DNA of 36,976 nucleotides, taken from contig JAAYKJ010000063.1 in the NCBI GenBank assembly GCA_012522505.1, forward strand, positions 1 to 36,976, given 5' to 3'. Position numbers and translations under genes: made by a program. Below, one piece after another: positions 1 to 36,976 of this stretch (position 1 is the stretch's first letter; each line of letters opens with the position of its first letter). This DNA is from Clostridiaceae bacterium. Lineage in GTDB: Bacteria > Bacillota > Clostridia > DSM-8532. The notes beneath the pieces are model-generated. The model saw only the letters and a list, made by a program, of their open reading frames with translations. It was not told where the DNA came from and did not search any database.

Positions 1-72
1 AATGAAACTGATAAGAAAGCAAAGCAGTCTTTGTGCTTATAGCAACTTCTCAGAAATCTAAAATCACAGTTC

Positions 73-102
73 TTGACATCTTCGTGCAGTGTCAGGTATA
101 AT
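73..102 (+). promoter_or_regulatory. Sigma-A-type promoter of the ileS leader
   Basis: A consensus TTGACA (73-78) and a consensus TATAAT (97-102) are separated by 18 bp. Transcription should begin near 109, directly ahead of the T-box leader. This is one of the best promoter matches in the window. Confidence 0.85.
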
Positions 103-108
103 TAGGGT

Positions 109-351
109 TAATATTTAAAAAGCTGTGACCGGAAAGAGTATGCCAGGTAAGGCCTTTCAGAGAGCGAAGGTTAGGTGAAAGCTTCGCAGGATAGCCAGCT
201 GAAAATCCTCCGGTAGCTGTGCACTGAAACGAACAGGAGTAAGGAAACCGGCAAGGGGCCGTTACACCCCTTACAAGTGACGGGCTTTGTCCGTAATTTG
301 GGTGGTACCGCGTAAGTATGCCTTTCGTCCCATGGGGAGGAAAGGCTTTTT
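109..351 (+). promoter_or_regulatory. T-box riboswitch leader, probably tRNA-Ile responsive
   Basis: The leader has the landmarks of a T-box: an AGAGAGC segment near 161 and a GGTTAGGTG distal-loop segment near 169 in Stem I, then the T-box core GGGTGGTACCGCG ending at 312, then an intrinsic terminator. The candidate specifier codon is ATC at 205-207, in a GAAAATC context, which fits the isoleucyl-tRNA synthetase gene downstream. By family knowledge, uncharged tRNA-Ile would stabilise the antiterminator and allow read-through into ileS. The specifier assignment is less certain than the T-box itself. Confidence 0.9.
321..351 (+). terminator. Regulated terminator of the T-box leader
   Basis: A CCTTT/AAAGG-based stem with a C-rich/G-rich inner part (321-345) is followed by CTTTTTG. 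It directly follows the T-box core and would compete with the antiterminator helix. Confidence 0.85.
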
Positions 352-502
352 GTATTTGCAAGAGGTGAAAATATGGTTTTCTGAAGATTTGGAAAAAATA
401 ATGGAGGATAATCAAGGTTCTCTTTGCCTTACCATGCATTTACCTGATTGTACAGCGGTGTATCGATGATAAAGATAGACTATATCGTAAGATGGAGGAA
501 TT

Positions 503-3262
503 ATGATGGATTACGGAAAAACATTGAATCTGCCAAGAACAGAATTTCCGATGCGGGGAAACCTTCCGCAGAAAGAGCCGGATATTCTGAAGCAATGGTA
601 TAAGAACGACATTTACAAAAAACGCCTTGAACGAAATGAAGGTTGTGAGAAATTTGTGTTGCATGACGGGCCGCCATACGCAAATGGAGGGATCCATCTG
701 GGAACAGCTCAGAATAAGGTTTTGAAAGATATCGTTATGCGCTACTATGATATGAAGGGGTATTATACGCCTTATGTCCCGGGCTGGGATACCCATGGTC
801 TCCCCACCGAAAACCGTGCTATCAAAGAGCTGGGGCTGAACCGGCACGAGGCAGGCCCGGTTAAATTCCGGCAGGCTTGTGAGAAAATAGCGCTGAAGTA
901 TCTGGATGTTCAACGGGAGTCCTTTAAACGGCTTGGTGTGATCGGCGACTGGGATAACCCCTATATCACACTGAAGCCGGAATTTGAAGCAAAACAAATT
1001 GAGGTCTTTGGGAAAATGGCCGAGCGTGGTTGCATATACAAAGGGCTGCGACCGGTATATTGGTGCCCGGTTTGTGAAACCGCTCTGGCCGAAGCCGAGA
1101 TTGAATATAAGGAAGTTCAGGGACAATCCATTTATGTTAAATTTGCCGTAAAGGATGATCAAGGCAAATTGAAAGAATTTGTTGATAACCTGGATAAAAC
1201 CTATATCGTTATCTGGACAACTACAACTTGGACACTTCCCGGAAATGTGGCCATCGCTGTGAACCCCGAGTTCACCTATTCGGTGCTGAAGGCTGGGGAT
1301 GAAACCTATGTCATGGCAAAGGATCTGGCCGATGCTTGCCTGAAGCAGGCTGGAAAAGATGAGTACCAGGTGATGGGTGAGCTTATGGGCAGTGATCTGG
1401 AATACATGGTTTGTCGCCATCCATTTCTGGACCGTGATTCACTGGTGATAACCGGCGATCATGTTACGCTGGATGCTGGTACGGGTTGTGTTCATACCGC
1501 TCCTGGACATGGTGTTGAAGACTTTGAAGTGTGTAAGAAATATGATGGCCTGGAAGTCGTTGTACCTGTAGACGGAAAGGGATTTCTGACCCAGGAAGCC
1601 GGTGAATTCGCAGGTCTTTCCTATAAAGAAGCCAACAAGGCAATCCACAATCATCTGAAGGGAACCGGTGCTCTGTTTGCGGATGCGATGATCGAGCATA
1701 CGTACCCCCATTGCTGGCGTTGTAGCAGTGCAATCCTGTTTAGGGCTACCGAGCAATGGTTCATCTCGGTGGAAAGCTTTAAAAAGGAAGCGCTCGAAGT
1801 TATAAAAGAGGTACGTTGGATACCAGAATGGGGAATGGAGCGCATATCCAAGATGGTTGCAGAGCGGAATGACTGGTGTATTTCCCGACAAAGAATTTGG
1901 GGTGTACCCATCCCGATTTTTTACTGCGGATCATGCGGTAAGGAAATCATCAACAAGGATACCATCAAGGCTGTTCAGGAATTGTTTGCGAAAGAAGGAT
2001 CAACGGCCTGGTTCGCGAAGGATGCTTCGGAAATACTGCCCGACCATATTCAATGTTCCTGCGGGGGCGATACCTTCAGAAAAGAAACCGACATCATGGA
2101 TGTTTGGTTTGATTCTGGTTCCACCCACGCTGGCGTTCTGGAGCCTAATCCGCAGCTGTCTTGGCCAGCAGACATGTATCTGGAAGGAAGCGATCAGCAT
2201 CGCGGTTGGTTTCAATCCTCCTTGTTAACAGCAGTAGCTACGAAAGGGAAAGCGCCATATAAGCAAGTGCTCACTCATGGATATGTTGTAGACGGCCAAG
2301 GCAGAAAAATGTCCAAATCCTTAGGTAACGGCATGGATCCGATGGATATTGTCAACCAGTATGGAGCGGACATTTTAAGGCTGTGGGTTGCGTCCGCCGA
2401 CTATAAAACCGATATCCGGATTTCCAATGACATTATCAAGCAGCTTTCGGAGAGCTATCGTAAAATCCGCAATACTGCACGATTCATTCTGGGGAATATA
2501 GAGGATTTCGATCCAAAGACAATGATGGTACCCTATGATGAAATGGAAGAGATTGATCAGTGGGCTCTGCTGCAATTGAATCATGTGATAAAAAAGGTTG
2601 ATGATGCGTTCTCCAGGTACGAATTCCATAGCTTTATTCATAATATTCACAGCTTCTGTGTTTTGGACATGAGCAATTTCTATTTGGATGTGGCTAAAGA
2701 CAGGCTTTATGCATCAAAATCGGATGATAAGAAACGCCGTTCCGGTCAGACCGCAATGCTCCTAATCCTGGATGCGCTGGTCCGTATGCTGGCCCCGGTG
2801 TTGTCCTTTACGAGTGAAGAGATCTGGAAGTACCTACCGCACAGTGAGGGTGACAATCCAGAGAGCATCCAGCTGAACAGTTGGCCGAAAGCAAATGAGG
2901 CCTATGAGAACCCTGCGTTGGAAGAAAAATGGAATCACCTGCACCGCATCCGCGATGAAGTGCTGAAAGCACTTGAAAATGCAAGAAACGAGAAAGTGAT
3001 AGGCTCATCTCTCGAAGCTGCGGTGTGCTTAAAAGCCTCGGGCACGGAGTTTTCGTTTCTGAATGAAAACAGTGATGTTTTACCTATGATCTTCATCGTC
3101 TCGGAGGTATCACTTGAACAGGATGACGGAGCAAAAGAGATCGGTATTGAAGTAACGAAAGCTTCCGGTGCAAAATGTGAGCGCTGCTGGATATACAGTC
3201 CATCCGTTGGAGAAAATCAAAACCATCCGACATTGTGTGAACGGTGCGCCGGGGTGCTCTAG
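503..3262 (+). CDS. ileS: Isoleucyl-tRNA synthetase
   Basis: This class I synthetase charges tRNA-Ile with isoleucine in the cytoplasm. At 919 aa it has the normal bacterial length. The HIGH signature appears as HLGT at residues 65-68 and the KMSKS loop at 602-606. The CP1 editing domain is inserted between them, and the anticodon-binding domain follows. Four cysteines at 892, 895, 912 and 915 form the C-terminal zinc finger typical of the bacterial IleS type. The ATG at 503 is followed by a second ATG at 506; GGAGGAA upstream fits either. Expression is predicted to be controlled by the T-box leader. A hairpin just after the stop probably ends the transcript. Confidence 0.98.
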   Translation: MMDYGKTLNLPRTEFPMRGNLPQKEPDILKQWYKNDIYKKRLERNEGCEKFVLHDGPPYANGGIHLGTAQNKVLKDIVMRYYDMKGYYTPYVPGWDTHGLPTENRAIKELGLNRHEAGPVKFRQACEKIALKYLDVQRESFKRLGVIGDWDNPYITLKPEFEAKQIEVFGKMAERGCIYKGLRPVYWCPVCETALAEAEIEYKEVQGQSIYVKFAVKDDQGKLKEFVDNLDKTYIVIWTTTTWTLPGNVAIAVNPEFTYSVLKAGDETYVMAKDLADACLKQAGKDEYQVMGELMGSDLEYMVCRHPFLDRDSLVITGDHVTLDAGTGCVHTAPGHGVEDFEVCKKYDGLEVVVPVDGKGFLTQEAGEFAGLSYKEANKAIHNHLKGTGALFADAMIEHTYPHCWRCSSAILFRATEQWFISVESFKKEALEVIKEVRWIPEWGMERISKMVAERNDWCISRQRIWGVPIPIFYCGSCGKEIINKDTIKAVQELFAKEGSTAWFAKDASEILPDHIQCSCGGDTFRKETDIMDVWFDSGSTHAGVLEPNPQLSWPADMYLEGSDQHRGWFQSSLLTAVATKGKAPYKQVLTHGYVVDGQGRKMSKSLGNGMDPMDIVNQYGADILRLWVASADYKTDIRISNDIIKQLSESYRKIRNTARFILGNIEDFDPKTMMVPYDEMEEIDQWALLQLNHVIKKVDDAFSRYEFHSFIHNIHSFCVLDMSNFYLDVAKDRLYASKSDDKKRRSGQTAMLLILDALVRMLAPVLSFTSEEIWKYLPHSEGDNPESIQLNSWPKANEAYENPALEEKWNHLHRIRDEVLKALENARNEKVIGSSLEAAVCLKASGTEFSFLNENSDVLPMIFIVSEVSLEQDDGAKEIGIEVTKASGAKCERCWIYSPSVGENQNHPTLCERCAGVL

Positions 3263-3268
3263 AAAAGG

Positions 3269-3303
3269 GAAGTGCCCGCTGCTGTGCGGGTCTTCTTTCT
3301 TTG
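3269..3303 (+). terminator. Probable terminator after ileS
   Basis: A GAAG-TG-CCCGC arm pairs with GCGGG-T-CTTC around a 6-nt loop and is followed by TTTCTTT. It begins 7 bp past the ileS stop, so it would separate ileS from the peptidase genes. Confidence 0.55.
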
Positions 3304-3339
3304 GAATATCCCATTTCGATGTGAGGAGTGTGTTTTTTA

Positions 3340-4389
3340 ATGGATACAGCGGATTTGTTGAAGCAATTGTGTGCTGTGAATGCCATGACAGGTTTTGAAC
3401 ACAGGGCATGTGATTCAATTAAGAATTTTTTTGAACCCTATAGTGATAAATCCTGGATCGATTGCTTTTTTAATGTGATTGGGTATAGGAAGGGATTGTC
3501 TGAGAACCCTAAAAAGATCATGATTACGGCGCATTATGACCAGATCGGTATGATCGTTACGGGTTTTGAAAGCAATGGCTTCCTTCGGGTGTCCAACCTG
3601 GGCGGCATCGATACAAAAGCGGTGCTGGCCAGCGAAGTGACAGTTCATGGGAAAGAGGATCTATATGGCATCATTGGCGCCAAACCTCCGCACCTGTTAA
3701 CCGAAAAAGAAACCCAAAAAAATGTAAAGCTGAAAGAACTGTTCATCGATACCGGGCTTCCTGATGCTACCCTGAAAGAGAAAGTTTCAGTGGGCGATCC
3801 TGTTTCTATAATATCCCCTGTTGTTTCCATGGAAAATGGATGCATCATGGGCAGGAGCCTGGATAACCGGGCTGGTGTGGCAGCGCTGATAAAAATTTTG
3901 GAACAGATGAAGATGATCAAGCATGAACACGACATTTACGTGGTTGCCACGGTTCAGGAAGAATCAGGCTTGCTTGGGGCGATCACCTCGTCTTGGGATT
4001 TGACTCCGGATATCGCCATCGTCATCGATGTGTGCCACGGGGATATGCCCGAAGCCGATAAATCCCAATGCTTTCCGCTTGGAAAGGGTGTTCCGGTAGG
4101 CATAGGCCCAGCTTTTCACCGGCCTGAAACGAAGGTGCTGCTTGATGTGGCAAAGAATGAGAGAATTCCCACACAGCTTTGCATAGAACCCGGGAATCCG
4201 GGCACCGAAGCCTGGGCAATTCAGATCTCCAGGACGGGTATCCCCACATTGGAGGTATCCATTCCGTTGCGATACATGCACACGGGCGCAGAACTGATAT
4301 GCATTAAGGATATAGAGATGGCAGCCGCGCTGGTGGCCCATTATTCGGCCAGAAAAGCCGGTGAGACGTTGAATGGAGAGAACCAGTAA
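3340..4389 (+). CDS. M42 family metallo-aminopeptidase, copy 1 (divergent)
   Basis: M42 peptidases are cytosolic di-metal aminopeptidases that usually assemble into large tetrahedral particles and trim peptides. All expected metal or catalytic positions are visible: His65 and Asp67 (AHYDQIG), Asp175 (LDNRAG), Glu207/Glu208 (VQEESG), Asp230 (VID) and His314 (RYMHT). The usual AHMDE is altered to AHYDQ, and the usual GGNDA is replaced by GNPGTEA. This is the most divergent of the three tandem paralogs. An ATG at 3340 preceded by GAGGAG is preferred to the GTG at 3328, which overlaps that site, giving 349 aa. Whether it is glutamyl-, leucyl- or other-specific cannot be told. Confidence 0.9.
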   Translation: MDTADLLKQLCAVNAMTGFEHRACDSIKNFFEPYSDKSWIDCFFNVIGYRKGLSENPKKIMITAHYDQIGMIVTGFESNGFLRVSNLGGIDTKAVLASEVTVHGKEDLYGIIGAKPPHLLTEKETQKNVKLKELFIDTGLPDATLKEKVSVGDPVSIISPVVSMENGCIMGRSLDNRAGVAALIKILEQMKMIKHEHDIYVVATVQEESGLLGAITSSWDLTPDIAIVIDVCHGDMPEADKSQCFPLGKGVPVGIGPAFHRPETKVLLDVAKNERIPTQLCIEPGNPGTEAWAIQISRTGIPTLEVSIPLRYMHTGAELICIKDIEMAAALVAHYSARKAGETLNGENQ

Positions 4390-4530
4390 GCCGGGCTTTT
4401 GTTGTGGTTTTTGGGAACTTGAAAGAACCCATGCCAGAAGAAAGCTTGGTTGAGCCTATTATTGACGCACTTTGCTGCTTAATACCAAGTGGCTTTAGCT
4501 TAAGTGGCGAAATAGGGCAGGAGGATTCGT

Positions 4531-5574
4531 ATGATAGATAAACTTATGGAACTGACAAGATTGGATGGAATATCTGGAGATGAACAGGACGTCCGGAACT
4601 TCATCATTGCTGAGATTAATAAGCAAGAGCTTCAATATCATACAGACAGTATCGGGAACCTGATCGTAAAGGCTAAATCAAGCAGAGAATACGATTTCAA
4701 GGTAATGCTTTCAGCCCATATGGATGAGGTTGGGTTGATGATAAACCAGATTACCGACGATGGAAAACTGAAGTTTGCCACCGTTGGTGGCATGGACACC
4801 CGCATTCTTACTGGACAGCAGGTCCGTATCGGAGACAAAAAAATACCCGGCGTCATCGGATACAAGTCCATTCACCTTCAGGACAAAGCAGAGCGTGATC
4901 GTGTTGTGAAATTGAAGAGCCTTTATATTGATATTGGTGCAAAAGACAAGGAACAAGCTGAAAGCCAGGTTTCTCTGGGCGATTATGCCTCTTTTGCCGG
5001 TGGTGAACCTGTTCTGTTTGGAAACAACAGGCTGAAGGCCAAAGCGCTTGACGACAGAGCCGGATGTCTGATTCAAATGCAGCTATTGAAAGAAGAATGG
5101 CCCTTTGAGCTCTACGCCTGTTTCAGCGTTCAGGAGGAAGTTGGGCTGCGTGGCGCGAGGGTTGCTGCTAACCGGCTTGAACCGGATTTTGCTGTTATTT
5201 TGGAAGGGACCACCTGCGCCGATGTACCCGATGTTAGGGAACACGAGATGTCTACCCAATTTGGAAAAGGCCCTGCCATCTCTTTTGCGGACAGAACCTC
5301 TATCGGGGACAGGGAATTGATCGAACATTTTGTAAATGTGGCTCGCAAGGAAGGGATTCCCTTTCAATGGAAACAAACGGTGTCGGGCGGAAATGACGCT
5401 GGCAGGATTCAGACCTCCGGAACTGGCGTGAAAATCATAACCATTTCGGTCCCGTGCAGGTATATCCATTCTCCAGTATCCTGTCTGGATATAAACGATT
5501 TTGAGAATATGCTGAAACTGGTAAGAAGCGGTTTAAGAAAGCTGCCGCAATTTTTGGGGAGGAATGAAGGATGA
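4531..5574 (+). CDS. M42 family metallo-aminopeptidase, copy 2
   Basis: A second M42 paralog of 347 aa. The ligands are His63 and Asp65 (AHMDEVG), Asp174 (LDDRAG), Glu202/Glu203 (VQEEVGLRGA) and His313 (RYIHS). The fourth position is Glu225 (LEGT), where the flanking copies have Asp. AGGAGG lies 6 bp before the ATG. Its last bases overlap the start of the next gene (ATGA), so the two are very likely co-translated. In M42 proteins an Asp or Glu at that metal position marks different subfamilies, so substrate preference may differ between the copies. Function as a cytosolic aminopeptidase is inferred from the family. Confidence 0.93.
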   Translation: MIDKLMELTRLDGISGDEQDVRNFIIAEINKQELQYHTDSIGNLIVKAKSSREYDFKVMLSAHMDEVGLMINQITDDGKLKFATVGGMDTRILTGQQVRIGDKKIPGVIGYKSIHLQDKAERDRVVKLKSLYIDIGAKDKEQAESQVSLGDYASFAGGEPVLFGNNRLKAKALDDRAGCLIQMQLLKEEWPFELYACFSVQEEVGLRGARVAANRLEPDFAVILEGTTCADVPDVREHEMSTQFGKGPAISFADRTSIGDRELIEHFVNVARKEGIPFQWKQTVSGGNDAGRIQTSGTGVKIITISVPCRYIHSPVSCLDINDFENMLKLVRSGLRKLPQFLGRNEG

Positions 5575-6554
5575 TCAATTTAATAAAAGAGTTGACCAAT
5601 GCTTATGGGCCGTCCGGACAGGAAGAAGTAATCCGCAGCCTGATTCAAAAACGAATTGCTTCAAAGGTGGATGAAATGTACACCGATACGCTGGGAAACC
5701 TGATTGCTGTAAAGAAGGGTCCTGGCAAGAGGATTATGCTGGCTGCCCATATGGATGAGATCGGGCTTATTGCAACCTTCGTCGATGAAAAGGGTTTTAT
5801 TCGTTTTTCCAACAGTGGAGGGGTCAGTCCCTTCATTGCTGCCGGGCAGAGGGTGATCTTCCGAAACGGAACGATTGGAATGGTTTGTTATGAAGAAAAC
5901 CTTGAAGACATGAAGGACTTGAAAATGAACCGGATGTATATCGATATTGGAACAAAGAACCGGGAAGAAACCGAAAGATTAGTTAACCCGGGGGATATGT
6001 CTGTTTTTGTCGGAGAGGCACTGGAACAGAACAACAGATATATCTCAAAGGCTTTGGATGATCGGATTGGTTGTGCCATCCTGATCGCACTTATCGAGAG
6101 AATGGGCAGCACTGAGAACGAGATAGTCTTTGTCTTTACTGTTCAGGAGGAGGTTGGGCTTCGCGGTGCAGGTCCGGCCGCATATGGTATAAAACCCGAT
6201 CTGGCGATCGCGGTGGACGTTACAAATACAGGTGACACACCAGATTGTAAGCCCTTGGCAATTGATTTGGGAAAAGGTCCTGCCATCATGGTAAAGGATA
6301 ACCGAACCATCTCCCATCCATTGGTGAAGGATGCATTGGTAGAATGTGCCCAACAAGAAAATATTCCCTATCAGATGGAGGTTCTTAATGTGGGCGGCAA
6401 CGACGCAGGTGCGATTCACATTACAGCAGGAGGAATTCCCTCTGGAGGTGTATCCATTCCTTGCCGATATCTGCACCGACCCTGTGAGATGGTGGATAAG
6501 AACGATGTAGAAAATACAATAAGACTATTGGAAGCCTTTATTAAACGGCCTTAA
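5571..6554 (+). CDS. M42 family metallo-aminopeptidase, copy 3
   Basis: A third M42 paralog of 327 aa, starting inside the stop of copy 2 (ATGA at 5571-5574). The ligands are His60 and Asp62 (AHMDEIG), Asp163 (LDDRIG), Glu193/Glu194 (VQEEVGLRGA), Asp216 (VDVT) and His302 (RYLHR). This is the most canonical of the three. Related M42 proteins are annotated as glutamyl aminopeptidase or, historically, as endoglucanase; the peptidase role is the supported one. The stop codon overlaps the stop of the convergent membrane-protein gene, so no terminator can lie between them. Confidence 0.94.
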   Translation: MINLIKELTNAYGPSGQEEVIRSLIQKRIASKVDEMYTDTLGNLIAVKKGPGKRIMLAAHMDEIGLIATFVDEKGFIRFSNSGGVSPFIAAGQRVIFRNGTIGMVCYEENLEDMKDLKMNRMYIDIGTKNREETERLVNPGDMSVFVGEALEQNNRYISKALDDRIGCAILIALIERMGSTENEIVFVFTVQEEVGLRGAGPAAYGIKPDLAIAVDVTNTGDTPDCKPLAIDLGKGPAIMVKDNRTISHPLVKDALVECAQQENIPYQMEVLNVGGNDAGAIHITAGGIPSGGVSIPCRYLHRPCEMVDKNDVENTIRLLEAFIKRP

Positions 6555-7993
6555 GACTGCGATGGATGGGATTTCTGTGTCAGAACAGCAGCAGATAACA
6601 CGCACAATAACGGAATAGCCGGATAATGATAGCGTCCATGGACTTCAACCAGCATATGCACCGCTACTGTTCCGAGAATATAAAGATAGAGAAGAAGGGA
6701 ATTGTCGGGTATTCTCTTTCTGATCAAAATAACTGCCATAAGGGATAGAATGAGAAAGACAAAATAGTAACCATTGGCGATATATGAAAGCCAGGGAATA
6801 TGTTTTGTGATATCGATATGGGAAGTCGGACTATAGGATAGTTGGGTATAACCAAGGCTTTCGGAGTCACTGCCCCACATAACGCTATTTTTGTTCAACT
6901 GATGGCGGATGTGAGAGAGTAAGCCCATGCTTCTTATCCGTTCGGTTCCCATTTCTAAATAAGCATCCTGTATTTCCGTTGCAGACATACCTCTATCGAT
7001 CATGGGCTGCAAAAGGGATGAGTCTTCTTCATTCCATTTTCCTTTTGATTTCTCGCTCATACCGACGAACAGGTTAAAGCCGGTAGTCTGCCGTGCGGCA
7101 TCCAACTCTATCGTTCGTTCGATCCCGGACATCACAGCCATGGACGTAAGGCTATAGGAAACAAAAAGGATAAGGCTTAAGCCAAGCTTGACCCATATGT
7201 GATGCGCAGGCTCCTTTTTGTGAGCATCCTCTTGTCGAAGGAAAAGATAGTGAATGCTTATGCTTAATAGGACAATAAGAGACGCAGGACGAATATACTT
7301 AACAAACCCTGCTGCAATTCCCAAAACAGCAAAGAAGATGAACAGCACCGGCTTGTTTTCAAATCGCTTCAGGATGAACAGGTACAGACATAAAATAACC
7401 AGTATTCCCAAAACGTAAAATGGTTCGGTGAGCACAAGGGTATTGTAAAAAATCTGGGAAGGCCAGCAAGCATTGATGGCTGCAGCAACCAGACCTGTTT
7501 TCTCATCATAGAATTGTTTGCCAAGTAAATATATAAGGAATAGAATGGCAAGATTTACTGCAATATTGAAATATACTGCCGTGAAGGGATCGCTGCCGAA
7601 AATTCTGTAGACGACAGACAGGAGCTTTGAATATCCATAAACATGCGGAAAAAGGGAAATATACACAGGGTATAACAAGTTTCCCTGCGAAAGGGCTTCA
7701 GCAAGCGCATGTAAGGTATAAAAATCTGATTTTGGAATAACATGGACAATGTTCACCCATATTATTCTTGGAATCAGCGCCAACCCTGCGATGCATAATA
7801 GAATGAGCCTTGGTTTCTTTATCTCCAGATTTTTTAGAACAGGAAACTTCAAAAGGGTAAAAACAGCCAAAGCAATGCAAAGCAATAAAATAAGCTTTTT
7901 AAAAGAGAAGTCGACAAAAATGAACATCAACAGTGTAACGGCGACGAATATTAAAAATACAATAAAAATGATGTTTCGTAAAACATTACGCAT
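6551..7993 (-). CDS. Polytopic membrane protein, GT39/ArnT-like glycosyltransferase
   Basis: This 480-aa protein has about ten hydrophobic segments spread over its length, beginning at residues 9-27. After the second pair of segments comes a loop with PKSDFYTLHALAEAL, resembling the first extracellular loop of dolichyl-phosphate-mannose mannosyltransferase (GT39, PMT) proteins, where an acidic residue is catalytic. A later NTLVLTEPFY segment is also common in that superfamily. Such enzymes transfer a sugar from a polyprenyl-phosphate carrier to an acceptor outside the membrane. The acceptor here is unknown and there are no cell-wall sugar genes nearby. It is transcribed alone, convergent to the M42 cluster. 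Confidence 0.7.
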   Translation of the reverse strand: MRNVLRNIIFIVFLIFVAVTLLMFIFVDFSFKKLILLLCIALAVFTLLKFPVLKNLEIKKPRLILLCIAGLALIPRIIWVNIVHVIPKSDFYTLHALAEALSQGNLLYPVYISLFPHVYGYSKLLSVVYRIFGSDPFTAVYFNIAVNLAILFLIYLLGKQFYDEKTGLVAAAINACWPSQIFYNTLVLTEPFYVLGILVILCLYLFILKRFENKPVLFIFFAVLGIAAGFVKYIRPASLIVLLSISIHYLFLRQEDAHKKEPAHHIWVKLGLSLILFVSYSLTSMAVMSGIERTIELDAARQTTGFNLFVGMSEKSKGKWNEEDSSLLQPMIDRGMSATEIQDAYLEMGTERIRSMGLLSHIRHQLNKNSVMWGSDSESLGYTQLSYSPTSHIDITKHIPWLSYIANGYYFVFLILSLMAVILIRKRIPDNSLLLYLYILGTVAVHMLVEVHGRYHYPAIPLLCVLSAAVLTQKSHPSQS

Positions 7994-8224
7994 AAATAGC
8001 CTCTCTCGACCTTTGTCATAGTAGGATATATTCTATCATTCCTCACAAGGAAAATCAATCAATTGGGTAATATCCTTGCGAGAGGATACTAAAGTCGGGA
8101 AGCAAAAACAGCATAAATTGCGGAATAATAAGCCATTGGTGGTGAAATATCCTGTTATAAATGAGTGGATTTTGCTTATACTAAACTAAGAAATAAAAGC
8201 TGAGAATAGGAGGGAAATAAAGGT

Positions 8225-8662
8225 ATGAGTATATTTGACAACGTATTTGAAACAGATACAAAAAAAAATAAATCCGGTAAACGTTTCTCAGCCCAGAATG
8301 CCGGTAAACAAGCAGGGGCGAAGGGCAAAGAATTCAAAGAAGAATTTTCTGAAAGTCTTGATTATTTTGAGAATCAGCGTTACCAGGAAAATGGTGTTTC
8401 CCTGACCAAAGTAAATGATCAAACAGCAACAATTAAGTATGACGGCCTGCTTGCCAAATCAGGTGCAGAAGATGTGTATACTGTGGTGGGGTATGGCAAC
8501 AATACCAATTGGGAAAACATACAGACCATCCGCATGAACCGGTTCGGAAACTCCTTCCATGCCGATATACCGGCACTGCATGGCACGAACATTAATATTG
8601 CCTTTAAAGATAGTGCAAATAACTGGGATAACAACTGCGGCACGAACTATACCTTTATTTAA
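8225..8662 (+). CDS. Small cytosolic carbohydrate-binding protein (CBM25/53-like)
   Basis: This 145-aa protein has a charged, Lys-rich N-terminal tail (about 1-50) and one beta-sandwich module (about 60-145). The module matches starch-binding CBM25/CBM53 domains: YTVVGYGNNTNW with Trp96, a central IP strand, then FKDSANNWDNN with Trp134 and a terminal NYTF. There is no signal peptide, so it should act in the cytoplasm, presumably on glycogen granules. The glycogen synthase gene glgA lies about 10 kb downstream. AGGAGG lies 11 bp before the ATG. A strong terminator follows, so it is monocistronic. No catalytic domain is attached. The glycogen link is inference. Confidence 0.75.
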   Translation: MSIFDNVFETDTKKNKSGKRFSAQNAGKQAGAKGKEFKEEFSESLDYFENQRYQENGVSLTKVNDQTATIKYDGLLAKSGAEDVYTVVGYGNNTNWENIQTIRMNRFGNSFHADIPALHGTNINIAFKDSANNWDNNCGTNYTFI

Positions 8663-8680
8663 AACGGCTTCTCAAGTATG

Positions 8681-8713
8681 GGTGCATTCAGGAGTGCTGA
8701 ATGCACCTTTTTT
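8681..8713 (+). terminator. Terminator of the carbohydrate-binding protein gene
   Basis: GGTGCATTCA (8681-8690) and TGAATGCACC (8698-8707) form a perfect 10-bp stem with a 7-nt loop, followed by six T. It is oriented for the plus strand only. Confidence 0.92.
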
Positions 8714-8776
8714 GATGGAGATCACAACAGGTGTTGGGTCCCATTTTTTCTCATGAACAAGCTGAAAAGCATTTTG

Positions 8777-8932
8777 TTATTTCTGGTTTTCATTAACGAA
8801 TTCCCGAGCAATTTCCACGCTGGCTTCCGATGGAATCGATACCCTGGAATCTGGAAGCTCCCTATAGTTTTCTAATACGGCGGAAGTTCTCCAAACCTTT
8901 AATTTGTCTGGATCCAATAGCATTCTGGTCAT
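8777..8932 (-). CDS. 51-aa protein of unknown function
   Basis: A short minus-strand ORF begins MTRMLLDPDKLKVWRTSAVL and ends FVNENQK. It is preceded by a full ribosome-binding site, GGAGGTG, placed 7 bp before the ATG at 8932. Composition is mixed and charged, with no membrane segment and no cysteine. I do not recognise the family. It lies between the terminator at 8681-8713 and the sensor-kinase promoter, filling space that would otherwise look empty. The ribosome-binding site is the main support. Confidence 0.6.
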   Translation of the reverse strand: MTRMLLDPDKLKVWRTSAVLENYRELPDSRVSIPSEASVEIAREFVNENQK

Positions 8933-8953
8933 AATTAACACCTCCAATGGTAT

Positions 8954-8981
8954 GTAATGATAACAAAGTTGAAATCATTAC
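8954..8981. repeat. Inverted repeat upstream of the 51-aa gene
   Basis: GTAATGAT (8954-8961) and ATCATTAC (8974-8981) are perfect 8-bp arms separated by 12 bp. They sit just upstream of the ribosome-binding site of the minus-strand small gene, so they could be an operator or a leader hairpin. No known regulator is recognised. Confidence 0.5.
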
Positions 8982-9028
8982 TCTATATCTACCCTAAGTT
9001 CTTCCACATAAACAAGGTTTTTCTGTTA

Positions 9029-9083
9029 CATCTCTATGCTGCATTACGCCAATGTTTACTATTATTGCACATATATCTCTCAA
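9029..9083 (+). repeat. Dispersed repeat family 2, copy 1
   Basis: This 55-bp segment matches 29815-29870 in the opposite orientation at roughly 80% identity. Shared blocks are CATCTCTA, TGCATTACGC, AATGTTT and TATTGCACA, in the same order and spacing apart from one gap. It lies between the 51-aa gene and the sensor-kinase promoter and does not code. Confidence 0.65.
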
Positions 9084-9159
9084 ACTGGTCTTCGTAACAA
9101 TTATTGTCGATGCAAGAGCTATTGTGAAGAAGCCATATTTCTAGTATGATGGGTATGGT

Positions 9160-9189
9160 AACCTTGTTTGTTCTTGTGAAAACAAGGTT
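9160..9189. promoter_or_regulatory. Perfect inverted repeat at the sensor-kinase promoter (putative operator)
   Basis: AACCTTGTTT (9160-9169) and AAACAAGGTT (9180-9189) form a perfect 10-bp inverted repeat with a 10-bp spacer. It ends 6 bp before the -10 box. A third copy of the half-site, AAACAAGGTT, lies at 9010-9019. Position over the -35 region suggests a regulator-binding site; which regulator is unknown. Confidence 0.6.
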
Positions 9190-9201
9190 CGGGTATATAA
9201 T
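9174..9201 (+). promoter_or_regulatory. Candidate promoter of the two-component operon
   Basis: TTGTGA (9174-9179) and TATAAT (9196-9201) are separated by 16 bp, giving a start near 9208 and a leader of about 30 nt. The -35 lies inside the inverted repeat at 9160-9189. The weak -35 would fit an activated or repressed promoter. Confidence 0.5.
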
Positions 9202-9237
9202 TAAAATGTTGAGCCCCTTGGCTTTGGAGTGGGGTTT

Positions 9238-11007
9238 ATGAATCGATTTGTTAGAATGATAAAAAAACTGAAACTTAACAATTTCAGCATACGAACAAAA
9301 CTAATATTAATTTATTTGTTATGCGTGATTGTTCCGATCATTGTGTTCTCATGGGCTTTTTACAATTCTGTGACCAAAAGTGCTGAAAAAGAAAAACTAA
9401 TACTTTTCAATCAGGCGGTAGATCGCATTGGGAATGAAATTGAATCCAATGCAGTCAGCGCCATTGTCACATCCAACATTATTTACGCCGATTTGGATAT
9501 GTATAAACTATTAAACAGGGCATATCAGGATACACAGGAATACCTCGACATTTACTACACAAAGATGAAAGACATGTGGAGTAAAATCCTTCCATACAAT
9601 ACCAATATCACCATCCTCTCTTTGTATACCAATAATGAAACCGTCTTAAGATCAAATTATATCTATAAACTCGAGGAAAAGGCATCTGGGAACAACTGGT
9701 ACGATGAGTTCAACAAGAGGAATGTAGACGCTGCTTTTATCAATCATATCGATGAGGTGTCGGTGGGATATGTGGGCTCGAAGCTTGTTTCGTATGTACG
9801 TCGGCTGGATAATGTAAAAAGCAGGGATTATACCCATATACTCAGGATTACGTTCAGAGAGGATGCATTTGAAAAAGCGTTGCGCAGTGAGAGCCTGCCT
9901 GGCCATTTATATCTTGTTGATAAAAACAATCTGATCATTGCCCGTTCAGACAGGCGCGATACATACAGCAGATATGTACCCTTTGATCAGAGCCTTGTGG
10001 ATTCTGACCAGGAAGTTATAAGAAAGAATCTGCCAATGATGGATAACTGGCAGGTTATTTGTATCTTGGACAAGGATTTTATGAAGGCGGATTTTGTTTC
10101 GACGAAGAACCAGATCGTCCTGTTGATGCTGTTTGTAACCATTTTTGCCAGCGTAATCATCTGGTCCATTTCGGCTTCATTTTACAAACGAATCAACATT
10201 CTTGTTAAACACATGGAGAAGGTAGAAAAAGAAGAATATGAACCGATACCTGAAAGGAAGAAAGGGAACGATGAGATCGGTCAGTTGTTTCTGTCCCTGA
10301 ACAAGATGATAGCGAAGATAAAAATCCTGATCGAAAATGTATATAAGGCAAAAATCAGGGAGACACAACTGGAACTGATGAAAAAGCAATCAGAGCTTAA
10401 TGCCCTCCAGGTACAGGTAAATCCCCATTTCATGTTTAATGTTCTGGAAACCATCCGTGTGAAATCCTATATGAAAAATGAATTTGAAACCGCACGTATT
10501 ATCAAATATATGTCTAAAATATTTCGAAAGCTTTTGCAATGGGACGAAGACATGATTGCTTTGCGGGAAGAGCTTAAATTTATTCAAGAATATCTGGAAA
10601 TCCAACAATACCGTTATGAAGAAGAACTGGAGTTTGAAATTCTGGCAGATGACAGTCTTCTTGATTTAAAAATACCAAAAATGACGCTGCAGACACTCGT
10701 GGATAATGCCTGTGAGCATGGCTTTTCCGGATCGAAGGGAATGAAAGTTGTGAAGGTTACTGCGTCTGTAAAGGATCATCAGGTTGTCATGACGGTTTTT
10801 GATAATGGCATCGGTATGGACCAGGGCATGGTAAATAATATTGAAGAGTTTAATAGTAGGGGAATTGGAATTAAAAACGTAATCGGCAGATTAAATTTAT
10901 ACTTTGACGGGAATTATAGCTTCAAAGTTAACAGCAAACCAGGTGAATTTACAGAAATCGTACTAACACTGGAAATGCAGGAACTAAAGGAGAGAAGCAA
11001 TGTATAA
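9238..11007 (+). CDS. YesM-type sensor histidine kinase
   Basis: This membrane sensor of about 589 aa phosphorylates the response regulator encoded next. Visible parts are a first membrane segment (about 20-40), an extracytoplasmic sensing region, a second membrane segment (about 292-314), a HAMP linker, the His_kinase domain with phospho-acceptor His397 in NPHFMFN, and a HATPase domain with DNACEHGF (from 488) and DNGIGM (from 522). HFMFN is a slight variant of the more frequent HFLYN. GGAG 8 bp before the ATG at 9238 supports that start over the GTG at 9229. Genes of this type usually adjoin an ABC sugar importer and sense the same substrate, as the layout here suggests. Confidence 0.93.
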   Translation: MNRFVRMIKKLKLNNFSIRTKLILIYLLCVIVPIIVFSWAFYNSVTKSAEKEKLILFNQAVDRIGNEIESNAVSAIVTSNIIYADLDMYKLLNRAYQDTQEYLDIYYTKMKDMWSKILPYNTNITILSLYTNNETVLRSNYIYKLEEKASGNNWYDEFNKRNVDAAFINHIDEVSVGYVGSKLVSYVRRLDNVKSRDYTHILRITFREDAFEKALRSESLPGHLYLVDKNNLIIARSDRRDTYSRYVPFDQSLVDSDQEVIRKNLPMMDNWQVICILDKDFMKADFVSTKNQIVLLMLFVTIFASVIIWSISASFYKRINILVKHMEKVEKEEYEPIPERKKGNDEIGQLFLSLNKMIAKIKILIENVYKAKIRETQLELMKKQSELNALQVQVNPHFMFNVLETIRVKSYMKNEFETARIIKYMSKIFRKLLQWDEDMIALREELKFIQEYLEIQQYRYEEELEFEILADDSLLDLKIPKMTLQTLVDNACEHGFSGSKGMKVVKVTASVKDHQVVMTVFDNGIGMDQGMVNNIEEFNSRGIGIKNVIGRLNLYFDGNYSFKVNSKPGEFTEIVLTLEMQELKERSNV

Positions 11008-12547
11008 AGTTATTCTCGTAGATGATGAAAAGCAAATACTCGATGGCCTTAAAAAAATGATTAAATGGGCGGAGGTTGGGTTTGAAGTCTGTGCTACTGC
11101 CAGAAACGGAGAAGAGGCAATACCGTTGATCAGGGATCTAAATCCCGATCTGGTCCTTACAGATATCCGGATGCCGAAAATGGACGGTTTGATGCTTGTG
11201 GAATATGTGCGAAACAACATGTCCAAGGACATTGAATTTATTATATTAAGTGGGTACAGTGAATTTGAGTATGCTCGCAAAGCCGTACGGTTTCACGTAA
11301 AAGAATACATCCTTAAGCCAATCGATGAAGTATTGTTGTATGGAACCCTGGTTGATATCAAGACTATTCTGGAGGAAAAGGAGATACGCAAAAGCTTAAA
11401 GGTGAAATCCTATATCAACAGCATCATCAACGGGGACCTGTCGGGTAACAAGGAACTGGATCTTGAAAATGAAGAGGTATACGGCCTGAGATATGTCACC
11501 ATCGAAAGGCATTTGGACTTCCAACCATTTGCGTTAAGCTCTGAGAACCGTAAAAACGAAGATGTGTTTGCAGCTGTTTCAGAGAAAATCGGATCGGCCA
11601 ATATGCGGTTTATCCTGCGCCAGGACAGCAGCAGATGTCATATGGTTGTCGGACACAGTCTTCTACAAAGCTTTAATTATGACGTGAAGTATCTTGCCGA
11701 GAACCTGAAAAGCTATCTTTTGGTTGAAAAAGGGATTTCGGTGGATATATGCATTGGAAAAAAGGTAAAGGGTTTCCATAGCCTCCATCAGTCTATTCAA
11801 TCGATTTCATTATGCAAAAGCAAGCAGTTTTATTTACAGGAGCAGTCCATTATCTTTTATGACGATATTGAAGGGGAAACCTTTTGTAAAATTTACGAAG
11901 ACAGCGGGGATGTTGTTCGAATTATTACCGCATTCCGAAACAATGATATGGTAAAGCTGGTTAACGATATAGAGCAACTGGTCCGGCAGTTATGTAATGC
12001 TATGGTAGTTCCCGAAATAGCACTGATCCACCTTGACAGTATAATGGCATCCATCCTCCAGATCCTTTCAGAGAGGGTGGAAGACATCGGTGAGCTAGCT
12101 GAGAAATATTCCGAGTATAAAAAAGTGCAGGGAAAAACAAACATATACAGCCTTAAAAAACTGGTTACCGAGTTTTGCTTGTTATGCAACGAATTCTCTC
12201 TTCGGAAAACTGACAGAGGCAATATGGATATCGTTGAAAAGGTAGCGCAATACGTTGCGGACAATTACATGAAGCCTTTAAAAATCATTGATATAGCAGA
12301 GACTTTTTTCGTTAACCCCGCCTATTTGGGACAGCAGTTTATTAAAAAAAAGAAAGTATCACTGAATTATTATATCAACTCAATCCGGCTTGAAAAGTCA
12401 AAAGAGCTTCTATCCAATACAAACCTAAAGATATATGAAATCGCCGTCAAAATTGGTTTTGATGACCCAAATTATTTTTCCTCCAAATTTTTTGAATATA
12501 CCGGGAAATCACCTTCAGAATTTAGGAATTCAGTATTGCCAAGATAA
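11000..12547 (+). CDS. YesN-type response regulator, AraC family
   Basis: This 515-aa regulator has a receiver domain at 1-120 with acidic residues Asp8/Asp9, phospho-acceptor Asp55 (LTDIRMPKMDG) and a conserved Lys in LKPI. A long variable middle region follows. Two AraC-type helix-turn-helix motifs occupy about the last 100 residues, including the IAVKIGFDDPNYFSSKF signature. It overlaps the kinase gene by 8 bp, so the pair is co-translated. By family precedent it would activate the transporter genes downstream, starting at 12884. No terminator is seen between it and that gene, but the 336-bp gap suggests a separate promoter there. Confidence 0.94.
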   Translation: MYKVILVDDEKQILDGLKKMIKWAEVGFEVCATARNGEEAIPLIRDLNPDLVLTDIRMPKMDGLMLVEYVRNNMSKDIEFIILSGYSEFEYARKAVRFHVKEYILKPIDEVLLYGTLVDIKTILEEKEIRKSLKVKSYINSIINGDLSGNKELDLENEEVYGLRYVTIERHLDFQPFALSSENRKNEDVFAAVSEKIGSANMRFILRQDSSRCHMVVGHSLLQSFNYDVKYLAENLKSYLLVEKGISVDICIGKKVKGFHSLHQSIQSISLCKSKQFYLQEQSIIFYDDIEGETFCKIYEDSGDVVRIITAFRNNDMVKLVNDIEQLVRQLCNAMVVPEIALIHLDSIMASILQILSERVEDIGELAEKYSEYKKVQGKTNIYSLKKLVTEFCLLCNEFSLRKTDRGNMDIVEKVAQYVADNYMKPLKIIDIAETFFVNPAYLGQQFIKKKKVSLNYYINSIRLEKSKELLSNTNLKIYEIAVKIGFDDPNYFSSKFFEYTGKSPSEFRNSVLPR

Positions 12548-12883
12548 GATATTTCTAAAAGATAAATGCATCCAAGAGCACTGATGTACCGTAACATCCA
12601 TAGCTCCAACATTTTTTACCTTGCAGAGAAATAAATAAAAGCTTGTACATCATAAAAAAAAGAGATCGCGATCATCACAGGCTAATGGCATACCATCCTG
12701 AACTGATGTGGGGATATTTGGTGATTGTGCATATAAATTAACGATGGGGTATAACAAATTTAGAACTAATAGATAAAAACAATAGAAATCAAAGAAAATA
12801 CTATAATTTTTATAGGGCAGTACTTATCCCAGTTTAATTATAATAAAATTATCCAAATGCATTATTTATGAGGAGGTTGTAAA
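12548..12883 (+). other. Intergenic region upstream of the solute-binding protein gene
   Basis: The 336-bp gap is A/T-rich and has no ORF with a ribosome-binding site. TATAAT-like boxes occur at 12802 and 12839, but neither has a good -35. That would fit a promoter needing the AraC-type regulator. A 10-bp palindrome GATCGCGATC sits at 12664-12673. No intrinsic terminator was recognised. Confidence 0.4.
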
Positions 12884-14572
12884 ATGAAATTGCCAAAAAC
12901 GTGCACACTACTGGTTGCAGTGATGATTACTGTAATGCTCCTGTTTACAGGATGCGCAGTTCCTGGCACCGGTCCTGCAGCTGATCCCACAAAGGCACCT
13001 ACTACTCAGCCGACAGATAACCAACCCGCAAAACCAGAACCAATCACGTTTACCATGTTCTCAGGTGACCAGTCCCAGGCTCCTGCCGAGGACAATCCTG
13101 TTGTTCAAAAGATCAGGGAACTTACAGGTGTTACCATTGAGTTTGAGTTTCTGGTAGGCGACCTGTTCCAAAAAATGGGCGTTATTATTGCATCGGGTGA
13201 TTATCCCGATTTGATGAATCCAAGCCAGGCTCGAGCAACAGCTATGGAAGCTGGAGTATTCATGCCTCTCGATGACCTTATCCCGAAATATCCTAATATA
13301 GCCAAGCATTATGCACCCTATATGAAGAAGCTAAGAGCTGCCAGTGGTGAGGCTGGCGTTATTTACCTGCTTGACAATTATGGTGCATATTACGGCGATT
13401 GGTTCCCTACATACCAGAATGGACCGTCTTTCTGGATTCAGAAAGATGTACTTGCAGACGCAGGATATCCAAATCCAAAGACACTGGATGAATATTTCAC
13501 GCTTATCGAAAACTATGTGAAGAAGTATCCAACGATCGACGGACAACCCACCTTGGGCTTTGAAGTTCTGTCTTACGACTGGCGTTCGTTCTGCTTGAAA
13601 AACCCTGCTCAGCATCTTGTTGGATGTCCCAACGATGGTGACGTAGTGGTAGACAAGGAAACATACGTAGCTGATCTGTACCAGAACAAAGATTATGCAA
13701 AGACTTATTACAAGAAATTAAATGAGATGTATCACAAAGGTATCATCTCTGCTGAGACCTTTACCCAAAACTACGACCAATACCTGGCCAAAATTTCTCA
13801 GGGCCGTGTTGTTGCAATGTTCGACCAATACTGGAATTTCGAAAGTGCAGAAAAGGTTCTGACACAGGAAGAGAAATACAACCGGACCTATGTACCTGTT
13901 GAAATCACTTATCCAGGCTATAAGGGCTGGTACCTGGAAAAGCCCACCTTTACCGGTGGCAATGGTATGGGCCTCACAACAAAATGTAAGGATCCTGAAA
14001 GGGCCATGGCATACATTGATGCATTGCTGACAGAAGACATGCAGAAACTGATGCAATGGGGCATTGAAGGGGAGCATTACCATGTTGGCAGCGACGGTTT
14101 GTTCTATCGTACGGAAGAACAGCGTGCGAATGCTCGTGATAAGACTTGGGTACTGAACAATATGGCTGACGAGCTTTGGAACCAGTTCCCGAAATTCCAG
14201 GGGATATTCTCTGACGGTAACTGGTGCAGCCCTGGCGAACAACCGGGCGAATTGTTGGCACAGCAATCCAAATATGATCAGGGTTTCCTCGAGAAATATG
14301 GATTCAAGCTTACAACAGAGTTCCTCTCTCCGCCTCCTGATTCACCAGACTATTACCCTGTATGGGGTTATACAGTTCCGGATGGCTCTGATGCAAAATT
14401 AGCAATAGACAAAATTACCGAGCTGGAAAATACACGTTTACCCAAGATTATTATTTCCGATGCTAACGAGTTTGATGCAAAATGGGATGCTTATCAGGCA
14501 GAGCTTGAAAATTCAGGCTATGAAGCTTATCTCGATTTTGTTAATGAAGAAATTCAAAAGAGAATGAAATAA
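12884..14572 (+). CDS. ABC transporter extracellular solute-binding lipoprotein (LplA-like)
   Basis: This 562-aa protein is the surface receptor of an oligosaccharide importer. A lipoprotein signal peptide is clear: positive start, hydrophobic stretch and lipobox LFTGC with Cys24 as the lipidated residue. A Pro/Thr-rich linker (about 27-48) follows, then a large family-1-type binding domain of the long LplA/YtcQ kind. AGGAGG precedes the ATG. A strong terminator follows the gene, yet the two permease genes lie beyond it. That arrangement often lets the receptor be made in excess over the permeases. The exact sugar cannot be read from the sequence; no glycoside hydrolase is nearby. Confidence 0.93.
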   Translation: MKLPKTCTLLVAVMITVMLLFTGCAVPGTGPAADPTKAPTTQPTDNQPAKPEPITFTMFSGDQSQAPAEDNPVVQKIRELTGVTIEFEFLVGDLFQKMGVIIASGDYPDLMNPSQARATAMEAGVFMPLDDLIPKYPNIAKHYAPYMKKLRAASGEAGVIYLLDNYGAYYGDWFPTYQNGPSFWIQKDVLADAGYPNPKTLDEYFTLIENYVKKYPTIDGQPTLGFEVLSYDWRSFCLKNPAQHLVGCPNDGDVVVDKETYVADLYQNKDYAKTYYKKLNEMYHKGIISAETFTQNYDQYLAKISQGRVVAMFDQYWNFESAEKVLTQEEKYNRTYVPVEITYPGYKGWYLEKPTFTGGNGMGLTTKCKDPERAMAYIDALLTEDMQKLMQWGIEGEHYHVGSDGLFYRTEEQRANARDKTWVLNNMADELWNQFPKFQGIFSDGNWCSPGEQPGELLAQQSKYDQGFLEKYGFKLTTEFLSPPPDSPDYYPVWGYTVPDGSDAKLAIDKITELENTRLPKIIISDANEFDAKWDAYQAELENSGYEAYLDFVNEEIQKRMK

Positions 14573-14590
14573 AATCGATGGAATTACAGT

Positions 14591-14625
14591 GGATACACGG
14601 GTTCGATCCCGTGTATCCCATTTTT
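14591..14625 (+). terminator. Terminator after the solute-binding protein gene
   Basis: GGATACACGGG (14591-14601) and CCCGTGTATCC (14608-14618) form a perfect 11-bp stem with loop TTCGAT, followed by CATTTTT. It lies 19 bp after the stop and inside the apparent transporter operon. Confidence 0.92.
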
Positions 14626-14754
14626 CAAGAATGCATGTAATGGAAACGAAGCGAGAAGAGGCCACTAAGCATGTGGTGCAGAATTCGCAGAAGAATTGTT
14701 GAATGAGATTTCCTCAGAGAATATCCGAATAGGCTATGAAGAGAGACAGGGTTC

Positions 14755-14788
14755 AAATTCAACTAAACGAATAGGTTTAGCTGAATTT
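14755..14788. repeat. Long inverted repeat between receptor and permease genes
   Basis: AAATTCAACTAAAC (14755-14768) and GTTTAGCTGAATTT (14775-14788) pair over 14 bp with one mismatch and a 6-nt loop. No T-run follows, so it is not a normal terminator. The rest of 14626-14975 has no gene with a start signal. Confidence 0.55.
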
Positions 14789-14975
14789 AGGTAATGTATG
14801 TTGCTGGAAGCAAATAACGGATGGTAACAGTCCTTTATGCTCCTAAAACCCCGTGCTCTAAAGGCCACAAATTGAAGAAGTATCATCTGATAAAATGCTC
14901 ATGGCGTATAGCATATTATGCAAGCAAAATACCCAAAACACAGGAATGCACTACACGGCTCGACCCGTATAACAA

Positions 14976-15028
14976 GGTGCCTTCAGCACCCGCGTTTTAG
15001 CGCTCAATTCGTGCAAACGCTCATTGAA
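14976..15028 (+). repeat. Dispersed repeat family 1, copy A
   Basis: This segment carries a GGTGC/GCACC hairpin, then CCCGCGTTTTAGCGC, TCAATTCGTGCAAACGC and TCATTGAA. It aligns with three other intergenic copies (18844-18893 and 23011-23058 on the minus strand, 35401-35456 on the plus strand). It ends about 140 bp before the permease gene. Confidence 0.75.
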
Positions 15029-15038
15029 GTGAGAGAGC

Positions 15039-15102
15039 AATGTGTTTCGCCGAACGGCAGCTTTCTGAAAGGCTGGTTCATACAGAAGCGGAGGAACACA
15101 TT
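15039..15102 (+). other. Structured leader element ahead of the permease genes
   Basis: AATGTGTT (15039-15046) pairs perfectly with AACACATT (15095-15102). The pairing extends inward to about 14 bp with one mismatch and one wobble. A CTTT-CTG-AAAG mini-hairpin lies inside. The element directly follows repeat copy A and ends 67 bp before the permease start. It could be part of a larger repeat unit or an RNA structure; its function is unknown. Confidence 0.45.
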
Positions 15103-15169
15103 TAAATAATCAGGATTCGGCCCTGATATCACTGCCTTTAAAGACAAATGTATATATGGAGGAAGAAAT

Positions 15170-16138
15170 ATGGCGACATCCAATCATACAAGTTCAGTGG
15201 TGAGGAAAAGCAGTGCCTCAGGCGGTTTTAAAGAGACGATTCGGCTTTTGGGAAAACAAAGGTCGTTGCTTTTCATGTCCATACCTGTTATTGTCTATGT
15301 TTTTATTTTCAACTATACACCCTTATGGGGGCTGACAATGGCGTTTCAGAACTTCAAGCCGGGGAAAACCTTCTGGCAACAGGAATGGGTTGGCTTAAAA
15401 CAATTTGAAAGACTGTTTACCGACCAAAGGTTTCTCCGCGTTATCCGTAACACCATTGTGATGAGCTCCATGAATCTATTTATCGGTACGGCTGTAGCGA
15501 TAATTTTTGCACTTCTTCTCAATGAAATAAAGCATACGGGGTACAAAAGGGTAGTGCAGTCCATATCATATCTTCCCCACTTTCTGTCGTGGATTATTGT
15601 TACAGGGCTGGTGGCCAATTTTCTTTCCACGGATGATGGTATTGTGAATAATTTTCTATTGTCATTGGGGATTGTTGACAAACCCATTTTGTTTTTAGGA
15701 GAACCAAAGCTGTTCTGGTGGGTTGTGAACGGAGCCCATATATGGAAGGAGACGGGATGGAACTCCATTATATACCTGGCTGCCATTTCAGGAATATCAC
15801 CCGAGCTATATGAAGCAGCATATATGGATGGTGCAAACCGGTTTCAAAACATGATCTACATCACACTGCCCGGAATTAAATCAACCTTTGTGATCTTGAT
15901 GATCATGAACCTTGGTTTTATTCTCAACGCAGGTTTTGAAGTGCAATATTTGCTTGGTAATGGTATTGTTTCCGATGTTTCTGAAACGATTGATATTTTT
16001 GTATTGAAATATGGAATTGCATCCAACAACTTTTCATTTGCAACAGCAGCAGGTATGTTCAAGTCGGTTGTCAGCATTATAATGATTACTGTTGCGAATT
16101 TCGCAGCTGGGAAACTGGGCGAAGAAAAACTATTTTAA
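15170..16138 (+). CDS. ABC transporter permease, LplB-like (CUT1 family)
   Basis: This 322-aa membrane protein is the first permease half of the oligosaccharide importer. It has about six hydrophobic segments, the first at about 37-55 in a SIPVIVYVFIFNYTP context typical of LplB/YteP proteins. The EAA loop that contacts the ATPase is EAAYMDGANRFQNMIYITLP, at about 215-234. AGGAGG-like GGAGGAAG precedes the ATG. It is followed by the second permease 14 bp later. No ATPase gene is present, so a shared MsmK-type ATPase encoded elsewhere is expected. Confidence 0.94.
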   Translation: MATSNHTSSVVRKSSASGGFKETIRLLGKQRSLLFMSIPVIVYVFIFNYTPLWGLTMAFQNFKPGKTFWQQEWVGLKQFERLFTDQRFLRVIRNTIVMSSMNLFIGTAVAIIFALLLNEIKHTGYKRVVQSISYLPHFLSWIIVTGLVANFLSTDDGIVNNFLLSLGIVDKPILFLGEPKLFWWVVNGAHIWKETGWNSIIYLAAISGISPELYEAAYMDGANRFQNMIYITLPGIKSTFVILMIMNLGFILNAGFEVQYLLGNGIVSDVSETIDIFVLKYGIASNNFSFATAAGMFKSVVSIIMITVANFAAGKLGEEKLF

Positions 16139-16152
16139 GGAGGTGTTTGGAA

Positions 16153-17061
16153 TTGGCAAAAGCAAAGGATATTAAGCAAAACAACGTGGCTAGCAATATT
16201 TTTGATATTGCAAATTACTTTTTTATGTTTATAGTGGTTTTTGTAATGCTGTACCCATTCTGGAACACCATTGTAATTTCTTTTAACGACGCAATGGACA
16301 GTATAAAGGGCGGGCTCTGGTTCTGGCCTCGTAAACCCACCTTTTTCAATTATAAAACCCTGTTTCAGACGAGAAACCTGATTGATGCTTTCTGGGTATC
16401 CGTATCAAAAACCGTGATAGTAACCGTGCTGAATGTTTTTTGTTCGGCCATGGCGGCCTATATCCTCAGCCGTAAAGAATTTGTCCTTAGAAATTTTATG
16501 ACCAAGTTTATTGTTGCTACAATGTATGTCAACGCTGGGTTGATTCCCCAATACTTCCTTTACCGTAGCCTGGGGCTTATCAATAACTATTTGGTATACA
16601 TTATACCAGTAATGCTTGGAGCCTTTAATGTTATGGTCATTCGTACCTTTATTCATGAATTACCTGAAAGCTTGGCGGAATCTGCAAAAATTGATGGTGC
16701 CGGGGAGTTTAGGATTTTTATACAGATTATCATACCGTTATGTAAACCCGTCCTTGCAACGATTGCACTATGGGTAGCGGTTGGTACCTGGAACGCTTGG
16801 TTTGACACTTTTATTTTTGCTTCTTCAAAACAAAAGCTCAGTACATTGCAATATGAGATGATGAAGCTTTTATCCTCTTCGATGGTTCAAACCAGGGCCG
16901 TAGATCCAAACCTGAAAGCCCATGGTTCAAGCAACATCATCACACCCAATTCGATAAGGGCAGCCATCACCATTGTTGCTTCAGCTCCGATTATTGTATC
17001 TTATCCATTCCTGCAGAAATATTTCGTACAAGGGCTGCACCTTGGCGGTGTTAAGGGGTAG
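16153..17061 (+). CDS. ABC transporter permease, LplC/YtcP-like (CUT1 family)
   Basis: This is the second permease half, about 302 aa with six hydrophobic segments. The EAA-type loop begins at Glu176 (ESAKIDGAGEFRIFIQIIIP). The C-terminus ends in YFVQGLHLGGVKG, which is characteristic of this subfamily. A TTG at 16153 is chosen because AAGGAGGTG lies about 9 bp before it. The alternative TTG at 16147 would touch the ribosome-binding site. It forms the membrane channel with the preceding permease. A perfect hairpin about 75 bp after the stop ends the operon. Confidence 0.93.
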   Translation: MAKAKDIKQNNVASNIFDIANYFFMFIVVFVMLYPFWNTIVISFNDAMDSIKGGLWFWPRKPTFFNYKTLFQTRNLIDAFWVSVSKTVIVTVLNVFCSAMAAYILSRKEFVLRNFMTKFIVATMYVNAGLIPQYFLYRSLGLINNYLVYIIPVMLGAFNVMVIRTFIHELPESLAESAKIDGAGEFRIFIQIIIPLCKPVLATIALWVAVGTWNAWFDTFIFASSKQKLSTLQYEMMKLLSSSMVQTRAVDPNLKAHGSSNIITPNSIRAAITIVASAPIIVSYPFLQKYFVQGLHLGGVKG

Positions 17062-17135
17062 AATATGAATTGCGCTACGGCTTAAACAATTAAGGGAAAG
17101 AAGCTCTCCACCCCCCTGAACGAGAGAAGATTTCA

Positions 17136-17171
17136 AAAACAGGTGTACAGCCGAAACTGTACACCTGTTTT
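17136..17171. terminator. Bidirectional terminator
   Basis: A perfect 15-bp stem, AAAACAGGTGTACAG with CTGTACACCTGTTTT, surrounds loop CCGAAA. T-runs occur on both strands, so it can end the permease operon (plus) and the minus-strand transcripts from 17369 or from the promoter at 17279-17307. Confidence 0.92.
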
Positions 17172-17175
17172 GCTG

Positions 17176-17208
17176 CTAAAGGGCAGCCACCTCCATTACA
17201 ATCTTCAC
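17176..17208 (-). CDS. Very short ORF with a strong ribosome-binding site (10 codons)
   Basis: On the minus strand AAAGGAG (17223-17217) lies 8 bp before a GTG that opens a 10-codon frame reading MKIVMEVAAL. It ends five bases before the bidirectional terminator stem and follows a well-placed promoter at 17279-17307. A 34-codon in-frame extension beginning at an ATG inside the -10 region is possible but lacks a ribosome-binding site. Coding is uncertain: it may be a peptide, a leader or part of a small RNA. Confidence 0.3.
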   Translation of the reverse strand: MKIVMEVAAL

Positions 17209-17278
17209 GTAGATCACTCCTTTCTTTATAGACGTCGGCTTCCGGATGCCGCTTGCACGAAGAACTTCATGCATCTTC

Positions 17279-17307
17279 ATTATATCTGTCAGTCATGACT
17301 GCTTCAA
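17279..17307 (-). promoter_or_regulatory. Minus-strand promoter in the gap after the M14 peptidase
   Basis: Read on the minus strand, TTGAAG (17307-17302), a 17-bp spacer and a consensus TATAAT (17284-17279) form a good sigma-A promoter. It points away from the peptidase gene towards the terminator at 17136-17171, implying a transcript of roughly 130-150 nt. Confidence 0.55.
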
Positions 17308-17368
17308 CCTACTCTTTCACTATAACTGTTTTCTCCTTGCAAGAGAGGAGAAACTCAATTGTTTTGGT

Positions 17369-18649
17369 TCATGCCAGCAAGGCAGCAAGCAACATTGCTT
17401 TCTCATTGTCCAGATAAATCGTGCCCAATTGGGATATGGGCAGTGGATTCACACCTATGCCCGCTTCAAACGTATATCCCGGTTTATCGAATTCTTGGAT
17501 GAACCAGTCTTTATACCCTGCATAGGAGTCTTCCGGAAGTGTTTCCTCCAAACCATATCCGGAAACACCTGACAGAATTTCTGCGATATCCTTCGAACGG
17601 GGAGGAGCAGAGGTGCCATAATTCCAGTAGATGACTCTTCCTTGGGTATGATAGGCGATGACGAGCTCGGGCTTTAGCCTTTGTGTAAAATCAGCCAAAG
17701 CGAAGGTTTCGGGCTCTGATAGCGGTGATGGCCCTGCGTGGCGGCATGGGGATGGCTTACAGGCATTGAATTTGCTTTCAAGCTCTTTGGCCTTATCCCA
17801 GTTTGCGGGATAATTCAAATTTAAGTCAACTCCACGAATGTTGGCTTTCCATATTTCTTCAAAGGGGAGGTTATCATGGTTCCAGGACAGCAAATCATAA
17901 TAAAATGGGTTTTCCGCAGAAAGACCATTAACAACCAGGTCAACCCCATCCGGGTTTACCATCGGTATCACATAAATACTGCAACTGTTATAAAGCCCAT
18001 GAATGTCAATCCCTTTCATCTTCTCACCCCGGGAGTACGTTCTGCAGAAATTTTCGCAAAACTTCAACAAAAGTACAGATGTAATCCATTCCAGGGCATG
18101 ATGTGCGCCATTATACAGCACCTTTTTTTTACCGCTTCCGAGCCTCAGGAAGTAAAGGGGCTTACCGAGGACGCTTTGCCCAATAATACCTGTTCCCAAA
18201 AACGGGTATCTTGCGGACAATCCTCGTATATGGCTCTCCAGAAGATCAGGCGAATAAGATATATTCGAGGGAATAACATCAAATCCATAGGGGACATTCA
18301 GCTGCATTCCTGGTTGGAATCCTTCTTTTTCTATTCCCGGATTGCAGGTTACAATTTGAGAAACGGTGGTATAATGATTTTGGGCTATGTCCTTAATCGT
18401 ATCAGCGACCCCGACTGTGTATCGGTTAAATCCCTCAATATAGGGCATTAAAGCCTTCCATCCGGAGAGACTGACGATGCCATCGGGCTTTAGTGCATGA
18501 TCCGATTGAAACTGAATAACGGCATTTTTGGTTAGATTTCCATATATGCCATCCACAATGCCGGGGTTATACCCAATCTCCGACAATCTGTTTTGAAGGA
18601 GCATGACTTTAGCGCCTTTGTCTCCGATTTGCAGAATTGGTTTGTTCAT
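17369..18649 (-). CDS. M14 zinc peptidase with PG-binding and LysM domains
   Basis: This 426-aa protein resembles gamma-D-glutamyl-diaminopimelate endopeptidase I, which cuts the peptide stem of peptidoglycan. Domains in order are a peptidoglycan-binding-1 domain (about 7-68), a LysM (about 76-121) and an M14 carboxypeptidase domain (about 135-426). The zinc site is His184/Glu187 (HALE) with His334, and the catalytic Glu395 lies in FEAGIG. The usual DxNRN arginine is replaced (VDLNLNY), as expected for an endopeptidase rather than a carboxypeptidase. There is no signal peptide. In Bacillus relatives such enzymes are sporulation-associated, which would explain the absence; this is inference. 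Confidence 0.9.
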   Translation of the reverse strand: MNKPILQIGDKGAKVMLLQNRLSEIGYNPGIVDGIYGNLTKNAVIQFQSDHALKPDGIVSLSGWKALMPYIEGFNRYTVGVADTIKDIAQNHYTTVSQIVTCNPGIEKEGFQPGMQLNVPYGFDVIPSNISYSPDLLESHIRGLSARYPFLGTGIIGQSVLGKPLYFLRLGSGKKKVLYNGAHHALEWITSVLLLKFCENFCRTYSRGEKMKGIDIHGLYNSCSIYVIPMVNPDGVDLVVNGLSAENPFYYDLLSWNHDNLPFEEIWKANIRGVDLNLNYPANWDKAKELESKFNACKPSPCRHAGPSPLSEPETFALADFTQRLKPELVIAYHTQGRVIYWNYGTSAPPRSKDIAEILSGVSGYGLEETLPEDSYAGYKDWFIQEFDKPGYTFEAGIGVNPLPISQLGTIYLDNEKAMLLAALLA

Positions 18650-18843
18650 ACGGTTTCTCCTTCAGAGGTTTTATCCCGGTTGTCTGTTACCGTTTTTGGT
18701 AGCAGAAAAATCCGGAGAGGTATGAAATGTTTTCGATTAATGGATCATATGTTGATAGGAGCAGATTTAGAATGGCATGAATCGCTAATGGCTTTAAAAC
18801 ACAATATATAAACGACTTCCACTTGGATAAGGGTCGATGTTTC
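18650..18843. other. Divergent intergenic region upstream of glgA and the M14 gene
   Basis: GAAGGAG just inside this gap serves the minus-strand peptidase. CTGTTACC and GGTAGCAG near 18683-18703 form an 8-bp inverted repeat with one mismatch. No convincing promoter could be assigned to either gene. Confidence 0.3.
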
Positions 18844-18893
18844 TTTCAATAGGCGCTTGCGCGAATTGTGCGCCAAAATGCGGGCGCTGAAAG
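18844..18893 (-). repeat. Dispersed repeat family 1, copy B
   Basis: Read on the minus strand it contains CTTTCAGCGCCCGCATTTTG, then GCGCACAATTCGCGCAAGCG and CTATTGAA. It is nearly identical in its core to copy D (35401). It ends 83 bp before the glgA start. Confidence 0.8.
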
Positions 18894-18975
18894 CTACAGC
18901 AGCTAGTCAACAGATCACCTGTTGAAGCCAGGACCACGGAACTTTCATGAAACGGGGTTACAGGAGGGTTTGATA

Positions 18976-20439
18976 ATGAATCAAATGAAAATATGGTTTG
19001 CAGCATCGGAGGTTGCTCCCTTTGCCAAAACTGGTGGGCTTGCCGATGTCGCGGGCTCATTGCCGAAGGCTCTGAAGCGACTGAATGTTGATATTCGTGT
19101 TGTTATGCCCAAATACCGGCAGATACCACAGGAATACGTCAATAAAATGCGTTTTCTGGGTTATACGTATATTGATCTGGCATGGCGGCATGAATACTGC
19201 GGGATTTTTATGCTGGAGCATGAAGGCGTTTTGTTCTATTTCCTTGACAATGAACATTATTTCGATCGGAGCTGGTACTATGGGCAACCTGATGATGGAG
19301 AACGCTTTGCTTTTTTCTGCAAAGCAATTTTGGAGATCCTTCCTGTTATCGGTTTCAAGCCATATATAATCCATTGTAATGATTGGCAGACCGGGCTTGT
19401 TCCTACATTGCTGGATGCCCATTACCGATATCACAGAAACAAAGGCTTTTATCAGACCATGCACACGGTCATGACCATTCACAACCTGAAATATCAGGGA
19501 ATTTTTCCGAAGGTGATGATGGATGAAGTCATTGGCCTTAGCTGGGATTATTTCAATCACGAAGGAATCGAATTTTTTGACAACATTAACTTCCTGAAAG
19601 CGGGAATAGCTTCTGCCACCAAGGTGACAACTGTGAGTAAGGCGTATGCAGAGGAAATCCAAACAGATTACTACGGGGAGAACCTCTCGGGGATTATTCG
19701 GAAAAGGTCTGCCGATCTGATCGGAATCATCAACGGGATTGACTATGAAGAGAATAATCCCAACACCGATAAACGAATTTATGCGCCCTTCAGTGCTGAG
19801 AAACCCGATGGAAAGCAAATCAACAAGTTAAGTCTTCAGAGGGACAAGGGGCTTGAGCAAAATGCAGAGATACCACTTGTCGGGCTGATCTCCAGGCTGG
19901 TAGACCAAAAAGGGCTTGACCTTGTGGACAGGATGATCAGCGAGCTTTTAAGTATGGAACTCCAGTTGATCGTGCTTGGAACTGGCGAAAAAAAATACGA
20001 GGATATGTTCCGTTGGGCGCAAAGCGCATGGCCAGGCAAAATGTCTGCCAATATCTGTTATGATCCAACCCTGGCACAGCGCATATATGCCGGTTGTGAC
20101 CTGTTTCTGATGCCATCTCTGTTTGAGCCCTGCGGGTTAAGCCAGATATTTAGCATGCGGTATGGAACCGTACCGATCGTAAGAGAAACTGGCGGATTAA
20201 GGGATACCGTGATCCCATATAATCAATTTACTGAAACAGGAACAGGGTTCTCCTTTGTAAACTATAACGCCCATGAAATGAAAGACGCCATCGCAAGAGC
20301 TATTGCTGTATATAGGAATAAAGAGAAATGGAACCACCTGATCAAACAATGTATGCTGCAGGATTTCAGCTGGAATCATTCGGCTGAGGAATATAAGAGC
20401 CTGTATGGGCAGATCTGTGGTATTACGGTAACCAAGTAG
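18976..20439 (+). CDS. glgA: Glycogen synthase (ADP-glucose type)
   Basis: This GT5 enzyme extends alpha-1,4-glucan chains from ADP-glucose in the cytoplasm. At 487 aa it has the usual length. The N-terminal KTGGLADV motif (Lys18 onward) binds the sugar nucleotide. An NGIDYEENNP segment marks the start of the second Rossmann domain, and FEPCGL carries the C-terminal catalytic Glu. AGGAGGG 7 bp before the ATG at 18976 fixes the start; an upstream in-frame extension lacks a signal. No other glg gene (glgC, glgD, glgB, glgP) is in the window. A glycogen-binding-like protein is encoded at 8225. A 45-aa membrane peptide follows 50 bp downstream. Confidence 0.97.
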   Translation: MNQMKIWFAASEVAPFAKTGGLADVAGSLPKALKRLNVDIRVVMPKYRQIPQEYVNKMRFLGYTYIDLAWRHEYCGIFMLEHEGVLFYFLDNEHYFDRSWYYGQPDDGERFAFFCKAILEILPVIGFKPYIIHCNDWQTGLVPTLLDAHYRYHRNKGFYQTMHTVMTIHNLKYQGIFPKVMMDEVIGLSWDYFNHEGIEFFDNINFLKAGIASATKVTTVSKAYAEEIQTDYYGENLSGIIRKRSADLIGIINGIDYEENNPNTDKRIYAPFSAEKPDGKQINKLSLQRDKGLEQNAEIPLVGLISRLVDQKGLDLVDRMISELLSMELQLIVLGTGEKKYEDMFRWAQSAWPGKMSANICYDPTLAQRIYAGCDLFLMPSLFEPCGLSQIFSMRYGTVPIVRETGGLRDTVIPYNQFTETGTGFSFVNYNAHEMKDAIARAIAVYRNKEKWNHLIKQCMLQDFSWNHSAEEYKSLYGQICGITVTK

Positions 20440-20489
20440 CCTTTCCCGGCATAATATATAGCAGTTGAACCAATGTGAGGTGAATTGGA

Positions 20490-20627
20490 ATGGGTGATTG
20501 CCGCGATAACGGCTTTTTTGGATTTGGTGGATGGGAATGGATAATAATTATCGTCCTTATCGTCATCATTTTCTGTCCTGGTATATTCAGCCCCAGGGGA
20601 CACTTTGATAACAAATGCTGTAACTGA
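20490..20627 (+). CDS. 45-aa single-pass membrane peptide
   Basis: The ORF begins MGDCRDNGFFGFGGWEW, continues with a very hydrophobic Ile/Val stretch (about 18-29) and ends with CPGIFSPRGHF and NKCCN. GTGAGGTG lies 7 bp before the ATG. The Gly/aromatic N-terminus followed by one membrane span resembles short clostridial and YjcZ-like peptides, some linked with sporulation. It has four cysteines, two of them adjacent near the C-terminus. It lies between glgA and a strong terminator, so it is probably co-transcribed with glgA. Function unknown. Confidence 0.65.
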   Translation: MGDCRDNGFFGFGGWEWIIIIVLIVIIFCPGIFSPRGHFDNKCCN

Positions 20628-20643
20628 TATGCAGTGATATAGA

Positions 20644-20670
20644 AAATGCCCCGCCAGCGGGGCATTTCTC
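20644..20670. terminator. Terminator between glgA unit and glyoxalase-like gene
   Basis: AAATGCCCCG (20644-20653) and CGGGGCATTT (20658-20667) form a perfect 10-bp stem with a 4-nt loop. It is symmetrical with A/T ends and sits between convergent genes, so it may work in both directions. Confidence 0.85.
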
Positions 20671-20685
20671 TGTGTGCGCGGTATA

Positions 20686-21063
20686 TTATTCCCGAGCTTT
20701 TTTCGGTATGATTTCTATCCAGTATCCATCGGGGTCACTGATGAAATATATGCCGATTTCTTTGTTTTCGTAGCAGATGACGCCATTTTTTTCATGCATG
20801 TCGTGGGCCTGTTCGTAATCATCAGCTTCCAGGGCAAGGTGAAATTCGTTGTCACCCAGGTTATAGGGCTGTTCCCAGTCTTGCAGCCAGGTAAGCTCCA
20901 GCTTGTGGGGAGTTTGCTGATCTCCCAGGAAAACGATGATAAATTTGCCGTGATCGGGAGCAATTCTTCGTGTTTCAACAAGCCCCAGATTCTGCTGATA
21001 AAACTGAATGCTTTTTTCCAGGTCACGTACGTTAAAATTGTTATGGCTGAATGTAAAACGCAT
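20686..21063 (-). CDS. Glyoxalase I-like VOC family protein
   Basis: This 125-aa single VOC-domain protein matches lactoylglutathione lyase. The four metal ligands align with GloA: His7 (FSHNN), Glu56 (HKLELTW), His75 (FHLAL) and Glu117 (WIEI). It would isomerise a hemithioacetal of methylglyoxal with a thiol. As Clostridia often lack glutathione, the real thiol or substrate may differ. GGAGG precedes the ATG at 21063. It has its own promoter (21114-21142) with a 12-bp palindrome in the leader. Confidence 0.88.
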   Translation of the reverse strand: MRFTFSHNNFNVRDLEKSIQFYQQNLGLVETRRIAPDHGKFIIVFLGDQQTPHKLELTWLQDWEQPYNLGDNEFHLALEADDYEQAHDMHEKNGVICYENKEIGIYFISDPDGYWIEIIPKKARE

Positions 21064-21082
21064 ACAAAATCCTCCTTATCTT

Positions 21083-21094
21083 TGACAGCTGTCA
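21083..21094. promoter_or_regulatory. Perfect palindrome in the leader of the glyoxalase-like gene
   Basis: TGACAGCTGTCA is a perfect 12-bp palindrome placed 20 bp downstream of the -10 box and just before the ribosome-binding site. This is a typical place for a repressor operator; no regulator is identified. Confidence 0.4.
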
Positions 21095-21113
21095 TATCAT
21101 TAGGCTTTTCTTC

Positions 21114-21142
21114 ACTATAACGCGAGAACCGCTGAAAATCAA
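21114..21142 (-). promoter_or_regulatory. Promoter of the glyoxalase-like gene
   Basis: On the minus strand TTGATT (21142-21137), a 17-bp spacer and TATAGT (21119-21114) form a good sigma-A promoter about 50 bp upstream of the start codon. Confidence 0.6.
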
Positions 21143-21182
21143 TAGGGAGGGTTTACTGTATGCCACAAATTCTCAATTATTA

Positions 21183-21211
21183 TTGATAATATTCAGCTGT
21201 GATGATATAAT
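21183..21211 (+). promoter_or_regulatory. Promoter of the HEAT-like protein gene
   Basis: TTGATA (21183-21188) and consensus TATAAT (21206-21211) are 17 bp apart, giving a leader of about 108 nt before the ATG at 21326. Confidence 0.65.
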
Positions 21212-21325
21212 CAATTCCGCCCTCAAATACTACAGGGAAGGGGTATATAACACCAAAATGAACAGATTGCGTCTGCTGAATTCCCTCAGTGGAGTCAGGC
21301 AGTTTCGCATGGAATGGAGGAAATC

Positions 21326-22207
21326 ATGCCTGAACTGAAGGAAATCTTGGCAAACACATACTGTAATGCTGTCGCAGAATATTTTAGCAGAAACAAGCTG
21401 TCCATTGACGAGGACCTTACAAATCTTTCCCCTCAGGAACAGGAGGCCGCCCTATACCAGATTATCACAAACTATTCAGCTGAAAAATCAAAAGTTATTG
21501 AAAAATGGGCCAATACACCGTTGGAAGAGTTACAGGGCTCCACGCCTGACCAGGCAATCAGCGACTTGTCAAGCCTAGAACAGGTTTTTGAAATTTTTAC
21601 CCATATCGCCCGTGCCGCTGATGAGCACCCTCCAGCCTTGCTGATCAAAAAACTGCAACAATACGGTAACGACGCAGTTTCGCAGCTTTACCAGCTGGCT
21701 GTGGATAACAGGGATGGGGAACCACCGGCCGATTATCTGTTTGCGGCGTCAGTTATAACGTTGGGCACTATGGTAATGGATGAATGTATCGAAGCTTTGA
21801 TTACGCTTGCCTATCAGGTAGAGAAGGAACCGCAGTTGGAACAAATCGAAGCAGCTCTTAAGCTGCATAAGGACAGGACGATTGAACCCATATTGGAGCG
21901 GATGGGGGATACAGGGTTTGGAAATGTTGAAACGATGTTGCTTTATGTATTAGCCTGTTCTGGTGCAAATGATGATAGAATATACCGGCTGATTCGCAGT
22001 GCTTTTCGGACAATGGATAATAAAATGCATGCCATCCTGTGTTTTGAGGTTTATGGCGATGGAAGAGCGGTGCCAATGTTGAGAAGTTTCCTGGAAAAGA
22101 ACGCCCATGGTCTTCCTGACAGGGTATTTCACCAGATCGTTGGCACAATACGGAGGCTGGGCGGTAACACGGAAGATTTCATGAACGCACATCACCATGC
22201 CCATTAA
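21326..22207 (+). CDS. HEAT-like repeat protein of unknown function
   Basis: This 293-aa soluble protein appears all alpha-helical, with repeated amphipathic helix pairs and a His-rich end (HHHAH). The spacing of helices such as PILERMGDTGFGNVETMLLY and RAVPMLRSFLEKN suggests HEAT-like repeats, which usually act as protein-binding scaffolds. The ATG at 21326 is preferred because TGGAGG lies 5 bp upstream; the ATG at 21314 overlaps that site. No catalytic motif was seen. It is transcribed alone, ahead of the rsfS-leuS region. Confidence 0.65.
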   Translation: MPELKEILANTYCNAVAEYFSRNKLSIDEDLTNLSPQEQEAALYQIITNYSAEKSKVIEKWANTPLEELQGSTPDQAISDLSSLEQVFEIFTHIARAADEHPPALLIKKLQQYGNDAVSQLYQLAVDNRDGEPPADYLFAASVITLGTMVMDECIEALITLAYQVEKEPQLEQIEAALKLHKDRTIEPILERMGDTGFGNVETMLLYVLACSGANDDRIYRLIRSAFRTMDNKMHAILCFEVYGDGRAVPMLRSFLEKNAHGLPDRVFHQIVGTIRRLGGNTEDFMNAHHHAH

Positions 22208-22457
22208 GGAATTCAGAACCTTTAGCTGCCAGCTGCTCATTATTGTGAATGAGATTGTTCTCGCGTTTTTGTAGTCCAAACTGGGAAAATCATGCAGGTT
22301 TCAGACAGATTTCTGAATATTGGAGAGAATGCTGCATTTTGGCGGCGTAGGAGGAGCGAAAGGGCATAGTGGTAATTTCCGTAAGGAATGCGATATTTTA
22401 AGGAAAAAACTCCTTGATACCTGACATGTTAAGGGTTATGATAGAAACATAAGCTTC
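22208..22457 (+). other. Intergenic region between the HEAT-like gene and rsfS
   Basis: There is no clear gene. A 31-codon ORF at 22329-22424 has GGAG only 3 bp before its ATG and is not supported. A weak AAGGA/TCCTT hairpin occurs near 22400. No riboswitch family was recognised. Confidence 0.35.
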
Positions 22458-22486
22458 TTTCACAGAGTAAGAAAGTGTACTATAAT
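22458..22486 (+). promoter_or_regulatory. Candidate promoter for rsfS
   Basis: TTTCAC (22458-22463) and consensus TATAAT (22481-22486) are separated by 17 bp. The -35 is weak. The leader to the ATG at 22614 would be about 120 nt. Confidence 0.45.
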
Positions 22487-22613
22487 ATATGACAAAAAGA
22501 TGCGATTTTGCCGGATTATCCGGGTTATATTATACGAACATAAGGCAGCATATATAGTACCAGAACAATTCAGGAATTTGGTGGAAACCGGAAACAGGAG
22601 GTTGATAAATTCA

Positions 22614-22958
22614 ATGGAAATTGAAGAAATGTATAACTGTATTATTCGTGCACTGGAGGACAAAAAAGCCAAGGATCTCAAAGTCATCGATATCCGCGAG
22701 CTGACCACCATTGCATATTATTTTATTATATGCAGCGGTACATCTAACACCCATATCAAGACGCTTGCCGATGAAGTTGAATACAAACTGAAGGAAAAGG
22801 ATATAAGGCCTCTGCGCCGGGAAGGTTATAATAGCGCCAGATGGGTTCTCTTGGATTATGGCGATATTGTTGTGCATATTTTCCACGAGGAGGACCGCTC
22901 GTTTTATAACTTGGAACGACTGTGGCAGGACGGTAAAGTAATCCCTCCCAGGGAATAA
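22614..22958 (+). CDS. rsfS: Ribosomal silencing factor RsfS
   Basis: This 114-aa protein belongs to the RsfS/Iojap family. It binds ribosomal protein uL14 on the large subunit and prevents subunit joining when nutrients are scarce. Family landmarks are the D(I/L)REL segment, YFIICSGTSNTHIKTLAD and the C-terminal W(V/L)LLDYGDIVVHIFHEEDR block. The ATG at 22614 has AGGAGG 12 bp upstream, a rather long spacing. An upstream extension from 22500 is not conserved in the family. It lies 149 bp before leuS with repeat copy C between. Confidence 0.95.
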   Translation: MEIEEMYNCIIRALEDKKAKDLKVIDIRELTTIAYYFIICSGTSNTHIKTLADEVEYKLKEKDIRPLRREGYNSARWVLLDYGDIVVHIFHEEDRSFYNLERLWQDGKVIPPRE

Positions 22959-23010
22959 TTCTTCGATGAAGAATATTTAGGGTGGCTATCCCCGCCTTGA
23001 ATTAATATTA

Positions 23011-23058
23011 GTTAGCGCTTGCGCGAATTATGCGCCAAAACGCGGGGGATGAGAGCGC
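23011..23058 (-). repeat. Dispersed repeat family 1, copy C
   Basis: Read on the minus strand it contains CCCCGCGTTTTGGCGCATAA followed by TTCGCGCAAGCGCTAACTAA. The core matches copies A, B and D; the hairpin on the G/C-rich end has decayed. It ends 50 bp before the leuS start codon. Confidence 0.75.
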
Positions 23059-23107
23059 CTTGTTTTAGATTAATAATTCATTCACAGACAGATCAGGAGG
23101 AAGAAAA

Positions 23108-25552
23108 ATGGCATATTCAACAGAGGTGGATAAAAAGTGGCAAAATAAATGGAGAGAAACCAACCTCTATCAATTTGATAAGGCGAATCTGGAAAACAAA
23201 CTCTATTGCCTTGAAATGTTTTCCTACCCGTCGGGGGCAAACCTGCATGTCGGGCATTGGTATAATTTTGGTCTGACCGATTCCTGGGCCAGAATGAAGC
23301 GCTTGCAGGGCTTTAATGTATTCCATCCGATGGGGTTTGACGCTTTCGGTCTGCCCGCTGAAAATTATGCGATAAAAACAGGTATCCATCCGAAGGACTC
23401 GACCTATAAAAATATTGAAACGATGGAACGGCAGCTTCAGGAAATGGGAGCCACCTATGACTGGGATTACGAAGTGATTACCTGCGCACCAGAGTATTAC
23501 AAATGGACCCAGTGGATTTTTCTGAAACTGTTAGAGCACGGCTTGGCTTATCGAAAGAAGGCGCCTGTAAACTGGTGTCCCAGTTGTAAAACGGTTCTTG
23601 CCAACGAACAGGTTGTAGATGGCGCCTGCGAAAGATGCCACAAAGAAGTAACGAAAAGAGATCTGACACAATGGTTTTACAAGATTACTGCTTATGCTCA
23701 GGAGCTTCTGGACTGCATTCCCGATCTGGACTGGCCTGAGAAGACGAAGAAAATTCAGACAAACTGGATTGGCCGTTCGGAAGGCGCAGAAATTGAGTTT
23801 GCTGTAGCAGATAGTGATAAGACCTTTAAAGTCTTTACAACAAGGGCAGATACCCTGTATGGTGTAACCTATGTGGTATTGGCTCCCGAAAGCGAGTTAA
23901 CCGATCAGGTGACTACTGATGAATGTCGCGATCAGGTAGAGGCGTATAAGAAGTTTGCTGGAAAGCAAACCGATGTGGAAAGGTTGTCCACAGCGAAGGA
24001 GAAAACCGGTGTGTTCACAGGAGCCTATGCCATTAACCCGGTAAATGGTGAAAGGATACCTATCTGGATTTCCGATTATGTACTGGCCGGTTATGGAACT
24101 GGCTGCGTGATGGCGGTGCCAGGCCACGATGAACGTGACTTTGAGTTCGCCACCAAGTTCAACCTTCCCATCAAACGGGTTATCAATGGCAGGGAAGGAG
24201 TGGATGATACACTTCCTTTTGTAGAATACGGTATCTTAACCGACAGTCAGGAGTTTTCGGGTGTACTGTCCGAGGATGCCAAGGATGCTATTGTTGCAAA
24301 ACTTGAAAAGGAAGGCAGGGCTGAACCGGTAGTTAATTTCCGGCTTAGAGACTGGCTTGTTTCCAGGCAGCGTTACTGGGGCGCACCTATTCCGATCATT
24401 TATTGTGAAGATTGTGGAACTGTTCCGGTTCCCGAAGAAGACCTTCCGGTCAGACTTCCCTATGATGTAGAGTTTACTCCTGACGGGGAATCCCCCCTTG
24501 CAAAATGTGACTCATACATGAACACAACCTGCCCGAAATGTGGAAAACCCGCCAAACGGGATCCCGATACATTGGATACCTTCGTGTGTTCTTCCTGGTA
24601 CTATCTTCGGTACCCTGACAATCGAAACGAAAAGGAGGTATTCAACCGGGAATGGGTGAATAAAATCCTGCCGGTTGATAAATATGTCGGTGGCGCAGAA
24701 CATGCGGCGATGCATCTTTTATACGCAAGGTTTTTTACCAAGGCACTTCGGGATATGGGATATCTTGATTTTGATGAGCCGTTCTTATCTCTTGTCCATC
24801 AGGGAACCATTCTGGGACCGGATGGTGCACGGATGAGTAAATCCAGGGGTAACACGATTTCCCCCGACGAATACATCGACGAACACGGTTCCGATGTCTT
24901 TCGGCTGTATCTTGCCTTTGGCTTTGCATATACCGAAGGTGGGCCGTGGAGTGATGATGGTATAAAAGCGATTGCCCGTTTTGTAAACAGGGCGGAAAGG
25001 CTTGTTGAGAAGTTTGTTTCAGAAAAGGGATCCTTAACCTCGGACGAAATTGGCTCAAACGAGAAAGAGCTGAGTTTTGTACTTCATACAGCGATCAAAG
25101 GTGTTACGGAGGATGCGGAAAAATTCCAGTTCAACACTTCGATTGCACGGCTGATGGAGCTTATTAACGGGCTATATAAATATGATGCGTTACCCGAAAA
25201 AAATGGAACAGTATTGGAGGAAGCAATACGTTCATTTTTGGTTCTGATATCACCTTTTGCTCCCCATTTTGCTGAAGAAATGTGGGAAAAGATGGGCTAC
25301 GCTTACTCCATATTCAACCACAGCTGGCCGAAATGGGACCCGGATGCTCTGGTTATGGATACGGTGGAGATAGCTATTCAGATTAACGGGCAGGTCAAAT
25401 TCAGAATTGATGTGCCATCGGATGCTGATAAAAAGGCTATGGAAAAAGCGGCCTTGGAGGATGATAAAGTGTCAGACTTCCTAAAAGACAGGGAAATCGT
25501 TAAAGTCATCGCGATTCCAGGCAGGCTTGTAAATATCGTCATTAAAAAGTAA
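23108..25552 (+). CDS. leuS: Leucyl-tRNA synthetase
   Basis: This class I synthetase of 814 aa charges tRNA-Leu in the cytoplasm. The HIGH motif is HVGH at 47-50, followed by Trp, as in many bacterial LeuS proteins. A zinc-like cluster [13 protein letters not shown] with CERC occurs near 160-180. The CP1 editing domain includes the [19 protein letters not shown] block. The KMSKS loop appears as RMSKS at 575-579, and a helical anticodon-binding domain and C-terminal extension follow. AGGAGGAAG precedes the ATG. Unlike ileS, no T-box leader is present in the 149-bp gap before it. Confidence 0.98.
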
Positions 25553-25621
25553 ACTCGTTTAGCTGAAAGCCAAACACTAAGCTTTTTTACGAAGTAAAAT
25601 ACGTATATAGCGTTTTTACGG

Positions 25622-25641
25622 ACCTGCCACCAGGTGTTTTT
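25622..25641 (+). terminator. Possible weak terminator after leuS
   Basis: ACCTG and CAGGT form a 5-bp stem with a 4-nt loop, followed by GTTTTTC. It is 70 bp past the leuS stop. The stem is short, so the call is tentative. Confidence 0.35.
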
Positions 25642-25767
25642 CGTTACCGGTTTTAAATACACTTCTGGCAACAGTGGTCTATAGGCTATTGCAGCTTGCT
25701 GTAAAGACTTTAGAAGCAGGGTGGGGCCTTGGAAATATGATAATACTAAATATGGGGGTGTCATAGA

Positions 25768-26862
25768 ATGCGTTACCTGTTAGACTATAAGCAGTTCTGG
25801 GAAGAAAATGAGAAGTGCTTTCAGCCATTCACAACAAAGAAACCGAGAGTTCCGGTAAAACTGCCGTTTGACGATCATTTCCTGCTGGAAGACATGCAGG
25901 TGGAATCCACTCTGCGCTATTTCCAAGACAGAGAATACAGGCTGGAAATGAACCGCCTGTGCAATGACAAAATGGAAAAAGCCATTGGAATACGTCATTT
26001 TCATGAAAAAGAAGATATGGTTCTTCAGCCTAACCGCTTTGAGGTCATCATGGGGGCTCACTGGGAATTCAGCGAGGGCGGTACTCCCTGGCTGGAATCT
26101 ACGGTTGAAGACATTGAAGACGTTAAGAAATTGATTGCCCGTGCTGAAAAACTGGACATGTACAAGGAAGCTTTTCCAGAAGGCTGGTTTGAAGAAAAGG
26201 AAAGGGTTGAGAAGCAAACCGGTATCAAACTTGATTACGGCGAAAGAGGACACAGAGGTCCCTGCACGATGGCAACCAGTATCCTGGGCACCGAGAACAC
26301 ATGCATCTTTATAATGGACGAACCCGATGTGATGAATGCGTTTTACGAAGTATTATCCGAAAAAATGGTGGAATACCACAAGGCTCTGCTAAAAGCCACA
26401 AATTCAGAGCTGAAACCCGGATACTGGATTACCGATGATAACAGCTATTTGTTCCCGCCTGCTGCATATGAAGAACTCTGTTCTCAATTTCTGAAACGGG
26501 TTTTTGAAGAGTTTGCTCCAGCGGAGAATGATTATCGTTACCAGCATTCTGACAGCCCTATGGGGCATCTGATGCCAATTCTGTATGATCTGGGCGTTAA
26601 CAACACGAATTTCGGGCCGACAATACATCCATTGGAAATCCGGAAGGCCATGCCGAAAGCTGTTATCCATGGGCAGATGCCTCCTTTTGTATTGAGGAAC
26701 GGAACGCCCGAAGAAATCATTGAGATCGTGAAGCGGGACATCGACGCAGTCGGCGGAGATGGTGGACTTGTTGAAACCACCGCAGGAAGCTTGGCAGCCG
26801 GTACCCCATATGAAAACATCCAGGCTTATTTGTGGGCTGTCAACGAATATGGAAGATATTAA
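25768..26862 (+). CDS. Uroporphyrinogen decarboxylase (URO-D) family protein
   Basis: This 364-aa protein has the URO-D/MtaA-type TIM-barrel pattern: central GPCTMATSILG, WITDDNSYLFPP, and a late HSDSPMGHLMPILYDLGVNN block with VIHGQMPPF. Genuine HemE proteins carry an N-terminal PVWxMRQAGR motif, which is absent, so a heme-pathway role is unlikely. Related proteins act in corrinoid-dependent methyl transfer or have unknown roles. No corrinoid protein or heme gene is adjacent. GGGGGTG precedes the ATG. It is monocistronic, with a terminator directly after. Confidence 0.85.
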   Translation: MRYLLDYKQFWEENEKCFQPFTTKKPRVPVKLPFDDHFLLEDMQVESTLRYFQDREYRLEMNRLCNDKMEKAIGIRHFHEKEDMVLQPNRFEVIMGAHWEFSEGGTPWLESTVEDIEDVKKLIARAEKLDMYKEAFPEGWFEEKERVEKQTGIKLDYGERGHRGPCTMATSILGTENTCIFIMDEPDVMNAFYEVLSEKMVEYHKALLKATNSELKPGYWITDDNSYLFPPAAYEELCSQFLKRVFEEFAPAENDYRYQHSDSPMGHLMPILYDLGVNNTNFGPTIHPLEIRKAMPKAVIHGQMPPFVLRNGTPEEIIEIVKRDIDAVGGDGGLVETTAGSLAAGTPYENIQAYLWAVNEYGRY

Positions 26863-26913
26863 GCCAGCAGGCCGTGTGGAGGTTCTTCTGGTTTTGAAAA
26901 AGCAGTATCACAG

Positions 26914-26940
26914 CGGGCAGGAAACTGCCCGTTGTTTGTT
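26914..26940 (+). terminator. Terminator after the URO-D family gene
   Basis: CGGGCAG (26914-26920) and CTGCCCG (26925-26931) form a 7-bp stem with a GAAA tetraloop, followed by TTGTTTGTT. Its tail overlaps the stop codon of the convergent phosphatase gene. Confidence 0.8.
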
Positions 26941-27766
26941 ATAGAGGAACGTTTTGCCAACTGTTGTCCAGTAAAATACGCTGTTGGGTATAGCCAGCGG
27001 ATTTCAGCTTTTCACGTGCCTGCGGATAATAAACATCGATTGTATCCGGGTGGTGTGCATCGGAGTTGAGCATCACTGGGATATCTCTTTGCCGCATTGC
27101 AGCCAGAATCCAGTCTGAGGGATACAATTCGGTCGTGTATCCTCTGGAAATGCCGCCGGTATTGATCTCAACGATAACGTTCTGTTTTTGAATAACATCC
27201 AGTGCCTGTTCAACAGCTTCCCGGTACCAGGGTTCAAACTCATTAAAGAAGCGGTTGCCTTTGTTGTTTTTCTTTATAATGTCCAGATGCCCCAGAATGT
27301 CTGGTGTCTGATTCTGAACCATCTCAATGAGCAGGGTATAATATTTTTCGATCAAACAACGCACTTCTCCGTCGAAGACGATGTCCCTAGTTTTAATGAA
27401 TTCGTCGGGGGTGCCATCCAAAGCCATATACTGATTCGACTGCTGGTGGTGTATAAAATGAACAGAACCAATTGTATAGTCCAGGCCAGGGTATTTTCTG
27501 TAATCCCTGCATCCTGGATAATAATCTGTCTCAAGGCCGGCATAGATTTGAAGCTTGCCCCGGTATTTTTCCTTCAGCGCAAGAACCGAATATAAATATT
27601 CATCCATTTTTTCGGGCTTCATTGTCCAGTCTGTCTCAAAGCATACAGGGGCATGGCTGGAAATCCCTATGGCGGTAAAGCCCTTGCTGATGGCAGCGAG
27701 GATATAGTCTTCCGGCATCAATTTTCCGTCACAGAAAAGGCTATGGGTATGGTATGTTGATAGCAT
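26939..27766 (-). CDS. Histidinol-phosphatase-like PHP family protein (HisJ family)
   Basis: This 275-aa PHP-domain phosphoesterase has the first metal motif YHTHSLFCDG with His6 and His8. It continues with ISSHAP, GLETDYYPG, a GSVHFIH block and a C-terminal NSDAHHPD motif. These match histidinol phosphate phosphatase of the HisJ/HisK type, which removes phosphate from L-histidinol phosphate in histidine synthesis. No other his gene is nearby, so the substrate is inferred from the family. The ATG at 27766 lies about 56 bp after the acyl-CoA ligase gene on the same strand, so the two may be co-transcribed. Confidence 0.88.
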   Translation of the reverse strand: MLSTYHTHSLFCDGKLMPEDYILAAISKGFTAIGISSHAPVCFETDWTMKPEKMDEYLYSVLALKEKYRGKLQIYAGLETDYYPGCRDYRKYPGLDYTIGSVHFIHHQQSNQYMALDGTPDEFIKTRDIVFDGEVRCLIEKYYTLLIEMVQNQTPDILGHLDIIKKNNKGNRFFNEFEPWYREAVEQALDVIQKQNVIVEINTGGISRGYTTELYPSDWILAAMRQRDIPVMLNSDAHHPDTIDVYYPQAREKLKSAGYTQQRILLDNSWQNVPL

Positions 27767-27822
27767 CGTTTTATCTCCAAATAATAATTTATTATATGCT
27801 CGGGGATCGGTGTGAATTGAGC

Positions 27823-29592
27823 TTACGATTTAATCTTTAACTTGTTGGCCAGGCTTGAAATATTCACAGAAAGCAATTCCACATATCTTTTTATTTTTTT
27901 GGTGGTCGTCTTTTCAAACTCTTCTTCTCGGATATCGAAGTGTCGGATTTTTTTATAGTTTGAAAGCTTTTTATTCGCTTTTTTTACCTCGGCTGCAATA
28001 ATCTTATCAAGCTCCTCTTTTAGCGGGAAACTTCCAAGCTCTTCGACGATGACCTCCATATTTGGAACTATCTGAGCACAAACCTTGGTTTCTTCATCCT
28101 CCTCGCTGTCAACACCATAAACCAGGGATTCCTTGATATACTCACTGCTGTTTAGATAGAGTTCAATGTCTTCCGGATATATATTTTTACCGTTTTTGGT
28201 CACGATCACATTCTTTTTTCTTCCGGTGATGTATAAAAACCCATCCTTGTCGATGCGGCCATAGTCACCAGTATAAAGCCAGCCATCCCTCAGCACTTCT
28301 TCTGTGGCATCGGGGTTATTGTAATAGCCCAACATTACGTTATCACCGCTAACAAGAACTTCACCGATACTGTCACTTCCGGGGTTATCAATTTTAACGT
28401 TAACACCTGCTAAAGGAAGCCCAACGGAGGCATCTTTATATACTTCAATACGATTCACAGTTACAATGGGTGAACATTCGGTCAAGCCGTAACCCTGCAG
28501 CAGATTAAAGCCCATGGCGCGCAAAGATTTGGAAATTTTCGGGTTCAAGGGGGCAGCGCCGGATATGATTAGCCGAAGATTTCCGCCCAAGTTGGTATGC
28601 ACTTCCCTGAAAAGTTTCCTTCGGATGTCAATGCCAAGCTTTAAGAGCAGGGGTGTGATAGAAAGAGCAAAACGCAATTGTAGGTACTTGTGTTCTTTTC
28701 GCGCTTTTTTCACAACCTTTGTATAAACCGATTCAAGGATTAACGGAACAGACATCATAATACTGGGTTCATATTCCTTCAGGTTTCTTGTTATATGGCG
28801 AAGACCCTCACAAAACCCAATGGAAACACCTAAGTACATCATGGTTAAGAAGCCTGCTGTACACTCATATGTATGATGCAGGGGCAAGATTGAGAGAATG
28901 CTGTCATTGGTATCTGCATAGATGAGCTGTGAAACTGCCATTATATCATGACATATATTTTTGTGGGACAGCATGACTCCTTTTGATTTATCGGTGGTTC
29001 CAGAGGTGAAAATAAGCATGTTCATCTTATCCGGGTCAATTTCGGCATCAATATACTGCCGGTTGCCTTTCTCTATGAGGCTCCCGCCCTTTTTTATCAA
29101 TTCCGTCAAGGACGGGTACGTTTTGCCATTTCCGTTTATAGCAGGATTATGATCCATGCTGATGATATATTTTAAGTTTGGAAGCTCATTCTTAACTTTT
29201 TCGAGGGTTTCAAGATGTCCTGCCGATGTGACTATTGCCTTGGCCTCAGAACGTGCCAAAAGTGATGTGATTTCATTTTCCGGAAGCTCCTTATCCAAAG
29301 GAACAATGGTGCCCACACCATTGGCGACAGCCAGGTAGGTAAGACACCACTCATAACGGTTTTCTGAAAGAACGGCTATTTTGGCGTTTTGAAGCCCCAT
29401 ATCAAGCAGGGTAGTTCCAAGAGCATTCATTTGCTCCTGAAACTGTTTATAAGTAATCCCGTAAAAATTACCCTGGCTATTTTTCAGGGTAAAAGCATCA
29501 TAGCTCGAATACTTCTCAGCGCTTTGCTTTACCATATCCTTCAAACTTGTAATTTTGCGTACCTCATAATAACCTACAGTTTTTATTTTCAT
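27823..29592 (-). CDS. AMP-dependent long-chain acyl-CoA ligase family protein
   Basis: This 589-aa adenylate-forming enzyme should activate a carboxylic acid with ATP and then form a thioester. Core motifs are the AMP-binding loop TSGTTDKSKG (196-205), YGLTE (368-372), TGD (441-443) and the hinge-following GRKKNVIVTKNGKNIYPEDIE (458 onward). The last is typical of the FAA1/long-chain fatty acyl-CoA synthetase branch. The usual Pro in the loop is Ser. There is no membrane segment. The ribosome-binding site upstream is weak. It may form an operon with the phosphatase gene downstream. Exact substrate is unknown. Confidence 0.92.
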   Translation of the reverse strand: MKIKTVGYYEVRKITSLKDMVKQSAEKYSSYDAFTLKNSQGNFYGITYKQFQEQMNALGTTLLDMGLQNAKIAVLSENRYEWCLTYLAVANGVGTIVPLDKELPENEITSLLARSEAKAIVTSAGHLETLEKVKNELPNLKYIISMDHNPAINGNGKTYPSLTELIKKGGSLIEKGNRQYIDAEIDPDKMNMLIFTSGTTDKSKGVMLSHKNICHDIMAVSQLIYADTNDSILSILPLHHTYECTAGFLTMMYLGVSIGFCEGLRHITRNLKEYEPSIMMSVPLILESVYTKVVKKARKEHKYLQLRFALSITPLLLKLGIDIRRKLFREVHTNLGGNLRLIISGAAPLNPKISKSLRAMGFNLLQGYGLTECSPIVTVNRIEVYKDASVGLPLAGVNVKIDNPGSDSIGEVLVSGDNVMLGYYNNPDATEEVLRDGWLYTGDYGRIDKDGFLYITGRKKNVIVTKNGKNIYPEDIELYLNSSEYIKESLVYGVDSEEDEETKVCAQIVPNMEVIVEELGSFPLKEELDKIIAAEVKKANKKLSNYKKIRHFDIREEEFEKTTTKKIKRYVELLSVNISSLANKLKIKS

Positions 29593-29722
29593 AACCTATC
29601 ATCCCATCCAAAACATCTCGCAGCTAAATGCAAGAGGCTTTTCGTTTTTGTATAAACGCGGTGAAATTCGTCAATATCAAATCGCGTTTTAAGTCGTAAT
29701 TTGCATCTGTTTCCTCTTTCCT

Positions 29723-29751
29723 ATTATAACCGAGACAATTACTGAACACAA
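29723..29751 (-). promoter_or_regulatory. Candidate promoter of the acyl-CoA ligase gene
   Basis: On the minus strand TTGTGT (29751-29746), a 17-bp spacer and consensus TATAAT (29728-29723) precede the gene by about 130 bp. The -35 matches only its first three bases. Confidence 0.45.
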
Positions 29752-29814
29752 TATCACCTGTGTTACGTAAACGGCGAGTAACGAAACCATCGTTGCTGTT
29801 CACACCCTATATAC

Positions 29815-29870
29815 TTGAGATGTAGCTGTGCAATATTAGGAAACATTAGCGTAATGCAACTTTAGAGATG
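29815..29870 (-). repeat. Dispersed repeat family 2, copy 2
   Basis: Read on the minus strand this segment matches 9029-9083 at about 80% identity. In this copy the core is a perfect palindrome, CATTA-GCG-TAATG (29844-29856). It lies in the 440-bp gap between the acyl-CoA ligase and DUF1540 genes, with a separate 15-bp palindrome at 29876-29890. No gene was seen in 29593-30032. Confidence 0.65.
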
Positions 29871-30032
29871 ATCTCGGAATAATTTATTCCAGACGGTAGA
29901 CAAACATGAATAGAAAGTTTTTCATGGCATGATAGTACTGCAACATGCAGAAAATAAATATTGTTTACACGTTGTTTTCTTAAGCGAAAGATCTTCAGGA
30001 AAACTGATTTATTCATGAAAGGAGGCTATCCT

Positions 30033-30212
30033 ATGCAACCTGTAAAGATGGAGCATCCCAACGAAGGAATAAAATGCGTTGTCAACAGCTGCTACTACTA
30101 TATGATCGGTGATAAATGCGCAGCAGAAAAGATAGAAGTGCATCCAAGGAACGCAAACAGCGTAGAAGAAACCGACTGTGCAACGTTTAAACCGGAGAAT
30201 GAGATTCGATAA
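30033..30212 (+). CDS. DUF1540 domain small cysteine protein
   Basis: This 59-aa protein has the DUF1540 pattern of four spaced cysteines (15, 20, 29 and 49), with NSCYYY, DKCAAEKIEVHP and DCATF segments. Members are small Firmicutes proteins thought to bind a metal; their role is not known. AAAGGAGG lies 7 bp before the ATG at 30033; an in-frame upstream start at 29961 has no such signal. An AGGAG/CTCCT hairpin follows near 30219-30247 without a clear T-run. Confidence 0.88.
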   Translation: MQPVKMEHPNEGIKCVVNSCYYYMIGDKCAAEKIEVHPRNANSVEETDCATFKPENEIR

Positions 30213-30417
30213 TGCATAACAGGGGGAGATATACAATCTCCTCCTGTTCAAATCCGCAATTAATATGATGTACAACATATTGCAGATCCTCATGGAACAA
30301 TTTACAACAAATATCGTCATAATAATTGAATATACAGGGAAATAGTAAAGATTAGGATATATTTCTTTCTGTAATGGTTCTGTAATGAAAATGCCGATTG
30401 AAACAGATCGTTTTATG

Positions 30418-30446
30418 TTGAAACCACAAAATTCATATGATATGAT
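30418..30446 (+). promoter_or_regulatory. Promoter of the PP2C-like/LysM gene
   Basis: TTGAAA (30418-30423) and TATGAT (30441-30446) are separated by 17 bp. The start would lie near 30453, about 43 nt before the ATG. Confidence 0.6.
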
Positions 30447-30495
30447 GGTTTAAGAAGGAATATCCAAAACATGTCGAATGAAGGAGAATTCCATT

Positions 30496-31833
30496 ATGAG
30501 TGAGATATTAAAGGTAAATGCGTGTGTTTATTCACGCAAAGGAAACAAAAGCGAAGTTAATTGTGATGATTTCTATATGAATGGTAAATTCTTATCGGAA
30601 CATCATCTCGACAATATGGAAGCAGCTTTGGAGAACCGAGGAGTAGAGTTTTTCTTTGCGGTAGCCGATCATATGGAATACTCCGATGAGGAACAGAGGG
30701 CTAGTTTTTCAATTCTCCGGGAAATCGGCAAATTCCATGAAAAAATTACCGTACATGAAGGTGATTCGGGTTTTAAGACCAAAGAGTTATCTTCCAGGGT
30801 TACAGAAACAGCCAAGTATCTTGAGAGCTTTATGGATATGAACAAAATACCGGAGGAGGATCCTGCCAGAAGCATGGGCTTTTCCGGGTTGCTTCTGACC
30901 GAAGGAAAGGCCTTTGGCGCCACATTTGGAACCGGGCATATCTATTTCTGCCGTGGAAATAGCTTCAAGCATATTTCTGCCGAACGGGCACAGCCCAAAA
31001 GGCTCGTAGAGCTGGGAATTATTTCGGATGATGAAGTGGATGATTTCCAGGAAAAATACAGCATTAGCGAAGAAGACTCTCAGATCGTTCCGATCACAGA
31101 ACCGATAGATGTTCAGGAAGGTGATAAATTTCTCCTGATCAGTGATGGTGTATACAACGCCCTTGGGGAAGAAAACCTTGAAGACATTTTATCGATGCGC
31201 AGTGACAGTACATATATCGCATACCGTGTTATTTCAGAGGCAATGAAGCGCAATTCAGAAGATGATATGACAGCAATGGTGGTGCGGATAGAAAGGGTTA
31301 CCTCGCCGAATGCTGCAGTTGTTAGAAAAGCAGCCGAAAAACCCAAGGCTTCAGCTTTGAAAAGTACACCACCGCCAAAATATAAGTACAACAAAAATGC
31401 AAACCGGAAAAACTTCAGAAAATATGAAAATATTATTTATTACACTGCAGTAGTTTTAACAGCAGTTTTGCTGGTCGTTATCATGTATTTTGTGATTAGT
31501 AATTTATTGAATAAATTGAAAGATACCGAACAGATATCACCAACGCCATCAATTTCGGTATCGGTCTCGCCCGCTCCAACGGAACCATTGGAGATAACCC
31601 CAGAGCCCACACCGGAACCCACACCCACTCAAGCGCCTGTAGCTGAAGTGAAGACTCACAAGGTTGCAAGTGGAGAAACACTATCTTCCATCGCAAGAAA
31701 GTATTACGGTGACAATTGGGTTTATGTGGAGAGATTAGGGATGTATAACCAGATACCGGCACCCTATGACACAATCGTTGTGGACCAGATTCTGAAGATC
31801 CCACCGAAAGAAGAGCTTATGGCCAATGAGTGA
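30496..31833 (+). CDS. PP2C-like phosphatase domain, membrane segment and LysM domain protein
   Basis: This 445-aa protein joins a cytoplasmic PP2C-type domain (about 1-268) to a membrane segment (about 313-336), a Pro/Thr-rich linker (346-382) and an external LysM (about 387-436). PP2C positions include Asp24/Asp25 (NCDDFYMNG), Asp58, Asp217 (LLISDGVYN) and Asp256/Asp257 (DDMTAMVV). The usual DGMGG is instead DHMEY, and the usual GDS is GTG, so activity is uncertain. It may be a weak Ser/Thr phosphatase or a pseudo-phosphatase anchored to the wall by LysM. AAGGAG 9 bp before the ATG at 30496 fixes the start. It is monocistronic with its own promoter and terminator. Confidence 0.82.
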   Translation: MSEILKVNACVYSRKGNKSEVNCDDFYMNGKFLSEHHLDNMEAALENRGVEFFFAVADHMEYSDEEQRASFSILREIGKFHEKITVHEGDSGFKTKELSSRVTETAKYLESFMDMNKIPEEDPARSMGFSGLLLTEGKAFGATFGTGHIYFCRGNSFKHISAERAQPKRLVELGIISDDEVDDFQEKYSISEEDSQIVPITEPIDVQEGDKFLLISDGVYNALGEENLEDILSMRSDSTYIAYRVISEAMKRNSEDDMTAMVVRIERVTSPNAAVVRKAAEKPKASALKSTPPPKYKYNKNANRKNFRKYENIIYYTAVVLTAVLLVVIMYFVISNLLNKLKDTEQISPTPSISVSVSPAPTEPLEITPEPTPEPTPTQAPVAEVKTHKVASGETLSSIARKYYGDNWVYVERLGMYNQIPAPYDTIVVDQILKIPPKEELMANE

Positions 31834-31840
31834 AACAGCA

Positions 31841-31872
31841 AAAGCGGTTTGATTTCAATCAAACCGCTTTTT
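31841..31872. terminator. Terminator after the PP2C-like/LysM gene
   Basis: AAAGCGGTTTGAT (31841-31853) and ATCAAACCGCTTT (31858-31870) form a perfect 13-bp stem with loop TTCA and a T-tail. A shorter T-run on the other strand may also serve the convergent gene. Confidence 0.92.
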
Positions 31873-31966
31873 AGATCTTACGTCAAAAAGTATTAAAGCC
31901 TGGTTATAATTAAGCAGAAAACATACACAAAGGGCCAGATCATTTCCATAACTGAAAACGCATCGC

Positions 31967-33172
31967 TCAGAAGCTTAAAAACCTGTCCATTAGAGTATGT
32001 CCTTTATCTATCAAAATGCCAGTTGCCTCTGCTGCCCTTTCGGTGAATCGCAGTGAAAGGCTTCCATGCTGACTGTTGTTATTAAAAATGACATATGGGA
32101 CCGGCTCCCTTGAGTGGGTTCGGATGGATAGGGGTGTTGGGTGATCCGGTAGCAGAAGCAGGGAAAAGTCCTGTTTTTGAAGACCATCAAGTAATGGTGC
32201 CAACAGTTCAGCATCAATTCTTTCAATGGATTGAACCTTGCCATCCACAAGCCCTTGGTGTCCGCATTCATCAGGTGCTTCAACATGGATATAAACAAAG
32301 TCGCTGCCATTATTCAACGCATCGAGGGCAGCCTGTGCCTTTCCCGCATAATTCGTATGCAGGTTCCCTGTGGCACCTTCTACATGAATGACTTTCATGC
32401 CGGCAAGAATACCAATCCCTCTGATCAGATCCACTGCAGAGATGACACTTCCGGTTAGTTTGTATTTCTCATGGAATGAACTAAGCTGCGGCTTTCTTCC
32501 ATGACCCCATAACCAGATGGAGGTAGCTGGGTTCAGCCCCTGATCAATTCTTTTCAGGTTCACAGGATGGTTTTTAAGAATTTCCTCGCTTTTTTTCATG
32601 AACGAGAGAAAAACATCACTGTTTTCACCCTGGGGTAGCCAGGAAACGATTTTTTTGCCGCTAATGTCATGCGGAGGCGTAAGGGTTAGGCCATTTTTGC
32701 CGTTTTTCCAGATCAGACAATGCCTGTAGCTGATCCCCGGATAAAAAGAAAAGTCTTCCGAGTTCAGCTTGCCAGCGACCGCCATCATCAACTCATGTGC
32801 CTCTGGCGTGGTAATCTCGCCTGCGCTGTAATCCAGCATGGTTTTATCTTCATATTTTTCTTCCGCTGACAGTGTCACGAGGTTGCAACGAAAAGCCATG
32901 TCGGTATCTTCCATGGCAATCCCCATACTGACAGCTTCCAGTGGAGAGCGGCCAGTATAATATACTTCTGGCGCGTAACCAAAAACAGACAGATTTGCAA
33001 TATCACTTCCGGGCTCAAACCCATCGGGTATGGTATTCACAAGGCCCATTTCCCCATGGCTGGCCAGAAGATCCATGTTTGGCTTGTAAGCGGCTTCCAG
33101 CGGTGTCTTCCCGCCAAGGGATGGAACCGGGTAATCCGCCATGCCGTCGCCTAATAGTACTATATATTTCAT
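31967..33172 (-). CDS. Cofactor-independent phosphoglycerate mutase, archaeal (ApgM) type
   Basis: This 401-aa alkaline-phosphatase-superfamily enzyme begins MKYIVLLGDGMAD with metal ligand Asp9. It carries the phospho-serine motif GSDIANLS (Ser56), TGRSPLEAVSMG, HVEAPDECGHQG and LLLPDHPTP, which hold further metal ligands. The family interconverts 3- and 2-phosphoglycerate. Some bacterial members have been proposed to be homoserine kinases, and this sequence alone does not decide between them. No threonine-pathway gene is adjacent. A GGTGAT sequence precedes the ATG. Confidence 0.9.
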   Translation of the reverse strand: MKYIVLLGDGMADYPVPSLGGKTPLEAAYKPNMDLLASHGEMGLVNTIPDGFEPGSDIANLSVFGYAPEVYYTGRSPLEAVSMGIAMEDTDMAFRCNLVTLSAEEKYEDKTMLDYSAGEITTPEAHELMMAVAGKLNSEDFSFYPGISYRHCLIWKNGKNGLTLTPPHDISGKKIVSWLPQGENSDVFLSFMKKSEEILKNHPVNLKRIDQGLNPATSIWLWGHGRKPQLSSFHEKYKLTGSVISAVDLIRGIGILAGMKVIHVEGATGNLHTNYAGKAQAALDALNNGSDFVYIHVEAPDECGHQGLVDGKVQSIERIDAELLAPLLDGLQKQDFSLLLLPDHPTPLSIRTHSREPVPYVIFNNNSQHGSLSLRFTERAAEATGILIDKGHTLMDRFLSF

Positions 33173-33271
33173 AACATATCACCTTGCAAAACGAATCTGT
33201 ATAATATACGAATTATATCAGTTGGCTTCTTTGAAGTCAAAAGCAAATGCCAAAAAAGGAGGTTAAACCAA

Positions 33272-33302
33272 ACAAAAAAAGGCAAGGGACCCTTGCCTTT
33301 TT
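33272..33302. terminator. Terminator after the decarboxylase beta-subunit gene
   Basis: GGCAAGG (33281-33287) and CCTTGCC (33291-33297) pair around a 3-nt loop, with A7 on the left and T5 on the right. For the minus-strand gene the left A-run becomes a long T-run. Confidence 0.9.
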
Positions 33303-33318
33303 ACGCCATAAAGATTGA

Positions 33319-34506
33319 TTACCCCAGCATTGACAACAGCACCCCGGCTGCAACAGCCGAACCGATAACTCCGGCAACATTCGGGCCCATCGCATGCATC
33401 AGAAGGAAATTCTGCGGATTGGCCTTTTGACCAACAACCTGGGACACCCGGGCAGCCATTGGTACGGCTGATACACCCGCGGAGCCGATTAACGGATTGA
33501 CCTTTCCTCCAGTTGCCCAATACATCAGCTTGCCGAACAAGAGACCAGAAGCAGTTCCAACACTGAAAGCAAGCAGACCAAGTATAATGATGGATAACGC
33601 CTGCAGGCCAAAGCCCGGCTGGCTTAGCTTATCTGCACTGGCAGTAGCGCCAACGGTTAACCCGAGGAATATTGTTACAATATTGATCAGTGCATTTTGT
33701 GCTGTTTCATTCAGGCGCTCTACCACGCCGCTTTCCTTGAACAGATTACCCAACATCAGCATTCCAACAAGGGGTGCTGCCGCTGGAAGGATTAATATGA
33801 CAAGGATACTGACGAGAATAGGAAACAATATTTTTTCCAGCTTTGAAACAGGACGAAGTTGTTCCATGACAACTTCACGCTCTTTTTTCGTTGTTAAAGC
33901 CTTCATAATGGGGGGCTGGATAATGGGCACTAGCGCCATGTATGAATATGCTGCAAGAGCTATAGGACCCAGCAGTTCAGGGGCAAGCTTCGAAGTAAGC
34001 CATATGGCTGTAGGGCCGTCCGCACCGCCGATAATGGCGATGGCTCCAGCTTGTTTTTCGGTAAAATTCCCAAGAGCCATAGCACCAATAAAGGTTCCAA
34101 AAATACCGAACTGGGCAGCTGCGCCTAACAGGAAGCTTTTCGGGTTTGCAATCAGCGGGCCGAAATCGGTCATAGCACCGATTCCCAAAAAGATCAGCGG
34201 TGGGAAAATTCCAAGCTTAACGCCTAGATAAAGCAAGTCCAATAACCCGCCGTTATGCAAGATCAGATTATAATCTATCGGCGACACATCCCAAAGCTCA
34301 GGGTGCATCAAACCGCCAAGTGGAAGGTTTGCAAGCAGCATTCCAAAAGCGATGGGAAGCAGTAATAAAGGCTCGTACTTTCTGGCAATTGCCAGGTAAA
34401 TAAAAACACAGGCAATAACGATTAAAACAAAATGCAGCAAGGTGATTTTTGCAAAACCAGATTCCAGCGCCAGTTCTTTAATCGCAAAGATAAAATCATT
34501 CCACAT
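33319..34506 (-). CDS. Na+-translocating decarboxylase, beta subunit (OadB/MmdB/GcdB family)
   Basis: This polytopic protein of about 395 aa is the Na+ channel subunit that decarboxylates carboxybiotin and exports Na+. Both signature regions are present: [10 protein letters not shown] with the essential Asp163, and [13 protein letters not shown] near 336-348. At least nine hydrophobic segments are visible. The gamma subunit gene lies 48 bp upstream on the same strand. No carboxyltransferase (alpha) or biotin carrier gene is seen, so these must be encoded elsewhere. Whether the substrate is oxaloacetate, methylmalonyl-CoA or glutaconyl-CoA cannot be told. Confidence 0.95.
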
Positions 34507-34554
34507 AAAAAACGTACCTTTCCAGTATATATTTCTAAATCAGCTCAGACTAAT

Positions 34555-34914
34555 TTATATTTTTGAGAGGATCTGTTCATTTCGGCCTGCGATATTCCAT
34601 ATTGGGGTGGTATGCCCAATTCTTTTAATGGATCTTACCCGCAAGCTTGAGCTTGAACCCTGCATGCAAGCCATAACAGCGGCGGTAATCACCGCAACGA
34701 TTTCCATATTGTTATCAACTGACATAACATGATTGCTTTCAGAAACAGGATTACTTTCCTTCGTTTCGATTGTCGTTTTCTTTGCTGTATTACCCTTATT
34801 CTTACCAGCCCATGTAATCAAAGAAGAGTATAGCTTGATTAAGAGAATGATAAGAACCAGTACAATAAATACAACAATTATACCGACCAGAGCAACATTG
34901 AATGCCCTATCCAT
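34555..34914 (-). CDS. Decarboxylase gamma subunit (OadG family)
   Basis: This 119-aa protein has one N-terminal membrane segment (about 6-30), a polar Lys/Thr-rich linker and a conserved end with VAVITAAVMACM, VRSIKR and WNIAGRNE. That is the OadG-type pattern. The subunit helps assemble and stabilise the Na+ pump with the beta subunit encoded next. GGAGGTG lies 6 bp before the ATG at 34914. In most operons a biotin carrier gene sits between gamma and beta; it is missing here. Confidence 0.88.
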   Translation of the reverse strand: MDRAFNVALVGIIVVFIVLVLIILLIKLYSSLITWAGKNKGNTAKKTTIETKESNPVSESNHVMSVDNNMEIVAVITAAVMACMQGSSSSLRVRSIKRIGHTTPIWNIAGRNEQILSKI

Positions 34915-35043
34915 TTAAGCACCTCCTAAAGATAAGTCTAGAAAACCATTCCTGTTAAAATTATCACAATAAAGCCATGGCGTCAAGTCAATACGATTGT
35001 ATGCTTCTACATTTTTTTCGTGTATAAGAGTAGAATTTTAAAG

Positions 35044-35073
35044 TTGCGGTTTATTTACACTTTAGGGTATAAT
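35044..35073 (+). promoter_or_regulatory. Candidate promoter of the DUF1858 gene
   Basis: TTGCGG (35044-35049) and consensus TATAAT (35068-35073) are separated by 18 bp. A leader of about 95 nt with a hairpin follows. Confidence 0.5.
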
Positions 35074-35101
35074 AATTTCGTTGCGGATTGATAAAAGTTG
35101 T

Positions 35102-35128
35102 AATTCCCATGGGAAGACGGGAATTTTT
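35102..35128 (+). promoter_or_regulatory. Attenuator-like hairpin in the DUF1858 leader
   Basis: AATTCCC (35102-35108) and GGGAATT (35119-35125) form a 7-bp stem, with TTTTT at 35124-35128, resembling a terminator. An alternative 12-bp palindrome TTCCCATGGGAA (35104-35115) uses the same left arm, so the two structures exclude each other. Confidence 0.4.
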
Positions 35129-35173
35129 ACTTAATATATCCGTAGTGCATGATGATTAGGGAGGAATTGTGGA

Positions 35174-35380
35174 ATGGCGAAAGTTTCAGAAGATATGATC
35201 ATTAAGGAAGTTCTTCAGTTAGACGAGGGCACAGCCCCAATTTTTATGAAACACGGCATGCATTGCCTGTTTTGTCCGTCTGCATCCGGGGAAAGCATTA
35301 AAGAAGCGTGCCTTGTGCATGGAATTGATCCTCAGAAACTGATCGGAGACTTAAACGAATACTTAGCGAGTAAAGAATAG
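35174..35380 (+). CDS. DUF1858 domain protein (Hcp-associated redox disulfide domain)
   Basis: This 68-aa protein is a single DUF1858 domain with the motif HGMHCLFCPSA, whose Cys31 and Cys34 form a CxxC. The domain is often found next to or fused with hybrid-cluster proteins and is thought to carry a redox-active disulfide. Here hcp lies about 720 bp downstream with a cupin gene between, which fits that association. GGGAGGAATTG precedes the ATG. A repeat copy after the stop contains a perfect hairpin that probably acts as the terminator. Confidence 0.9.
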   Translation: MAKVSEDMIIKEVLQLDEGTAPIFMKHGMHCLFCPSASGESIKEACLVHGIDPQKLIGDLNEYLASKE

Positions 35381-35400
35381 AAAAACACCCATATTTCAGT

Positions 35401-35456
35401 GGCGGGCGCTTTCAGCGCCCGCATTTTGTTGTGCAATTCGCACAAACGCTCATTGA
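35401..35456 (+). repeat. Dispersed repeat family 1, copy D
   Basis: The left end is a perfect hairpin, GCGGGCGCT-TTC-AGCGCCCGC (35402-35422), followed by ATTTTG. The rest is TTGTGCAATTCGCACAA and ACGCTCATTGAA, a second short hairpin plus tail. It lies 20 bp after the DUF1858 stop, so the first hairpin can serve as a terminator. The remainder of 35457-35723 shows no gene. Confidence 0.8.
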
Positions 35457-35723
35457 ACAAGGGATACTGTTTGATAAATCAGTCGTCTCAAACACGAACC
35501 GAATTTGATTATCCTGTTTCTATGCCACCGTGGCGGGTTCACACCACCTCCAGAAGCAAAAACATATCAATTCTTTTCGTTATTTTTAAGAAATGTACCC
35601 GTTTGATCATACATTTTTTTGTGAGTCCTATAAGTTTTATTTTGAAGTTTTTCACTCTCGGCTCATATCCTTTATCTGGATCATGAAAAAGCATTTCATC
35701 AGGTTACATCTTCATTTCATTGT

Positions 35724-35748
35724 TTGTAACGCTGAATGCGTGGTACAA
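35724..35748. promoter_or_regulatory. Imperfect inverted repeat upstream of the cupin-hcp pair
   Basis: TTGTAAC (35724-35730) and GGTACAA (35742-35748) are inverted with one mismatch and an 11-bp gap. A TATAGT box lies at 35751. The position suits a dimeric regulator; a CRP/FNR-type regulator of hcp is a possibility, not shown. Confidence 0.4.
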
Positions 35749-35776
35749 ATTATAGTAAAATGAGGAGGCATGATAG

Positions 35777-36091
35777 ATGGTTGAACAGGTCTTCAAATTG
35801 TCAAGAGGAGATGAAAAGGTCATCGAGAAAGTAATTTTCGATGACAACATACACTATCTGCACATGGTGCTAAGCAAAAACGAAGGGCTTCCAGAACACT
35901 TCTCCAACTCGAATGTGTATATGACGGTTGTTCGAGGGAAGTTATCGATTAGACTGAATGATCAGGAAAATCATGAATATGAGGCCGGTACTCTTCTGAA
36001 AATACCAATTCAGACAAAAATGAATGTTAAAAACTTGCATGAGGATATATTGGAGCTAATCGTCGTAAAGGCGCCTGCTCCTAAAAATTAA
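35777..36091 (+). CDS. Small cupin-domain protein
   Basis: This 104-aa protein is a single cupin barrel. It has the pattern LPEHFSNSNVYMTVVRGKLS with a short second half EAGTLLKIP. The metal-binding histidines are reduced to one or two (His57 in PEHFSN), so it may bind a ligand rather than catalyse. GAGGAGG lies 8 bp before the ATG at 35777. It ends 12 bp before hcp and is very likely co-transcribed with it. Association with hcp suggests a role in oxidative or nitrosative stress. Confidence 0.75.
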   Translation: MVEQVFKLSRGDEKVIEKVIFDDNIHYLHMVLSKNEGLPEHFSNSNVYMTVVRGKLSIRLNDQENHEYEAGTLLKIPIQTKMNVKNLHEDILELIVVKAPAPKN

Positions 36092-36103
36092 GGAGGGAAA
36101 TAC

Positions 36104-36976
36104 ATGAGTATGTTTTGTTATCAATGTCAGGAAACAGCTAAAAACTCAGGTTGTACAGTTAGAGGTGTTTGCGGAAAGAACGAGGTGGTTGCAAAGCTTC
36201 AAGACCTCTTGATCTATACGCTAAAGGGTATCTCGAATATTGTTGTAAAAGGAAAGGTTGATATCAGTAACCTCAGTAAAACGAATTATGAGGTTCTTAA
36301 CAGCCTGTTTATGACCATCACAAACGCGAACTTCGATGACAAGCAGATTGAAGATCAGAACAAAAAAATGATTGCTCTGAGAGATGAGCTTAAAGAATCT
36401 GTTGATGTTGGCGACCTTCACGATGCAGCGATATTCACAGTGGATTCCAGAGAATCTATGCTTGAAAAAGCAGATTCTGTCGGAGTTCTGGCCACTGAAA
36501 ATGAGGATGTACGTTCTCTTCGTGAGATGATTACTTACGGACTCAAGGGAATGGCTGCCTATGCTGAACATGCAAATAACATTGGAAAAGAAGATTTAGT
36601 GATAAATGCTTTTATTTACGAAGCTTTAGCGTCAACACTGGATGATTCACTTACAGCGGATGATCTTGTAACACTAACACTGAAGACTGGTGAGCATGGT
36701 GTGAAAGTTATGGCCTTATTGGATGAAGCAAACACATCAAGGTTTGGGAACCCTGAGATCACTCAGGTCAATATTGGTGTACGTAAGAACCCTGCGATCC
36801 TTATTTCAGGGCATGATTTGACTGACCTCGAGCAACTGCTGGAGCAGACAAAGGGTACCGGTGTTGATGTTTATACCCATAGTGAAATGCTTCCTGCCCA
36901 TTATTATCCAGCCTTCAAAAAATATGATCATTTTGCTGGTAACTATGGCAATGCATGGTGGAAACAGCTTGACGAA
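36104..36976 (+). CDS. hcp: Hybrid-cluster protein Hcp, N-terminal part (cut by window end)
   Basis: The frame runs open to the last base, giving 291 residues of a protein normally around 530-550 aa. It starts [20 protein letters not shown], with Cys5, Cys8, Cys17 and Cys23 for the cubane iron-sulfur cluster. The short C-x2-C-x8-C-x5-C spacing is that of anaerobe-type Hcp. Later blocks such as [15 protein letters not shown] and [12 protein letters not shown] match the family. Hcp reduces hydroxylamine or nitric oxide and is linked to nitrosative stress. AGGAGG lies 7 bp before the ATG. The hybrid-cluster ligands lie beyond the window. Confidence 0.95.

Follow-up and report, generated by a model that had tools for sequence, protein, structure and literature searches.

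A PP2C-fold protein of Clostridia as a possible wall-anchored pseudophosphatase

Does a protein phosphatase fold that is tied to the cell wall, and in which several of the canonical catalytic motifs are altered, still act as an enzyme? This question is raised by a gene at 30496-31833 (+ strand) of the window, the 36,976-nucleotide stretch of DNA from a Clostridiaceae bacterium analysed here. The open reading frame encodes 445 amino acids, starts with the ATG at 30496 and is preceded by the ribosome-binding site AAGGAG (30481-30486, +). A second in-frame ATG lies at 30478; we prefer 30496, from which the product begins, like its orthologs, with MS[SDE]. The product consists, on the same strand throughout, of a PP2C-fold domain, residues 1-268 (30496-31299), assigned by profile and PDB sequence matches and by structure comparison; a basic juxtamembrane segment, residues 269-310 (31300-31425), with a Pro..(T/S)YKY(N/S) motif conserved in the ortholog alignment and reading KYKYN in the window protein; a single transmembrane helix at about residues 311-337 (31426-31506), read from the sequence and spanning 307-342 in the model; an extracellular Pro/Thr/Glu-rich linker (31507-31644), recognized in the sequence and the ortholog alignment; and a LysM domain, residues 388-436 (31657-31803). 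Pfam detected the LysM domain, for which peptidoglycan binding is predicted, with E 3e-7 and 30.7 bits, as compared with a cut-off of 20.9. Since the N-terminal side of the helix is rich in Lys and Arg, the established positive-inside rule places the PP2C domain inside and the LysM domain outside. The layout proposed in the preliminary description, a cytoplasmic PP2C-type domain joined through one membrane segment and a Pro/Thr linker to an external LysM, was confirmed by the sequence, Pfam and the models. This architecture and most of the motif changes described below are common to 26 orthologs of the same family with 39-76% identity, and are therefore not due to chance.

Matches of the window protein to phosphatase profiles were weak but specific. 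The Pfam PP2C and SpoIIE models both scored below cut-off, the NCBIfam Stp1 model (NF033484) gave E 7e-14 and 52 bits, short of its cut-off of 230, and the SpoIIE equivalog TIGR02865 gave 13.7 bits, short of 491. Sequence matches of the PP2C domain in the PDB were PppA, tPphA and PstP, and the best structural partners of the predicted models were all PP2C enzymes: PstP 2cm1 aligned over 186 residues with Z 15.8 and rmsd 3.5 (Z 13.3 for the other model), and PppA and tPphA with Z 15.6 each. The two AlphaFold models have a mean pLDDT of 57, because the alignment was shallow (eight sequences), and they are adequate for the fold but too low in confidence for the geometry of the metal site. Residues 1-268 thus have the PP2C/PPM alpha-beta-beta-alpha fold.

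We then compared the catalytic motifs, all on the + strand, with the canonical R..NED, DGxGG, GDS, SDG and DN set in a motif table. Motif I reads NCDD in place of NED and keeps Asp24-Asp25 (30565-30570); DGMGG is replaced by DHMEY at residues 58-62 (30667-30681), with Asp58 kept and Gly59 changed to His; GDS is replaced by GTG at 145-147 (30928-30936), with loss of the third-metal Asp; SDG at 216-218 (31141-31149) keeps Asp217; and DN is represented by Asp256-Asp257 (31261-31266). The window protein therefore departs from the set at S19, C23, H59, T146 and D257, while the four metal-site Asp residues, D24, D58, D217 and D256, are kept. The two substitutions and the retained Asp24/25, Asp217 and Asp256/257 had been correctly noted in the preliminary description, to which Asp58 of DHMEY can be added. 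Among the homologs, none was found with a second, normal DGxGG elsewhere in the fold.

The four Asp residues correspond to the ligands of a SpoIIE-type minimal metal site (residues 610, 628, 746 and 795), and the window protein may accordingly be read as a metal-dependent phosphatase that keeps a SpoIIE-like two-metal site made of Asp24, Asp58, the backbone oxygen of residue 59, Asp217 and Asp256. Only sister lineages would then be dead, and occupancy of the LysM domain would gate the activity. In support of this reading, B. subtilis SpoIIE is active without the conserved Arg of RxxxxD, the M3 Asp, the second glycine of DGxxG and the DN pair (PMC3517971), and tPphA variants at Arg13, including R13S, show reduced but retained activity (PMC3375153). 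The phosphatase domain of SpoIIE, which is also membrane-bound, resembles the window protein in having the equivalents of Asp628, Asp610, Asp746 and Asp795 and in lacking the Arg, the M3 Asp and the DN. It differs, however, in keeping the DG glycine, in having a regulatory domain and no LysM, and in the reversed domain order, with ten N-terminal transmembrane segments (PMC12088040). Because the four Asp residues of SpoIIE are retained, we give residual catalysis in the window protein some weight, but regard it as rather unlikely in the light of the family as a whole.

Some match to the window protein was found in 24 of 36 genera in a first sample of relatives. Almost every genome of the window's own family (f1) has a strong full-length match, G006 and G013 being without a full-length one, and strong matches of this kind also occur in f2, f16, f26, f61, f77, f84, f38 and others of the class Clostridia. 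The 42 sampled PP2C-TM-LysM proteins come from about ten families of this class. When a divergent profile was run against 398 phylum-wide genomes, the full architecture was not found outside the class Clostridia; besides the window genome, only partial matches, either Stp-like or LysM-only, were obtained. The LysM cut-off was passed by representatives of f16, f26, f38, f61, f77, f82 and f84, and by eight of nine scanned members of the clade. The exception, L100 (f2), had a scoring PP2C domain and no LysM listed at E 0.01, although its C-terminal part can be aligned with the LysM domains of other members. The preliminary description had allowed that the architecture might be long described and common; it is common in Clostridia, but we found no description of it in the literature searched.

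In a tree of 60 PP2C domains, 42 fell into one clade with support of 100/99, outside which stood 14 canonical members and four decayed rows. The clade held without the catalytic columns. One doubtful member on a very long branch, L089 (G333), was omitted from the control tree. The clade branches from intact PP2Cs whose genes adjoin those for Ser/Thr kinases and FHA proteins and genes of the EssC or Tad type. Outside it, L072:3269-4876 (G191) encodes a fully intact PP2C with a transmembrane helix and two LysM domains, whose sequence suggests that PP2C and LysM were joined a second time, in an active enzyme; since L072 falls outside the clade, LysM is likely to have been acquired on more than one occasion. 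This coupling of an intact PP2C to a membrane helix and LysM also speaks for retained phosphatase activity in the window protein. We further observed other PP2C-like membrane proteins whose motifs have decayed and whose tails are rich in Pro (L080, L081, L088 (f10), L087 and L043 (f15)); no LysM was seen in them.

All 14 canonical outside members have every residue of the set (R, N[EQ]D, DG, GDS/T, DG and DN). Within the clade, by contrast, the Glu of NED is absent from 42 of 42 members, and the Gly of DGxGG and the Asp of GDS are each lost in 41 of 42, losses of which the first two count against a functioning phosphatase. All four metal-site Asp residues are present in 14 members, the window protein and 13 others, a point in favour of retained activity, and at least one is lost in the other 28; five or more changes of the four-Asp state are needed to explain this distribution. 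Separate decays occurred outside it, in the f10 trio (L080, L081 and L088) and in L087. In the window's subclade of 10 sequences, Asp24, Asp58 and Asp217 are kept in all and Asp256 in nine, whereas all 17 sequences of its sister branch have lost both Asp24 and Asp256.

These losses would also be expected of a decaying remnant without function. This is a very improbable reading, being contradicted by selection: the frames are long and open, the promoter, leader and terminator are conserved, most genomes of the family carry the gene, and whole-protein dN/dS is about 0.07-0.12 in unsaturated pairs. The PP2C domain itself gave dN/dS of about 0.04-0.09 in all usable pairs (pairwise Nei-Gojobori). 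For the window protein and its nearest orthologs, dS was saturated or nearly so, with a non-synonymous distance of 0.12-0.13. Purifying selection was just as strong in the branch that has lost Asp24 and Asp256. Close orthologs that agree in architecture, synteny and leader are thus equally constrained without these two residues, which speaks against phosphatase activity as the conserved role and suggests a shared function independent of catalysis.

Since the fold is strongly conserved despite the decay of the active site, these proteins probably work not as enzymes but as docking platforms attached to the wall. We therefore lean towards the view that the family is a non-catalytic, or pseudophosphatase, PP2C-fold module that sits in the membrane with a tether to peptidoglycan. 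The preliminary description had offered a pseudophosphatase acting as a binding module as one option, beside a possible sensor coupling wall state to phospho-signaling. At the level of the family this stood, given the repeated catalytic loss, the purifying selection on the fold and the lack of an adjacent kinase; the inactivity of the window protein, however, does not follow from its motifs alone, since SpoIIE is active with like losses. A further alternative is that the domain now performs a different chemistry, or binds a small ligand or another metal, and serves as a cytosolic reader for the wall. Residues conserved specifically in the clade (FYxNGxF.SE..DN..S.EN, HEK and RSDS-YIA), none of which is a PP2C active-site residue, fit this idea, and PP2C-fold proteins with other substrates, SidD and Lem3, are reported. 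We consider it improbable, as the motif table contains no new conserved acid/base cluster replacing the metal site across the clade.

The neighbourhood of the genes bears on the origin of the family. As stated in the preliminary description, no partner kinase gene adjoins the window gene. This absence is only local: elsewhere, the window genome carries an intact Stp and a PASTA-type PrkC side by side (L044), and two further kinases. Where flanks were read, a kinase-like open reading frame adjoins 12 of the 14 intact genes but none of the 29 decayed ones (Fisher p 6e-9, a value that ignores kinship, as the contrast comes from a single large clade plus two small decays of separate origin). The nearest intact relatives lie next to a gene for a Ser/Thr kinase, and those checked also lie next to FHA-domain genes, as represented by L074, with an EssC-like neighbour containing two FHA and three FtsK/SpoIIIE stretches, and L042, with an FHA protein and a T2SSE ATPase. 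The neighbours of decayed genes vary from family to family. In their own right, L074:3813-12507, L071 and L042 form clostridial clusters of a PP2C, a Ser/Thr kinase with a DUF5050 or Big_2 tail, and FHA-EssC or FHA/T2SSE genes, with phosphatase and kinase paired next to genes for secretion or pili.

Sequence comparison shows that the family descended from PP2Cs of kinase/FHA operons by stepwise catalytic loss under constraint on the fold. For the pseudophosphatase module preferred here, we propose that the cytoplasmic PP2C domain would bind a phosphoprotein or kinase client without dephosphorylating it, possibly a target of the PrkC/Stp pair of the window genome, and that LysM would set the client complex at a given site of the wall. 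The protein may thus be a wall-positioned adaptor or competitor in Ser/Thr-kinase signaling. The full scheme, in which bacterial PPM/PP2C pseudophosphatases arose from a kinase-operon phosphatase as wall-anchored transmembrane adaptors for such signaling, with decay at many stages and expression tied to Spo0A, is advanced tentatively, as a possibility to which we give a little less than an even chance.

The link to Spo0A comes from the leader of the gene. A sigma-A-like promoter, TTGAAA-17-TATGAT (30418-30446, +), is conserved in close orthologs, and an intrinsic terminator hairpin, AAAAGCGGTTTGA-TTTCAA-TCAAACCGCTTTTT with a T-run (31840-31872, +), directly follows the stop codon; it was read from the sequence and is absent from the scan listing. 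The promoter and similar hairpins recur in most close orthologs. Because it has its own promoter and terminator hairpin, the gene appears to be monocistronic. A DUF1540 small-protein gene lies directly upstream (30033-30212, +) as a separate transcription unit; an operon shared with it or with other neighbours was considered and is unlikely, given the gene's own promoter and terminator and neighbours that face the opposite way or are not conserved.

Between the promoter and the ribosome-binding site, the 5' leader contains TGTCGAA (30472-30478, +), an exact match to the core Spo0A box consensus (PMC3485338). The same sequence occurs exactly at -20 to -24 in 25 of 28 f1/f2 orthologs, with the flanking leader diverged; the box-bearing leaders are those of the window, L005-L028 and L031. 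Shuffling gave an expectation of 0.8 of 59. TGTCGAA before the ribosome-binding site was also considered as a general leader and rejected, as it was no commoner than a reversed control in most genomes, genus g4 being the exception; two g4 genomes without the exact box had only a weaker Spo0A match. Expression is from the gene's own sigma-A-type promoter, and the conserved box suggests that it is probably under Spo0A; a box placed after the transcription start would be compatible with repression. Spo0A was found in most genomes of the family, and the window genome encodes two Spo0A_C-domain proteins (G000:C37 and G000:C136, 155 and 120 bits). Spo0A was not found in G032, although this genome keeps the box, and for this reason the link is only suggestive.

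Known systems share parts of this arrangement. Phosphatases of the PrpC/Stp1/PstP type (NF033484; intact copy G000:C168) have the PP2C fold and the same order of Asp motifs; the window protein scores far below their cut-off, has lost the NED Glu, DGxGG, the GDS Asp and the Arg, adds the transmembrane helix and LysM, and has no PASTA-kinase gene adjoining. PstP with a putative extracellular PASTA domain likewise joins a cytosolic PP2C through a membrane segment to a possible wall-binding domain, but is catalytically intact and has no LysM. The kinase-linked PP2Cs of clostridial FHA/EssC or FHA/Tad clusters (L074, L071 and L042) are the nearest active-looking relatives and share the FYxNG segment; in contrast to the window protein, they have intact catalytic residues, adjoin Pkinase, FHA, FtsK/SpoIIIE (EssC-like) or T2SSE genes, and lack LysM. 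Animals have PPM-family pseudophosphatases that act without catalysis, namely TAB1 and PHLPP2 (PMC12002173). Together with fungal Cyr1, these resemble the window family in a retained PPM fold, loss of metal-site residues in most clade members and a non-catalytic role, here a proposed one, and differ in being eukaryotic, with other partners and domains. A dead-kinase precedent in bacterial wall control is MviN of M. tuberculosis (PMC12599244), which resembles the window protein as a membrane protein with a dead signaling-enzyme domain in wall metabolism and Ser/Thr-kinase signaling, but carries a pseudokinase domain and no LysM.

'LysM' is absent from the main text of a 2025 survey of 3,573 bacterial PP2C sequences (PMC12088040), and searches on PP2C with LysM and on bacterial pseudophosphatases, in a literature that was thin on subscription journals, gave no account of this family. 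If the proposal is true, a conserved PP2C pseudophosphatase that anchors to the wall of bacteria would stand beside the known dead kinases of bacterial wall control and the known PPM pseudophosphatases of eukaryotes, as a case absent from that literature, and annotation of such genes as phosphatases would mislead. Among relatives that share one architecture, the sites range stepwise from SpoIIE-like to completely dismantled, and the family would thus offer a natural test of why a phosphatase fold persists after catalysis has gone. Elsewhere in the window, at 3328-6554 (+), we noticed three tandem related metallo-aminopeptidase-like open reading frames, of the M42 type as judged by eye.
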